Positions 1-64,000 of a stretch of DNA of 64,000 nucleotides are shown one piece after another (within the stretch, counting starts at the first letter, position 1; every line of letters starts with the position of its first letter). The notes beneath the pieces are model-generated. The model made no database searches. It saw nothing but the letters and a program-made list of their open reading frames with translations, and had not been told where the DNA came from. The DNA comes from Candidatus Lustribacter telmatis (GTDB lineage: Bacteria > Vulcanimicrobiota > Vulcanimicrobiia > Vulcanimicrobiales > Vulcanimicrobiaceae). The stretch covers positions 49,532 to 113,531 of the forward strand of contig PLRU01000090.1 of assembly GCA_003164045.1 (NCBI GenBank). Reading direction: 5' to 3'. The translations under genes and the position numbers were made by a program.

Positions 1-1064
1 ATGGTCGGGCGTCCTTCGACTTCGGCCGTGTGCATGTACACTTCGACCGGGAACACCGTGCCATCCGAACGCTGATGCAGACCCTCGTACACCAAACCCT
101 CCGGACGATCGCCGAGCGCAAGCATTTCATCGTCGACCATATCGTCGGGCGCGTGCAGGATGCGAGTCGGTTGACCGATGAGGTTCGCGTATCCGTACGC
201 TGCGAGTGCCGCCGCATTCGCGTCGATAATGGTCATATTGTCGCGATCGATGAACAGGATGATGTCGTGCGTGACTTCCGAGAGAAGGCGATAGCGTTGT
301 AGCTCGCGCTCGCGTTGGCGTTGGAAGGCGACCGAGTCATGGAGTGCCCGGTCCAGCACGCCGATCTCATCGGTTCGCGTTGAGGGCCGATCGAGCGGCT
401 CGCCCTGGCGATAGCGGTTGGCCTTGTCCGCAAGGTCGATCATCGCATTTACCGCGCTTACGGCGTAGTAGCCCACCAGCGCGCTCGTGAAGACCAACAT
501 CGCCAGAAGTACGGCCAGCAGCACGAGTGACGTTTTCCACAGGTCGTCGAGGGCTGCCAATGCCGTGAGTTCGTTGGAATGGTCGATATCGTCAAAGGCA
601 TTCACGCTTTGACGAAGGTCGAGTGCGGCGACGCTGTAGCTACGGTTGACTTGCGAATTGAGCGCTCGATAAACGCTCGCTGAGCTCCCATGCTCGATCA
701 CCGCATCACCGAGCCGGACGTACGCTGCCGCGGCACGGCCGACGTCGGCAGACGCACGCTCCGTGCTCCGCTCGCCCACGGATAAGGCTTCTAGGCGCCC
801 AACACCGTCGTTGATCTTGCTAACGTTCTGTGCGTATTCGAGCCTTGCGCCCGGCACGCCACGCGCAATGTCTTTCGTTGCGACGCCGAGATCGAGAGCG
901 GTTTCTTCAACTTCGCGCGCGATTTCGCTTAGGAAATCCGAATGGCTCGCTCGTGCTACCGCCAGGCTCGAATTGGATTGGACGAAGGCCTCAGGAATGG
1001 CGAGTACGAGCGTTATGAACAACGGAAGAAGCGAGAGTGCGATGCCGCGCGTTCGCAGGTTCAT
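1..1064 (-). CDS. Membrane sensor protein with N-terminal TM/periplasmic region, second TM, HAMP-like and PAS domains; truncated at window edge
   Basis: Own translation of minus strand from ATG 1064 (MNLRTRGIALSLLPLFITLVLAIPEAFVQSNSS...LLAVLLAMLVFTSALVGYYAVSAVNAMIDLADKANRYRQGEPLDRPSTRTDEIGVLDRALHDSVAFQRQRERELQRYRLLSEVTHDIILFIDRDNMTIIDANAAALAAYGYANLIGQPT...), open to position 1; ATGA overlap with the downstream end of the REC-GGDEF-EAL gene. Not in ORF track because it runs off the window. Confidence 0.75.
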   Translation of the reverse strand, partial: MNLRTRGIALSLLPLFITLVLAIPEAFVQSNSSLAVARASHSDFLSEIAREVEETALDLGVATKDIARGVPGARLEYAQNVSKINDGVGRLEALSVGERSTERASADVGRAAAAYVRLGDAVIEHGSSASVYRALNSQVNRSYSVAALDLRQSVNAFDDIDHSNELTALAALDDLWKTSLVLLAVLLAMLVFTSALVGYYAVSAVNAMIDLADKANRYRQGEPLDRPSTRTDEIGVLDRALHDSVAFQRQRERELQRYRLLSEVTHDIILFIDRDNMTIIDANAAALAAYGYANLIGQPTRILHAPDDMVDDEMLALGDRPEGLVYEGLHQRSDGTVFPVEVYMHTAEVEGRPT

Positions 1065-3256
1065 AGTAAGACCCCGGCATGTTGCGACGCAAGAAGCGCA
1101 TCGAATTCGTCGATCGGCATCGGTCGCCCGTAGAGATAGCCTTGGCCGAGCGCGCAGCCGGCGGACTGCAGGAACGTGGCCTGGGCTTCGTGTTCGATGC
1201 CCTCGGCCAGCGTCTCGAAGCCGAAGCTGCGCGCGATCGAAAGCACGGCAACGACGACGGCAACGTCAAAGCGGTCGCCGGGCAGGCCGGTGATAAAGGC
1301 CCGGTCGATTTTGACGACGTCGATCGGCAGCCGTTTGAGGTGCGCGAGCGAACTATAGCCGGTTCCAAAGTCGTCGAGCGCGACCTGGATTGCGGCGCTG
1401 CGAAGGGCATCCATCACCGCAAGCGTTTCAGAGACGTTTTGCATCGCGACCGTCTCGGTGATTTCAACGCCCAACCCCGAAAGGTCGCCGCCTTGTTCGC
1501 GCAGGCGGGGGACGAGCGTGGCATCGCGCATTTCCGCAGCCGAGAGGTTAAACCAGGCGCGAAACGCCGGATCGGCGCTCCGCCATTCGCGCGAAGCGCG
1601 CGCGGTCTCGCCCATGACCCAAGCGCCGATCGCGCCGGCGAGTCCATGCCGCTCGGCAAACGGGATAAAGGCGTTCGGTTCGACGAGCCCGCGGGTCGGA
1701 TGGTGCCAGCGGATCAGGGCCTCCGCGCCGCGGATGCGACCGGTAGCGAGTTCGACGTGCGGTTGAAAGTAGAGGACGAACTCGTTGCGCGTGAGTGCCG
1801 CTTGCAGATCGTTCTGCAAGAGGCGGCTTGCCGCGAACGTCTCTTCGACGGCGATATCGAAGAATGCGTAGCGCCCGCGGCCGGCATTCTTGGCGGCGAG
1901 ACAAGCCGCATCGGCGCGCGCGAGGAGCATTTCGAAACCGTCGGCATCCTGGGGCGCCAGCGCGATCCCGATACTCGCGCCAAGCGATATGCGTTCGCGG
2001 TCTTCGCGATCGCCGGTCCCGAACGGATAGTGAAATGCCTCCAAGTAGCGATTTGCGCTTGCCAGAGCATCCGCTCGATCCTGACAATTGGCGATCAAGA
2101 CGCCGAACGTATCGCCGCCGAGCCGCGCCACCGTTTCGTCGCTCGTGGCCGTCGCGTTCAGGCGCGCGGCGACTTCGACCAAAAGTGCATCCCCGGTCTG
2201 CTGGCCGAGCGTTTCGTTCGCGTGCCGGAAATCATCGAGGTTCAAGATCAGGAGGCCGAGCGCGTTGGAAGCGCGCATCGCGGCAAACCCGCGCGCCCGG
2301 AAACTCGATCGATTGAGAATCGCCGTTAGCGCATCGTATTCGGTTTGAAAACGCAGCCGCTCGAACTGGGCACGTTGCTGAAGTCGCGCCGAGCACAGAT
2401 TCGCGATCGTCTCGAGGAACGCCGTATCGAATGCGCTGAACGGCGTAGCCTTGGGCTCGGTCGAGAGAAAGCCGACGAAGTAGCGGTCCGCGCCGACGTT
2501 AAACGGAGCGAACAGCGCCGCGCGCCAGTTGCCGGCGCCGCGACGCTCGAGCGGGAGATCGGCGACGGCTTCGATCGCATCGGCGTCGACGGCTTCGCGG
2601 TGAGCGGCGACCGCGATACGCCGGCCGACGCCTTCGCCCCCATAATCTGCGACGGCATTGCCGACCTCGATGACAAAGTCGGTGCCGTCCAAGCGTGCGA
2701 TCATCGCGGCGAAGGCGCAGCCATCGACGATGGCGTGCGATGCGCCCTCAATGAGATCGTGCAGGAACGTTTCGTCGTTGGCGATCGACGTGCCGGCGCG
2801 CCAGATCAGGTCGAGGCGCGCGGCGTTGAGCCGAGCTGCCGCCTCCTCGCGCTCGAGATGCTCGGCAGCCTCGTTTCGCGAGGCCTCCAGCGCGAGCAGA
2901 TTACCGATTCGCTTCGTGAATTCACGCGGATCGATCGGGCGGACGAGAAAGTCGCTGGCACCGCGTTCGAGTGCTTCGTAGCAAACGGTGCGCTCCTCGG
3001 CTGCCGTGATCATCACGACCGGCGTATGATGCGTCCGTCCGTCGGCGCGGATCGCAGAGAGCATCGCCATGCCGTCGGGCGCCGGCATGCGGTAGTCGAT
3101 GATAAACAAGCTCGCGCCGAGCATCGGGGCGCGTTCAAGCGCTTCGGCCGAGCGGCCGAACGCGAGCACCTCAACATCGAAGAGTTGGGCCACCAGCGAT
3201 TCGAGCATCCGCCGGTTGAGTGCCGAGTCATCGACGATAACAATCCGTTGCGCCAC
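1061..3256 (-). CDS. Response regulator receiver - GAF-like - degenerate GGDEF - EAL protein (c-di-GMP phosphodiesterase)
   Basis: N-terminal REC (VDDSALNRRML, DYRMPAPDG), GGDEF-like RLGGDTFGVLIAN, EAL motifs AEALIRWHHP, DDFGTGYSSLAHLKRLPIDVVKID, EGIEHEAQ. Confidence 0.92.
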   Translation of the reverse strand: MAQRIVIVDDSALNRRMLESLVAQLFDVEVLAFGRSAEALERAPMLGASLFIIDYRMPAPDGMAMLSAIRADGRTHHTPVVMITAAEERTVCYEALERGASDFLVRPIDPREFTKRIGNLLALEASRNEAAEHLEREEAAARLNAARLDLIWRAGTSIANDETFLHDLIEGASHAIVDGCAFAAMIARLDGTDFVIEVGNAVADYGGEGVGRRIAVAAHREAVDADAIEAVADLPLERRGAGNWRAALFAPFNVGADRYFVGFLSTEPKATPFSAFDTAFLETIANLCSARLQQRAQFERLRFQTEYDALTAILNRSSFRARGFAAMRASNALGLLILNLDDFRHANETLGQQTGDALLVEVAARLNATATSDETVARLGGDTFGVLIANCQDRADALASANRYLEAFHYPFGTGDREDRERISLGASIGIALAPQDADGFEMLLARADAACLAAKNAGRGRYAFFDIAVEETFAASRLLQNDLQAALTRNEFVLYFQPHVELATGRIRGAEALIRWHHPTRGLVEPNAFIPFAERHGLAGAIGAWVMGETARASREWRSADPAFRAWFNLSAAEMRDATLVPRLREQGGDLSGLGVEITETVAMQNVSETLAVMDALRSAAIQVALDDFGTGYSSLAHLKRLPIDVVKIDRAFITGLPGDRFDVAVVVAVLSIARSFGFETLAEGIEHEAQATFLQSAGCALGQGYLYGRPMPIDEFDALLASQHAGVLL

Positions 3257-3417
3257 GCCGACTCCCCACCGTCAGACCGCGTGTCGTCTGCCCCCGGAGC
3301 CGTTTGCCGGAATGTTAAACCGCGCGGCCTTCAGACAAAAATCGCGCTATCCGCCACCGTAGCACCTCGCCCGGCGCCAAAGGTGAAGATATGGCGAAGA
3401 ATTGTAAAGTCGCAAAG

Positions 3418-3444
3418 CATACGCCTTATCGACAGGCGTATGCT
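3418..3444 (-). terminator. Perfect 9-bp hairpin downstream of the acyl-CoA carboxylase operon
   Basis: GCATACGCC-TTATCGACA-GGCGTATGC, 13 bp past the stop of the minus-strand carboxylase gene, followed on the minus strand by TTTGCGACTTT. Confidence 0.5.
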
Positions 3445-3456
3445 GACGTTAAGGTG

Positions 3457-5220
3457 TTACGTCAGCGTGATGAGCGGCGCGCGCGCTTCCACGGTCGCGC
3501 CTTTTGCAACGTGGATTTTTGCCACGGTTCCGGCCTTGTGCGCGCGGATTTCGTTCATCATTTTCATCGCCTCGATGACGGCCACCACGTCCCCGCTCGC
3601 GACCGCTGCGCCTTCCGCCAGCGGCAGCTCGACGACAACCCCGTGCATCGGCGTCAGGATGTCGTTGCCTTGCGGTCGATCGCTCTTGCGCGCGGCGGCC
3701 GGCTTCGGCGCCGTTTTTGCCGGTGCGCTTGCGCCGCGAACGTGACCCGGCAAATCGACGAAGCGCACGCGGAAGAGTTTGTCGTTAACTTCAACCCGGA
3801 TCGCGTCGTCGCTGCCGGCAGGCGCGGGCGTTTCGTCCTCCGTGCGGCCCGCGCCGGCGGCGGCGCCGAGCGAGGCCGCAAACGGCTCGAGGGTTTGCGT
3901 GCCGTACGAAGCGTCGATCACCGGTGCGAAGTCGACGAGCGCCCGCAAGAGGGGTAGCGTCGTCGGGACGCCGGCGATGCGGTACTCGTCGATCGCGCGC
4001 CCGAGGCGTTGCAGCGATTCATCCCGGTCGCGGCCCCACACGATCAGCTTCGCGATCATCGAATCGTAGTCGGGCGTGATGGTGAAGCCGGGGAACGCGG
4101 CAGAATCAACGCGCACGCCGAAACCGCCGGGCTCCTCGTAGCGCGTTAGCGTACCGGGCGCGGGGCGGAAGTTCTGCGCCGGATCCTCGGCATTTACGCG
4201 CACCTCGATCGCATGGCCCCGAAACCCGGCGTCGACCGCGGTTTGATCGAACGTCAGCGGACGCCCGGCGGCGACGAGGATTTGTTCGCGCACGAGGTCG
4301 ATCCCCGAGATCATCTCGGATACGGTGTGCTCGACTTGAATGCGCGTGTTCATTTCGAGGAAGAAGAACTCGCCGCCGGCGACGAGGCACTCGATCGTGC
4401 CGACGCTATCGTAGGCAATTGCTTTTGCGGCGGCGATGCCGGCCTTACGCAAGCCGTCGCGCACGTGATCGGAGATCGCGGCCGGCGCTTCTTCCCAGAG
4501 TTTTTGGTGCCGGCGCTGGAGGGAGCAGTCGCGCTCGCCGACGTGCAGCACCCCTCCGTGCTTGTCGGCGAGGATTTGCAACTCGACGTGTTTGGGGTTT
4601 TCTAGATAGCGTTCGGCATAGATCGCCGGGTTGCCGAAGTACGCGGCTGCCTCGCGCTGCGCGTTGGCGAAGGCAGACTCGATCTCATCGAGCGTGTGCG
4701 CGACCTTCAGACCCTTGCCGCCGCCGCCGCCGGATGCTTTGAGGGCTAGCGGCAATCCGTACTTGCCGGCGGCTTCGCGCGCAGCGGCCGCATCGGCGAG
4801 CATCTCGGTGCCGCCGGGCACGACGGGAACGCCCGCCGCGACCATCGCTTGGCGCGAGCGCACTTTGTCGCCCATCGCGTCGATGGCGTCGGGATGCGGG
4901 CCGATCCACGTGAGTCCCGCGGCGATCAGTGCTCGCGCGAACGGAGCGCTCTCGGCAAAGAAGCCGTATCCCGGATGCACCGCTTCGGCGCCGCTGCGCT
5001 TCGCGACATCGAGGATGCGCTCTAGGTTTAAATACGATTGCGCCGGCGTTGCGGGCCCGAGGTGATACGCTTCATCGGCGAGCGCGACGTGGCGCGCGTT
5101 GCGGTCGGGGTCGCTATAGACGGCGACGGTCGCGCAGCCCAGCTCCTTTGCGCTGCGAATGATGCGAATGGCAATCTCGCCGCGATTCGCGACGAGAATC
5201 TTCGCGAAGGGCGCGCTCAC
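3457..5220 (-). CDS. Acyl-CoA carboxylase alpha subunit: biotin carboxylase fused to biotin carboxyl carrier domain
   Basis: KILVANRGEIAIRI, ATP-grasp KASGGGGGKG, EMNTRIQVEH, C-terminal biotinylation motif VIEAMKMMNEI. Confidence 0.95.
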   Translation of the reverse strand: MSAPFAKILVANRGEIAIRIIRSAKELGCATVAVYSDPDRNARHVALADEAYHLGPATPAQSYLNLERILDVAKRSGAEAVHPGYGFFAESAPFARALIAAGLTWIGPHPDAIDAMGDKVRSRQAMVAAGVPVVPGGTEMLADAAAAREAAGKYGLPLALKASGGGGGKGLKVAHTLDEIESAFANAQREAAAYFGNPAIYAERYLENPKHVELQILADKHGGVLHVGERDCSLQRRHQKLWEEAPAAISDHVRDGLRKAGIAAAKAIAYDSVGTIECLVAGGEFFFLEMNTRIQVEHTVSEMISGIDLVREQILVAAGRPLTFDQTAVDAGFRGHAIEVRVNAEDPAQNFRPAPGTLTRYEEPGGFGVRVDSAAFPGFTITPDYDSMIAKLIVWGRDRDESLQRLGRAIDEYRIAGVPTTLPLLRALVDFAPVIDASYGTQTLEPFAASLGAAAGAGRTEDETPAPAGSDDAIRVEVNDKLFRVRFVDLPGHVRGASAPAKTAPKPAAARKSDRPQGNDILTPMHGVVVELPLAEGAAVASGDVVAVIEAMKMMNEIRAHKAGTVAKIHVAKGATVEARAPLITLT

Positions 5221-5375
5221 CGCTTATTCCAGCGTGAGCGCCGGGCGTCGGGCGCGAGCGCGCGGGCGGCAAGGCGCCAGCGCGAAACCGGCGGCGCGGG
5301 CGGCGTTTCGCTGCGCTTCAAGCTGAGGTACGCGACCGCAATAGCCGCGAGTTCCTCTTCGGTCGGAACGTGCAT
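5217..5375 (-). CDS. Putative acyl-CoA carboxylase epsilon-like small subunit (52 aa)
   Basis: Own translation: MHVPTEEELAAIAVAYLSLKRSETPPAPPVSRWRLAARALAPDARRSRWNKR*; TGATG junction with fabI stop and GTGA overlap with the alpha-subunit start; resembles AccE/PccE pattern (T.EELAAhxA...P....S.W...AR). Below the ORF-track length cutoff. Confidence 0.7.
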   Translation of the reverse strand: MHVPTEEELAAIAVAYLSLKRSETPPAPPVSRWRLAARALAPDARRSRWNKR

Positions 5376-6151
5376 CAGGCTTTTGGGGTTTCCGGGTACA
5401 TCCCCATGGCATGATAGCCGGCATCGACGAAATGCACGTCGGCGGTAATTTGGCTCGAGAGGTCCGATGCGAGATACACCGCGCAGTTGCCGACGTCGTC
5501 GGCCGTAATCGTCCGCTTGAGCGGAGAAGCCGCCGCTACTTTGGCCGGCATGGCGGAGAAGCCCGCGACTTGGCGCGAGGACGCCGTCGAGATCGGGCCG
5601 GCCGAGATCGCGTTAACGCGGATGCCGCGTTCGCCCAGATCGTAGGCCAGATAGCGGACGATCGATTCGAGCGCCGCTTTGGCGATGCCGGCGACGTTGT
5701 AGTTCGGCACGATCTGCGTTCCACCAAGGTACGTGAGCGCCATGATGGAGCCGCCGTCGTTGAGGTTATCTTTGAGATGACTCACGAGCGCGATGAGCGA
5801 GTACGAACTGATGTCCATCGCCATCGCGAAGCCGTCGCGCGACGTATCGTAGACCTTTCCGCTCAAGTCTTCTTTCTTGACGAACGCGATCGAATGGACG
5901 ATCCCGTCGATGCGTCCGGCCGACGCCGCAAGTTTATCCAGCGACTCGTCATTGGTCACGTCGCATTCATAGACGGCGCCGCCGCCAAGCTCGGCCGCGG
6001 CTTTGCGCACGGAGTCTTCGACGCGCTCGCCTTGATAGGTGAGGATCAGTTTTGCGCCGTGCGCGTGTAATTGCCGCGCGATGCCGCTGGCGATCGACCA
6101 GCGGTTTGCCACGCCGGTAACGAGGATCGTTTTGCCGTCGAGAAGTGCCAT
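5375..6151 (-). CDS. fabI: Enoyl-[acyl-carrier-protein] reductase (NADH)
   Basis: MALLDGKTILVTGVANRWSIASGIA, LTYLGG...Y-x6-K, ISAGPISTASSRQVAGF. Confidence 0.93.
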   Translation of the reverse strand: MALLDGKTILVTGVANRWSIASGIARQLHAHGAKLILTYQGERVEDSVRKAAAELGGGAVYECDVTNDESLDKLAASAGRIDGIVHSIAFVKKEDLSGKVYDTSRDGFAMAMDISSYSLIALVSHLKDNLNDGGSIMALTYLGGTQIVPNYNVAGIAKAALESIVRYLAYDLGERGIRVNAISAGPISTASSRQVAGFSAMPAKVAAASPLKRTITADDVGNCAVYLASDLSSQITADVHFVDAGYHAMGMYPETPKA

Positions 6152-6880
6152 TCAGCGGGTACCTTGTGCGCCGTGGGCGTGCATCCATGCCAAAATCTGC
6201 GCCGTGACGTCCGTTTCGATGCCGTCGTAGCCGTGCGCGGAATACGGTTCACAGGGATCGTTGCCGGTTACGGGGCTCGTGACGTCGATACGCGTGACGT
6301 CGGTTCCCTTCGGAAACCCCGCGATCAACGCGGCGATGCCGCTCGGCGGAGACACGGAGCACCCGTCGTTTCGGTTATGCACGAACAGTACGGGAACGGT
6401 AATTTTTGCGGCGTATGCCGCCGTTACCGGTTGAGATATGCGCCCTCGCCCGGTAACGGTCGACGTCAGGATGATGCCGTCGGGGCCGTCGCTGCCGAGA
6501 CGCGCGGCGTTCGCCGCGGCGACGCCGGTGCCGTTGCTCGTTGCGAGAAAGAAAACGGGGCGCGCGACGGAACGCATGCGCCTGATGAGCGGGCCCAAGT
6601 CGCCGGGATCAGCGACGTAGGCGACGGCGTATCCCGCGCGCGTGAACGCACCGCGAATGCGCATGACGAAGTTGCCTTTGTTCCCCGGTGCTCCGTCGGG
6701 ATCGATGCTCTGCAGCGTCGTGCCCCCGGGGATCAAGATGACGCTTCCGATTGGCTGGTCGTCGGGTAACACGATAGCTGCGCGCGTGTGGCCGACCTGT
6801 TCGACCGTCGTGCCGGCGGCGCCGCATAGTGCGATTGCCGCGCACGCCGCAAAGACGGCCTTCGTGTTTAGGAGTCTCAT
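6152..6880 (-). CDS. Secreted alpha/beta-hydrolase-like protein
   Basis: N-terminal signal peptide, ATSNGTG nucleophile-elbow-like region, VPVLFVHNRNDGCS. Confidence 0.6.
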   Translation of the reverse strand: MRLLNTKAVFAACAAIALCGAAGTTVEQVGHTRAAIVLPDDQPIGSVILIPGGTTLQSIDPDGAPGNKGNFVMRIRGAFTRAGYAVAYVADPGDLGPLIRRMRSVARPVFFLATSNGTGVAAANAARLGSDGPDGIILTSTVTGRGRISQPVTAAYAAKITVPVLFVHNRNDGCSVSPPSGIAALIAGFPKGTDVTRIDVTSPVTGNDPCEPYSAHGYDGIETDVTAQILAWMHAHGAQGTR

Positions 6881-6883
6881 TTG

Positions 6884-8452
6884 TTAGAGTGGGATGTTCC
6901 CATGTTTGCGGTGAGGGCGATCGACGCGCTTACCCGCGAGAAGATCGAGTGCGCGCGACAGAACCTGACGGGTTTTTGATGCTTCGATCACGTCATCGAC
7001 GTAGCCGCGCTGCGCGGCGATGTACGGGTTGGCGAAGCGTTCGGTATATTCGGCGATGAGTTCCGCCGACTTCGCCTCCGGATCCGCGGCGGCACCGATC
7101 TCGCGGCGAAAGATCGTCTTCACCGCGCCGGCCGAACCCATCACCGCAATCTCCGCGGTCGGCCAAGCGAAATTGAAATCGGCCCGGATGTGCTTGGAAG
7201 CCATCACGTCGTACGCGCCGCCGTAGGCCTTGCGCGTGATCACGGTGATCTTGGGCACGGTCGCTTCGGCAAAGGCGTAGAGCAGTTTCGCGCCGTGCTT
7301 GATGATGCCGCCGTATTCTTGCGCGGTGCCGGGCAAGAAGCCGGGCACGTCGACGAACGTGACGAGCGGGATATTGAACGCATCGCAAAAGCGCACGAAG
7401 CGCGCGGCTTTGCGCGAGGCATCGATGTCGAGCACGCCGGCGAGACGGTTCGGCTGGTTCGCGACGATGCCGACGCTGCGGCCGCCGATGCGTCCGAAAC
7501 CGGTGACGATGTTCGGCGCGAAGAGCGGCTGCAATTCGAAGAAGTCGCCGTCATCGACGGTCGGCACGATCGCATCGAGGATATCGTACGGCTTGTTGGG
7601 CGAGTCGGGAATCAATTCGTCGAGCTCGGGCACCAGCCGTTGTGGATCGTCGTCGCTCGCGACGAGCGGTACGTCATCGAGATTGTTCTGCGGGATAAAC
7701 GAGATGAGCCGCCGGACGTGCTCGTTCATCTCGTCCTCGTCGGCCGCGACGAGATCGCACACGCCGGATTTTGTGGCATGCGTCATCGCGCCGCCGAGTT
7801 CTTCGAACGTTACGTCTTCGCCGGTGACGGTTTTGATGATTTCGGGTCCGGTGATGAACATCTGCGAGATGCCCTCGACCATGATCGTGAAATCGGTGAT
7901 CGCCGGCGAGTATACCGCGCCGCCCGCGCACGGGCCGGCGATCAAGCTGATCTGCGGGACGACCCCGGAGGCTTGCACGTTGCGCCAGAAAATCTCAGCA
8001 TAACCGCCCAGGCTCACGACGCCCTCTTGGATGCGCGCGCCGCCGGAGTCGTTGATCCCGATCATCGGTGCGCCCGTACGGACGGCGAGATCCATCACCT
8101 TGCAGATTTTTTCGGCATACACTTCGCCGAGCGAGCCGCCGAGCACGGTGAAGTCTTGCGAGAAGAGGAAGACGTTGCGGCCGTCGATCGTCGCGCTGCC
8201 GGTGATGACCCCGTCGCCGAGAAATTGCCGTTCTTCCAAGCCGAACGCGGTCGAGCGATGCACCGCAAACCGGTCGAGCTCGACGAACGAACCGGGGTCC
8301 ACCAGCGTCTCAATGCGCTCGCGCGCGGTCCGTTTGCCGCGTTCGTGCTGCCGCTCGTTTGCGGCCTCGCCGGCCGGTGCGAGCGATTCGGCGCGCATCG
8401 CTTCCAAGCGCTGATACGCGTGATCGTGCGGCGAGTCGCTCCCGGTCGTCAT
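6884..8452 (-). CDS. Acyl-CoA carboxylase beta subunit (carboxyltransferase)
   Basis: [65 protein letters not shown]; start set at [20 protein letters not shown] (ORF-track start 8596 would overlap the divergent gene). Confidence 0.92.
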
Positions 8453-8508
8453 ATCAGCGCGCTTCGAACAGGGCACGGTTCGCGCCTGTGGAGAAAACGC
8501 CCCGGGAC

Positions 8509-9558
8509 ATGGAATTTGGGCTGCAGTTCTTTCCGTCGGTCGGGAACGAGATTCGTGCGGAAGACTATTTTGAGGATGCGCTCCGGCTGACCGCACTTGG
8601 CGAGGAGCTCGGCTTTTCGCACGTGCGCATCGTCGAGCATTACTTTACGCCGTATGGCGGCCTCTCGCCGAACCCGCTGCTGTTCTTGAGTGCGGCAGCT
8701 CAACGCACGAAGACGATGCGGCTGATCACGGGCGCCGTATTGCCCGTCTTCAACCATCCGCTCAAACTGGCCGGTGAGATCGGGATGCTCGATGCGATCT
8801 CGCACGGCCGGCTCGAGGTCGGTTTCGCGCGCGCGTTTTTGCCCCACGAGTTTGCGCGTTTCGGGATCAGCCTCGACGAGAGCCGCGAACGGTTCGACGA
8901 AGGTTTGGAAACCGTGCGCCGCTTGTTAGAAGAAGAGAACGTTGCGGTGAGCGGCAAGTTTCACTCGTTTGGAAAGACGACGTCGCTGCCGCGCCCGACG
9001 CAAAAGCCGCGGCCGCCGTTTTGGATCGCCGCGCTGGCGACCGAATCGTCGTTTGTGAACGCGGGCCGGTTGGGACACGGGGTGATGGGCATTCCGATCC
9101 TCCACGCGGAGATGCGGCGGCTGATGGAAGTTTATCGCGAATCGTGGCGTGCGGCTGGGCATCCGGGCAACGGCCGCGTGATGATCGCCTTCCACATGTT
9201 CTGCCACGAGAACGGCGAGATGGCCGTGCGGATCGCGCACGATCCGCTCAACCGCTATTTACTGGCAATCGCCGAAGCGGCGAGTGATTGGACGACGGGC
9301 ACGACGTCGAAAGACTACGCCGGGTACGGGAAGATGATCGAGCAACTCAAGGCGGACAGTTTCGAGAGCAACCTCGCGAGCGGCGCGGCCTGGGTCGGCA
9401 CGCCGAAGCAGATCGTCAAGCAGATCAACGCCTACCGCCGCGACGTTGGGGAATTCGAGATCGCCTCACTGCAAGTAAACTTCAACACGATCCCGTTCGC
9501 CGAGGCGAAGGCATCGATGGAGTTGTTCGCCCGCGAAGTGATCCCGGCGGTTATTTAG
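8509..9558 (+). CDS. LLM class flavin-dependent oxidoreductase
   Basis: [46 protein letters not shown]...[22 protein letters not shown]. Confidence 0.87.
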
Positions 9559-9606
9559 AGGGCGGCTTGGGCGAAGCCCAAACGCGAAGAGTTCGCGTAA
9601 GCGAAC

Positions 9607-9918
9607 TCACCAAATGCCGAGTTGGTTTTTTACGTCGTCGGAGGCCATGGTCTTCGGGTCCCACGGCGGCGAGAAGGTCAGGTCTACCTTACAGCGGTCG
9701 ACGCCGTCGAGGCCTTCGACCTTGGACTGCACCGCTTGGGTGAACATCGGACCGACCGGGCACATCGGCGAGGTCAGCGTCATCACGACCGTGACGTTCT
9801 TGGCCTCTTCGTCTTCGATGATCACGTCGTAGACCAGCCCGAGCTCCATGATCCCCATGTGGAGCTCGGGGTCCTGGACTTCGGCTAGGGCTTCGCGGAC
9901 GATCTCTTGTGTAACCAT
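9607..9918 (-). CDS. MIP18/DUF59-family metal-sulfur cluster assembly factor
   Basis: MVTQEIVREALAEVQDPELHMGIMELGLVYDVIIED...MTLTSPMCPVG. Confidence 0.88.
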   Translation of the reverse strand: MVTQEIVREALAEVQDPELHMGIMELGLVYDVIIEDEEAKNVTVVMTLTSPMCPVGPMFTQAVQSKVEGLDGVDRCKVDLTFSPPWDPKTMASDDVKNQLGIW

Positions 9919-10232
9919 ATCGCTCCCTCGAACCGCTCCGGGCGCCCGGCGGTTCCGTCTACTGTACCGCAATAGAGTGCGGCATCATCTCGCTGCGTAC
10001 GCCTTAATGTCTAGCGACGAAGAAAGCGCATTTTCCACAGGAGGGCGCAGGGTCATCCCCGGAACGGGCACGGGGCGTACAGCAGTCGGGGTGTTCCGTC
10101 CGCCAAAGGGCTAAACGTTTGAAACCACCGCAACCCGAAGTAAGTTAAAGGAGAAACCCTCACTCCTGGAGCGATTCGGAAGTAACGGGTACGCAGGGAG
10201 CGAGATCACCGCTCGGGGAGTTCAGAGCCGTT

Positions 10233-12734
10233 ATGTCTATGTGGGAACCGTTTACCGAACGCGCACGCCGGAGCATCGTTCTGGCGCAAGAAGAGGCGCA
10301 GCGTCTCGGTAACAATTATATTGGGACCGAGCACATTCTGTTGGGGATTATCTCCGAGGGTGAAAGTCTTGCGGCCAAAGTGCTGGAGACGCTCGGCGTT
10401 AATCTTTCGAAGGTACGCCAAGAGGTCGAGGCGATCGTCGGCCGCGGCGGACAGACCGTCCAGCAAGAGATGGTCTTCACCCCGCGCGCCAAGCGCGTGA
10501 TTGAGTTGGCCTTCGAAGAAGCCCGGCAACTGAACCATAACTACATCGGTACGGAACATTTGCTGCTTGGCCTCATCCGCGAGGGTGAAGGCGTCGCGGC
10601 CCGCGTGCTCACGAACCTCGGCGTCGACCCGGCCAAGGTTCGCGTCCAGACGACCTCACTGCTCGGTGCCGAGGGCCAGCCGCCCGCGCCGAAGGGCAAG
10701 TCCAAGACGCCGACCCTCGATGCGTACGGTCGCGACCTAACCGTGCTCGCCCGCGAAAACAAATTGGACCCGGTCATCGGCCGTGCGTCAGAGATCGAAC
10801 GCGTCATTCAGATCCTCTCGCGCCGCACCAAGAACAACCCCGCGCTCATCGGCGAACCCGGCGTCGGTAAGACGGCGATCGCCGAGGGCCTCGCGCAGCG
10901 CGTCATCAAGGCTGAGGTTCCCGAGCCCCTGCGCGACAAGCGCGTGATCACGCTTGACCTCGCCGGGCTCGTCGCCGGCACCAAGTACCGCGGCGAGTTC
11001 GAAGAGCGCATGAAGCGCGTGATGGACGAGATCCGTGGCGCCGCCGGTGAGATCATCCTCTTTATCGACGAGCTGCACACGCTCGTGGGCGCCGGCGCGG
11101 CCGAAGGCGCGATCGACGCGTCCAACATCATCAAGCCGGCACTTGCTCGCGGCGAGCTGCAATGCATCGGCGCGACCACGCTCAACGAGTTCCGCAAGTA
11201 CATCGAAAAGGACTCGGCCCTCGAGCGACGCTTCCAGCCGGTCATGGTCGGCGAGCCGTCGGTCGAGGAGACCGTCGAGATTCTCAAGGGCCTGCGCGAA
11301 CGCTATGAAGCGCACCACAAGGTCGTCATCACGGACGAAGCGCTCGTGGCTGCCGCGAAGCTCGGCGACCGCTACATCAGCGATCGTTTTCTGCCCGATA
11401 AGGCCGTCGATCTGATCGACGAAGCGGCTTCACGCGTGCGCTTGCAAGCGACGTTGCCGCCGCAATCGATTCGCGACGTCGACAACGAGATTCGCAAAGT
11501 CAAACAAGAAAAAGACGCCGTCGTCAAGTCGCAAGAATTCGAGAAGGCCGCGCAGATCCGCGACCGCGAGGAAAAACTTCGCCTCGAGAAGCAGCGGCTC
11601 GAGCAAGAGTGGGCTGAGAAGAAGAAAGCCGACGCCGACAAGGTCATCAAAGTTACTGAGGAAGACGTTGCGCACATCGTCAGCTCGTGGACCAAGATTC
11701 CGGTCGCGCGTCTCGAGCAGACCGAATCGACGAAGCTCCTGGGCATGGCCGATCAACTGCACAAGCGGATCGTCGGGCAAGACGCTGCGGTCAACGTCGT
11801 CACGCGGGCGATCCGCCGTTCGCGGGCCGGCCTCAAGAATCCGAAGCGCCCGATCGGCTCGTTCATCTTCCTCGGCCCCACGGGCGTCGGGAAGACCGAA
11901 GTCGCGCGTTCGCTCGCGGAATATCTCTTCGATGACGCCGAGTCGATGGTCCGCATCGATATGTCGGAATATATGGAGAAATACGCCGTATCGCGACTCG
12001 TCGGCGCACCTCCCGGGTACGTCGGTTATGAAGAAGGCGGTCAGCTGACCGAAGCCGTGCGGCGCCGTCCGTACGCGGTCGTGCTGCTCGATGAAATCGA
12101 GAAGGCGCATCCGGACGTGTTCAACTTGCTGCTGCAAGTGCTCGAAGACGGACGCCTCACCGATTCTCAAGGCCGCGTCGTCGACTTCAAAAACGTCTTG
12201 ATCATCATGACGTCCAACGTCGGTGCGACCGGCATGACGACGACGAGCGACATCGGTTTCCGCCCGCAAAAAGATACCGGCGCGACCGACGAGCAGAACT
12301 ACGAGAAAATGAAGAACAAAGTGCTGGAAGAGGTCAAACACACGTTCCGGCCCGAGTTCCTTAATCGTGTCGACGAAGTCGTCGTGTTCCATCAGCTGAC
12401 GCGCCCGCAGATCGAAGAGATCGTCGGACTCGAACTCGAGAAAGTCGTCCGCGAAGTCAAGGCGCAAGAAATGCACCTCGAAGTCACGGAAGACGCAAAG
12501 CAGCTGCTTGCGAAAAAAGGCTGGGATCCGCAGTTCGGAGCGCGTCCGCTCCGCCGCGCGATCCAGCGTGAGGTTGAGGACGAACTTGCCGAAGAAATGC
12601 TCAAGGGCACCTTCGGCAGCGGCGATCGCATCCTCGCGGAAGTGAATCCGGACAATCCGGACAAGCTGCGCTTCTCGAAGATTCCCTTGGTTGAGCCGCC
12701 TCCGCAGCCGATCCAGGAAATCCAGCCCGCCTAA
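10233..12734 (+). CDS. clpC: ATP-dependent Clp protease ATP-binding subunit ClpC
   Basis: Clp N repeats, [20 protein letters not shown]-type central region, [19 protein letters not shown]; 833 aa. Confidence 0.96.
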
Positions 12735-12756
12735 CATTTCCCAGAGCGAGTAAACC

Positions 12757-15700
12757 GTGGCGGTTGCGGCGAATACGCCACGGTTGACTCCTTTTGCCCT
12801 GTGGCGATCGCGCTTGCCGGCGTCGATCGGAAATTGGTTCGCACGCGACCTGACCCGTGCTGCTCTCGACCTCGCTGAAGCGGGCCGCGTCACCCTACGC
12901 TCCGTTGAAGGCGCGAAGATCGAGGCTACCGTTGCCGACCAAGGCGGGGTTTCGTGTTCCGTCGAGTGGGCCACGGGAACGGGGCCGCAGGCGCTGCGTA
13001 GCGTGTGCACGTGCGGTTCGACCGGCGTGTGCGAACACGTCGTGGCGACGCTCGAGACCGTCCGCCGGGCCGACGAGGCGCCGGTGCCGATCGATCCCGC
13101 CGATGCGGAGATCGACCTGACGTGGCTGCCCGCAACCGACCTCGAAGCGCCGCGCGCTCGTGCCCGCAGCGTGTGGCCGGTTATCTCGTCGACCGACGGC
13201 AAGGTGCTCTCCGGCGCGCTGTATCTCGATACGCCGCGGTTGCGCGGCGTCATCCGCGATGCGGAATCGATCCTCGCGATGATGGAATCGACGCCGGCCG
13301 ACGACTGGGATAACGCCGACCGCGAACTGATCCGCGACGAAGCGGTGCAAGAAGCCTTCGGCACCCGCGTCTCGCAGCGTGCGCTCGCTCGCGCGTTGTT
13401 CCGCCTCGCGCGCCATCCGCGTACGCGATTTGACGATGAGCCTGGCGCCAACCGGCATCCGGTGGAACTCGTGCCGTTCGATATTGACGTTCGCGGAATA
13501 CGTCTACGCGCCGTGCGGGAAGGCGACCGGTTCGTTCCGGCGCTCGAGCGCGGCAACGGAGAACGCTTTACGCCCCATGGCGCCCTGATCGTCGATGGAC
13601 CGCCGTCGTGGCTGGTCGTCAATCGCACGGCGTATTTGCTCGACGATAGTTTTGATGCGAAGCGCGTGGTTGCGGCGGCGGCGGCGCAGATGCCGGCCAA
13701 CGGCAGTGCGACGAACGGGAAGCATCCGTCGATCGGCACGATCGCGCGCGTGGCGCCATTTCTTTCCGCCGAAGACCGCCATGAGCTCGGCGTCGTCGAT
13801 GCGGAAGCGCCGGCAGCATTAGCGCGCTTACGCTGGAGCGACGGAGCGTTGATCGGCCGGTTGTCGTTTATCGACCGCAAGAGCGAAGCACATGCTCCAT
13901 TCTCCGTGCACGGTGCGGTCGCGGCGAACAACGGACGCTTCGTGCGTTTTGCACCCGCGACGGCGCGCGCGTTCGCGCATCGCTTCCTTGAAGCTGGGTT
14001 CGTTCCACGCGGCGGAGATGCGTTCGCCCTGCACGATGTCGAACGTGCGGCGAATTTCGTGCGCGAAGTCGTCGGCGATTGGGATGACGTTGACGTCGTG
14101 CTCGACGACTCACTCACCGCCGTTGCGGCCGGTGAATCGGCCATCGACGTCTCGATCTCCGCCCGTCCGACCGATGTCGACGGCGAGCGCGACTGGTTTG
14201 AGCTCAACGTCGACGTCTTCGTCGGCGATGGGACCGCGCTCACGCCAAAAGAACTCGCCGCCCTCTTGCAGTCCAGTGGCCGCTACGCAGAAGTACGGGG
14301 GAAGCTATTCGACGTCGAGGCGTTGCGCATGCGGCGCACGCTCCTCGCCGAGCTGAACGACCGGCGTCGCACCGGAATGGCGGCGCTCGTCGCGCTGCAC
14401 GACGAGATTCACGAAGCATTCGGCGACGTCGCGCTCCCGGAAGAAGTCGAGATCTTGCGCGAGCGTCTACGTAATTTTGAAGGCATAGCCAGCATCGAAC
14501 CGCCGACCGCCGTCGCGGCAACGCTGCGCGATTATCAACGGCGCGGCCTCGATTTCTTAGATTATCTGCGCTCGTTTAAATTCGGCGGCGTTCTTGCAGA
14601 CGAGATGGGGCTGGGGAAATCGCAAGCGCTTTCGTCTTTGGTTTTAACGCCCGACGGGTGGCGCCGTTTTGGCGATCTGAAGCTCGGCGATCCGATCATG
14701 AATGCGCAAGGCGGCATTTCGCGCGTCACTGGGATTTTTCCGCAGGGAAAACTTGAATCGTTCCGAGTCAAGTTCTCTGATGGAGCCAGTACGCTTTGTT
14801 CTGACGATCATCTGTGGCTCGTCAATTCACCGCTCCGCAAATCGCGTGGCAATCCGCCTCGGGTGAAGACGTTGCGCGAAATTCGCGAGCGCCTACACGA
14901 TGCGGCCGGAAACGCGCGTCATTTCATTCCCATTGCCGAACCGATGCACTTCGAGCGGAACGACGAGCTTACGGTACCGCCGTATCTGCTGGGGTGCATT
15001 CTCGGCGACGGAAACATCACTCATCGTGTGGTGAGTTTGGCGAATGCGGACGTTGAGCTACTCGAGGAATGCCGCGCGTTACTTCCGACGGGTACCGATC
15101 TCGTTCACAAGGCCGCGTATGACTACGTCATTCGTCCGCAGCGAGATGCCGACGGGCGACTGGGCAGTCATCATGTTCGCAGCGCCTTGCGCGAACTCGA
15201 TCTGATGGGCTGCGGGTCGGCAACGAAGTTCGTCCCGCAGCAGTACTTGTATGCGAGCGTCTCCGATCGCCTAGCGGTGCTGCAGGGCTTGATGGATACC
15301 GACGGCAGTGTTTCACTCAAGGACAATCATGTCGAGTTTACGTCGGTGTCGGAGATCCTGGCGCAAGACGTCGCGTTCCTCGTGCGCTCGCTAGGCGGTG
15401 TCGCTCGGCTCCGCATTAAGGCCAAGCCGACATACACCTATAAGGGTGAAAAACGTATCGGAAAGCCCGCGTATCGCGTCTCAATCGCGATGCCGCCGGA
15501 TTACAATCCGTTCCGCCTTTCGCGTAAGGCCGATTCGTATCGGGGACGCGTGAAGTATCATCCCGTACGCGCGATCGTTGAGATTATTCCGGAGGGCGAC
15601 GCCGAGATGCAGTGCATCGCGGTCGATTCGCCCGACCATCTCTACGTTACTGATGACTTCATCGTCACGCATAACACGCTCCAAGTAATCGCGCAGCTCT

Positions 15701-16986
15701 TGCACCGCAAGGAAGTTGACGGAGCCGCTCCTGCGCTTGTGATCGCGCCGACCTCGGTTACGCACACGTGGGAAAACGAAATTGCCCGGTTCGCGCCAAA
15801 CTTGACGACCCTGCGCCTGCAATCGGGCGCGGATCGCGCGCAACGTTATGCAGAGCTCGAAAATTACGACGTCATTATCACGTCATATGCTTTGGCGCGG
15901 CTTGATGCAGAGCAATTGGAACGCTTCAACTTTCGTACGCTGATTCTCGATGAAGCGCAGAACGCGAAGAACCCAAGCTCGCAAATTGCCAAAGTCGTGC
16001 GCAATCTGCGCGCGGATCATCGTTTGGCGCTAACCGGTACGCCCGTTGAAAACTCGCTACGCGATCTGTGGTCGATCTTTGCCTTTGTCGAACCGGGATT
16101 ACTCGGGTCAGAGGCGTCGTTCCGCCGGCGGTTTGAGAACCCGATTGCCGAGGGCGACGAAGTTGCGGCGCATCAACTGCGGTCGCGGCTTGAGCCGTTC
16201 GTGCTTCGCCGAACCAAAGAAGATGTGGCGCGCGAGCTTCCTGAGCGCACGGAACAGATCATCGAGTGTGATCTCTCGCCGTTGCAGCGCCGGCTCTATC
16301 GCGGTATCGCCGAGGCCGCGCGTCGCGATGTCATCGCAAACATCGGCGGCGAGAACGGTATGGAAGGCGCGACGGTCCACGTGCTGGCGGCGCTGACGCG
16401 CTTGCGCCAGGTCTGCGCGCATCCCGGGCTCATTCTGCCCGAGTACATCGACGAACCTGAAGCGAGCGGCAAGTTCGACGCGTTCATCGAGACGGTCGAA
16501 GAAGTGCTCTCCGGCGGTCACAAAGTGCTCGTATTCTCGGCGTTTGCCTCGATGCTCAAGATCATGCGCACGGCACTCTCGAAGCGTGACGTCGTCTTGG
16601 GGTATCTCGACGGCTCGACGAAAGATCGCGATCGTCAGGCCGAGGTTGAACGCTTCATGTCGGCCGACGGTCCGCCCGTGTTCTTGTGTTCCCTCAAAGC
16701 GGGCGGCGTCGGCTTGACGCTCACCGCAGCCGATTACGTCATCCTCTACGATCCGTGGTGGAACCCGGCGGTCGAACGTCAGGCGATCGACCGCACGCAT
16801 CGCATCGGGCAAACGCGTCCGGTCACGGCGTACCGGATGGTGACCGCCGGTTCGGTTGAAGAAAAGATTCGCGCGCTCGCCGAGCGCAAGAGCGCGCTCT
16901 CGCGTTCGGTCATCAAAGCCGACAGCGCGATCGCGAAATCGCTCACCAAAGACGATCTCGAGTTTCTCTTCGCCGACCCCGCGTAA
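12757..16986 (+). CDS. SWIM zinc-finger SNF2/RapA-family helicase precursor interrupted by an intein
   Basis: SWIM CTCGSTGVCEHVVA; SNF2 Walker A GLGK//T, LDEAQNAKNPSSQ, LTGTPVENSLRDLWSIF, Helicase_C DPWWNPAVERQAIDRTHRIGQTRPV; intein residues 622-973 of the ORF. Confidence 0.95.
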   Translation: MAVAANTPRLTPFALWRSRLPASIGNWFARDLTRAALDLAEAGRVTLRSVEGAKIEATVADQGGVSCSVEWATGTGPQALRSVCTCGSTGVCEHVVATLETVRRADEAPVPIDPADAEIDLTWLPATDLEAPRARARSVWPVISSTDGKVLSGALYLDTPRLRGVIRDAESILAMMESTPADDWDNADRELIRDEAVQEAFGTRVSQRALARALFRLARHPRTRFDDEPGANRHPVELVPFDIDVRGIRLRAVREGDRFVPALERGNGERFTPHGALIVDGPPSWLVVNRTAYLLDDSFDAKRVVAAAAAQMPANGSATNGKHPSIGTIARVAPFLSAEDRHELGVVDAEAPAALARLRWSDGALIGRLSFIDRKSEAHAPFSVHGAVAANNGRFVRFAPATARAFAHRFLEAGFVPRGGDAFALHDVERAANFVREVVGDWDDVDVVLDDSLTAVAAGESAIDVSISARPTDVDGERDWFELNVDVFVGDGTALTPKELAALLQSSGRYAEVRGKLFDVEALRMRRTLLAELNDRRRTGMAALVALHDEIHEAFGDVALPEEVEILRERLRNFEGIASIEPPTAVAATLRDYQRRGLDFLDYLRSFKFGGVLADEMGLGKSQALSSLVLTPDGWRRFGDLKLGDPIMNAQGGISRVTGIFPQGKLESFRVKFSDGASTLCSDDHLWLVNSPLRKSRGNPPRVKTLREIRERLHDAAGNARHFIPIAEPMHFERNDELTVPPYLLGCILGDGNITHRVVSLANADVELLEECRALLPTGTDLVHKAAYDYVIRPQRDADGRLGSHHVRSALRELDLMGCGSATKFVPQQYLYASVSDRLAVLQGLMDTDGSVSLKDNHVEFTSVSEILAQDVAFLVRSLGGVARLRIKAKPTYTYKGEKRIGKPAYRVSIAMPPDYNPFRLSRKADSYRGRVKYHPVRAIVEIIPEGDAEMQCIAVDSPDHLYVTDDFIVTHNTLQVIAQLLHRKEVDGAAPALVIAPTSVTHTWENEIARFAPNLTTLRLQSGADRAQRYAELENYDVIITSYALARLDAEQLERFNFRTLILDEAQNAKNPSSQIAKVVRNLRADHRLALTGTPVENSLRDLWSIFAFVEPGLLGSEASFRRRFENPIAEGDEVAAHQLRSRLEPFVLRRTKEDVARELPERTEQIIECDLSPLQRRLYRGIAEAARRDVIANIGGENGMEGATVHVLAALTRLRQVCAHPGLILPEYIDEPEASGKFDAFIETVEEVLSGGHKVLVFSAFASMLKIMRTALSKRDVVLGYLDGSTKDRDRQAEVERFMSADGPPVFLCSLKAGGVGLTLTAADYVILYDPWWNPAVERQAIDRTHRIGQTRPVTAYRMVTAGSVEEKIRALAERKSALSRSVIKADSAIAKSLTKDDLEFLFADPA
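14620..15675 (+). other. In-frame intein, 352 aa, with LAGLIDADG homing endonuclease domain
   Basis: Splits DEMGLGK/TLQVIAQLLHRK; intein N-term SQALSSLVLTPDGWRRFGDLKLGDPI, endonuclease motifs LLGCILGDGNI and LQGLMDTDGSV, C-term DHLYVTDDFIVTHN with +1 Thr; codon boundaries 14620 (TCG) and 15673-15675 (AAC). Confidence 0.95.
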
Positions 16987-17040
16987 TCCGGCCCGCCGCA
17001 CCCAGGACCTCACGCCCGGCCTAAACAACGAGCGCTTATC

Positions 17041-18672
17041 ATGAAAGCGTCCGCGGCGATCGCCGAAATCCTCAAACGCGAAGGCGTGGAGATCCTGTTC
17101 GCCTATCCGCGCAACGCCGTCATCGAGGCCGCTGCGGAAAACGACATCCGCCCGATCATCGTGCGCCAAGAGCGAATCGCGGTACACATGGCCGACGCCG
17201 TCGCACGGCTTTCGCGCGGCAAGAAGATCGGCGTGTTCGCGTGTCAGCACGGCCCGGGCATCGAGAACGCGTACGGTTCGGTTGCGCAAGCGTACTCCGA
17301 ATCGATTCCGCTGTTGATCTTGCCCGGCGGCTACGCGACGCGTATCGCGCACGTGCCGGATAATTTCAATGCTACGATCGTGATGTCGCACGTTTCCAAG
17401 CACGCCGAACCGATCACCTCGGGTGCCGAAGTGCCGAACATCTTGCGGCGCGCGTTCTCGCTGCTGCGTAACGGACGCCATCGTCCGGTCGTCGTCGAGA
17501 TTCCGAATGACCTCTACGACGCCGAAGTTCCGGAACCGCTCGACTACGAGCCGGTCTACGCAACGCGCAGCGGCCCCGATCCGGCCGACGTGCAGCGCGC
17601 GGCCGAGACGCTCGTCGCCGCGAAGCGGCTCGTGATTTACGCGGGCGCCGGCATCCATTGGGGCAACGCGTACGCGGAGCTCAAAGAATTGGCCGAATTA
17701 CTGGGGTCGCCCGTGTGCACGAGCCTCGAGGGCAAGAGCGCCTTTGATGAGACGCATCCGCTCGCGCTCGGCGCGGGCGGTGCCGCGATGCCGAAAACCG
17801 TGCGCCACTTCCTCGATAATGCCGACGTTATTTTCGGCGCCGGCTGCAGCTTCTCCGAGAACTCGTTCGCGGTGAAAATGCCGAAGGGCAAAACGATCGT
17901 TCATCTCACGAGCGATGCCAACGACTTGAACAAGTCGGTACGTTCGCAAGTCGGTCTCGCCGGCGACACGCAGCTCGCCTTGCGCGCGCTCGTCGATGCC
18001 TGCCGCCAACTTCTCGACGGCACCTCGAGCGACCCGACGCGCGCGCACGCGGAGATCGCCTCGGTCGAAGCCGCCTGGCTTGCCGAATGGATGCCGAAAC
18101 TTACGTCGAGCGACACGCCGATCAGCCCGTATCGCGTGCTGTGGGATCTGCAGCATACCGTCGATAAAGCCCAGACGATCATTACCCACGATGCGGGCAG
18201 CCCGCGCGATCAGCTCACACCGTTCTGGAAATCGACCGCACCGCTCAGCTATCTCGGCTGGGGCAAAACGACGCAGCTCGGCTACGGCCTCGGCTTGGCG
18301 ATGGGCGCCAAGCTGGCGTGTCCCGACAAGCTCTGCATCAACGTCTGGGGCGACGCCGCGATCGGCTTCACGGGCATGGACTTCGAAACGGCCGTGCGCG
18401 AACGCATTCCGATCCTATCGATCCTGCTCAACAACTCCGCGATGGCGATCGAGCTCAACGTTATGCCGGAGGCGACGAAGAAGTATCGCTCGACGGATAT
18501 TTCGGGCGACTACGCCGCAATGGCCCGCGCGTTCGGCGGCTACGGCGAGCGCATCACCAAGCCCGAGGAAATCATCCCAGCGATCAAGCGCGGCATCGAG
18601 CAAACGCGCGCCGGCAAGCCCGCGCTGCTCGAGTTCATCACGGCGCAAGAAACGAAGGCGTCGCGCTACTAG
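17041..18672 (+). CDS. Thiamine pyrophosphate-dependent enzyme (acetolactate synthase-like)
   Basis: KASAAIAEILKREGVEILFAYPRNAVIEAAAEN...QERIAVHMADAVARLS, C-terminal WGDAAIGFTGMDFETAVRERIPILSILLNN TPP motif. Confidence 0.88.
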   Translation: MKASAAIAEILKREGVEILFAYPRNAVIEAAAENDIRPIIVRQERIAVHMADAVARLSRGKKIGVFACQHGPGIENAYGSVAQAYSESIPLLILPGGYATRIAHVPDNFNATIVMSHVSKHAEPITSGAEVPNILRRAFSLLRNGRHRPVVVEIPNDLYDAEVPEPLDYEPVYATRSGPDPADVQRAAETLVAAKRLVIYAGAGIHWGNAYAELKELAELLGSPVCTSLEGKSAFDETHPLALGAGGAAMPKTVRHFLDNADVIFGAGCSFSENSFAVKMPKGKTIVHLTSDANDLNKSVRSQVGLAGDTQLALRALVDACRQLLDGTSSDPTRAHAEIASVEAAWLAEWMPKLTSSDTPISPYRVLWDLQHTVDKAQTIITHDAGSPRDQLTPFWKSTAPLSYLGWGKTTQLGYGLGLAMGAKLACPDKLCINVWGDAAIGFTGMDFETAVRERIPILSILLNNSAMAIELNVMPEATKKYRSTDISGDYAAMARAFGGYGERITKPEEIIPAIKRGIEQTRAGKPALLEFITAQETKASRY

Positions 18673-18989
18673 GCTGAAATCAGGATGCGCTGCGCCGAGA
18701 TAAGGGCCGGCGCGTCCACGATCCAGGTGCCGTCGAGGCCGACTTCGCGCAGCAGCGCTCGCCCGGTTGGCGGCACGCTGGTGAAGCAGACGCGGGCATC
18801 ACGGTAGCGGCCGTGCAGCGATTCGGCGAGTTCGCACAAAGCGTCCCAAGACCACCGCGCAGTCCATTGCAGCGAAATGACGATCGTGCGGCCGCGTGCC
18901 GCCGCGTTGCCGAGGGAGTCGGAGACTTTCCGCGCGATGGCGGAGGTAAAATCGCCGACGGGGAGGATGACGGTCGTGGCGTTTTCCAT
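18669..18989 (-). CDS. STAS-domain-like small protein
   Basis: MENATTVILPVGDFTSAIARKVSDSLGNAAARGRTIVISLQWTARWSWDALCELAESLHGR...; start chosen at 18989. Confidence 0.55.
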   Translation of the reverse strand: MENATTVILPVGDFTSAIARKVSDSLGNAAARGRTIVISLQWTARWSWDALCELAESLHGRYRDARVCFTSVPPTGRALLREVGLDGTWIVDAPALISAQRILISA

Positions 18990-19089
18990 GGCCGCATCAT
19001 CGCGCCGGACCTTGGGAAGGCCCTCGGGTGGGCCTGGCAATCCGCGCGGTTGCAGCCGTTGCAACCCGGGTGCGGTTATGGTGAAGGCG

Positions 19090-19956
19090 ATGAGCACCGA
19101 GACTTCTCCCATTTCCGTTGTGCCGACCCAGGTGACCCTCGAGGGCGGCGGCTTTCAGATTCGCCGGGCCTTTCCGGTCGCCGGCCTCTCCTACTTCGAC
19201 CCGATTCTCTTGATCGACGAGATGGGTCCGGTCACGTATGGGCCGGGCGAAGCGATCGGCGCGCCGGATCATCCGCATCGCGGCTTCGAAACGGTCACGT
19301 ACATCATCGACGGCGCGATGGAGCATGAGGATTCGCACGGACACCGCGGCGCGCTGCGTCCCGGTGACGTGCAGTGGATGACCGCCGGCGCCGGCGTGAT
19401 CCACTCGGAGATGCCCGCAGCCGACATTTTGCGCGACGGCGGGCGCATGCACGGTTTCCAGATTTGGGTCAATCTGCCGAAGACGCAGAAACTCGCGCCG
19501 CCCCGGTATCAAGAATACGCAAGCGCAAGCCTGCCGGTCGTCACGGGACCCGGAACCTGGGCGCGTGTGATTGCAGGCGAACTCGACGGCAAGCGTTCCC
19601 CGATCGAAACGACGGTTCCGACGACGATGGTGCATCTGAAGCTCGAGGCAAACGCGCGCTTGGCGATTCCCGTCGCCGCGGGTTCTAACGCGATCGTCCA
19701 CACGATCGACGGTGACGGCCGCGTGCAAGAGACACCGCTGGGCGACCACCGCGTCGCGCTGATCCCGAACTCACCGGCAACGCTCGATATCGTTGCCGGC
19801 CCGAACGGGTTCGAAGCGCTCGTGCTCGCCGGGATGCCGCTAAACGAGCCGGTGGCACGCTACGGACCGTTCGTGATGAACACGAAGGCAGAGATCGAGC
19901 AGGCGTTCCGCGACTACCAGGCCGGACGCTTCGGCGAGATCGCGCGAACCAACTAG
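19090..19956 (+). CDS. Pirin family protein
   Basis: FDPILLIDEMGPVTYGPGEAIGAPDHPHRGFETVTYIIDGAMEHEDSHGHRGALRPGDVQWMTAGAGVIHSEMP. Confidence 0.92.
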   Translation: MSTETSPISVVPTQVTLEGGGFQIRRAFPVAGLSYFDPILLIDEMGPVTYGPGEAIGAPDHPHRGFETVTYIIDGAMEHEDSHGHRGALRPGDVQWMTAGAGVIHSEMPAADILRDGGRMHGFQIWVNLPKTQKLAPPRYQEYASASLPVVTGPGTWARVIAGELDGKRSPIETTVPTTMVHLKLEANARLAIPVAAGSNAIVHTIDGDGRVQETPLGDHRVALIPNSPATLDIVAGPNGFEALVLAGMPLNEPVARYGPFVMNTKAEIEQAFRDYQAGRFGEIARTN

Positions 19957-19995
19957 AGGGGCGTAACCCTCCGTGCGGAAGGGCGAAAAACCCTG

Positions 19996-21102
19996 ATGCA
20001 AACCCATGAAAAGCCATCTCAGAGCAACGATGAAACCGGTTCGTCGGCGGTAGCGCCGACCGGGAAATTTCTGCGCAACACGTGGTACCCGATCTTGTGG
20101 TCATCGGATCTCGCCGCCGATCAGTTGATCGGGCGCACGGTGTTGGAAGAGCCGATCGTTTTTTTCCGCAAGGACGACGGTGCGCCGGCGGCGATCGCCG
20201 ACATGTGCCCGCACCGCTTCGCGCCGCTGCATCTTGGGAAGCGGAAACCGGGCGACCGCATCCGCTGCCTTTATCACGGGCTCGAATTCGATGCGACCGG
20301 TGCGTGCGCGTTCAATCCGCACGGCGACGGCCGGATCCCGCACAACTCGACCGTCGCAAGTTATCCCATGATCGAGAAACACAAGATTCTGTGGTTGTGG
20401 ATGGGGCACCGCACGCCCGATCCGGCGCTGATCCCCGATTTCAGCATCTTCGATACCGACGATGCGGGTGCGCTGACCAAGTTCGATTACATCACGATTG
20501 CCGCGAACTACGAGCTGGTCACCGACAACCTCATGGATCTCAGCCACACGGCGTTTTTGCATGAAGGTTTGCTCGGCACGGAATTTAGCGTGCGCGGCGA
20601 GTTGACGGTGACCCAAGACGGCAACGCGGTGATCGTTTCGCGCTACAACCGCAACACGCCGGTCGCCAAAGTGCACGACTTGATCTTCCGCCAAGACGGC
20701 CAGCCATGCGACACCTGGGATTCGATCCGCTGGGATGCTCCGGGCTGTTTCGTCCTCGACGTCGGCGTTCACGCCCCAGGCGCAACCAAGGCTGAGGGGA
20801 GCGGGCTCTACGCGGTGCACTTGCTCACGCCGGAGACGGCGACCTCGACGCACTATAACTTCTCCGCCGTACGGCAAGGCATGGCGAACGGACAGAAGCC
20901 GAGCCCCGAGATCAGCAAACAGATCGGCGACATGCGCCGTGACATCTTCCTCAATCAAGACGCGATGATCATCGAAGCGCAGCAAGAAAACATCCGGCGC
21001 TTTCCGGAGCGCACCAAACGTCCGGCGCTGTTCTCAACCGACGCCGGACCCGCCCGGCAACGGCGAGTCCTGAACGCGCTCTTGGCGGCCGACGCCGACT
21101 GA
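19996..21102 (+). CDS. Rieske non-heme iron aromatic oxygenase (VanA/PAO-like)
   Basis: CPHRFAPLHLGKR...CLYHGLEFDATG Rieske ligands; NLMDLSHTAFLHE mononuclear iron site. Confidence 0.92.
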   Translation: MQTHEKPSQSNDETGSSAVAPTGKFLRNTWYPILWSSDLAADQLIGRTVLEEPIVFFRKDDGAPAAIADMCPHRFAPLHLGKRKPGDRIRCLYHGLEFDATGACAFNPHGDGRIPHNSTVASYPMIEKHKILWLWMGHRTPDPALIPDFSIFDTDDAGALTKFDYITIAANYELVTDNLMDLSHTAFLHEGLLGTEFSVRGELTVTQDGNAVIVSRYNRNTPVAKVHDLIFRQDGQPCDTWDSIRWDAPGCFVLDVGVHAPGATKAEGSGLYAVHLLTPETATSTHYNFSAVRQGMANGQKPSPEISKQIGDMRRDIFLNQDAMIIEAQQENIRRFPERTKRPALFSTDAGPARQRRVLNALLAADAD

Positions 21103-21258
21103 GTGTAGGCGCTCGGAACGGCTGAGATCGCGCGAAATCGTCTGACAATCGGCGCATTGCGGGAGCATCGTGCTGCGGTATGCGGTCGTGGCGAGTTGCG
21201 TTCCGAGTGCGGCCACGATGGCGAGTGCTAAGATCATCGATGCAAAGAAGTTGAACAT
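21034..21258 (-). CDS. Small membrane-anchored/secreted peptide with CxxC motif (74 aa)
   Basis: MFNFFASMILALAIVAALGTQLATTAYRSTMLPQCADCQTISRD...; RBS-like AGGGAGA upstream; CTACTAGAGAATTA motif (21276-21289) upstream; overlaps the Rieske gene 3' end by 69 bp. Confidence 0.55.
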   Translation of the reverse strand: MFNFFASMILALAIVAALGTQLATTAYRSTMLPQCADCQTISRDLSRSERLHSVGVGRQERVQDSPLPGGSGVG

Positions 21259-21275
21259 GTCAGTCTCCCTATGAG

Positions 21276-21289
21276 CTACTAGAGAATTA
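21276..21289. promoter_or_regulatory. Candidate BlaI-type operator/promoter motif, site 3
   Basis: CTACTAGAGAATTA on + strand; 13/14 match to site 2. Confidence 0.5.
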
Positions 21290-21310
21290 ATATCTAGCGG
21301 TGCGAAAAAG

Positions 21311-22006
21311 TTACGGGAGCAGCGCGCCGTCGAATGCGTTGCGGCCGTAGCGGCGGAGTTCGTCTGCCGTTACCGGACGGCAGCTGCGGTCGATGTGTTC
21401 GCACCAGCGCACGTTGCGGAAGTCGGCCCCGTTTACGCGTGCGCCGGAGAAGTTTGCACAGCGTTTGTCGTCGTTGTCGCCGCACAGTGCCGCGCCGTTG
21501 AGGTTGGCGTTTTCCAGATTCGCATCGCGGAAATCGGCTCCGGGCAATGAAGCACCGTGCATATCGACGCCGTGCATATCCGCATGCTTGAAATCGCAGC
21601 CGATACATTGGGCCAGAAGCGCGTGGGTATCGACTTTGGCAAACGACATGCGGCCGAGCTCGGCTCCGGTAAGGTGGACGCCGCTTACTCGCGCGGTGCT
21701 GAGCGTTGCGTCGCCGAAATCGGCGCCGGTGAAGTTCGCACCGCGCAGGTCGGCGCCGTCGAGGTGCGCGCCGCTCAGGTCGACGCCGATGAACTTGGCA
21801 TCGCGCAGATCGGCGTCGCGCAAGTTTGCGTTTTGCATATCGGCGCCGATGTAGGTAACCCCGTGCAAATCACGGCCGTGCAGATCCACGCCGCGCATGC
21901 TGCAGCCGATACATTGTGCGCCGAGAGTAACGTTGTCGGCTCCCGCGGGCGTTGCGGTGAAGAGGAGCGCCAGCGCGGCGTACGCGGAGATCGATCGTAA
22001 GAGCAT
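21311..22006 (-). CDS. Secreted pentapeptide-repeat protein with two CIGC motifs
   Basis: MLLRSISAYAALALLFTATPAGADNVTLGAQCIGCSMRGVDLHG... ANLRDADLRDAKFIGVDLSGAHLDGADLRGANFTGADF...LLAQCIGCDFKHADMHGVDMHGASLPGADFRDANLENANL; ORF track start 22063 is an ATGA-coupled alternative. Confidence 0.85.
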   Translation of the reverse strand: MLLRSISAYAALALLFTATPAGADNVTLGAQCIGCSMRGVDLHGRDLHGVTYIGADMQNANLRDADLRDAKFIGVDLSGAHLDGADLRGANFTGADFGDATLSTARVSGVHLTGAELGRMSFAKVDTHALLAQCIGCDFKHADMHGVDMHGASLPGADFRDANLENANLNGAALCGDNDDKRCANFSGARVNGADFRNVRWCEHIDRSCRPVTADELRRYGRNAFDGALLP

Positions 22007-22017
22007 GGTGCATTTAC

Positions 22018-22031
22018 CTACTATAGAATTA
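22018..22031. promoter_or_regulatory. Candidate BlaI-type operator/promoter motif, site 2
   Basis: CTACTATAGAATTA on + strand (minus strand: TAATTCTATAGTAG), 12 bp from ATG 22006; ACTA-N6-TAGT partial dyad when extended. Confidence 0.5.
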
Positions 22032-22059
22032 GTTGCAAGGGGCAAAGAAACGGAAGCGC

Positions 22060-23775
22060 TCATGGGAGCGAGCTTCCGATAAGCTGGATGCCGGATTCGT
22101 TCGCGCCGGTGAGCGAGGCGTGACCGAGATCGACACCCGTTAGCGTGGCGTTGCTTAAGTTTGCGCCGTCGAGGATGGCGTGGCTGAAATCGACGCCGGT
22201 GAGCTTCGCTAGGCGGAAGTTCGCATTCCTGAGAATCGCGTGACTGAAATCCACCCCTTGAATCGTCGAGTGCGCAAAGTTCGCGCCGGCGAGGTTCGCC
22301 CCGGTGAAGTCATCGCCAACCATCGAGAGGTTGCTCAGGTTGATGCCGCTCAAGTTGCGGCCGGAAAAATCGCAGCCGATGCAGTGCCGCACGAGATCGC
22401 GCGTCACCGGGCCGCTCGTGTCGGCCGCAATGACGACGCCGCGCCGGTTCAGCGCGTCGCCGAGTTTTTTCTGAACGTCAGCGGCGATTTTCTGCCCCAT
22501 GTTTTCCGCGTCGTTCGTGTCGACATTCGGATCCACGTCGGCGACGCGCACCGGCGCCGGCGGCGGGACGGGCTTCGCCGCAACCGAGGGCACGGGCGCC
22601 GGCGCCGGCTTCACGACCACATGTGGCGCGGCACTCGGGGCCGGCGCGGACGTCGCGACCTCGTCGATGGATTCCATGGGTTCTACCGCAGGTTGTGCCG
22701 TGTTGCTTTGTGCGAGCAAGATCGGCGGCGCGCTTGCAGCGAGCCCGGCAACGCCGGTGGCCGCAAGAATCGCAATGGTGAACGCCGCCGCGCCGACGTG
22801 ACGCCGGCCGACCGGGCTCTCGTCGAGCAGGCGCTCGATGCGCACGGAAATCTGTTTGCGCGTCAACATCGCGCCGGGCGCAACGACGACGTGTTCGGGC
22901 ATGCGCATCTCTTGCGCCATCCGCCACAGCGTCGATGCGTACCGCTTGGCATCATGCGTGCGCGCAACGACGGCTTCGTCGGCAGCGACTTCGCGTTCGA
23001 GCGCGATGCGCCGGCCGAGAATCCACACCAGCGGGTTGAACCAGAAGAGGCGTTCGGTCGCGCGTTGCGCGAGGTTCGACCAATCGTCGTAGCGCGCAAG
23101 GTGTGCGTACTCGTGCATGATCAGCGGCTCGATGGACGTGAGCCCGTCGGCGGTCGCCATGTCGGTCGGCAAAAGAATGACGGGGCGCCGGAAGCCGACG
23201 GCGATCGGCGTTTCCGTTTCGTACGAGAGGCGCAAGTAGATCTCGCGCCCGGCGGTTGTGGTGAGCCACGGCAGCTCGGTCGCGAGCGTGCCGTCGAGCG
23301 GGCTCGAGCGCGCTTTGAGGCCGCGCACGCGGACGAGGCTGCGGCCGAGGCCGATGAGGCCGATCAGCGCGCCGAGCACCCAGACGCCGACGATGGAGCG
23401 CGCGACAATGGGTGCGAGATCGGGCGGTCCAGGAACGTGCAGAAGGGCCGTGCGCGCCGGTGCCGGACCGGCATCCTCAGATGCGCCGCCGGCGGGAGAG
23501 CCGCCGGCGGCCGTCACGTGCGCCGCAGGTCCGTTCGGCATCGGCTGCATGTCTTCGGCCGCGCCGGCTAAGGTGCCGCGCACGAGCATCACGGCCAGGA
23601 TCGCCACCGGCGCGAAGCCGGCGGCAACGAGGGCGATCGACCACAGCGCCTGCCGCGTCGCGCCGGCCGGCCGGGCGAAGGCGATCAAGCCGGCGACCAG
23701 AGCGCCCAGCACGACGGAGAGCAGCAAGCTGGCAACGAGCGCCCATATCGCCGCGGAGACGATCGTGCCGATCAT
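22060..23775 (-). CDS. M56-family (BlaR1/MecR1-like) membrane metalloprotease with C-terminal pentapeptide-repeat domain
   Basis: N-terminal TM helices, zinc motif LIMHEYAHLARYDDW, third TM, Pro/Ala-rich linker, then HCIGCDFSGRNLSGINLSNLSMVGDDFTGANLAGANF...ANLSNATLTGVDLGHASLTGAN; ATGA overlap with blaI-like stop. Confidence 0.9.
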   Translation of the reverse strand: MIGTIVSAAIWALVASLLLSVVLGALVAGLIAFARPAGATRQALWSIALVAAGFAPVAILAVMLVRGTLAGAAEDMQPMPNGPAAHVTAAGGSPAGGASEDAGPAPARTALLHVPGPPDLAPIVARSIVGVWVLGALIGLIGLGRSLVRVRGLKARSSPLDGTLATELPWLTTTAGREIYLRLSYETETPIAVGFRRPVILLPTDMATADGLTSIEPLIMHEYAHLARYDDWSNLAQRATERLFWFNPLVWILGRRIALEREVAADEAVVARTHDAKRYASTLWRMAQEMRMPEHVVVAPGAMLTRKQISVRIERLLDESPVGRRHVGAAAFTIAILAATGVAGLAASAPPILLAQSNTAQPAVEPMESIDEVATSAPAPSAAPHVVVKPAPAPVPSVAAKPVPPPAPVRVADVDPNVDTNDAENMGQKIAADVQKKLGDALNRRGVVIAADTSGPVTRDLVRHCIGCDFSGRNLSGINLSNLSMVGDDFTGANLAGANFAHSTIQGVDFSHAILRNANFRLAKLTGVDFSHAILDGANLSNATLTGVDLGHASLTGANESGIQLIGSSLP

Positions 23776-24158
23776 GCCGGACCCGCCTTCCGATCGATCA
23801 GCTCGCGCAGGCGAGCCAATTCGGCATCGTCGACCGATTCGGATTCGAGCAGGTTGAGCACGAGCTCGCGGGGCGAGCCGCCGAAGAACCGGGCCACGAC
23901 GTGGTTGACCACGTCGCGCTGGGCCTCGTCACGCCCGACGTTTGCGCGGTAAATGAACGCCCGTCCGGATGCTTTATGGGCCAGGTACCCCTTCTGTTCG
24001 AGGATGCGTAACGTAGTCAGGACGGTGTTGTAGGCAAGTGGCGGATCACCGACCCGCTCCAGCACTTCGGCAACGGAGAGCGGCCCGTTGGTCCACACGA
24101 TGTCCATCAGGCGGTACTCGGCTTCGGTCAGCGTGGGCGTCTTTTTGCGGGCCATGCG
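23772..24158 (-). CDS. BlaI/MecI/CopY family transcriptional repressor
   Basis: MARKKTPTLTEAEYRLMDIVWTNGPLSVAEVLERVGDPPLAYNTVLTTLRILEQKGYLAHKASGRAFIYRANV; start taken at MARKK (approximately 24154-24158; track start is 24191). Confidence 0.92.
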   Translation of the reverse strand, partial: RMARKKTPTLTEAEYRLMDIVWTNGPLSVAEVLERVGDPPLAYNTVLTTLRILEQKGYLAHKASGRAFIYRANVGRDEAQRDVVNHVVARFFGGSPRELVLNLLESESVDDAELARLRELIDRKAGPA

Positions 24159-24188
24159 GCGACGATACATCAGCTCGGGCAGGGCTGT

Positions 24189-24202
24189 CAACTAAAGAAT
24201 AC
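24189..24202. promoter_or_regulatory. Candidate BlaI-type operator/promoter motif, site 1
   Basis: CAACTAAAGAATAC on + strand, in blaI-like/gentisate-dioxygenase divergent region; matches 10/14 of site 2. Confidence 0.4.
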
Positions 24203-24289
24203 GTTTTAATCCCAAAAGCCCCGGAAACCCAGGGCGCTGTGGGGAAGGTCCTGGTTACCGACACCGCCCGCAAGCACCGGAGATCGCCC

Positions 24290-25243
24290 ATGACCGTCGC
24301 CCCGCAAAAGGACAGCCTCGACCAACTCTTCGAGGAGGCCGTGGTCGAGCACGCCGAGCCCCTATGGCCGTTGCTGAGCGCGGTGTCGCCGCCGTTTCCG
24401 GTGGCTAAAGCTGCGCCGTACGTGTGGGACTACGAAAAGCTGCGTCCGTTCTGCGAGCGCGCCGCGCGTCTGGTCGGCACCGACCTCGCCGAACGCCGCG
24501 TGTTCATGCTCATCAATCCGAAGCTCAAAGCGCCCTACACGACGGATACGCTCTATGCCGGACTGCAGACGATTCTGCCCGGTGAGACGGCGCGCGCGCA
24601 CCGGCATTCGCCGTTTGCGCTGCGCTTCATCATCGAGGGCGAGCGCGGATTTACCGCGGTCGAAGGCGAGAAGGTGATGATGCAACGCGGCGACATGGTG
24701 CTTACGCCGTCATGGGAATGGCACGATCACGGCAACGAGGGCGACCGTCCGATGATCTGGCTCGACGGTCTCGATCTGCCGCTATGGCAAGTGCTGCCGA
24801 GTAATTTCACGGAGCACTACGCCAACGCGCGCTATCCCTCGGAGTTGCTCAACACCGCATCAAATCGCCGTTACCCGTGGGCCGAGATGCAAGCGAAACT
24901 CGATGCCGCGCCGGGTGCGGTCGCCGAAGAGCGCTATCGCATGCGCGCGAACGGCGGCGAGATCAGCGCGACGATCGGCGCGTCGGCGTTCCGCTTCGAT
25001 AAAGGCGCGAAGTCCGCACCGCTGCGCGAAACGGCGAGCGCCGTGATGCACGTGTATGAAGGCAGCGGTCAAACGCGCGTCGGCGACACCGTGCTGACGT
25101 GGAAACAAGGCGACACGTTTGCGCTGCCGGCGTGGCAGAAGATCGTCCACGAAAACACCGGCGCCGGACGCGCCTATTTGTTCCGCTTCGACGATCGGCC
25201 CTTGATGTCGGCGCTGGCGGCGCTGCGGACGGACGCGGGCTAG
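24290..25243 (+). CDS. Gentisate 1,2-dioxygenase-like bicupin
   Basis: PGETARAHRHSPFALRFIIEGERGFTAVEGEKVMMQRGDMVLTPSWEWHDHGNEGDRPMIWLDGLDLPLWQ. Confidence 0.85.
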   Translation: MTVAPQKDSLDQLFEEAVVEHAEPLWPLLSAVSPPFPVAKAAPYVWDYEKLRPFCERAARLVGTDLAERRVFMLINPKLKAPYTTDTLYAGLQTILPGETARAHRHSPFALRFIIEGERGFTAVEGEKVMMQRGDMVLTPSWEWHDHGNEGDRPMIWLDGLDLPLWQVLPSNFTEHYANARYPSELLNTASNRRYPWAEMQAKLDAAPGAVAEERYRMRANGGEISATIGASAFRFDKGAKSAPLRETASAVMHVYEGSGQTRVGDTVLTWKQGDTFALPAWQKIVHENTGAGRAYLFRFDDRPLMSALAALRTDAG

Positions 25244-25956
25244 GCCGGAACGTCAGTCAGACCCATGAGCGTGCGGATGCGGTCGGTGTCCTCACGCAGG
25301 CTATGGGCATCGCCTGCGTACACGATACGGCCGCCATCCATCACGTAGGCACGATCGGCGAATTTGAGTGCGAGCAGCGCGTTCTGTTCGACCAGCAGAA
25401 TCGAAACGCCGCGCGCCTTCATCTCGGCGAGAATCCGATACACGTCCTCGACGATCATCGGGGCCAAGCCCTGCGACGGCTCATCGACGAGCAATAAGGT
25501 TGGATTGGTCGCGAGTGCGCGGCCGATCGAGAGCATCTCTTGCTCGCCGCCGGACAAGCGGCCGGCCTTGCGCGAACGTAATTCACCGAGTTTGGGAAGC
25601 TGCTCGATGACCCGTGCGATCGACCATTCACCCGGACGGCCGTTTTCCGCCAACTGCAGGTTTTCGAGCGTCGTTAGATCCCGGAACATGCGGCGGCCCT
25701 CTGGGACGTAGCCGATGCCGAGGCGCGCAACCCGGTAGGCCGGCCAGCCCGTAATGTCTTTGCCTTCGTAGGCAACAGCGCCCGACCGCAGACGCATCAG
25801 GCCGAGGATGCAACGCATGGTCGTCGTTTTTCCGGCACCGTTGAGGCCGAGCAGCGCAACGATCTCGCCCTTGCCGACCGTCAGTGACACGTCGTGCAAG
25901 ATGTGGCTCTTGCCGTAGTAGGCGTTGAGTGCTTCGAGCCGCAGAAGCTCAGACAT
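25240..25956 (-). CDS. livF: Branched-chain amino acid-type ABC transporter ATP-binding protein (LivF)
   Basis: MSELLRLEALNAYYGKSHILHDVSLTVGKGEIVALLGLNGAGKTTTMRCI; LSGGEQEMLSIGRAL. Confidence 0.9.
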   Translation of the reverse strand: MSELLRLEALNAYYGKSHILHDVSLTVGKGEIVALLGLNGAGKTTTMRCILGLMRLRSGAVAYEGKDITGWPAYRVARLGIGYVPEGRRMFRDLTTLENLQLAENGRPGEWSIARVIEQLPKLGELRSRKAGRLSGGEQEMLSIGRALATNPTLLLVDEPSQGLAPMIVEDVYRILAEMKARGVSILLVEQNALLALKFADRAYVMDGGRIVYAGDAHSLREDTDRIRTLMGLTDVPA

Positions 25957-26719
25957 GGTCGATGACCTCTTTGCCGAGATATGCGTCGCGAACCGCCTCA
26001 TCGGCAGCGATTTCGGCCGGCGTGCCCTCCGCGAGCAGCCGGCCGCGGTCGAGGACGGTGATGCGATGTGCCAGCGACAGCACGACGCGCATGTTGTGTT
26101 CGACGAACACGACGGTGAGCCCGAGCCGCTCGTGCAGGTCGCGGATGACGGCGATGACGCGATCGGTCTCGGCTTCGGCTAAGCCCGCCATCGGCTCATC
26201 GAGGAGGACGAGCTTCGGTTCGGTCGACAGACTCATCGCGATTTCGACCAGCCGTTGGCTACCGTGTGAGAGTTCGCTCACCGTGCGCGACTTCGCCGCC
26301 GCGAGGCCCACGAATCCGAGCAATTCGTCGACCCGGGCGTCGATTTCGCCGCGCGCTTTCGCGCTGGGCGAATTTAGGCGAAATGCAACGCCGCGTTTCG
26401 CTTGCGTGCCGATCAGCAGATTTTCATAAACGCTCAGCTCGGGGAAGATGCTGGGCGTTTGAAACGTGCGGCTCATGCCGCGCTTGATGCGGCGCCAATT
26501 TGTCTCGTTCGTGATATCGACGCCGTCGAACCAAACCGTCCCGGAGTCGGGAAAGAAAAACCCGGAAAGCGTATTGAAGAAGGTCGTCTTGCCGGCCCCG
26601 TTCGGGCCGATAACGGCGTGGATCGAGCCGCTCGCGACCTCGATCGATACGCGGTCGACGGCTTGAACGCCGCCGAATTTCTTCGACACGGCGTCGGCGA
26701 TGAGGAGCGCGTCGCTCAT
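25949..26719 (-). CDS. livG: Branched-chain amino acid-type ABC transporter ATP-binding protein (LivG)
   Basis: VIGPNGAGKTTFFNTLSGF; SHGSQRLVEIAMSL. Confidence 0.9.
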   Translation of the reverse strand: MSDALLIADAVSKKFGGVQAVDRVSIEVASGSIHAVIGPNGAGKTTFFNTLSGFFFPDSGTVWFDGVDITNETNWRRIKRGMSRTFQTPSIFPELSVYENLLIGTQAKRGVAFRLNSPSAKARGEIDARVDELLGFVGLAAAKSRTVSELSHGSQRLVEIAMSLSTEPKLVLLDEPMAGLAEAETDRVIAVIRDLHERLGLTVVFVEHNMRVVLSLAHRITVLDRGRLLAEGTPAEIAADEAVRDAYLGKEVIDHV

Positions 26720-27741
26720 TGAACGGAATCCGACTGGATCTTCGCGCGGGCTTGGTCGATGGCCACTGCGGGGACAAGCTCTTCCTCAGGCTCCGCCCGG
26801 CCGCGATTGAGTGCGGCGCCGATTGATCCCAGAATGCCCTTGGGAAAGCCGAGGACGCATGCGATGAAGAACGCGCCGAGCACGATCTCCCAGGCGGGCG
26901 TGATCGTCGAGATAACGTCTTTGCCGATGACGAAAATGATTGCGCCGACGAGCGGTCCGAAAATCGTTCCCGCGCCGCCCAGCATCGTCATCAAGATAAA
27001 GTTGCCCGACTGGTGCCAATCGAGCAGCAACGGGAAAGCAAACCGTAACAGCAGTCCGTATAGCGCGCCGGCGAGCCCCGCGTATACCGCGGCGATGAGG
27101 ATGCCGACGAGGATGAAGCGGTCTGCGTTCAGACCCAGATAGCGCACGCGTAATTCATTTTGCTTGATCGCGACCAAGGTTCTCCCGAACGGTGACCGGA
27201 CGATGAGCCAAAATGCGACCGTCGCAACCACGAACAATGCATACGTGACGTAGTACATCAGCGTATCGCTGACGGTGCCATGAATCGGCCCCAGATTGAG
27301 CGGCGGGCGAGCGAACGACATGCCGTCTTCGCCGCCCGTCAAGTCGGAATAGCGATACGCAATGAAATAGAAGACCTGACCGAATGCAAGCGACAACAAT
27401 CCGAAGTAGATATTTCGCCGGCGCAGCAAGAACGGTGCGATGATCAACGCGCCGACGAGAGCGGCGGCTATGCCCAGCAAGATCGAGACCAAGAATCCGA
27501 CGTGCCAGTTCTTGATCGAGAGTCCGGCGCCGTACGCGCCAAGACCGAACAGCGCCGCATTGCCGAAGATCGGCAAGCCCGTGTAGCCGAGCAGCAAATT
27601 GACGCCCATCGCCGCGATCGCCGTGAGCAAGACTTCGGCCAAGAACGACGTGTCGATGTTCATGCGCCCGCCGATCGCGGGTCCAAAGGCCAGTACGACC
27701 AGGACGGCGAGCCCGGCAAAGATGCCGCGATTTTGGTTCAT
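26716..27741 (-). CDS. livM: Branched-chain amino acid-type ABC transporter permease (LivM)
   Basis: Polytopic, LLLGYTGLPIFGNAALFGLGAYGAGL, GLNADRFILVGILIAAVYAGLAGALYG. Confidence 0.9.
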   Translation of the reverse strand: MNQNRGIFAGLAVLVVLAFGPAIGGRMNIDTSFLAEVLLTAIAAMGVNLLLGYTGLPIFGNAALFGLGAYGAGLSIKNWHVGFLVSILLGIAAALVGALIIAPFLLRRRNIYFGLLSLAFGQVFYFIAYRYSDLTGGEDGMSFARPPLNLGPIHGTVSDTLMYYVTYALFVVATVAFWLIVRSPFGRTLVAIKQNELRVRYLGLNADRFILVGILIAAVYAGLAGALYGLLLRFAFPLLLDWHQSGNFILMTMLGGAGTIFGPLVGAIIFVIGKDVISTITPAWEIVLGAFFIACVLGFPKGILGSIGAALNRGRAEPEEELVPAVAIDQARAKIQSDSVQ

Positions 27742-28610
27742 CCGAAGAGGCCTTCCTCACCAAACAAACCGCGCGGTCGGATCAAGAGGATGACCGCCAT
27801 GATGACGTACATCGAAACATCGCTCGCCGCCGGGAAGAAGAGCGTCATCAAGCTGATCGTCATGCCGATGAGCAGACCACCGGCGAGCGCTCCGAGCAGA
27901 CTGCCCATCCCGCCTACGATGACCGTTACGAACGCCGGCATCAGCAGCGCGTTGCCGGAGGTCGGGTTCAAGCCGAGCTGCGTAGCTGCGAGGACGCCGG
28001 CCAAACCCGCCAGGAGCACCCCCAGGCAGAAATTCACCATGTAGAGGACTTGCGTGTTCGTTCCAAGCGCGGCGATCATCTCCGTGTCTTGCACGGCGGC
28101 CCGCAGCCGCAGACCGAAGCGCGTTCGATTGAGGAACAGCCACAATGCCGACATCGCGATCACCAAAACCGCTGCCGTAAAGAGTTGAATCGTCGGCACT
28201 TGGAACGAGCCGAACGAAACGCCCCCTTGCAGCGCAGCCGGCGCGCTTACCGGAACGCCGTTGGACCCCCAGATGAGCCGATAGACCTCTTCGGCGATCA
28301 GCGATAAGCCGAAGGTGAGCAGTAGGCTATAGAGCGGGTCCCGCCCGTAGAGGGGTCGCATGAGGCCGCGCTCGATCGCAAGACCGACGAGGGCGGTCAG
28401 AATCGGCGCTGCGATCAGCACGATCGCGAACGGCGTGCCGATCGCAGCGAGCATGAAGGCGAAGTACCCGCCTAGAGTCAGGAGGCTCCCGTGCGCCATG
28501 TTGATCACGCCCGTGAGGTTCATGATCAACGAGAGCCCGATGGCGACGGACGCGTAGAACGCGCCGAGCATCAGGCCGTTGACGATTTGTGGCGCAAGGT
28601 GCTCGAGCAT
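27738..28610 (-). CDS. livH: Branched-chain amino acid-type ABC transporter permease (LivH)
   Basis: QIVNGLMLGAFYASVAIGLSLIMNLTGVINMAHGSLLTLGGY. Confidence 0.9.
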   Translation of the reverse strand: MLEHLAPQIVNGLMLGAFYASVAIGLSLIMNLTGVINMAHGSLLTLGGYFAFMLAAIGTPFAIVLIAAPILTALVGLAIERGLMRPLYGRDPLYSLLLTFGLSLIAEEVYRLIWGSNGVPVSAPAALQGGVSFGSFQVPTIQLFTAAVLVIAMSALWLFLNRTRFGLRLRAAVQDTEMIAALGTNTQVLYMVNFCLGVLLAGLAGVLAATQLGLNPTSGNALLMPAFVTVIVGGMGSLLGALAGGLLIGMTISLMTLFFPAASDVSMYVIMAVILLIRPRGLFGEEGLFG

Positions 28611-28643
28611 CCCGACTCCTAGGTCACGACTCCGTCCCGCAGT

Positions 28644-29930
28644 TTACGACGGGTAGGTGATCGTGCAAACTTTGGCCTTTTCGGCGACCGTTTGCTCGAC
28701 CTTATCCGCGGGCTGCGAACCGATGATTTTGAAGAGGTTGTCCTTGTCGCCGGGTGTTCCGTTGGGCTGAATCTCACCGATCAGCATCGGCCACATCAAC
28801 TGATGGTCTTCCTTACGGAAGTATGCCGAGCCCTGAAAGATCGAATTGAACTTGGAGTTCTCCAGCGCCCGGCAGGTTTTGAGGGCATCGGTCGACTTCG
28901 CTTCGGCCATCGACCACAGCACCCGGTCCATCGAGATGTAACCGAACGCGCTGCGTGCCGACGCCGTTTTGCCGTACCGCTTCTTATAGTCGGCGGCAAA
29001 TTTGCGTCCGGGCGTGCCGGCCGGCCCGACGGAAAGCGGCGAGTCGTAATACCACTCGACGCCCCAGAACCCGACGCGGGCTTCGACCGGAAGCGCCTCG
29101 ACGGCCTCGAGTTCGCATTGCGGACCGCCGATCGGCGTCGATTTCGCAATCCCGAAGGCCGAGGCTTGCTTGAGGGCGTTGACAAACTGATCGCCCTGGT
29201 TGAGTACGATCAGCAGGCTCGGCTTCGCGGCTTGTACCTTGGTCAGCACCGGGCTGAAGTCGGTCAACGTGAGCGGCACGAGGTCGTTCGCGATAATCTC
29301 GACGCCGAGTTTTTTCGCCACGTCGACGTATCCGTCATAGAGCGAGTGGCCGAACGCGTAGTCGGGCGTAATGAGATACCACTTCTTGCCGAAGCGTTGC
29401 GCGAGATCGACGCCGGTAGCGTGCGTTTCCATCCAGGTCGAATGACAAACGCGGAACGTGTTCCAATTGCAATTTTTGCCGGTGACGTCGTCTGTGTGAC
29501 CGCCGGAGTCCATGAACATCACGCCCAGGGAATTGGCCGCGCCGGATACCGAGAGGCTGATTCCGCTGTTGATCGTCCCGATCAGCGCGACGCAGTGGTC
29601 CTGCTGCACCAGCTTGCGCGCTTTCTGCACGCCGACGCCGGGATCGTTCGCATCGTCTTCGGCTACGGTCACGACCTTACGGCCCATCACGCCGCCCCGC
29701 GCGTTCCATTCATCGACGGCCATTGCTATGCCGGCGCGTTCGTACTCGCCATAGGTTGCATAGATACCGGTTGTCGGTTCGACCAGGCCAATCGCCAATT
29801 CCGCGGCGGCGTCACCGATGCGCGGGAGGAATGCCGGTATACCGAAAGCTGTTGTGGCTGCAACGGCGCTCTTGAGCACCGTCTTACGTGAAATAGTGCG
29901 ATGTAGCATAAGGTCAACTCCTAAAAGCAA
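28644..29930 (-). CDS. ABC transporter substrate-binding protein (urea/amide/branched-chain amino acid type)
   Basis: AIGLVEPTTGIYATYGEYERAGIAMAVDEWNARGGVMGRKVVTVAEDDANDPGVGVQKARKLVQQD. Confidence 0.88.
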   Translation of the reverse strand: MLLGVDLMLHRTISRKTVLKSAVAATTAFGIPAFLPRIGDAAAELAIGLVEPTTGIYATYGEYERAGIAMAVDEWNARGGVMGRKVVTVAEDDANDPGVGVQKARKLVQQDHCVALIGTINSGISLSVSGAANSLGVMFMDSGGHTDDVTGKNCNWNTFRVCHSTWMETHATGVDLAQRFGKKWYLITPDYAFGHSLYDGYVDVAKKLGVEIIANDLVPLTLTDFSPVLTKVQAAKPSLLIVLNQGDQFVNALKQASAFGIAKSTPIGGPQCELEAVEALPVEARVGFWGVEWYYDSPLSVGPAGTPGRKFAADYKKRYGKTASARSAFGYISMDRVLWSMAEAKSTDALKTCRALENSKFNSIFQGSAYFRKEDHQLMWPMLIGEIQPNGTPGDKDNLFKIIGSQPADKVEQTVAEKAKVCTITYPS

Positions 29931-29996
29931 ACGTGGGTCGCGAAAAAAAAGGAACCCATAGTCCTTGGAGCCTGCCGTAATCGGATTGACCGCTAT

Positions 29997-31070
29997 TTGT
30001 CGGAAGCCGCAGGAAACTTCCTTTCTTGGCGTCCTCGCGCAGCACCGCGCGGCAAGGCGGCGGCGCGTGTCGACCGAACGGAGCCCAGCGTGAGGGAAGA
30101 ACGGTCCGAGCCGAAGGTCGTCCTCCTTGTCCGGCTGCTGAGCGCCATCGACGACGGCCGGTATTCGTTCGAGGAGCTCAAGGACCGCATCGCCGACGAC
30201 AAGCCGCCGAGTACGCGCAGCCTGCGGCGCTACCTTGCCGTGCTCTCGGAAGCGGGCTTCCCGTGGTACTTCGACCGGAATTCATCGACGTACAAGTTCG
30301 CCGAGGGCTACAGCCTGCGCCGCCTCAACCTCAGTCAGCGCGAGTTGCTGGGCCTCGTCACTCTCAAGCGCCTGGGTTCATCGCTCGGCGGGACACTCTC
30401 GGCCTACATCGATGAGACGACCGCCAAGCTGCTGCAGTCGAGCGATCAGCGCTCGGCCACGGCCATGCAGTCCTCGTCGCTTGCCATTCGCCTGGAGTCG
30501 GTCGCGCTCGAGCCGCACGCCGAGCGCAATTTCGAGACATTGCAGACCGCGGAGCGCGACCACCGGGTCGTGCAGTTCGACTACATCGATAAGCGCGGTG
30601 CAAAAACGCAGCGCCGCGTCGACCCCTATGGCTTCATCGTATCGAACGGGCGTATCTATCTCGTCGCCTACGATCACAACCGTTCCGAGATGCGGGTCTT
30701 TGCGATCGACAACATCGACGCGATCGCGGTGCAGCCGCAAACGTTCGAACGGCCGGCCGACTTCAATCTCGAAGCGTACGGCGCCCATTCGGTCAGCGGC
30801 GTTTGGCAGAGTACCGACCTTACCGACGTGACGGTGCGCTTTTCTCCGGTCATCGCCAAAGCCGCGGCCGCCGCAAGCGTTGCGCGCGACCGGCGCATCG
30901 AGCGCCGCGACGACGGTTCGGTCGAGATTACGTATCGCGTTGCGGACCCGCTCGAAATCGTGCGCTGGTCGCTCAGTTGGGGTACCGAGGGTGAAGTGAT
31001 CGCACCGCCGAGCGCGCGCGAACACGCCCGCACGATCGCGCAGACGCTCGCAAAAACGTACGACGCGTAA
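29997..31070 (+). CDS. WYL-domain transcriptional regulator
   Basis: N-terminal HTH region PSTRSLRRYLAVLSEAGFPWYFDRNSSTYKFAEGY; WYL-type HRVVQFDYIDKRGAKTQRRVDPYGFIVSNGRIYLVAYDHNRSEMRVFAIDNI; true start may be GTG ~30090. Confidence 0.85.
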   Translation: MSEAAGNFLSWRPRAAPRGKAAARVDRTEPSVREERSEPKVVLLVRLLSAIDDGRYSFEELKDRIADDKPPSTRSLRRYLAVLSEAGFPWYFDRNSSTYKFAEGYSLRRLNLSQRELLGLVTLKRLGSSLGGTLSAYIDETTAKLLQSSDQRSATAMQSSSLAIRLESVALEPHAERNFETLQTAERDHRVVQFDYIDKRGAKTQRRVDPYGFIVSNGRIYLVAYDHNRSEMRVFAIDNIDAIAVQPQTFERPADFNLEAYGAHSVSGVWQSTDLTDVTVRFSPVIAKAAAAASVARDRRIERRDDGSVEITYRVADPLEIVRWSLSWGTEGEVIAPPSAREHARTIAQTLAKTYDA

Positions 31071-31316
31071 AAAGCGACGACGCCGCGGGACGTGGGCCCC
31101 GCGGCATCGATCAACACGAGAACTCGATCTGCGCACGTCCTCGCCGATCAGCTCAGCCAAGACGACGTCGTACTTCGGTAATGAGCCGGAGAGCCACGAA
31201 CGGACGAGCCGTGCGTCGTAACCGAGTCACTGCGAGCTTCTCGTCACTCGCCCGCCGGCGAACCGGCGTGAAAGGAGCATACGTCGGTCGCCCCGGCGAC
31301 GCAAGATGGCGCTTGC

Positions 31317-31385
31317 GGTTATCCACAAGAAAGTTGCGTTTTCCACCGCGCTCGCCCGGGCATCCATCTTTTCCACCGCGAAGTT
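31317..31385 (+). repeat. DnaA-box-like element A
   Basis: GGTTATCCACAAGAAAGTTGCGTTTTCCACCGCGCTCGCCCGGGCATCCATCTTTTCCACCGCGAAG; contains perfect TTATCCACA and two TTTTCCACC. Confidence 0.5.
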
Positions 31386-31391
31386 CCGGCC

Positions 31392-32216
31392 ATGTTCGTA
31401 ATCGTTCGCATCTTGCTCAGCGTTTTGCTGGCATGTATGGCGATTGCGCCGGCACAAGGCGCGTCGCCGATCGTGGGTGTCGTTCTCTTGCACGGCACGG
31501 CCGGCGTGCCGCTCGGATCGGCCGGAAAGAACGGCCGCACGATCGGCGGGGGCCTCGTCGGCGCGCTGCGCAAAGCCGGCTTTCGGGTTGAGACACCGGA
31601 GATGTGCTGGTCCGATCGCCGCATATACGACCGCCCGCTCGCCGATTGTTTTGCCGACATCGACAGTGCGATTGCGCGTTTGCGTGCGCAGGGTGCCACG
31701 GAAATCGTCGTCGGCGGATTGAGCATGGGCGGAAATGGTGCTATCGCTTACGCCGCAACGCATACCGGCTTACTCGGCGTGATCGCCTGCGCGCCGGCGC
31801 ACGATCCGGTCGGCTACGTTCACAACGCCGCGATCGCGGCCGCGCTGGCCGATGCGAAGGCGGCGCTCGCCGCGGGCACTGCCGATCGCGTGCAGACGTT
31901 TCCAGACTTCGACGGCAGTAAGCGGCAGCCCGAGTTCTCCGTCCGTGCGACGCCCCGTGCGTACGTAAGTTTTTTCGACCCCGACGGACCGTCGAATATC
32001 AACGCCAACGCCGCTCGTCTCACCGTGCCGATCATTTGGGTGGCCGGCACGCTCGATCCATCGCAGCGGAGCAGCGCTGAGGAGTTCGAACGCATCCCCG
32101 CCAATCCGCAGAGCAAATACGTCAGCGTCGACTCGACGCACCTCGACACGCCGGATGTGGGAGCTTCTGTGATCGTACAATGGATGCAAGCGCTCGTCGC
32201 TGGAGCGCCGTCATGA
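31392..32216 (+). CDS. Secreted alpha/beta hydrolase
   Basis: Signal peptide; VVLLHGTAG, VVGGLSMGGNGA nucleophile elbow, WVAGTLDPSQ. Confidence 0.75.
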   Translation: MFVIVRILLSVLLACMAIAPAQGASPIVGVVLLHGTAGVPLGSAGKNGRTIGGGLVGALRKAGFRVETPEMCWSDRRIYDRPLADCFADIDSAIARLRAQGATEIVVGGLSMGGNGAIAYAATHTGLLGVIACAPAHDPVGYVHNAAIAAALADAKAALAAGTADRVQTFPDFDGSKRQPEFSVRATPRAYVSFFDPDGPSNINANAARLTVPIIWVAGTLDPSQRSSAEEFERIPANPQSKYVSVDSTHLDTPDVGASVIVQWMQALVAGAPS

Positions 32217-32710
32217 AGCGCGTGCTGGTGCCGCTGGCGGCAGCGGCCGTGTGGCTGGCGACGCTCGGAGCGATTCCCACGGGTCAGCCCGTCGCCGGCA
32301 TCCACTGCGATCAGATGGAGGGCAACGTCCTCCATATCCACCAGCATCTGGCGATCTTCGATCACGGCAAACCGGTCGGGGTACCGGAAGACGTCGGCCG
32401 GCCGCTGCTGGGCGGCTGCTTTTATTGGCTGCATACGCACACGCCGGACGGCATCATTCACGTCGAGTCGCCGACGTTTCGCACGTATACGCTCGGGCAG
32501 TTCTTTGCCGTTTGGGGCCAGCCGCTTTCGCGTACGAACGTTGCCGGCGCCAAGCCGCGTCCGGGCGAACGCACGACGGTGTGGGTCGACGGAAGCGTTT
32601 ATTCCGGAGATCCGCAGAAGATCGAACTGACGCAGCATCTCGACGTGACGATCGACGTCGGTCCGCCGGCGAAAAAGCCCGCGCCGTTCGCGGCTTGGAA
32701 CGGCCAATAG
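32213..32710 (+). CDS. Secreted His/Cys-containing protein of unknown function
   Basis: MKRVLVPLAAAAVWLATLGAIPTGQPVAGIHCDQMEGNVLHIHQHLAIFDHGK...GGCFYWLHTHTPDGIIHVESP; ATGA coupled to hydrolase. Confidence 0.7.
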   Translation: MKRVLVPLAAAAVWLATLGAIPTGQPVAGIHCDQMEGNVLHIHQHLAIFDHGKPVGVPEDVGRPLLGGCFYWLHTHTPDGIIHVESPTFRTYTLGQFFAVWGQPLSRTNVAGAKPRPGERTTVWVDGSVYSGDPQKIELTQHLDVTIDVGPPAKKPAPFAAWNGQ

Positions 32711-32725
32711 CGGCGTAGTAATGTC

Positions 32726-32760
32726 AGAAAGCCCCGTGGCGCGAACCACGGGGCTTTCTT
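32726..32760 (+). terminator. Strong intrinsic terminator
   Basis: AGAAAGCCCCGTGG-CGCGAA-CCACGGGGCTTTCTT perfect stem. Confidence 0.85.
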
Positions 32761-32873
32761 CATGCGAGTTTCTGGTGTTGCGCACGCCCGCGCCGATTGC
32801 TCAGCCCAGTGCGGCGTCGAAGGCCATTAGCTTTCGGGGGGTGCCGATTGCTCGGCGCCGGTCCTTACTCGCC

Positions 32874-32911
32874 GCGACTGTCTCGCCAGTCGCACGACAA
32901 TCGCTTGTCGT
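32874..32911. repeat. Two directly abutting perfect hairpins
   Basis: GCGACTG-TCTCGC-CAGTCGC immediately followed by ACGACAA-TCGC-TTGTCGT. Confidence 0.6.
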
Positions 32912-32968
32912 GATTCAATGATGTCATACGCGAAATTCGTTTGCAATAGGCCGCGTGCGCTATGGCCG

Positions 32969-33035
32969 GGTTATCCACAAGAACTTTTCGTTATGCACCG
33001 CGATTCACCGATATTCACCGTTTCCACAGCGATTT
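32969..33035 (+). repeat. DnaA-box-like element B
   Basis: GGTTATCCACAAGAACTTTTCGTTATGCACCGCGATTCACCGATATTCACCGTTTCCACAGCGATTT; about 28-29 of first 34 nt identical to element A. Confidence 0.5.
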
Positions 33036-34044
33036 AGGTGAGTTTGCCGGTGGCTTTCTCGAGCAAATCCCATGCGGCCGAGCCGAATTCCGTCTTCCAG
33101 CGGTTGTAGAACGGCTTTAGCTGAGCGCGCATCGACTCGGTGTCGGCCGTGTTGAACGTCATGCCCTCGCGGCGCAGCTTGTCGGCGATCGCGTTGCTCT
33201 GCTGTTCGGTATCGCGGCGTTCGAGGATCGCGGCCGTCTCGGCGTGTTTGAGGACGATCGACTGCATCGAGCTGGGAAGCGCGTTCCACGCGTCCATGTT
33301 GCCGAGGAACCAGAAGACGGTCGCCGTGTGATTGGTGACGCTCAGGTATTTCTGCACTTCGTGGAAGTTCGAGATGTCGATCGTGCTGTACGGCGTCTCT
33401 TGTCCATCGACGACCTTCGTTTGCAGCGCGAGATAGAGTTCGGGAAACACGATCGGCGTCGGCGATGCGCCGAGCGTCTTGAAGAGATCGACGGAGATCG
33501 GGGCGGGAGGCGTGCGGATCTTGAAGCTACTGAAGTCCGCGGCGTTGCGAATCGGATGCGACGAAGACGTCACCTGGCGCATGCCGAAATTGAACACGCG
33601 CGGAAACGCGAAGATGCCCTTGTCCAAGACGAGTTTGCGCAGGTATGTGCCGAGCGGTCCGTCGTAGGCGCTCTCCGCTTGCGCCGAGTTCTTGAACGCG
33701 AAGCCCACGCCGTCCAGAGACACGCCGGGAACGACCGACGAGAGCGAAACGCCTTGCATGATCATGAACTGGATCGCACCCGATCGCAATTGCGACATCT
33801 GCGCGAGTTCGCTCCCGAGTTGATTGTTCGGAAAAATCTTGACGTCGATCGCACCGTTGGTCTCGCGCTTCACAGCGTCCCACATCTGTGCCGAGCGCAC
33901 GTGCACCGGGAAGTTGGTCGGCGTGGCGCCGGCCATCTTGTATTCGAACTGCGCCGCCTTGGCCGGGGCGCGTACGATCGCGATTGACGCGAATGCCGAC
34001 GCGGTGCCGGTGACGAAGCGCGAGCGCGAAACACGAAGTGCCAT
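33034..34044 (-). CDS. TRAP transporter substrate-binding protein (DctP family)
   Basis: FEYKMAGATPTNFPVHVRSAQMWDAVKRETNGAIDVKIFPNNQLGSELAQMSQLRSGAIQFM. Confidence 0.9.
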   Translation of the reverse strand: MALRVSRSRFVTGTASAFASIAIVRAPAKAAQFEYKMAGATPTNFPVHVRSAQMWDAVKRETNGAIDVKIFPNNQLGSELAQMSQLRSGAIQFMIMQGVSLSSVVPGVSLDGVGFAFKNSAQAESAYDGPLGTYLRKLVLDKGIFAFPRVFNFGMRQVTSSSHPIRNAADFSSFKIRTPPAPISVDLFKTLGASPTPIVFPELYLALQTKVVDGQETPYSTIDISNFHEVQKYLSVTNHTATVFWFLGNMDAWNALPSSMQSIVLKHAETAAILERRDTEQQSNAIADKLRREGMTFNTADTESMRAQLKPFYNRWKTEFGSAAWDLLEKATGKLT

Positions 34045-34100
34045 GGACGGTCCTCTCGGGCGTAAGGAAAAGTTACTTCTGAGGTAAACAATTCCGGAAC

Positions 34101-35963
34101 GTGAAATCCTTCCCTGAGGGCGAAGTGCCGTTCGCCGGGCGGTATGCCTGGACAGCCGCCGTGGACCGGTGGATCGGTTATCTCACCGAGCCGTTGGCGG
34201 CGGTGCTGTTGGTCGTGGAAGTCGCGATCCTTGCCGCCGGCGTATTTTCTCGCTACGTCATGCACAACGCGCTCGTCTGGACCGACGAGGTCGCGACGAT
34301 CTTGCTCCTGTGGCTGGCGATGCTTGGAGCGGTATCGGCCTACCGGCGCCGCGAGCATATCCGGCTGACCGCGATCGTGCGGCGCGTGCGTCCGGATACG
34401 GCCTCACTGATGGAGGTCATATCTGCGGTCGTCGTCGCGATCTTCGCGCTCGAACTCTTTCCGGCGAGCCGCGTCTTTTTGATCCAAGAGCAGACCGACA
34501 TGACGCCCGTGCTGGGCATTCCACATTCGGATATCGTTGCGTCGATCGTGTTCGCGCTCATCGCGTTTCTGGTCATCTCGGTGCTGCGTTTGGTCGAGGC
34601 GCCGCCGAAGCAGGTCGCGATCGTGATAGCCGTTGCTGCGGTCGTATGTATCGCGGCATATTTCGGGCGCCCGCTGCTCGTGCCGCTCGGCAACTTCAAC
34701 CTGCTCGTGTTCTTCGTGCTGCTCGTCGGGGCGTGCGTGGCGATCGGCATTCCGATTGCCTTTGCGTTCGGTTTCGGCACGCTGAGTTATCTCGGGCTCA
34801 CGACGACCGTGCCGCTCAGCACCGTGGTCTCCCGGATGGACGAGGGCATTTCGAGTTTGATCTTGCTGGCGATTCCGCTGTTCATCGTGCTCGGGCTCTT
34901 GATGGGCAATGCCGGCATTGCGAAGCGGCTCGTGAACGCAATGGCGAGCGTTGTCGGCCACTTGCGCGGCGGCCTGGGCTACGTGCTGGTGTTCGCGATG
35001 TATCTCGTCTCCGGAATTTCCGGTGCCAAAGCGGCCGATATGGCGGCCGTGGCGCCGGTGCTCTTTCCGGAAATGGAACGCCGCGGCACCCCGCGGCCGG
35101 AACTCGTCGCGCTGCTCGCATCGTCCGCCGCGATGGCGGAAACGATCCCGCCGAGTCTCGTGCTGATCATCATCGGCTCGACGGCCGGCATTTCGATTGC
35201 CGCTCTGTTTGCCGCCGGGCTCGTTCCGGCGGCGCTGGCCGCGCTCTTTTTGCTCGTCGTCGTTTGGTTCCGGTCGCGCGACGATCGCACCGAACTCGCA
35301 CCGCGTCCGGCGCTACGCGACATCGCGTGGGCGTTCTTCGTCGCGATCCCCGGCTTCGTGCTGCCGTTCGTCATTCGTGCCGCAATTCTTGGCGGCGTGG
35401 CGACCGCGACGGAAGTGAGCACGATCGGCATCGTGTATACGATCCTCGTCGGCGTCTTCGTCTATCGCGAGTTCGATTGGCGGCAGATGTATCCGGTGTT
35501 GCGCGAGACGGCCAGCCTAACCGGCGCCATCATGCTCATCATTGCAACCGCAACGGCTATGGCTTGGGCCCTAACGCAATCCGGCTTCGCCGATCAACTC
35601 GCCACGGCGCTGAGCAACGCCCCCGGCGGCAAAGCCGGCTTCATGGCGCTATCGGTGATTCTGTTCCTCGTACTCGGCTCGATTCTCGAGGGCATCCCGG
35701 CCATCGTCCTCTTCGGCCCGCTACTCTTCCCGATCGCAAAAGCCGCCGGTATTGCGGAAGTCCACTTCGCGATCGTGGCCGTTCTCGCCATGGGCGTCGG
35801 CCTCTTCGCTCCGCCGTTCGGCGCCGGCTACTACGCCGCGTGCGCCATAGGAAAGTGCGATTCGGATCTAGCAGCGCCCCGCATCGTGCCCTATCTGCTT
35901 GCAATCGTACTCGCGCTCATCTGCGTAGCCGCAATCCCGCAACTCTCACTCGGCTTCCGATAG
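34101..35963 (+). CDS. Fused TRAP transporter small (DctQ) and large (DctM) permease
   Basis: DctQ-like FSRYVMHNALVWTDEVATILLLWLAMLGAVSAYRRREHIRL followed by DctM-like IGIPIAFAFGFGTLSYL...IPLFIVLGLLMGNAGIAKRLVNAM...SGAKAADMAAVAPVLFPEM. Confidence 0.92.
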   Translation: MKSFPEGEVPFAGRYAWTAAVDRWIGYLTEPLAAVLLVVEVAILAAGVFSRYVMHNALVWTDEVATILLLWLAMLGAVSAYRRREHIRLTAIVRRVRPDTASLMEVISAVVVAIFALELFPASRVFLIQEQTDMTPVLGIPHSDIVASIVFALIAFLVISVLRLVEAPPKQVAIVIAVAAVVCIAAYFGRPLLVPLGNFNLLVFFVLLVGACVAIGIPIAFAFGFGTLSYLGLTTTVPLSTVVSRMDEGISSLILLAIPLFIVLGLLMGNAGIAKRLVNAMASVVGHLRGGLGYVLVFAMYLVSGISGAKAADMAAVAPVLFPEMERRGTPRPELVALLASSAAMAETIPPSLVLIIIGSTAGISIAALFAAGLVPAALAALFLLVVVWFRSRDDRTELAPRPALRDIAWAFFVAIPGFVLPFVIRAAILGGVATATEVSTIGIVYTILVGVFVYREFDWRQMYPVLRETASLTGAIMLIIATATAMAWALTQSGFADQLATALSNAPGGKAGFMALSVILFLVLGSILEGIPAIVLFGPLLFPIAKAAGIAEVHFAIVAVLAMGVGLFAPPFGAGYYAACAIGKCDSDLAAPRIVPYLLAIVLALICVAAIPQLSLGFR

Positions 35964-35978
35964 CCCTTCGCCCAGAGG

Positions 35979-36683
35979 TTAGGTGCCGAGGTAGGCGGCG
36001 GTTACTTCGCGGTTGTCGAGGAGTTCGGCGCCGGTGCCGGTGAGGACGATGCGGCCGCGTTCCATGACGTAGGCGCGGTCGGCGATGGCGAGGGCGCGGC
36101 GAGCGTTTTGCTCGACGAGTAAAATCGATGTTCCGTTGGCGCGTTCGCTTGCGATGATGTGGAAGATCTCATCGACGAGTTTTGGTGCTAGTCCCATCGA
36201 GGGTTCATCGAGCAGTAATGCGGTCGGGCCGGCAGCGAGGGCGCGGGCGATGGCGAGCATTTGCTGTTCGCCGCCGGAGAGAGAGCCGGCCGGTACGTTG
36301 CGGCGCGTTCGCAAGATGGGGAAGCGGTCGAGCAATCCGTCGATCGATGCGAAGCCTGCCGCGCCGCGCACGGCCGCGGCCACCTGCAAGTTTTCCTCGA
36401 CGCTCATTTGCGCGAGCATGCGCCGGCCTTCGGGAACGTGCAGCAATCCACGATGCACCAGCGCGTGCGGCGGGAGTTTGGTCACGTCGGCGCCGTTGAA
36501 GTACACGGTGCCGGCGCGTTTGGCGATGATCGCGGATATAGCCAGCAGCAGCGTCGTCTTGCCGGCGCCGTTGGCGCCGACGATCGCGCAAAGCGTACCG
36601 GCTTCGAGCGCGACGTCGACGTCGTGCAGGATGTCGATCTTGCCGTAGCCGGCGCGCAAGCCGCAGACCTCGAGCAGCGCCAT
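35979..36683 (-). CDS. livF: Branched-chain amino acid-type ABC transporter ATP-binding protein (LivF), second operon
   Basis: VGANGAGKTTLLLAISAI; LSGGEQQMLAIARAL. Confidence 0.9.
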   Translation of the reverse strand: MALLEVCGLRAGYGKIDILHDVDVALEAGTLCAIVGANGAGKTTLLLAISAIIAKRAGTVYFNGADVTKLPPHALVHRGLLHVPEGRRMLAQMSVEENLQVAAAVRGAAGFASIDGLLDRFPILRTRRNVPAGSLSGGEQQMLAIARALAAGPTALLLDEPSMGLAPKLVDEIFHIIASERANGTSILLVEQNARRALAIADRAYVMERGRIVLTGTGAELLDNREVTAAYLGT

Positions 36684-37408
36684 TAGGCGATCTCCTCGAT
36701 CGTGCCGAGATAGGCTTCGATCACGGCGGGATTGCGCGCGATCTCGGCGGGCGTACCGCGCGCCAGCACCTCGCCGAAGTTCAGGACGACGACGTTATCA
36801 CAAGCCGCGCGTACGAGCGTCATGTCGTGCTCGATGAGCAGAATGCCGATGCCGTCGCGCGCCAACGTCCGAATCGTCTCGACCAGGCGCGCGGTTTCGG
36901 TGGGGTTCATTCCCGCGGCCGGTTCGTCGAGCATCAGAATGGATGGGTGTGCGGCAAGTGCGCGCGCGATTTCCAGTCGCCGTTGGTCGCCGTATGGAAG
37001 CGCCGAGGCCAGCGCGTCGAGAGCAAGATGGGGAACGCCGGCACGTTCGAGGAGCGCACGCGCGGCGTCGTCGCTGAGCGTGCCGGGTTGGGCGTAAGCT
37101 CCGGCGGCGAGGTTCGTGCGCACGTCGAGCGCACCGAACAGGCGGATGTTCTGATACGTCCGCGCGATGCCGGCGCGTGCAATGCGGTGCGCCGGGAGGC
37201 CGTTCAGACGGAGCGCGCCCAGGGAGATCGTTCCCGTTGCGAGCGGCGCGATTCCGGTCGTAGCGTTGATGAGCGTCGTTTTACCGGCGCCGTTCGGGCC
37301 GATGAGGCCGAGTGTCTGGCCGGGCTCGACCGTGAGCGAAACGTCGCAGAGCGCGATGACGCCGCCGTAGCGCACACCGACGCCGTCGAGGATAAGCGGG
37401 TCAGGCAT
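36683..37408 (-). CDS. livG: Branched-chain amino acid-type ABC transporter ATP-binding protein (LivG), second operon
   Basis: IGPNGAGKTTLINATTGI; YGDQRRLEIARALAAHPSILMLDEPAAGMNPTE. Confidence 0.9.
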   Translation of the reverse strand: MPDPLILDGVGVRYGGVIALCDVSLTVEPGQTLGLIGPNGAGKTTLINATTGIAPLATGTISLGALRLNGLPAHRIARAGIARTYQNIRLFGALDVRTNLAAGAYAQPGTLSDDAARALLERAGVPHLALDALASALPYGDQRRLEIARALAAHPSILMLDEPAAGMNPTETARLVETIRTLARDGIGILLIEHDMTLVRAACDNVVVLNFGEVLARGTPAEIARNPAVIEAYLGTIEEIA

Positions 37409-38255
37409 CGCGCGTCACGGGCGGGCGGCGGGAGCGCCACAGTGCCGAGAGGCCACTCGGGGCGAAGAGAATCACCACGAGCAAAATGATCCCGTTGGTG
37501 ACCTCGCGGAAATCCGCCAGCGCGCGGATCGCTTCGGGCAAGATCGAGAGGAATACCGCACCCGCAACGGCGCCGATCGGGCTCGTTACGCCCCCGATCA
37601 CACACCACACGAGGATTGCTTCCATACGAGGAAAACCGAAGTCGCCCGGCGCGATGAAGTAGAACGCGTGCGCGTAGAGCGCGCCGGCTAGGCCGGCAAT
37701 TGCGCCGCCGAGCGCGAGCGAAGCGAAGCGCACCATGCCCACGTCGACGCCCACGCCGCGGGCCGCCGCTTCATCTTCGCGCGTTAGGGCGACGGCGAGC
37801 GCGAACTTCGTGCGCGAGAGCAAGTACAGCGCAACCGCGACAAGCGCCAGTGCTCCGTAGATGATCGGGGTCGTCACGTCGTTGGGAATCCCGCTCAGCC
37901 CCTCGGCACCCCCGGTAATGCTCAAGTTGTTCACGACGACGCGCACGATCTCGCCGAAACCGACCGTCGCGATCGCAAGAAAGATGCCGCGCAGTTTGCG
38001 CACGGGATAGGCGAGCAGCGCGGCGACCAGCGTCGAGCATAAGACGGCCAGCAGAATGCTCGCCGCAAGCGGCCAGTGGTACTGCATGCTCGCAATTGCC
38101 GACACGTAGGCTGCGATGCCGGCGAAGGCGGCTTGCGCGAGCGCGAGTTGTCCCGCTTGCAGCGAAACCGATAACGAGAGCGCCAAGAGCGCGTTGATGC
38201 CGATCTGGTCGATCAGCCGCGAGTGGTGCCCGTAGAAGTCGACGAGGACGTTCAT
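37401..38255 (-). CDS. livM: Branched-chain amino acid-type ABC transporter permease (LivM), second operon
   Basis: MNVLVDFYGHHSRLIDQIGINALLALSLSVSLQAGQLALAQAAFAGIAAYVSA. Confidence 0.88.
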   Translation of the reverse strand: MNVLVDFYGHHSRLIDQIGINALLALSLSVSLQAGQLALAQAAFAGIAAYVSAIASMQYHWPLAASILLAVLCSTLVAALLAYPVRKLRGIFLAIATVGFGEIVRVVVNNLSITGGAEGLSGIPNDVTTPIIYGALALVAVALYLLSRTKFALAVALTREDEAAARGVGVDVGMVRFASLALGGAIAGLAGALYAHAFYFIAPGDFGFPRMEAILVWCVIGGVTSPIGAVAGAVFLSILPEAIRALADFREVTNGIILLVVILFAPSGLSALWRSRRPPVTRDA

Positions 38256-39130
38256 GCGTTGCGCAGCGCGCGCGCGCCGAAGATCCCCGCCGGACGCGCG
38301 ACCAAGATTAGAAACATCACGCCGAACGTCAAGGCATCGCGCCACGCCGAGAGTCCGTATGCGACTGCGAGCGTCTCGACCGCCCCGATCACGAACCCGC
38401 CGACGACGGCACCGGTGATGCTGCCCATGCCGCCGAGGATGATCACCGCGAGGCCCTTGAGCTCGATCGAGCCGGCCATGTCGACGCTTACGGCATTGTA
38501 TTCGAGACCGGTAAGGATGCCGGCAGCGCCGCCGAGGGCCGAGGCGATGAAGAAGGTCGCGGCGATCGTGCGTTCGATGTTCACGCCGAGCAAGGCCGCG
38601 GCGATGCGGTCTTGCGACACCGCGCGAATGTTTCGCCCGAGCGTTGTCGAGCGCAGCACGTAGCTCAGGATCAGCATCAGCGCGATCGCCGTGGCGAAGA
38701 TGATCGCCTCGACGCTGGTAAACGTTACCGGTCCGAGGTGGATCGGCGTCGCGTCGGTTCCGCCTTCGACAAAATGCCGTTCGTTGATGCCGTAGATGCC
38801 GCGCGCAATCGCGCCGATGATGATCGCCGCGCCGATCGAGGAGATCAGCGGCACGAGCGTTCCGGCGTTCCGGCGCCGCAGCGGCGCGAAGGCAACCTTA
38901 TCGAGCAGTATCCCGACGACGCCCGCCAAGATGACCGCGCCGACAAACGCCACCGGCAGCGGCAGACCGTCGGCGACGAGCGAGTATGCGGTGAACGCCG
39001 CGATCATATAGATCGCCGCGTGCGCGAGATTGAGGATATCGAGCACGCCGAAGACCAGCGTGTACCCGACCGCAAACAGCGCGTAAACGGCGCCTAAGAA
39101 AAGCCCGTTTACGAGCTGTTGCGCGATCAA
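38252..39130 (-). CDS. livH: Branched-chain amino acid-type ABC transporter permease (LivH), second operon
   Basis: QLVNGLFLGAVYALFAVGYTLVFGVLDILNLAHAAIYMI. Confidence 0.9.
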   Translation of the reverse strand: MIAQQLVNGLFLGAVYALFAVGYTLVFGVLDILNLAHAAIYMIAAFTAYSLVADGLPLPVAFVGAVILAGVVGILLDKVAFAPLRRRNAGTLVPLISSIGAAIIIGAIARGIYGINERHFVEGGTDATPIHLGPVTFTSVEAIIFATAIALMLILSYVLRSTTLGRNIRAVSQDRIAAALLGVNIERTIAATFFIASALGGAAGILTGLEYNAVSVDMAGSIELKGLAVIILGGMGSITGAVVGGFVIGAVETLAVAYGLSAWRDALTFGVMFLILVARPAGIFGARALRNA

Positions 39131-39133
39131 GAG

Positions 39134-40270
39134 CTAGAAGGGCGCGAAGCCGCCCTTTGCGATCTGCAAGACGACCGGAGCCGCCTTCACATCGCGATTG
39201 GCATCGAAGCCGATGTTGCCCAACACCGTGGAGTACGTCTTGCCGCTCTTGAGCCCGGCGAGAATTTCTTCTTTTGTCGTTGCGCCCGTTTTGGCGAGCG
39301 CTGCAACGACTTGCGCGCCGGCATAGGCTTGCGCGGCGAACTGGTCGGGGTCGTTGCCGTACTTCGTCTTGAAGCGCTTCACGAACTCGAGGTTGCCGTT
39401 TTCCTTGCCGCCGATGAACCACGCTGCCCCGACGACCACGCCTTCCGAGGCCGGACCGGCGACGGCGTACATCTGGGTTGAGTTGAGGCCGTTGCCGCCG
39501 AGCATGTGCGCCTTGATGCCGAGCTTACCGGCTTGCGCGATGATCTGCGTCGCTTCGGGGAAGAGACCGCCGATGGCGATCGCGTCGGGCTTCTTCGATG
39601 CGATTTTGGTCAGCGATGCGCCGAAGTCTTTATCGCCGATGTGGAACGTCTCGGTATCGACGACCGTCGCGCCGTTCTTTTCGAACTCTTTCTTGAAGAG
39701 GTCGCCGTCGGTCTTGGTAAACGCGTTGTCATCACCGTAGATAATCGCGAGTGTTTTTGCATGCCACTTCGCTTGCACTTTGGCGACGGTCGGCGGGATC
39801 GCTTGCGACTCGGCGAGAGAATCGCGGAAAACGGTCGGACCGATGTCGGTAACGCCCTCGGCCGTGGTCGAAGTTCCCATCACCGGGAAGTTCGCGGCTT
39901 TTGCGATCGGAAATGCCTTGAACGCTTCACCGGAAAGCGTCGGGCCCATCACGAGCGGCGTCGATCCGTCGGTCGTGAATTTCTGCATGAGGTTGACGAC
40001 TTGCGCGCCGTCGCTCGCTGCGTCTTGCACGTCGAACGAGAGGTTGGCGCCGCCGGCGTCGATGATGCCCGTCTTGATGTCCTCGGTCGCGAGGTCGTAG
40101 GCGTTCTTTTGCATCGTGCCATAGACGGCAGCCGAACCGGTGACGTCGGCGATGACGCCGACTTTGACGGTTTTTCCAGCGGCGGGTCCTTTGGTCAGTG
40201 CGGCCGCACCGGGGAGGGCAACGCCCACCGCCAAGACCATCGCAAGCGAGCACAACAGCGTTTTCTTCAT
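39134..40270 (-). CDS. Branched-chain amino acid-type ABC transporter substrate-binding protein
   Basis: Signal peptide; KVGVIADVTGSAAVYGTMQKNAYDLATEDIKTGIIDAGGANLSFDVQDAASDGAQVVNLMQKF. Confidence 0.9.
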   Translation of the reverse strand: MKKTLLCSLAMVLAVGVALPGAAALTKGPAAGKTVKVGVIADVTGSAAVYGTMQKNAYDLATEDIKTGIIDAGGANLSFDVQDAASDGAQVVNLMQKFTTDGSTPLVMGPTLSGEAFKAFPIAKAANFPVMGTSTTAEGVTDIGPTVFRDSLAESQAIPPTVAKVQAKWHAKTLAIIYGDDNAFTKTDGDLFKKEFEKNGATVVDTETFHIGDKDFGASLTKIASKKPDAIAIGGLFPEATQIIAQAGKLGIKAHMLGGNGLNSTQMYAVAGPASEGVVVGAAWFIGGKENGNLEFVKRFKTKYGNDPDQFAAQAYAGAQVVAALAKTGATTKEEILAGLKSGKTYSTVLGNIGFDANRDVKAAPVVLQIAKGGFAPF

Positions 40271-40338
40271 ATGGTAATAGGCTCCGAATCAAGAGCGTGA
40301 ATTAGGAAAACTAATCGACAAGGCCGCGCCCGCTCCTC

Positions 40339-41160
40339 TTACGGCTCGATTAACAGGGGACGAATTCGCCGCATGAATGCCGCGAAGCGCGCGTCCGTTT
40401 CGTCGTTCGAGGTGAGCTCGCTGTACACGACGAGCACGTACCGGCCGCCGCCGGCCAGCTCGAGGATGCCGCCGTCGTGGCTCGTGTCGTCGGTATCGCC
40501 GGTTTTGTGCGCGAACCGGTCGCCGGGTTCGAGGCCGGCGGAGAGCTTGGTGTTCCAGACTTGCCCGCGCAAAAAACGCAGCAGCAGAGTGGCCGAGGGT
40601 ACGGTGCCGCGTGCGATCCGTTCGAACAGGTCGGCCGCGTCGCGGGCCGGATGGCTGTTCCGGCCGCTGGCTTCGGGATCGTCGATGAGCGGCAGCTTCC
40701 CCGAGAGTTTGCGGCGGAAGGCCGTTTCCCGCAGCCCGAGCGCGTGGACGTCGCTCGTGGCCGGGTCGCGTCCGAGGTGCTCCATGAGCACGTTCGTGGC
40801 CACGTTGTCCGACCGGGTGAGCATCAACTCGACCAGCTCGACGACGGTTGTGGTGTAGCCCGGCTCCAGCGGCGAGGGCGCATCGTTAAAGGTCATGTTG
40901 GCGGCGTCGACCAGGACCGGCTCGTCCCAGCGCGTGCGGCCGGCTTCAACGGCGACGGCCGCGGCCGCCGCCAGCGGAGTCTTGATCATGCTGGCCGGGT
41001 AGATCGTGCGGCCGGAGTCGAGGGCGAGACGCGGGCGCTCCCGGTCGAGGGCGGCTAGATAGATCGTCGCCGAGCCCAGGCCGGCTGCATCGGCGACAAT
41101 GGCGACCTCTGCGGAATCGATCACCGCCCGCCCTCGCAGCTCGGCGGAACTTCCATGCAA
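40339..41160 (-). CDS. Class A beta-lactamase-like serine hydrolase
   Basis: SxxK = SMIK, SDN = SDNVAT, KTG = HKTGDTDD; no evident signal peptide; non-ATG start (TTG at 41160 or GTG nearby). Confidence 0.82.
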   Translation of the reverse strand: MHGSSAELRGRAVIDSAEVAIVADAAGLGSATIYLAALDRERPRLALDSGRTIYPASMIKTPLAAAAAVAVEAGRTRWDEPVLVDAANMTFNDAPSPLEPGYTTTVVELVELMLTRSDNVATNVLMEHLGRDPATSDVHALGLRETAFRRKLSGKLPLIDDPEASGRNSHPARDAADLFERIARGTVPSATLLLRFLRGQVWNTKLSAGLEPGDRFAHKTGDTDDTSHDGGILELAGGGRYVLVVYSELTSNDETDARFAAFMRRIRPLLIEP

Positions 41161-41168
41161 GTGGGTAC

Positions 41169-42215
41169 TTGCACTATCTCGTTTTCTACGGTATGGTTAT
41201 GCAAGCACTTACACGCATGGCAAGAGTAATGAACGAACCGACATATTTGACGTTAGCCGTTGACGACGAAAACGCCCGCGCCCGCTTCGATGCGGCGGTC
41301 GATGTTCTCGTCGGCGCAAAACCGGCCGCACCGCGCCTGATCGTCACCCTTGAGGGTGAGACGCTGCCGAGTACCCTGATCGCAACGATGGTCGGCGGTC
41401 TGCGCCGGTTGCGCGAAGTCGGCGGCGCAATCGCCGTCGAGCCCCGCACGCCGGCCCTGCGCGACACCTTCGCGCTCTACGGCCTCGACCGCGTCTTCGC
41501 TCTGCCGCTGGACCCCGAAGCGGCCCCGCGCTCGCGCTATCGCCCCTGGGTTCCGCGCGTCGCGGCCGCAATGCTGGCGATCCTCGTGACCGGTGCCGGC
41601 GCCTGGCCCGCCCGGGCGGCCGTAGAGCCGCCGTCGGACCCGGCCGATCCCGCCGCGATCCTCGCGCGCGTCATCGAGCGCAATCCGAACCTGTCGTCCT
41701 ATCAGGGGCGCATGCACGTCGACATCCGGCTCACCTCGTTTCCGTTCATCCGCGAGCACCTCGACGCGACGACGTATTACAAGCGTCCGTCAAACTACGA
41801 AGTCGTGTTCGACAAACTACCGTCATATGCGCGCGGCTTTGAGAGGCTATATACGGATATCGGCGACCCGGCGAATTGGGAGAAGCGTTTCGTCATCACA
41901 TCCGGCGGCGACGCGCTCTTCGATCGTCACCGCGACCTGGCGCTCCACCTCGTGCAGCGCGTGCGCGGCATGATCGATCACGAAACCGTGCTGGTCGATC
42001 CGGCCACGTGGTCGATCGATCAAATTCGCTATGATTACTACAACGGCGGCTCGATTACCATGTCGCAGGCTTTCCGCCAAATCGGCGGCAATTTGCTCCT
42101 CGTCTCGCAACGCGCCGACATCGCGATCCCGCACGTTCGCGCCGTAGCATACGGCACGTATAGCGATTATCAGACGAACGTTGCGGTCAACGCCGCAGTC
42201 TTCGAGAAGAACTGA
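41169..42215 (+). CDS. STAS-like domain - TM - LolA/outer-membrane-lipoprotein-sorting-like fusion protein
   Basis: MNEPTYLTLAVDDENARARFDAAVDVL...EVGGAIAVEPRTPALRDTFALYGLDRVFALPLD (STAS-like), RVAAAMLAILVTGAGAWPARA (TM), DPAAILARVIERNPNLSSYQGRMHVDIRLTSFPFIREHLDATTYYKRPSNYEVVFDKLPSYARGF (LolA-like). Probable start at MNEPTYL ~41231. Confidence 0.6.
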   Translation: MHYLVFYGMVMQALTRMARVMNEPTYLTLAVDDENARARFDAAVDVLVGAKPAAPRLIVTLEGETLPSTLIATMVGGLRRLREVGGAIAVEPRTPALRDTFALYGLDRVFALPLDPEAAPRSRYRPWVPRVAAAMLAILVTGAGAWPARAAVEPPSDPADPAAILARVIERNPNLSSYQGRMHVDIRLTSFPFIREHLDATTYYKRPSNYEVVFDKLPSYARGFERLYTDIGDPANWEKRFVITSGGDALFDRHRDLALHLVQRVRGMIDHETVLVDPATWSIDQIRYDYYNGGSITMSQAFRQIGGNLLLVSQRADIAIPHVRAVAYGTYSDYQTNVAVNAAVFEKN

Positions 42216-42817
42216 TGCTCGCACCGCAACGCACGCACGCCGGCGTCGAAGAGACGCGCGCTCGCATCTTGGCGGCCACGCGTGAAATTTTCGAGCGCAA
42301 CGGTACGCGCGGCACGACGACGCGTGAAGTCGCCGAACGTGCCGGCGTCAACGAAGCGACCCTCTTCCGGCACTTCGGATCGAAGGCGGCGCTGATCGGT
42401 GCGATGCGCGAAGATTCGTGCGGCATCGAGGCGATCCGGAATCTCGTGATTGGGCTCGACGGCGCCGATATCGCCGCCGACGTCAAGACCATGGCCCATC
42501 ACGGCACCCGGGTGATGGCCGGGCAGCGGGCCCTGATGTGCATCGCGCTGGCGGAAGACGCGATCGAACAGACCCCCCCCGATTTCGACGATCCGGAATG
42601 GCGGGGACCGCGCCAAGTCCTCGAGCTGATGCAGGAGTATTTTGCCGCCCGCGCCGCCGAGGGCCGGCTGGCCGGAGACCCGTCGTTCCTTGCCCGCATC
42701 TTTATGGGTATGATGTTCCAGCGCGTCGTTGCGCGCAAACTTTGGGGCGATAGCCCGATCGACCACGAGGCGATCGACGAGATTGTCGACGTCTTTTTGA
42801 ATGGAGTACTACGCTAG
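42215..42817 (+). CDS. TetR/AcrR family transcriptional regulator
   Basis: TRARILAATREIFERNGTRGTTTREVAERAGVNEATLFRHFGSKAALI. Confidence 0.93.
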   Translation: MLAPQRTHAGVEETRARILAATREIFERNGTRGTTTREVAERAGVNEATLFRHFGSKAALIGAMREDSCGIEAIRNLVIGLDGADIAADVKTMAHHGTRVMAGQRALMCIALAEDAIEQTPPDFDDPEWRGPRQVLELMQEYFAARAAEGRLAGDPSFLARIFMGMMFQRVVARKLWGDSPIDHEAIDEIVDVFLNGVLR

Positions 42818-44214
42818 TGGAAACGCGCACCGAATCCCCCCGCACGGCGGAGGGTCGCGGTAACCCGCCGCCGCCGCCGATCGTGAACGATCGGGGCGAT
42901 GAGATCAAGCCGCCGTCATCGCGCCGCAAACCGCCCGTCATCGCTATTATTGCAGGCGCTATCGTGCTGATCGCGGTCCTCATTTGGGGGATCCGTTTCC
43001 TCGCGTATGCCACGACGCACGAGACGACCGACGACGCGCGCGTCGATGCGGATACCGTGACGATCACGAGCAAGATCACCGAACGCGTGAGCCAGATCCT
43101 CACCGATACGAACGAAACGGTGCACAAGGGCCAAGTCCTGATCCGGCTCGACGACCGCGACGAGCGTACCAAGTACGAACAGTCGCAAGCGGCCGTTGCC
43201 GCGCAACAGGCGCAAGCGCGTGCGGCGCAACAAAACGTCGCGCTCACGAGCGAACAGCAGAACGCGCAAAAAGACCAAGGCACCGGCGGCGTCAAGGCCG
43301 CGCAGGCGCAAGTGAGCAATGCGCAGGCGATGTTCGAAGCGCAAGAGCAAACGGCCGATGCCGCCAAGGCCGCGGTCGCCGGAGCGCAAGCGCAACTGCG
43401 CGTTGCCCAGGCACAAGTGCCGAGCGCCAATGCCGCACTGGCTCGCGCCAACGCCGACTACGAACGCTATAGTTCGCTGGCAAAAACCGGCGATGCTTCG
43501 CAGCAGCAGCTCGATGCCCAACGCGCCACGCAAGCGCAGGCGCTCTCGCAGTATCGCGCCGCGCTCGATCAAGTAACGTCGGCCCAAACGAACGTCGCGC
43601 AAATGCAAGCCCGCGAAACGTCGGCGATCGCCTCGACGACGGCGGCGGAAGCCGGCATCGGTGCGGGCGAGGGTCAGCTCGAAACGGCGCAAGGGCGGCT
43701 CGTCGAGTCGGCTGCGCCGTCGCGCGTTCCGGCCATTGCCGCGCAAGCCAATGCGGCGCAAGCTCAGGTGACGTCGGCCTCGGCGCAGGCACAAACCGCC
43801 AAGGACCAACTGAATTACACGGTGATCCGTTCGCCGATCGACGGCATCGTCGGCGCCAAGAATATCGAAGTCGGCGCTACGGTCGCACCCGGCCAAGCGC
43901 TGCTCGAGCTCGTTCCGCAATCGAATATCTACATCACGGCGAACTACAAAGAAACCCAACTCACCAGCATGAAGGTCGGCCAAGAAGTCGACGTTAGCGT
44001 CGATGCCTACAAGGGCACAACGTTTACCGGCCGGGTCGACTCGATCGGGCCGGCGTCGCAGAACACGTTCAGCCTCATTCCAGCGCAAAATGCAACCGGG
44101 AACTTCGTCAAGGTGACGCAGCGCCTGCCCGTGCGTATCGCAATCGTCAATGCACCGGCCGACAAACCGCTGCGGGTCGGGATGTCCGTCGAGACATCCG
44201 TCAAGGTAAAGTAG
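42817..44214 (+). CDS. HlyD/EmrA-family efflux periplasmic adaptor
   Basis: TM, TTDDARVDADTVTITSKITERVSQILTDTNETVHKGQVLIRLDDRD; long Ala/Gln-rich coiled coil; LNYTVIRSPIDGIVGAKNIEVGATVAPGQALLELV. Confidence 0.9.
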   Translation: METRTESPRTAEGRGNPPPPPIVNDRGDEIKPPSSRRKPPVIAIIAGAIVLIAVLIWGIRFLAYATTHETTDDARVDADTVTITSKITERVSQILTDTNETVHKGQVLIRLDDRDERTKYEQSQAAVAAQQAQARAAQQNVALTSEQQNAQKDQGTGGVKAAQAQVSNAQAMFEAQEQTADAAKAAVAGAQAQLRVAQAQVPSANAALARANADYERYSSLAKTGDASQQQLDAQRATQAQALSQYRAALDQVTSAQTNVAQMQARETSAIASTTAAEAGIGAGEGQLETAQGRLVESAAPSRVPAIAAQANAAQAQVTSASAQAQTAKDQLNYTVIRSPIDGIVGAKNIEVGATVAPGQALLELVPQSNIYITANYKETQLTSMKVGQEVDVSVDAYKGTTFTGRVDSIGPASQNTFSLIPAQNATGNFVKVTQRLPVRIAIVNAPADKPLRVGMSVETSVKVK

Positions 44215-44224
44215 AGCAACTTCC

Positions 44225-46192
44225 ATGTTCGTACGACTCCTCGCGGGGATGCTGGGCATCTCCGTCGTGCTGTGCTCGGCGGTCGAACCCGCCTTCGCGC
44301 AGCCCACATCCGTAACCACGCCGGTCAGCACGCCGCAACCGGTGCCGCTCGGCATGCCGTCGTCATCGCCGCAGCAGCAGCAAGGACAAGGGCAAGAACT
44401 CCCGCCGCCGCCGATTCCGGCCGTGCTTCCCGCCGTGCCGAACGTCGCGCCGGGCTATGTGGCGCCGGCGAACGCGCCGTTGCCGACCGGCGATCTGGTC
44501 GGCGTGAACCAGCCGTTCGTCGGCATCGGTTTGCAGGACGCGATCACGATGGCGCTCCAGCGCAACACCGATCTCTCGATCAGCGAATCGAACAACCGGA
44601 TCGCGAACTACCAGATCGTCGCCGCCAAGGGCGCCTACGACGTGCAGTTTCAACTCGAGCCGCAATACTCGCATACCGTGCAGCCGGCAACGTCGCCGTT
44701 CCAGGCGGGCCCGAACGGTGGGCCGATCACGCAGATTACCGACGGGGCGAGCGCCGCGTTCACCGGTATGACGTCATCGGGCGGCCGCTACAGCCTCAGC
44801 GGCAGTCAGCAGGCGATCCAGAACAATGCCGCGCTCAACAGTTACAACCCGTACTATCAAACGGCCATCGCCTTGCAGTTCACCCAACCGCTCTTGCGCG
44901 GCGCGGGCGACGGCAGCCCGATTCGCCGTCAGCTGGTGATTGCCGGTGCAAATGCACAGGCGGCCTCCGCGCAACTGCTCGTGCAAGCCTCGCAAACCGT
45001 CACCAACGTTTCGAACACCTACTGGGATCTCGTCGCCGCGTGGCGCGACGTCGGCATCCAAGAAGAAGGCCTCCGCAACGCGCAGGCCCAGGCCGCATCG
45101 AACGGACGTTTGGCGAAGAACGGCGCTGCCGCGCCGGTCGACGTCGTCGAATCGTACACGCAAGTCAACGTCTTTCAAGACAACGTGTTCTCGGCGTTGC
45201 AGCGCGTACAAGCGTTGCAGACGCAACTCAAGTCGCTCATCGTCGCGAATCCCGCCGACCCGCTGTGGATGGCGAATCTGGTCCCGACCTCGCCCGTACT
45301 GCAGCTGCCCACCGAACCGAAACTCGACGATCTCATCATTACCGCACTGAAGAACCGGCCGGAGCTTGCCCAATTGCGCGCGCAGCGGCTCGTGGCGGCT
45401 GCGAACCTCGCGTATGCGAAGAACCAGCGGTTGCCGCAGCTCGACCTCGGCGTGGGTGTTACGGCGAACGGCTATTCGGGTGTGCCCAACAATCTCAGCG
45501 GGACTCCGTTCTTTCAGACGCTCGGCGGCGAGATCACCGCACTCGATCAGCTGATCACCAACTACAACACGACCGCCACGCCGGGGAATCAGATCCCGCT
45601 GATCGTTCCGAATTTCGGAACGACGCCGGCGTTCCAATCCGGGACGCTCGGTCAGTCGTATCGGAATCTCTTCGATTTCCGATTCCCGACCTATAACGTT
45701 TCGCTCACCCTGCAGTTCCCGATCGGCAATCGCACGGCGAAGGCCGACTATGCGATCGCGGCCGAACAGGCGAAGCAAATCGCCGTGCAAGAGCTCGCGC
45801 TCTTGCAGCGGGTGCGCGGCGAGTCAGTCAACGCGATCCAGACGTTGCGCGAAACGCAGTACCGTCTCGCCGCCGCGGGTGCCGCGCGCGTCGCGGCTGC
45901 ACGCGTGTTGCTCGCCGAGCAGCGGCGTTTCTCGGCCGGTACGTCCACGACGTTCCTCGTGTTGCAGCGTCAGCTCGACCTGGCGAATACCGAAGGCCGC
46001 GAACTGCAGGCGCAGACTGACCTGAACAAGGCGGTCGTTCAGCTGAACGCAGTGGCCGGAACGAACTTCGCGACGTACAACATCGACGTGCAGAGCGTCG
46101 GTGCGACGACGCTGAACACCGTTACGCCGACGACGACCGTGCTGCCACTCCCGGCCGACGCACAAGTTTCGCCCCCGCAGCCTCGTCGATAA
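44225..46192 (+). CDS. TolC family outer membrane efflux protein
   Basis: Signal peptide; ITMALQRNTDLSISESNNRIANYQIVAAKGAYDVQFQLEPQ; repeated TolC helices LRETQYRLAAAGAARVAAARVLLAEQRRFSAGTSTTFLVLQRQ. Confidence 0.88.
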   Translation: MFVRLLAGMLGISVVLCSAVEPAFAQPTSVTTPVSTPQPVPLGMPSSSPQQQQGQGQELPPPPIPAVLPAVPNVAPGYVAPANAPLPTGDLVGVNQPFVGIGLQDAITMALQRNTDLSISESNNRIANYQIVAAKGAYDVQFQLEPQYSHTVQPATSPFQAGPNGGPITQITDGASAAFTGMTSSGGRYSLSGSQQAIQNNAALNSYNPYYQTAIALQFTQPLLRGAGDGSPIRRQLVIAGANAQAASAQLLVQASQTVTNVSNTYWDLVAAWRDVGIQEEGLRNAQAQAASNGRLAKNGAAAPVDVVESYTQVNVFQDNVFSALQRVQALQTQLKSLIVANPADPLWMANLVPTSPVLQLPTEPKLDDLIITALKNRPELAQLRAQRLVAAANLAYAKNQRLPQLDLGVGVTANGYSGVPNNLSGTPFFQTLGGEITALDQLITNYNTTATPGNQIPLIVPNFGTTPAFQSGTLGQSYRNLFDFRFPTYNVSLTLQFPIGNRTAKADYAIAAEQAKQIAVQELALLQRVRGESVNAIQTLRETQYRLAAAGAARVAAARVLLAEQRRFSAGTSTTFLVLQRQLDLANTEGRELQAQTDLNKAVVQLNAVAGTNFATYNIDVQSVGATTLNTVTPTTTVLPLPADAQVSPPQPRR

Positions 46193-46889
46193 ACCAGTGT
46201 AGCTCGCCGTCCGTGGGGGCGACGAGCTGCACCGGATAGGTGTCGGGCTCGGCGGGACCGTCGAGCACCGCATGCACCGCATCGGCCTTCGATGAGCCGC
46301 CGGTCGTAATGACGACGTGGGTCGCATCGTTGATGACGTGAGGGGTGAGCGTGATGCGCCAGGTGTTGAATTTCTCGACCCAGTTGGCCACGACGAGTTT
46401 GGTGTCGTCGATGCCGGCGTACGTGCCCGGAAAGATCGACGCGGTGTGGCCGTCGGGTCCCATGCCCAAATACAGCAGATCGAAGCGCGGGCGCGTGCCG
46501 AGTTCGCGCACCAATACTTGCGCGTAGGCCGCGGCCGCCGCTTGCGGATCGTCTTCACCGTGCATGCGGAAGATGTTACCGGCGGGGATGCCGAGCGGCT
46601 CGAAGAGCGTCTCGCGCGTCATGCGGTAATTCGACTCGGGATCGTCCGGCGGCACGGTGCGTTCGTCGCCGAAGAAGAAGCGGACGCGATTCCACGGTAT
46701 AGCACCGCGTCGCGGCGACGAGGCCAGGAGCACGTTCATCGCCCGCGGCGTGGAACCGCCGGCGAGCGCGACGTCGGCTACCTGACGGTAGCGCAGCGTC
46801 GATTCCACGATGCCGATGAAGCGGTCGGCGGCCGCTTCGGCGAGATGCTCCTCGTCGGGCAGAATTTCAATAGCCGAGTTGACTGGCAT
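46122..46889 (-). CDS. pgl: 6-phosphogluconolactonase
   Basis: ALAGGSTPRAMNVLLAS...FFFGDERTVPPDDPESNYRMTRETLFEPLGIP; GMGPDGHTASIFPGT. Confidence 0.93.
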   Translation of the reverse strand: MPVNSAIEILPDEEHLAEAAADRFIGIVESTLRYRQVADVALAGGSTPRAMNVLLASSPRRGAIPWNRVRFFFGDERTVPPDDPESNYRMTRETLFEPLGIPAGNIFRMHGEDDPQAAAAAYAQVLVRELGTRPRFDLLYLGMGPDGHTASIFPGTYAGIDDTKLVVANWVEKFNTWRITLTPHVINDATHVVITTGGSSKADAVHAVLDGPAEPDTYPVQLVAPTDGELHWFIDEAAGAKLVRRPGVAARSSSA

Positions 46890-46893
46890 GGCG

Positions 46894-47886
46894 TTATCCG
46901 TCGATCAGTGTTTGGACCATACGAAGCGCGGTTTCGAAGATCTCGTCGGTTCCTCCGCCCTCGAGCGCGGCCTGTTCGATCAAGGACGCGTTGTCGACGG
47001 CTTGTAGCGGAAAGATGCGCATGTCGCGCGCGTTCTGGCCTTCCACCCACACGCGGACGACGCTGGGATCGGTTTTGTCCACGTCGCCTTGGTAGAGCGA
47101 CGTGGCCGTCGTGAGCGCGACACTGTGGACGCGTCGCGCCTGACCGCTGCGTTCGTGATCGAATGCGATGCGGTTGCCGTTCCGGTCGGAGAACTCGTCG
47201 TGCGCCGTGGCGTTCCAGCCCAGCCGGCTCGCGAGCCAGCCGCTCAGATAGAGCGCTTCCGCATCGGACCCTGAAACGATGCGCAATTTTTGGATGGAAA
47301 AGAGTTCTTCCCGGAGTGCCGGATCGTCGAAGAAATGCGCGATGATGTCTTGCCAGGGGTGAAGGCGCATCCAAGCGAGGTCGCGCAACGCGACGCTGCG
47401 GTGCTGGGCGTAGAATTCCGAAAGCTCGGCGATCGTGGAGGCGTCCTGTACGCCGAGCGATGAGTCGACGACGGCCGCGGTGGCATTGTCGAAGAAGCAG
47501 CGGAATGCCGTGTCTTCGTTGATGGAGTCGGCGCTCCACCAGAGCACGGTCGGCACGTCCGGCGCGGCGAGCGAGGTGGCCAGCTCGCACGCATCCCACG
47601 GGGCCATATCGGCCACCCCGATGTCGATGAACGAGCTTTGGTGGGTGGGGTCGTCGGCGTCGATCGGGCGCACGTGCGCGCCGGTGCGGCCGGGCGTGGA
47701 GTCCAAGATGATCGTGCGCGACGGATGTTTCTCGGAAACTTTGGTCGCGCGTTCGATGACCCAATCGCGCTTGTGTTCGCTGTCGATCCAAACGACGAGG
47801 TTCATCGTCGTCATCAGCGGCTTCGCGCGGGCTAGTTCGGCGCGAATCACTTCAAGGTCGGCGGTCGGAAGCGCGTGCTGGGTCAT
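46894..47886 (-). CDS. opcA: Glucose-6-phosphate dehydrogenase assembly protein OpcA
   Basis: MTTMNLVVWIDSEHKRDWVIERATKVSEKHPSRTIILDSTPGR...PTVLWWSADSINEDTAF; located downstream of zwf. Confidence 0.9.
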   Translation of the reverse strand: MTQHALPTADLEVIRAELARAKPLMTTMNLVVWIDSEHKRDWVIERATKVSEKHPSRTIILDSTPGRTGAHVRPIDADDPTHQSSFIDIGVADMAPWDACELATSLAAPDVPTVLWWSADSINEDTAFRCFFDNATAAVVDSSLGVQDASTIAELSEFYAQHRSVALRDLAWMRLHPWQDIIAHFFDDPALREELFSIQKLRIVSGSDAEALYLSGWLASRLGWNATAHDEFSDRNGNRIAFDHERSGQARRVHSVALTTATSLYQGDVDKTDPSVVRVWVEGQNARDMRIFPLQAVDNASLIEQAALEGGGTDEIFETALRMVQTLIDG

Positions 47887-49451
47887 ATCTTCCTCCATTC
47901 CCGTCCATCGGCGGCGAGTAACCGGTCGGACGATGACGGCCCTTGCGAACCGGCGGAATAGTTCGGGAAACTATCGTCGTAGCTGTTCTGCCAACGCTCG
48001 AGGATCGGCATCACTTGCTCCCACGCTTGCTGTACCGCGTCCCAGCGCGTGAAGAGCGTGGCATCGCCGCGCATCGCGTCACCGATGAGGCGTTCGTATG
48101 CCGGCGCCGATACGACACCGAAGCCGGTGCCGTAGTTGAAGTCCATGGAGACCGAGCGTATGTGCATCTTCGGTCCAGGTACCTTCGCGGAGAAGCGAAG
48201 TGACACGCCTTCTTCAGGCTGGATCTTCATGACGAGCACGTTGCTGTCGATCGAGTCGCCGGTCTCGCCGAAGAGGCGATGGGGGATGCCTTTGAAGCGG
48301 ATCGCGATCTCGGAATTCTTGCGCTGCAGCCGCTTACCGCTGCGCAGGTAGAACGGAACGTCCGCCCAGCGCCAGTTGTCGATGAACAGTTTCACCGCAG
48401 CATACGTCTCGGTGTTCGACTGCGGGTTGACGTTGGGTTCTTCGCGGTAGCCGGGAACCGGTTTGCCGCCGATGCTGCCGGGATCGTACTGGCCGCGGGC
48501 GGAGTCTTGCATGATCCGGTTGCGATCCATCGGCCGCAGCGCGGAGAGTACCTTGAACTTCTCATCGCGGATGTTGTCGGCGGTCGGGGAGACCGGCGGC
48601 TCCATCGCCACGAGGGCGAGCAAGTTCATCACGTGGTTCTGAATCATGTCGCGCAGGGCGCCGGCGTTATCGTAATAGCCGCCGCGGTCTTCGACGCCGA
48701 CGGTTTCGGCGGCGGTGATCTGCACGGAGTCGACGTAGCGCCGATTCCAGAGCGGCTCGAAGATCACGTTGGCGAAGCGCAGGGCCATGATGTCCTGGAC
48801 CGGCTCTTTGCCGAGATAATGATCGATGCGGTAGATGGCCTTCTCGTCGAAGACCTTGCTCACTTCGGCTTGCAGGGCGCGTGCGGAGTCCAGATCGGTG
48901 CCGAACGGTTTCTCGACGATGACTCGCGTCCAGCCGGTCTTGTTGTTGTTCGGTCCGAGGCCCGCTTCATCGAGCATGTCGATGATGAGGCCGAACACCG
49001 ACGGCGGCGTCGAGAGATAGAACAGGCGATTCGCAGCGGTGCCGAGCTCCGCGTCGTTCGCTTCGAGCTGTTTGCGCAGTTCGGCATACGCCGCTTTGTC
49101 TTCGAACGAGCCCGACACGTACGAGAGCCGTTTGGCGAAGTCGCTCCAGAGCGGGTCCTTGGCCGGTCCGGTGCGCGAGAACTCGTCGATCGATTTGTGC
49201 ATCTCGTCGCGAAACTGTTCGCTGTCGTATTCCGAGCGCGCAAAACCGACGATGCCGTAATTGGCCGGCAACACGTCGCCGAGCCGGAGATTATACATCG
49301 CCGGCATCAGCATTCGTTTTACTAAGTCGCCGCTCGCTCCGAAGAAGATGACGTTACACGGGTCGGTGATGCGGCTCGAGGTGACGCCCGCGCGAAGCGG
49401 ATTGACGTCGCCCCCGGAGGAGCCGTTTGTCCCGGCGATCGTTTGCGTCAC
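47883..49451 (-). CDS. zwf: Glucose-6-phosphate 1-dehydrogenase
   Basis: NVIFFGASGDLVKRMLMPAMYNL; RIDHYLGKEPVQDIMALRFAN. Confidence 0.96.
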   Translation of the reverse strand: MTQTIAGTNGSSGGDVNPLRAGVTSSRITDPCNVIFFGASGDLVKRMLMPAMYNLRLGDVLPANYGIVGFARSEYDSEQFRDEMHKSIDEFSRTGPAKDPLWSDFAKRLSYVSGSFEDKAAYAELRKQLEANDAELGTAANRLFYLSTPPSVFGLIIDMLDEAGLGPNNNKTGWTRVIVEKPFGTDLDSARALQAEVSKVFDEKAIYRIDHYLGKEPVQDIMALRFANVIFEPLWNRRYVDSVQITAAETVGVEDRGGYYDNAGALRDMIQNHVMNLLALVAMEPPVSPTADNIRDEKFKVLSALRPMDRNRIMQDSARGQYDPGSIGGKPVPGYREEPNVNPQSNTETYAAVKLFIDNWRWADVPFYLRSGKRLQRKNSEIAIRFKGIPHRLFGETGDSIDSNVLVMKIQPEEGVSLRFSAKVPGPKMHIRSVSMDFNYGTGFGVVSAPAYERLIGDAMRGDATLFTRWDAVQQAWEQVMPILERWQNSYDDSFPNYSAGSQGPSSSDRLLAADGREWRKI

Positions 49452-50575
49452 GTGGCCTCGACTTTCGCGCTAAGTGCTTCGTGCTTTGCGGAGATGGCAT
49501 CGAGCATCTCTTTGAACGATTGGGCGAACGACTTCACACCGTCGGCGACGAGTTGTTCGGTCACGTCGTGCAGCGAGATGCCTTTGGCCGCGAGCGCGTC
49601 GATTGCGCCTTTGGCACCGGCGATGTCTTCGTAGATCGTGTCCGGATTGATCACGCCGTGATCGAGCAGCGCGTCGAGCGTGGCCGGCGGCATCGTGTTT
49701 ACCGTATCGGTGCCGACGACGTTTACGACGTACATCAGGTCGTCGTACTTCGGGTTTTTGGTCGACGTGCTGGCCCAGAGCGGGCGTTGGACCTTCGCGC
49801 CCTTGGCCGCGAGCGCCGCGAAGCGGTCGCCGCGGAAGAGCAGCTCGAATTTGGCGTACGTCAGCTTGAGGTTCGCGATGCCGGCTTTGCCCTTGAGACT
49901 CTCGAGCGGCTCGCCCTTTGCGATGCGCTCGTCGAGGGTTTTGTCGATCATCGTATCGATGCGCGACACGAAGACGCTGGCGACCGATGCGATCTTGTCG
50001 ATGGGCAGGCCGGCCTTGACGCGATCCTCGAGCCCTTCGATATAGGCGTTACCGGCGGCCGCATACTGATCGACCGAGAAGAGCAGCGTAACGTTGATGT
50101 TTATCCCGGCCGCGATGCTGGCGCGAATCGACGCGATGCACTCCGGCGTGCCGGGAATCTTGATCATCACGTTCGGACGGTCGACGGCTTTCCACAAACG
50201 CGCGGCCGCGTCGGTCGTCGCCTTCGTGTCGTGCGCGAGCGTCGGCGAGACCTCGAGCGATACGTACCCGTCGAGCCCGTTCGTGCTCTTGAAGACCGGC
50301 GCGAACACGTCGCATGCGCTGCGAATATCTTGGATCGCCAGCGCTTCGAACAAGTTCTGCGCGTCGTGCTCGCTGCCGATCAGGCTCTTGAGCTGAGCAT
50401 CGTAGTCGGTTCCCGTCCCGATCGCGTGTTCGAAGATCGTCGGGTTCGACGTTTGACCGCGCAGCCCAAGGTCGACGAGCTTCTGCAACTCGCCGGAGGC
50501 GAACATCGAACGGCGGATGTTGTCGAGCCAGACGCTCTGACCGGCGGCGGCGAGTTCCTTAAGTTGGTTTCCCAT
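49448..50575 (-). CDS. tal: Transaldolase
   Basis: GQSVWLDNIRRSMFASGELQKLVDLGLRGQTSNPTIFEHAI; PNVMIKIPGTPECIASI. Confidence 0.95.
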   Translation of the reverse strand: MGNQLKELAAAGQSVWLDNIRRSMFASGELQKLVDLGLRGQTSNPTIFEHAIGTGTDYDAQLKSLIGSEHDAQNLFEALAIQDIRSACDVFAPVFKSTNGLDGYVSLEVSPTLAHDTKATTDAAARLWKAVDRPNVMIKIPGTPECIASIRASIAAGININVTLLFSVDQYAAAGNAYIEGLEDRVKAGLPIDKIASVASVFVSRIDTMIDKTLDERIAKGEPLESLKGKAGIANLKLTYAKFELLFRGDRFAALAAKGAKVQRPLWASTSTKNPKYDDLMYVVNVVGTDTVNTMPPATLDALLDHGVINPDTIYEDIAGAKGAIDALAAKGISLHDVTEQLVADGVKSFAQSFKEMLDAISAKHEALSAKVEAT

Positions 50576-50592
50576 GATGCGATCCTTTAGCT

Positions 50593-52584
50593 CTAGACGC
50601 CGGCCAAGAGGCCCGAAGCGACGTCGGCGATGTGTTCGGGGGTGAAGCCGTACTCTTTTTCGATAGCCGGTGCGGGGGCCGAGGTTCCGAAGTGGTCGAG
50701 TCCGTACGCGATTCCATGGTCGCCGACGTATTTGTGCCAGCCGATCGTCGCGGCCGCTTCGATCGACACGCGCGCCGCAATCGCGGCCGGCAGCACCGAC
50801 TCGCGATACGCTGCGTCTTGTTTGTCGAAGAGATGGAACGACGGCATGGAGACGACGCGCGCTTTCGTGCCCTTTGCTGCCAGCAGTTTCGCCGCTGCGC
50901 GCGCAAGCTGAACTTCCGATCCGCTGGCTATGAGGATCAAGTCGGGCGTTCCGGCCGGTTCATCGAGAATGTAGGCGCCGCGCGAGACCGCCGCGTTGCG
51001 GTCTCCGAGGTACGGCAGCTTCTGGCGCGAGAGCACGATCACCGACGGCCCGGTTTCCGGCTGAATCGCGAACTTCCAGGCCTCGAGCGTTTCGAGTGCG
51101 TCGGCCGGGCGCATGTCGATGACGTTGGGCGTCGCGCGCAGCATGGCGAGCTGCTCGATCGGCTGATGCGTCGGACCGTCTTCGCCCAAGAACACCGAAT
51201 CGTGCGTGAACACGTACACGCAGCGAATCTTGTTGATCGCCGCGAGCCGCAGCGAGGGTTTGAGATAGTCGAGGAAGTTGAAGAAGGTCGCGCAGAACGG
51301 CAGGATGCCGCCATGTAGCGCGATGCCGTTGGTTGCCGCGGCCATTGCGTGTTCGCGCACGCCGTAGTGAACGTTGCGGCCGCCGTACGTGCCGGGCTGG
51401 AAATCACCGTAACCCTTGAGGTACGTCTTGGTCGAAGGATCGAGATCGGCCGAACCGCCGACGAGTTCGGGCAGCGCTTTGGCGATCGCGTTCATCACGG
51501 TGCCGCCGGCATCGCGTGACGCGACACTGCCGTTTTCCGCGTTGAACGTGGGCCACGGCAAGTCGTCGGGCAGCTTGCCGTCGCGCGCGCGCTCGAACTG
51601 TTTTGCCAGATCGGCGTTGGCGCGTTTCCAGTCGGTGTAGACGGCGTCCCATTTGGCGTGCGCCTTGCCGCCGGCGGTTTTGCGTTCGTTGAAGTACGTG
51701 CTCACATCGTCGGGCACGAGGAACGCCGGCTCGACCGGCCAGCCCAGCGCTTCCTTCGTCTTGGTGACGTTTTCGACGCCCAGCGGTTCGCCGTGTGCGG
51801 CGAACGTGCCGGCGCGCGGGGACGCGAAGCCGATCGTCGAGTGGATGAGGACGATCGAAGGCCGGTTCGATTCAGCTTGCGCCTTCTTGAGCGCGGCATC
51901 GATTGCGGCGACGTCGTTCGCGTGGGCTTCGTCGATGTGCTGGATGTGCCAGCCGTAGCCCTCGAAGCGCTTGCCGACGTCTTCGGTAAACGTCACCGAC
52001 GTCGGAGCGGCGAGTGAAATCTTGTTATCGTCGTAGAGGCAGATCAGCCTGCCGAGCTTGAGGTGCCCGGCCAAGGAGGCGGCCTCGCTCGAGACGCCCT
52101 CCATCATGTCGCCGTCGCCGGCCATTACGTAGGTGAAGTGGTCGAAGAGATCCCCGCCGTTCGCGTAGGTCGCCGCGACCTGCGCTTGCGCGATCGCTAG
52201 GCCCACCGCGTTTCCGAAGCCCTGGCCGAGAGGTCCGGTCGTCACCTCGACCCCGGCGGTGTGGTGGTACTCCGGGTGACCCGGCGTCCGGCTGCCCAGT
52301 TGGCGGAACGACTTAAGGTCGTCGATGGTCAGGTCGTAGCCGAAGAGGTGGAGCAGCGCGTACAGCAGCGCCGACGCGTGGCCGGCGCTGAGCACGAAAC
52401 GGTCGCGATTGAACCACTTGGGGTCGGCCGGGTCGAACTGCATGTGGCGCGACCACAGGGTGTAGGCCGCGGCGGCCGCGCCGAGCGGCATGCCGGGGTG
52501 ACCGGAATTTGCTTTTTGGACCGCGTCAACCGCCAGGAAGCGGATCGTGTTGATGCGTTTTTCGTCTTCAGCCGAGTTGGCCAT
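50593..52584 (-). CDS. tkt: Transketolase
   Basis: [59 protein letters not shown]. Confidence 0.96.
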
Positions 52585-52685
52585 ACATCTCCAGGATTAA
52601 GCGTGGCGCCGGGACCACGAGATTCGCCGGAGACCCAACCGTTCTTCCCTGGGAACCATCTCTCGCGAACCGAAGAGGTGAGCAG

Positions 52686-53540
<855 letters not shown>

Positions 53541-53542
53541 TC

Positions 53543-54667
53543 TTGAATCCAAAGCTGGCGACGATCGAACCGTCGCTGATTCGCGCGCTCAACGCGAAGA
53601 AGCGGCCGACGTCGATCGATCTGGGGCTCGGGGAGCCGACGCTCATGCCGCAGCAGCGTTTCATCGACGCTGCCGCACGGCAGACGAGTGAGCTCGGGAT
53701 GAAGTACACGCTCAACGCAGGCGACGTGGAGTTGCGCGCGCTCATCGCGCAGCGCTACGCCTATCCGGGGATGGCCGAGGCGCGCAACGTGTGCATCACC
53801 AACGGATCGCAAGAAGCGATGTACGTTGCGATGAAAACGCTGCTCGATCCGGCGCGCGACGAAGTGCTGGTGATCGAGCCCGCCTATCCGGCGTATGGGA
53901 AGATCGCGCAGTTGGAGGGCATCACGGTCCGCTCGGTCGGCATGCCGGCGAGCACCGGTTTCCAATACGACGCCGATGCGATCGTGGCGGCGCTGACGCC
54001 GGCGACGCGACTGATCGTGATCGGCTCGCCCGCCAATCCCACCGGGCGCGTCATCTCACGCGCCGCCGTGAAATCGTTGACTGCGGCGTTGCTTGCTCGT
54101 GGCGGCGAGCCGGTATGGGTTCTCGATGACGAGCTCTATCGCGAACTGACGTACGTCGACGATGCCGGTTCGATTGCGGCGAGCTATCCCTATACCATCG
54201 CGATCAACGGACTTTCCAAATCCAACGCGCTCACCGGAATGCGCATCGGCTGGACGATTTCACCCGCGCCGCTGTGCGATCAGCTCACCCAAGTTCATGC
54301 CTGGGTCACGACGTCGGCGAGCACGTTCGGACAGCGCGTCGCGCGCGCGATCCTCAGCGAGCCGGGTGCGATCTCGGAGCAAGCGGCGTGGTATCGTACC
54401 CAACGCGCTGCGGTGCTAGAGGTGCTGCGCGGCTCGGGTCTGACCTATGTCGAGCCCGACGGCGCGTTTTACGTGTGCGTGCGCTTGCCCCACGGCACCG
54501 ACTCGCTGGCGGCGGCGCTGCGCCTGGTCGACGAGTACGACGTCGTTACCGTGCCGGGACGGACGTTCGGCAACACGCTCGAAGGGTGGCTTCGCTTGAG
54601 CTGGGTCGCGCCGATCGACGCGTTCCGAGAAGGCCTCGCGCGCATCGCGTCGGCCGCGCTCGTCTAA
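53543..54667 (+). CDS. Class I/II PLP-dependent aminotransferase (possible succinyl-DAP aminotransferase)
   Basis: ITNGSQEAMYVAMKTLLDP; GSPANPTGRVIS; INGLSKSNALTGMRIGW. Confidence 0.88.
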   Translation: MNPKLATIEPSLIRALNAKKRPTSIDLGLGEPTLMPQQRFIDAAARQTSELGMKYTLNAGDVELRALIAQRYAYPGMAEARNVCITNGSQEAMYVAMKTLLDPARDEVLVIEPAYPAYGKIAQLEGITVRSVGMPASTGFQYDADAIVAALTPATRLIVIGSPANPTGRVISRAAVKSLTAALLARGGEPVWVLDDELYRELTYVDDAGSIAASYPYTIAINGLSKSNALTGMRIGWTISPAPLCDQLTQVHAWVTTSASTFGQRVARAILSEPGAISEQAAWYRTQRAAVLEVLRGSGLTYVEPDGAFYVCVRLPHGTDSLAAALRLVDEYDVVTVPGRTFGNTLEGWLRLSWVAPIDAFREGLARIASAALV

Positions 54668-54678
54668 GGGGTCGGTCG

Positions 54679-55053
54679 GTGGAATTGCACGTTCTCGAAG
54701 AAACGCTCGCCATAGCGCGCCTCGCAGCCGACGCGCCCGTGCCGCCGTGGGTCGCCGGCCGCGATTTCCTCGCGGTCGTGCGCACGCCGCGCGAACTCTC
54801 GATCGTTTGCCGCGACGATGCCGTGCCGGCAACGCACGCCGAAGTGGAACGCGGCTTTCGCGCGCTCGCCGTCGCCGGCACGCTCGACTTTACGCTCACC
54901 GGCATCGTTGCGTCGCTCGCGACCCCGCTCGCCGCTGCCGGCATTTCGATCTTCGGTATCTCGACGTACGACACCGACCACATTCTCGTGCGCGCCGACC
55001 GGCTCGCCGATGCAAAGGCCGTGCTCGCCGCCGCGGGTCACACGGTGCGTTAG
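54679..55053 (+). CDS. ACT-domain (CASTOR/ACT_7-like) protein
   Basis: GTG start; VELHVLEETLAIARLAADAPVPPW...LDFTLTGIVASLATPLAAAGISIFGISTYDTDHILVRADRLADAKAVLAAAGH; supersedes frame-fused track ORF 54274..55053. Confidence 0.82.
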   Translation: MELHVLEETLAIARLAADAPVPPWVAGRDFLAVVRTPRELSIVCRDDAVPATHAEVERGFRALAVAGTLDFTLTGIVASLATPLAAAGISIFGISTYDTDHILVRADRLADAKAVLAAAGHTVR

Positions 55054-55991
55054 GACATCCGTTCGCGGCCGTGCGCCGAGGTGAGATCGAGCAGCGGGCC
55101 GATCGGGACGATGCGCGTCGGATTGATCTCGTCGTGCGTCATGTAATAGTGGCGCTTGATATGATCGAAGTTGACCGTCGCTGCAACGTTGCGGAATTGG
55201 TAGAGATCGCGCAGGTAGCCCCAGAGGTTCGGATAGTCGACGATGCGGCGGAGATTGCACTTGAAATGTCCGACGTACACGGCATCGAAGCGGATCAGCG
55301 TGACGAAGAGGCGCCAATCGGTCTCGGCCGGTGACGTGCCGAAGAGGAAGCGGCTATCGGCGAGCTGCGTTTCGAGCCGATCGAGTTCGTTGAACACCGA
55401 TTGGGCGGCGTCGGCGTACGCGTCTTGTTCGGTGGCGAAGCCGGCACGATAGACGCCGTTGTTCACGCTCTCGTAGATCTCGGCGTTCAGGGCGTCGATC
55501 TCGCTGCGGTGCGCTTCGGGATAAAAATTGAGATCGTTGCTGCCGGCAACGGCGTCGAACTCGACCTCGAGCATACGCATGATGTGGTCGTCGTTGTTGC
55601 TGACGATGCGCTTCGAGTGTTTGTCCCATAGTACGGGGACGGTCACGCGGCCGCGATAACTGGGATCGGTCTGGGTGTAGGCCTCGGCGAGGAAGTGAAA
55701 GCCGTTGACCGGATCGGCACCCATGCCGGCGCCGGGATTGAAGGCCCAGCCGCGATCGTCGCGGATCGGGTCGACGACCGTCATGCCGATGGCGTCTTCG
55801 AGCTTTTTGAGCGAACGCACGATGATCGTGCGGTGTGCCCACGGACACGCCAGCGACACGTAGAGGTGATAGCGTCCCGCGACCGCGGGATAATCCGTGC
55901 TGCCGTCGGCGCGCACCCAGTTGGTGAACGCGTCCTCTTGCCGCGCGAACGCGCCGTCGACTTGTTCGTCCGGAAATTGTGCGGTCGTCAT
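55050..55991 (-). CDS. Glutathionyl-hydroquinone reductase (YqjG/ECM4-type glutathione transferase)
   Basis: AGRYHLYVSLACPWAHRTIIVRSLKKLEDAIGMTVVDPIRDDRGWAF. Confidence 0.92.
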   Translation of the reverse strand: MTTAQFPDEQVDGAFARQEDAFTNWVRADGSTDYPAVAGRYHLYVSLACPWAHRTIIVRSLKKLEDAIGMTVVDPIRDDRGWAFNPGAGMGADPVNGFHFLAEAYTQTDPSYRGRVTVPVLWDKHSKRIVSNNDDHIMRMLEVEFDAVAGSNDLNFYPEAHRSEIDALNAEIYESVNNGVYRAGFATEQDAYADAAQSVFNELDRLETQLADSRFLFGTSPAETDWRLFVTLIRFDAVYVGHFKCNLRRIVDYPNLWGYLRDLYQFRNVAATVNFDHIKRHYYMTHDEINPTRIVPIGPLLDLTSAHGRERMS

Positions 55992-56009
55992 GCGGGGACT
56001 CCGTAACGG

Positions 56010-56561
56010 TTAGGGTTTAGCGAGTTCGGCGTCGATTGCGGCGAGCAGCAGCGGGTCGTCCACCGTGACGTCGGGTGCGAAGCGGGCGACCACGGCGCCG
56101 TTGCGGCCGATCAGGAACTTCTCGAAGTTCCAGAGGACGTCGGTCGGATCGTTCTGCTTGATCCCATACCCAGCGAGCTTCGCTTTGAAATCGCTGCCGG
56201 GCTTCTCGGTGGCGGCGGGCTGTGCGGCGATCAGTTCGCGATAGAGCGGATGACGATCGTCGCCGCCGACCGAGATCTTCTCGAACATCGGAAACGAGAC
56301 GCCGTAGGAGAGCGAGCAGAACTCCGCGATTTCGGCATTCGAGCCGGGCTCTTGCGAACCGAAGTTGTTCGCCGGAAAGCCGAGGATTTGCAGCCCGCGT
56401 GCGCGCTGCGCTTCGTAGAGTTTCTCCAGGCCTTCGTACTGCGGCGTCAGCCCGCACTTCGAGGCAACATTAACGATCAATAACACTTGGCCCGCGTACT
56501 CGCGCAGTGCGGCCGGCGTGCCGTCGATTTTGTGGACGGGAATCTCATATACGGTACTCAC
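56010..56561 (-). CDS. Glutathione peroxidase
   Basis: YAGQVLLIVNVASKCGLTPQYEGLEKLYEAQRARGLQILGFPANNFGSQEPGSNAEI. Confidence 0.95.
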   Translation of the reverse strand: MSTVYEIPVHKIDGTPAALREYAGQVLLIVNVASKCGLTPQYEGLEKLYEAQRARGLQILGFPANNFGSQEPGSNAEIAEFCSLSYGVSFPMFEKISVGGDDRHPLYRELIAAQPAATEKPGSDFKAKLAGYGIKQNDPTDVLWNFEKFLIGRNGAVVARFAPDVTVDDPLLLAAIDAELAKP

Positions 56562-56708
56562 GTAGCGTACGAACCGGCCCGCTACGACGGAGATGCAGCT
56601 TCTCTCTGTCAGCCCGAGTCTGTCGAGGGACCGCCTCGATCGTCCACGTTGGTAGCGGTCCTTCGACTACGCGCCTGCGGCGCTGCGCTCTGGATGACAG
56701 AGGGGTGG

Positions 56709-58022
56709 CTACCGCGCGAGGGCGAGGTCGATCGCGGCGACGAGGGTCTTGGCGTTTTCCGGGGCGATCACGCGGGTGAAGCCGAGTTTGGTGGCTTCGG
56801 TCGCGCGGCGGACGGTGTGCGAGACGTTGCGCACCTCGCCGGAGAGGCCGAGTTCGCCGAAGGCGGCGACGTTGCGCGCGAGCGGGATGTCGCGGAACGC
56901 CGATGCGATCGCAAGCGCGATGCCGAGATCCGCGGCGGGTTCGACGATGCGCAGGCCGCCGGCAACGGAGCAGTAGATGTCGTGGCCGCCGAGCTGCATG
57001 CCGGCGCGGCGTTCGAGGATCGCGACGATCGTCGTCAGCCGTGCGGCATCGACGTTGGTGGCGAGCCGGCGTGGCGTGCCGTACGACGTCTCGCCGACGA
57101 GCGCTTGCACTTCGACGAGCACCGGGCGCGAGCCGACGACGCTCGGCACGATGCACGAACCGCTGGGGCGTTCGCCGCGCTCGGCGAGGAAGAGGGCCGA
57201 TGGATCGGTGATCTCGTGCAGCCCCGCGTCGTCCATCGAGAACACGCAGATCTCATCGACGCCGCCGAAGCGATTTTTGTACGCGCGCACGATGCGGTAT
57301 TCGCCGGTCGAATCGCCTTCGAAGTAGAGCACCGTGTCGACGAGGTGTTCGAGCAACCGCGGGCCCGCGATCGCGCCGTCTTTCGTGACGTGCCCGACGA
57401 TGAACACCGCGCAGCCCGTGCGCTTGGCGAATTCCATCAGCGCTTGCGTGCAATCGCGCACCTGCGACACGCTACCGGCGAATGACTCCACTTCCGGCAA
57501 CGACATCGTTTGGATCGAGTCGATCACGATCACGTCGGGCGACCGGCGTTCGCATTCATCGAGAATCGCGCGCAGGTTCGTTTCGGGGAAAACGAGCAGA
57601 TCGTCGGTCGCGCCGATGCGCGCGGCGCGCAGTTTCGTCTGCGCGGCCGACTCTTCGCCGCAGACGTAGATCGCGCTCGCGCCGCGTTCGGCCAGGGCGT
57701 TGATGATTTGCAGCAGCAGCGTCGACTTGCCGGCGCCCGGCGGACCGCCCAGCAGCACGAGGCTGCCGGCGACGAGTCCGCCGCCGAGTAAGCCGTCGAA
57801 CTCGCCGAAGCCGCTGCGCATGCGGGCGAAGCGCGCTTCCGCGATTTCTGAAAGCCGCACCGGCCCGCTCGACGGGCGCGCGTGCGCCGTGCGGCCTTTG
57901 ACCGGCGTGACGGTCTCTTCGACGAACGAGTTCCAGGCTTCGCACTGCGGGCATCGGCCGAGCCAGCGGGCCGAATTGTGCCCGCAGCCCGAGCACGAGA
58001 AGACCGTTTTGGTTTTCGCCAA
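56709..58022 (-). CDS. radA: DNA repair protein RadA
   Basis: Zn finger FSCSGCGHNSARWLGRCPQCEAWNS; GGPPGAGKSTLLLQ; KNRFG; Lon-like C-terminal domain. Confidence 0.96.
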   Translation of the reverse strand: MAKTKTVFSCSGCGHNSARWLGRCPQCEAWNSFVEETVTPVKGRTAHARPSSGPVRLSEIAEARFARMRSGFGEFDGLLGGGLVAGSLVLLGGPPGAGKSTLLLQIINALAERGASAIYVCGEESAAQTKLRAARIGATDDLLVFPETNLRAILDECERRSPDVIVIDSIQTMSLPEVESFAGSVSQVRDCTQALMEFAKRTGCAVFIVGHVTKDGAIAGPRLLEHLVDTVLYFEGDSTGEYRIVRAYKNRFGGVDEICVFSMDDAGLHEITDPSALFLAERGERPSGSCIVPSVVGSRPVLVEVQALVGETSYGTPRRLATNVDAARLTTIVAILERRAGMQLGGHDIYCSVAGGLRIVEPAADLGIALAIASAFRDIPLARNVAAFGELGLSGEVRNVSHTVRRATEATKLGFTRVIAPENAKTLVAAIDLALAR

Positions 58023-58028
58023 CGCCGC

Positions 58029-58472
58029 TCAGTACCAGCCGTCGGCGAGCAGCATCAAATGCGTGGCGATCTGGTCGCTCGTTGCGGACGGCAACGCCTC
58101 GCGGATCGCGCGGTCGAAGGCGGCGTTGCGCGCGCGCTTGGCTTCGGTGAGCCGTTCGATGTCATCTCGTTCGAGCAGTTCCCCGATGCGGGCGTTGGCT
58201 TGCGCGCGCAGCCGGGCAACTTCGCCGCGCGCCAGGTCGGCCGTATTCGCGGCGCGCACGGCGTGCGCGTGCGAGGCCGGGATCGAGGGCACGTAGGTGT
58301 CGAGCGGATCGAAGTCGCCGTACTCGGTCGCCGCGCGCGTCTGCTCGCGCAGTTGCGCGACGTTGGAACGAAACTGCGCCATCGTTTGGAGCAGCGCGGT
58401 CGACTTTGCCGGCGGCAACTGCGCCTCGATGGCGGCCCGATACGCGCGATCGGCGTCGTCCATGCGCCGCAC
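58029..58472 (-). CDS. Hypothetical helical protein (start uncertain, reading frame open upstream)
   Basis: Open frame between radA and TPP enzyme; upstream in-frame translation (APPLVRALAAFAAARAPVDLDDTLLANLTGA) also looks coding. Confidence 0.5.
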   Translation of the reverse strand: MRRMDDADRAYRAAIEAQLPPAKSTALLQTMAQFRSNVAQLREQTRAATEYGDFDPLDTYVPSIPASHAHAVRAANTADLARGEVARLRAQANARIGELLERDDIERLTEAKRARNAAFDRAIREALPSATSDQIATHLMLLADGWY

Positions 58473-58579
58473 GGCGCCGGTGAGGTTCGCGAGCAGCGTA
58501 TCGTCGAGATCGACCGGGGCGCGCGCGGCCGCAAAAGCGGCCAGCGCGCGGACCAGCGGAGGTGCCGTTGCCGGGGGCG

Positions 58580-60334
58580 TTACCGTTTGCTCGGTTCCTT
58601 GGCGGCAGCCTCGGCTTTACGGCGGTCGTCGAGATCGGGGGAGACGTACACGTCGATGACGCACACCTTGCCCGCTTCGACGTGCTTGATGCCCTCGGCA
58701 ATTGCCGCGCCGATGTTTTCGCGGCCGTCGATGCGGCCGATGCCGATCGCGCCTTGTCCGCGCGCGAGCATGGCGAGGTCGGGCGCGGGCTCGGTGATCA
58801 TCTGTCCGATCCACTTGCGTTCGACCGGCCGGTCGCGTTGACGCGCGATGCGGTCTTGATGCGCGACATCGTTGTTGTAGCAGTTGTTGTTCGCGACGAT
58901 CACGAGCAGCGGGATGTCGTTTGCAACGGCCGTCCAGAGTGCCGTGAGGCCCATCAGGAAATCGCCGTCGCCGAGCACGGCCACCGGCATCCGGCCCGTT
59001 CCCTTGAGGGCGAGCGCGGCGCCGACCGCGATGCCGGGACCCGCACCGACGCCGCCGCCGCCGTCACCGCCGAGAAAGTCGAGCGGGTGGGTGAACGAAA
59101 ACGGCGAGCCGTCGTTGAGTCCGAGCGGCAGGCGGCTGAAGCAGACATCGCGTCCGGCGAACGCTTCGGTCAGCGCCTCGCAGAACGATTCGATGCCCAT
59201 CTCGCCGCTCGCCGCGCCGTTGGCGGACGGCTTCGTTTTCGCCGCGCCGTTGGTGGCGATTGCCTTCGGTTTCGGATTGCCGAGTTCGGCCAGCATCGCC
59301 GTGACCAGATAATCGGTGACGACCGCCAGGTGCAGATCGGCCGGCGGCAGCGTCTGATGGTCCATGCTCCAGCCGTTGTGTACGTATTGGTCGACGGAGC
59401 AGTTGATGATCGTCGCCTTGGGCGATTCCGCTCCGAACGTTTGCGTGAGCGCTCCGCCGAGATCGATCGCCTCGAGGCTCAGGATCGCGTCGGCTTCGCG
59501 CAACACCGCGAGTCCGGCATCGGTGACGCGGGCGGCAGAACGGCCGACGTGCAGCGGATGCGCGGTCGGGAACACCGAGCCCGCCTTGAAATCGGTGATC
59601 ACGCGCGCGTTGAGCGCTTCGGCCAGGGCGATGCGGTTGTTATATGCCTGAAGATCGCGCGACATGCGCCCGACCAGCATCACCGGATGCTTGGCATTCT
59701 TCATGATCTCGACGGCGCGCTTGACATCGGCTGCAGCGGGCAGTGCCGGCGCGGGCGCCGTGAAGCGTTCCAGCTTCGGCATCGGCAGCGGCTTGGCAAG
59801 TTTTTGTTCTTGCATCGCAACGTCGAGCACGACGAACGTGGGGCCGTACGGCGGCGTGGTCGCGATTTTATACGCGCGCGTGATCGATTCGAGACACGCT
59901 TCGACCGAGCCCGGTTCGTCATCCCACTTCGTGTAGTGGCGCACGAGCGCAGCGGGATCGCGCGAAGTGTGGATCCAGTCGATCCACGGCCGGCGCTTCG
60001 CCGCATCGTGCGGGCCGTTCGCGCCGAGCACCACGATCGGCGCCCGGTCGCACCAGGCGCCGTAGAAGGCCATCGTCGCGTGCATCAACCCGACGTTCGC
60101 ATGCACGACGGCCAGCATCGGCTTGCCGGTCACCTTGGCATAGCCGTGGGCGATCGCGACCGTGTGCTCTTCGTGCAGGCACACGAGCATCTTCGGATCG
60201 CGCGCCTCGAGATAGTTGACGAAGCTGTCGTGGAGTCCGCGGAAGCTCGAGCCCGGCGTGAGGGCCGCGTAATCGAGCTTCAGATCGCGCAGCAGCTGTG
60301 CGATCGCGTCGCTTGCCCAGCCCATCTCAGTCAT
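58580..60334 (-). CDS. Thiamine pyrophosphate-dependent enzyme (acetolactate synthase large subunit-like)
   Basis: EEHTVAIAHGYAKVTGKPMLAVVHANVGLMHATMAFYGAWCDRAPIVVLGANGP; GDGDFLMGLTALWTAVANDIPLLVIVANNNCYNND. Confidence 0.9.
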   Translation of the reverse strand: MTEMGWASDAIAQLLRDLKLDYAALTPGSSFRGLHDSFVNYLEARDPKMLVCLHEEHTVAIAHGYAKVTGKPMLAVVHANVGLMHATMAFYGAWCDRAPIVVLGANGPHDAAKRRPWIDWIHTSRDPAALVRHYTKWDDEPGSVEACLESITRAYKIATTPPYGPTFVVLDVAMQEQKLAKPLPMPKLERFTAPAPALPAAADVKRAVEIMKNAKHPVMLVGRMSRDLQAYNNRIALAEALNARVITDFKAGSVFPTAHPLHVGRSAARVTDAGLAVLREADAILSLEAIDLGGALTQTFGAESPKATIINCSVDQYVHNGWSMDHQTLPPADLHLAVVTDYLVTAMLAELGNPKPKAIATNGAAKTKPSANGAASGEMGIESFCEALTEAFAGRDVCFSRLPLGLNDGSPFSFTHPLDFLGGDGGGGVGAGPGIAVGAALALKGTGRMPVAVLGDGDFLMGLTALWTAVANDIPLLVIVANNNCYNNDVAHQDRIARQRDRPVERKWIGQMITEPAPDLAMLARGQGAIGIGRIDGRENIGAAIAEGIKHVEAGKVCVIDVYVSPDLDDRRKAEAAAKEPSKR

Positions 60335-60397
60335 GACGTCGTTGCTCCTTGTCGTGGTGGTGTTGCGAATGCGTCGCGGGCGTACTTCCCCGGCGCA

Positions 60398-61138
60398 TCA
60401 GAAGTCCCTTAGCAGCCGGCCGAAGCCGGCGATCCGGTCGTTGATGCCCGTATCGCGCAGCGCGCGCCAGAGCATCGCTTGATTGCTGGTGAGCACCGGC
60501 TTGCCCAGTGCGTCTTCGAGCGCGTCGATCACGTCGGCCGAACGGATCGTGGTGCAGCTGATGAAGTAGGCCTCGGCCGCGGGATCGCGCAGCGCGAGCG
60601 TTTCGTCGAACCACTGCTGCGGTTCGACCGCGGCCATCTCGACGCCGCCGTCGATGCCGAGGCCGCGTTCGCGCAGCACGTTGATTCCGTGATGCGCGAG
60701 AAAGCGCACCTCGCGATCGTTGGTCGCCTGGTCGTACGGCGTCATCAGCACGATATTGCGCGCGCCGAGCACGCCGAGCGCCTCGACGATGGCCTCCGAG
60801 GTGATCGTCAGCGGAATATCGGTAATCGCCGCCACGCGGCGCGTGATCTCGCCGGGAATCTCGGGTGAGTGCATGCTCACGGCAGTGCAGTGGAAGATGA
60901 GCCGGTCGACGGCGCCGTCCGCCATCAATTGCGTGCCTTCCTCGAGCCGCTCGAGCATGCCGAGCGCTTCGCGTCCGTTGCGCAGGCGCAGACGCGTGGT
61001 GTGCAGCGACACGCCGGGCGGCAGCATCGCGGCGATTTGCGGTTCGGCAATCGTATTCGATGACGGCAGCATCATGCCGAGTTTTGCACGCAGGCCGTAG
61101 TTGATGGCCGGCGCGCCCGTCGCGCTCGCGGCGTGCAT
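60398..61138 (-). CDS. Maleate isomerase / arylmalonate decarboxylase-like (Asp/Glu racemase fold) enzyme
   Basis: KLGMMLPSSNTIAEPQIAAMLPPGVSLHTTRLRL; FISCTTIRSADVIDALEDALGKPVLTSNQAMLWRALRDTGI. Confidence 0.87.
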   Translation of the reverse strand: MHAASATGAPAINYGLRAKLGMMLPSSNTIAEPQIAAMLPPGVSLHTTRLRLRNGREALGMLERLEEGTQLMADGAVDRLIFHCTAVSMHSPEIPGEITRRVAAITDIPLTITSEAIVEALGVLGARNIVLMTPYDQATNDREVRFLAHHGINVLRERGLGIDGGVEMAAVEPQQWFDETLALRDPAAEAYFISCTTIRSADVIDALEDALGKPVLTSNQAMLWRALRDTGINDRIAGFGRLLRDF

Positions 61139-62106
61139 CAGTGCATCCCGGCCGGCGGCTTCCAGATCAGTTCGTTCGCGTCGAGCGGTTTATCCAGCAT
61201 GCCGTAACGGACGGCATTATCGAGCACGGGTTGCAGTTGCGCGGGTTCGAGCGAAGTCGCATACACGGCGCGGCCCATTGAAGCGGCAACCTGCGGGTCG
61301 AGTTTGGTGAACTTGGTCAACATCACGGCCGATTCTTTGGGATGCGCGTTGGCCCAGACCGCCGCTTTGCGAATCGCTCCGGCGAATTTGACGGCGAGGT
61401 CGGGATGCGCGTTCAGCCACGTGTCGGTCGCGAAAAAACCGAAGACCAGAATCGTCGCGGGCATCGAGGCATACACGCTGCCGAGAACGCGGTTGGCCGC
61501 AAGTCCCTGCGAGGTGAACGGCTCCGAGGGGATCGCCGCATCGACGCGGCCGGAATCGAGCGCGCCGATCATTTCCGGAAAGGGGATCTCGATCAGCTTG
61601 ATCGATTTCGAGTCGCCGCCGTGCTTGTCGACCCAGAGCAGAAATGCCGCATGCTGCATCGTCTTCATCGCGACGATCGCGACCGTCTTGCCGTTGAGGT
61701 CGGCAACGGTTTTGAGCGGCGAGTCTTTCTTCACCATCACGGGGTCCGTCATGGTGGTGGGCGTCGCGATCGATGCCGGCGCGAAGAACTTCAGCAGCAA
61801 ACCGCGTTCGCGCGCCGCGGCAATCGAGGCGATGTTCGCCGCGCCGACGTCGAGCGTGCCGCCGATGACGGCGGGCGCGATGACCGGTCCGCTTTGAAAG
61901 AGCGAGATCTCCACGTCGAGCCCGGCATCTTTGAAGTAGCCGAGGTCGTTCGCATACGTGATCACGGCGCTCACGTCGGCGGGAATCGTTCCGGCGCGAA
62001 TCACTGCGGGATCGCCGGCTGCGGCAAACGCAGCATGCGGCAGGGCGGCGAGCGCGGCGGCGCCGGCGATAAATGCCGAGCGCGCGATGGTGTGGGGGGA
62101 CGTCAT
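61138..62106 (-). CDS. ABC transporter substrate-binding protein (NMT1/SsuA/TauA-like)
   Basis: VITYANDLGYFKDAGLDVEISLFQSGPVIAPAVIGGTLDVGAANIASIAAARERGL. Confidence 0.87.
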   Translation of the reverse strand: MTSPHTIARSAFIAGAAALAALPHAAFAAAGDPAVIRAGTIPADVSAVITYANDLGYFKDAGLDVEISLFQSGPVIAPAVIGGTLDVGAANIASIAAARERGLLLKFFAPASIATPTTMTDPVMVKKDSPLKTVADLNGKTVAIVAMKTMQHAAFLLWVDKHGGDSKSIKLIEIPFPEMIGALDSGRVDAAIPSEPFTSQGLAANRVLGSVYASMPATILVFGFFATDTWLNAHPDLAVKFAGAIRKAAVWANAHPKESAVMLTKFTKLDPQVAASMGRAVYATSLEPAQLQPVLDNAVRYGMLDKPLDANELIWKPPAGMH

Positions 62107-63209
62107 GGGGCCTCCGGTGCGGGGGTGCGTAATCCGAGCCGTTCGAGCCGCGGCAACACTTCGTCGCGAAAGAACGGCAATTCATCGGTGTAGTTGACGA
62201 ACGAGATCGCGATCCCGTTCAAGCCGGCCCTCGCGATTTGCGCGAGCGACGCGGCGATGGAGTCGGGCGTACCGGTCAACGGCAGCCCGCCCATGCCGCG
62301 CGCATAGCCCGCGCGGATGCGTTCGCGAATCTCGGGCGGCCGTTCGTTGAGGCCCTTCATTTCCATGATCGAATCGACGGCGTTCCAGTCGGTGTTATCT
62401 TCAACGTGCTGCACGTAGTCGTCGGCCTCGCGCTGCGTGGGGCGCACGGTCACGACGCCGACGCAATACACGCCGATCTCACGACCTTGCGCGCGCGCTT
62501 GCTCCTTTGCGGCCACGACGTCGCGCGCGGCTTCTTCGAACGGCGCCTCTTCGTCGGTGGCGCGGCGCGCGGTGGTGAAGAGCGCGTCGCAGTTGCGAAT
62601 TGCGAACGCCTTCCCGTCGGGCGAGGAGCCGGCATTCATGATGAGCGGCCGCGTCGCGTGCCACGGTTTGGGTTTGGCGCGCACGCCGTGCAGGTGAAAC
62701 GTGGCGCCGTCAAAGTCGAAATCGTCTTCGGTCCAGATGCGGCTCAGCGCGTCGATCCATTCCTGACCTTGCGCATAGCGCCGCTCATGGTCGCCCGGCT
62801 GTACGCCGAACATATCGAATTCGCCCTCGTTCCAGCCGCACACGATGTTCAAGCCGAAGCGGCCTTCGCCGACGTGATCGGCGGTGACCATTTGCTTCGC
62901 CGCGATGATCGGCGGAAAGAGCGGCGCGTGGACGGTTCCGAACACGGTGATGCGTTTGGTTTGCGCGAGCAGGCCCGTCGCCCAGGTGATCGTTTCGAAC
63001 GTCGCGCCCTGGTAGTCGGTATCGCCGCCGTAGCCTTTCCAGCGCCCGATCGGGAGCAGGAAGTCGAGGCCGGCGTCGTCGGCCATCTGGGCGAGCGCGA
63101 CATTGTCGCGCCACGATGCGCGCCAGCGCTCGGGAACCATCGTCACGGCGCGGCCCGAGGAGCAGTTGGCACCGAAGAGGCCGAGTTTGAAGGCGTTGTC
63201 GTTGTACAT
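62103..63209 (-). CDS. LLM class flavin-dependent monooxygenase (RutA/SfnG-like)
   Basis: MYNDNAFKLGLFGANCSSGRAVTMVPERWRASWRDNVALAQMADDAGLDFLLPIGRWKGYGGDTDYQGATFETITWATGLLAQT...GLNIVCGWNEGEFDMFGV. Confidence 0.88.
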   Translation of the reverse strand: MYNDNAFKLGLFGANCSSGRAVTMVPERWRASWRDNVALAQMADDAGLDFLLPIGRWKGYGGDTDYQGATFETITWATGLLAQTKRITVFGTVHAPLFPPIIAAKQMVTADHVGEGRFGLNIVCGWNEGEFDMFGVQPGDHERRYAQGQEWIDALSRIWTEDDFDFDGATFHLHGVRAKPKPWHATRPLIMNAGSSPDGKAFAIRNCDALFTTARRATDEEAPFEEAARDVVAAKEQARAQGREIGVYCVGVVTVRPTQREADDYVQHVEDNTDWNAVDSIMEMKGLNERPPEIRERIRAGYARGMGGLPLTGTPDSIAASLAQIARAGLNGIAISFVNYTDELPFFRDEVLPRLERLGLRTPAPEAP

Positions 63210-63293
63210 TGAGGTGCGTCCGGGTGCCACACTGCCCAACGTAACGGGGCCGAAACTGATTTTCCTCTGCTTCGCCGAAATCGCTCGCCCGGC

Positions 63294-63971
63294 ATGACGA
63301 ATCGACACGTGGCGATCGACGGACCGGTTGCGAGTGGAAAAACTGTTGCGGCGCGTGCGCTAGCTTCCTCCCTGGGACACCTTTATCTCGATACCGGCGC
63401 GATGTATCGCGCGGCCGCATATCTTGCCTTGCACTACGGCGTCGACCTCGACAACGAGCGGGCGATCCTTGCGCTGATCGAGCACCATCGCATCCGGCTC
63501 GAGCCTGACGAGGCCACGAGCGCCGGCTATCGCGTCGAGATCGACGGCAGCGACACGGGAACGAAGCTCTTCGACCCCGAGGTATCTTCGGCGGTGTCGA
63601 CCGTCGCGGCGTTGCCCGGCGTGCGCACCGCGATGGTCTCCGAGCAGCGGGCAATCGCCTCCGAAGGCCCGGTCGTCATGGCCGGCCGCGACATCGGGAC
63701 CGTCGTGCTGCCCGATGCGCGGTTCAAGTTCTACCTCACCGCTTCAGTAGAAGAGCGGGCCGACCGGCGGGCCAAGGAGTTCGCCGAACGCGGCCTCGAC
63801 GTCGGGATCGAGGAGGTGCGCGAGCAGATCGAAGAGCGCGACCGGCTCGACCGGAACCGCGCGGTCGCACCGCTGCGCCCGGCCGACGATGCGCTGCTCA
63901 TCGATTCGACCGCGCTCCAGGCGGCCGACGTGATCGCCCGGATGCGGGCGATCATCGACGCGGCGCCGTGA
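63294..63971 (+). CDS. cmk: Cytidylate kinase
   Basis: HVAIDGPVASGKTVAARALASSLGHLYLDTGAMYRAAAYLAL; GRDIGTVVLPDARFKFYLTASVEERADRRAKE. Confidence 0.95.
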   Translation: MTNRHVAIDGPVASGKTVAARALASSLGHLYLDTGAMYRAAAYLALHYGVDLDNERAILALIEHHRIRLEPDEATSAGYRVEIDGSDTGTKLFDPEVSSAVSTVAALPGVRTAMVSEQRAIASEGPVVMAGRDIGTVVLPDARFKFYLTASVEERADRRAKEFAERGLDVGIEEVREQIEERDRLDRNRAVAPLRPADDALLIDSTALQAADVIARMRAIIDAAP

Positions 63972-64000
63972 ACCTGCCCTTCTACACGTTCAGCCGCGGC
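63968..64000 (+). CDS. Start of next gene (possibly PlsC-type acyltransferase), truncated
   Basis: GTGA overlap with cmk stop; VNLPFYTFSRG...; cmk-plsC adjacency is common. Confidence 0.35.
   Translation, partial: MNLPFYTFSRG

Follow-up and report, generated by a model that had tools for sequence, protein, structure and literature searches.

A BlaI/M56 locus of Eremiobacterota with a pentapeptide-repeat ectodomain, probably an envelope-signaling switch with a non-penicillin sensor

In Staphylococcus and Bacillus, the BlaI/MecI repressors are encoded next to BlaR1/MecR1, M56-family gluzincin metalloproteases with four transmembrane (TM) segments and a C-terminal ectodomain. The operators of BlaI/MecI are usually of the TACA/TGTA type. 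We describe a locus from a 64,000-nucleotide stretch of DNA (the window) with the same kind of repressor and protease encoded by adjacent genes, and with BlaR1 as its best fold match. In contrast to BlaR1/MecR1, the sensor here is a pentapeptide-repeat (PPR) beta-helix, the conserved operator is CTAA-N4-TTAG, and exported PPR, CBM9/DUF5916 and small proteins take the place of beta-lactamase or PBP2a among the predicted targets.

Other described proteins resemble parts of the locus. The BlaR homologue of M. tuberculosis is likewise an M56 protein found with BlaI and missing the penicillin-sensor domain, but a PPR ectodomain is not described for it (PMC9834060). The exported proteins Rfr23 (2O6W), Rfr32 (2F3L/2G0Y) and At2g44920 (3N90) are quadrilateral beta-helices with terminal disulfides, and Cys39-Cys42 of Rfr23 has the CxxC spacing of our locus proteins; unlike the latter, they have no described link to a protease or repressor. 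A Gloeobacterales MAG (L236) encodes an M56 domain and C-terminal pentapeptide repeats in one frame. However, it differs from our locus in lacking CxGC, in having an efflux-type adaptor gene after it and in having no visible secreted PPR partner, and no further M56-PPR fusion was found in the 96 genomes of its class that we searched.

The BlaI/M56 switch is known almost only from beta-lactam resistance, and here it appears re-equipped with another sensor and regulon in soil bacteria of the Eremiobacterota, a phylum that has scarcely been studied experimentally. Its components are of known kinds; the novelty lies in the exchange of the sensor, in the secreted partner that matches it, and in the operator and its targets. 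The open literature that we searched, which covered few subscription journals, contained no description of an M56 protein with PPR or of its regulon, and this agrees with the initial annotation of the DNA as a candidate undescribed system.

The repressor and the membrane protease

All genes discussed here lie on the minus strand unless stated otherwise. The blaI gene (23772..24155) encodes a 127-aa BlaI/MecI-family repressor that matches Penicillinase_R (PF03965) with 112 bits and 2.5e-32 (Pfam cut-off 22.6) and also matches the solved BlaI/MecI proteins. When it was aligned with these, its LVLN|L stood opposite their LVLN|F stretch. A second, weak BlaI-like match occurs elsewhere in the genome from which the window derives (G000), and this genome carries one M56 gene only.

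The start of blaI was placed at the ATG at 24155 (MARKKTPTLTEAEYRL), a choice backed by the promoter and by homologues; an alternative TTG at 24191 was rejected because it falls within the -35 box. A predicted BlaI operator, ACGTATTCTTTAGT (24186..24204), leads into the -35 element TTGACA and is conserved in relatives. The -10 element TATCGT (24162..24167) lies 6 nt before the ATG, and the blaI transcript is likely to be leaderless. The promoter has the same layout in close relatives and in G001, a genome of the same genus. G001 keeps blaI and its promoter but lacks all three of the M56, secreted PPR and 74-aa genes, although it is a draft MAG and mis-assembly may lie behind this joint absence.

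An ATGA overlap couples blaI to the gene for a BlaR1-like M56 metalloprotease with a C-terminal PPR ectodomain (22060..23775; PF05569, 1.7e-30). The gluzincin site HExxH...ExxxD is complete: HEYAH occupies residues 221-225 (H221, H225), E262xxxD266, D230 and Y279 are also present, and all of these are invariant in 30 aligned sensors. In the cryo-EM study of BlaR1, residues H201, E202, H205, D210, E242, D246 and Y261 were described as catalytic or stabilizing (PMC9834060), and their counterparts are unchanged in 30/30 of the aligned M56-PPR sensors. Hydropathy peaks mark four TM segments (13-31, 47-65, 123-141 and 327-345). These and the helices of the structural model, which Foldseek matches to 8exr, show the topology of BlaR1, with the protease between TM3 and TM4 and a C-terminal ectodomain that presumably lies on the outside of the membrane.

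The AlphaFold model of the sensor has a mean pLDDT of 78.5 and is confident for the TM segments, the protease and the beta-helix, while the linker is disordered. Foldseek searches with this model ranked BlaR1 (8ext/8exp) first, and 8exr aligned at 2.8 A over 181 columns. At the C-terminus, Pfam found pentapeptide repeats only (PF00805, 3e-22) and no penicillin-binding (class-D-like) sensor domain. The PPR part, which carries HCIGCD, begins at residue 464, and the CIGC-led ectodomain (residues 465-571; 22060..22383) was defined by Pfam, AF2 and Cys conservation. It lies 0.9 A from 2g0y (Foldseek), and C465 and C468 are invariant in 30 homologues.

Since the catalytic residues, the four-TM topology and the AlphaFold model all match BlaR1, the locus is probably an envelope-signaling switch that works by repressor cleavage and has a non-penicillin sensor. 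None of the NCBIfam models for BlaR1, BlaI or Qnr/MfpA reached its cut-off for the locus proteins, and we therefore regard these as family relatives rather than as those proteins themselves. The gene content given in the initial annotation (BlaI, the ATGA-coupled M56 protease with HEYAH, its CIGC and PPR tail, a secreted PPR protein and a 74-aa ORF, all on the minus strand) proved to be present in full, and its proposal that a PPR ectodomain replaces the penicillin sensor of an otherwise BlaR1-like protein is borne out by Pfam, AlphaFold and Foldseek.

Pentapeptide-repeat modules and the conserved neighborhood

The gene at 21311..22006 encodes a 231-aa secreted PPR protein whose signal peptide is followed by two CIGC modules and, at the C-terminus, by a conserved 4-Cys tail, as seen by Pfam (PF00805, 3e-36), alignment and AF2. 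Its repeats, like those of the sensor, are of the A(D/N)LXX kind that forms a beta-helix with ~20 residues in each coil. The AF2 model is a confident beta-helix (pLDDT 88.1), with strands spaced every 20 residues as in the sensor. The two motifs, QCIGCS and QCIGCD, are spaced 102 residues apart. CxGC heads each PPR module of ~100 residues; in the secreted protein it lies on the opening beta-strand of each module. Two CxGC modules ~102 residues apart are found in most sensors and in most secreted PPR proteins; the window sensor has one such module whereas the sensors of most relatives have two. Six Cys, those of CxGC plus four more, are invariant across 25 secreted PPR proteins. The gyrase-protecting PPR proteins Qnr/MfpA are cytoplasmic DNA mimics that act on gyrase; compared with these, the secreted protein scores far under the NCBIfam cut-offs and has a signal peptide.

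When the M56 core was used to scan a collection of genomes, 34 Eremiobacterota M56-PPR loci were obtained. BlaI adjoins the fusion in 34/34 of them, and CxxC precedes the sensor repeats just as consistently (34/34). The secreted PPR gene is next in 27 of the 33 loci with room for it and is missing beside a few. Secreted-PPR matches occur in 33 of 60 related genomes, where the order BlaI, M56-PPR, PPR is recurrent. M56 proteins of other phyla in the same scan had different C-termini. Plasmid records contained no match spanning both M56 and PPR, and the matches listed were separate PPR proteins.

In a tree of 74 modules (M1, M2, S1 and S2), the modules grouped by position, first or second, and by sensor or secreted origin (10 changes versus 39 in shuffles), with many forks unresolved. 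Together with the invariable presence of BlaI and CxxC, this tree rules out a chance fusion of M56 and PPR. As judged from these sequences, the fusion is old and its neighborhood is conserved, as the initial annotation had supposed.

Three class-level relatives (L035, L036 and L041/L071) carry the 4-Cys tail of the secreted protein at the C-terminus of the sensor, and no separate secreted PPR gene is next to these tail-fused sensors. The secreted-tail profile scored 64-78 bits as one domain in the three fused sensors, compared with at most ~16 bits in the others.

The operator and its predicted targets

Across relatives, CTAA-N4-TTAG is found upstream of blaI, where it abuts the -35 element TTGACA, and a second copy often lies near the start site. 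The pattern WANNNNWTAGTTGACA gave 75 sites in 61 genomes, compared with 11 for the reversed control. Nearly half of the sites that we examined (33/68) precede blaI. Most of the others precede genes for secreted PPR proteins, 690-750 aa proteins of the CBM9/DUF5916 type, exported proteins of the DUF4097 type, secreted peptides of 52-61 aa, or short ORFs ending in FxGWGP. Two unlikely operator matches (L147 and L185) and four unclassified ones (L173, L184, L188 and L190) are omitted from the regulon. We infer that the CTAA-N4-TTAG sites are BlaI operators that abut or overlap promoters. The same motif also stands before the blaI of non-PPR M56 systems in several relatives, so the targets in those relatives may be shared and their assignment is not exclusive.

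The window lies in a 5.0-Mb draft genome (G000:C14), and the closest relatives that carry a name are Candidatus Eremiobacterota. In G000, ATTCTNTAGTWG occurs four times. Three copies are in the locus, one each ahead of blaI, the secreted PPR gene (predicted operator ACTAATTCTATAGT, 22020..22033) and the 74-aa ORF (predicted operator ATTAATTCTCTAGT, 21278..21291). The fourth is unlinked (G000:C80:134813) and lies before the gene for a 715-aa exported protein whose DUF5916 and CBM9_1 matches are borderline, just below the Pfam cut-offs. A TTGACA/TAGCCT promoter and another copy of the operator accompany this site, and the 15-mer ATTCTTTAGTTGACA is found in G000 only at two promoters, one in the locus and the one before the CBM9/DUF5916 gene. 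The encoded protein is probably located in the outer membrane. In 19 other loci a CBM9/DUF5916 gene directly follows the secreted PPR gene, or the M56 gene where the PPR gene is missing, and two independent lines of evidence, operator and operon, therefore agree on this target. Exported PPR and CBM9/DUF5916 proteins, which are mostly of unknown function, thereby gain a regulatory context.

A signaling model, its alternatives and the 74-aa ORF

Taken as a whole, the model of a BlaI/BlaR1-type repressor-cleavage switch with an extracytoplasmic PPR beta-helix in place of the penicillin sensor has, in our estimate, a probability of about 65%. In the resting state, BlaI dimers would occupy the CTAA-N4-TTAG sites and repress blaI-M56 together with the genes for the secreted PPR and CBM9/DUF5916 proteins. 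A cue from the envelope, other than a beta-lactam, would alter the state of the PPR ectodomain, and the M56 active site would then cut BlaI near LVLN|L, which would induce the regulon. The secreted protein, which consists of the same modules as the sensor, would dock on the PPR rod of the latter and either signal the state of the envelope or switch the sensor off, an accessory role like that of CpxP or RseB. Such docking is probable on sequence grounds, because the secreted protein shares the sensor modules and because one lineage carries its tail as part of the sensor. It could further be speculated that the membrane protease and the secreted protein communicate through matching beta-helices in an end-to-end stack that CxGC brackets hold together, with the secreted helix as a feedback ligand and the outer-membrane CBM9/DUF5916 protein as the conserved output; we offer this more specific version as a tentative possibility. 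The model makes predictions that can be tested in a laboratory host: a precisely defined operator, a short list of genes and a contact between two proteins.

Alternatively, the secreted PPR protein and the CBM9/DUF5916 protein might act solely as downstream effectors, with surface or uptake roles and no contact with the sensor, and the fold shared by sensor and effector might reflect an ancient duplication. Both proteins do belong to the predicted regulon by operator and operon, and the PPR fold is common and duplicates easily. We nevertheless consider this reading rather doubtful, as it leaves aside the fusion of a secreted-type tail to the sensor and the two-module layout that sensor and secreted protein have in common.

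Another possibility is that the locus is a redox or metal sensor, in which the CxGC pairs would act as reversible disulfides or bind a ligand, and their change of state would be the signal to M56. The invariance of CxGC in 30 sensors and 25 secreted proteins, the latter with their four further Cys, is consistent with such a role, but several points make it unlikely. The expected state of an exported CxxC is the oxidized one, and neither the operon nor the regulon yielded a haem motif, a metal motif or a redox enzyme. In the exported PPR protein Rfr23 (2O6W), Cys39-Cys42 forms a disulfide bracket for which a structural role was proposed (PMC8145042). Given this precedent and the cap-like position of CxGC in the first beta-helix strand, CxGC is most likely a structural disulfide bracket that caps each PPR module. 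The initial annotation had suggested that CIGC binds metal, haem or a disulfide partner; the disulfide is favored and the other two options found no evidence. Finally, an ordinary switch for resistance to beta-lactams or peptidoglycan damage that differs only in its ectodomain is very improbable in spite of the clear homology of BlaI and M56 to the beta-lactam system, since Pfam finds no penicillin-binding domain in the sensor and the operator targets examined include no beta-lactamase or PBP gene.

The 74-aa ORF (21034..21258) has a signal-peptide-like start, a QCADC motif and an RBS (AGGGAG) in addition to its predicted operator. We found no homologues of its own, and it is not conserved. 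Against a profile of the secreted-PPR N-terminus it scored 13.2 bits, which ranks third among 5562 short ORFs; two true fragments outrank it, and the best chance ORF in this control reached 12.9 bits. Membership in the family of 52-61 aa secreted peptides that share the operator was rejected, as the profile of that family gave only 6.8 bits. The idea that the peptide is a ligand is thus not upheld: it lacks conservation and resembles a truncated secreted-PPR N-terminus. The favored explanation is that the ORF is probably a truncated paralogue of the secreted PPR gene.

Two observations concern the position of this ORF. In some relatives, the place that it occupies is taken by a second secreted PPR gene. 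In the window, it overlaps the 3' end of a Rieske-type ORF on the plus strand (19996-21102), to which its final ~23 codons are antisense.

The blaI start and an orphan blaI

In the window, a -10 box and the 6 nt after it (24156-24167, minus strand) precede the start of blaI. Because only 6 nt separate the box from the start, the blaI mRNA is probably leaderless; the same spacing was found again in close relatives.

A same-genus genome, a draft assembly in which mis-assembly is possible, carries an orphan blaI with an intact operator (CTAA-N4-TTAG, the predicted BlaI site) at locus L232 (G001:C151:34000-48000). This locus lacks the M56 sensor with its pentapeptide-repeat ectodomain, the secreted pentapeptide-repeat gene, the 74-aa ORF and the neighboring Rieske gene.

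Other genes behind the operator

The operator also occurs at blaI genes of the same bacterial family (L179, L182, L193, L195, L196, L207, and L213), and the partner of at least some of these BlaI proteins is an M56 protein without pentapeptide repeats. Since the operator is common to their blaI genes, these paralogous systems may cross-talk.

A family of secreted peptides of 52-61 aa, which has no Pfam family and shares a K(I/V)IAxVVAHPHP-like motif, likewise lies behind this operator (L158, L175, L176, L180, L192, and L203).

Short ORFs and a minimal secreted protein

A conserved FxGWGP motif ends short ORFs that lie directly upstream of blaI at L085, L088, L096, and L111, or that have a separate operator copy of their own in front, at L152 and L199. 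Their product is possibly a small regulatory or leader protein.

L032:8538-8726 encodes a 62-aa secreted protein, a minimal version of the secreted pentapeptide-repeat protein that retains the signal peptide, one CIGC, one repeat stretch and the C-terminal tail.
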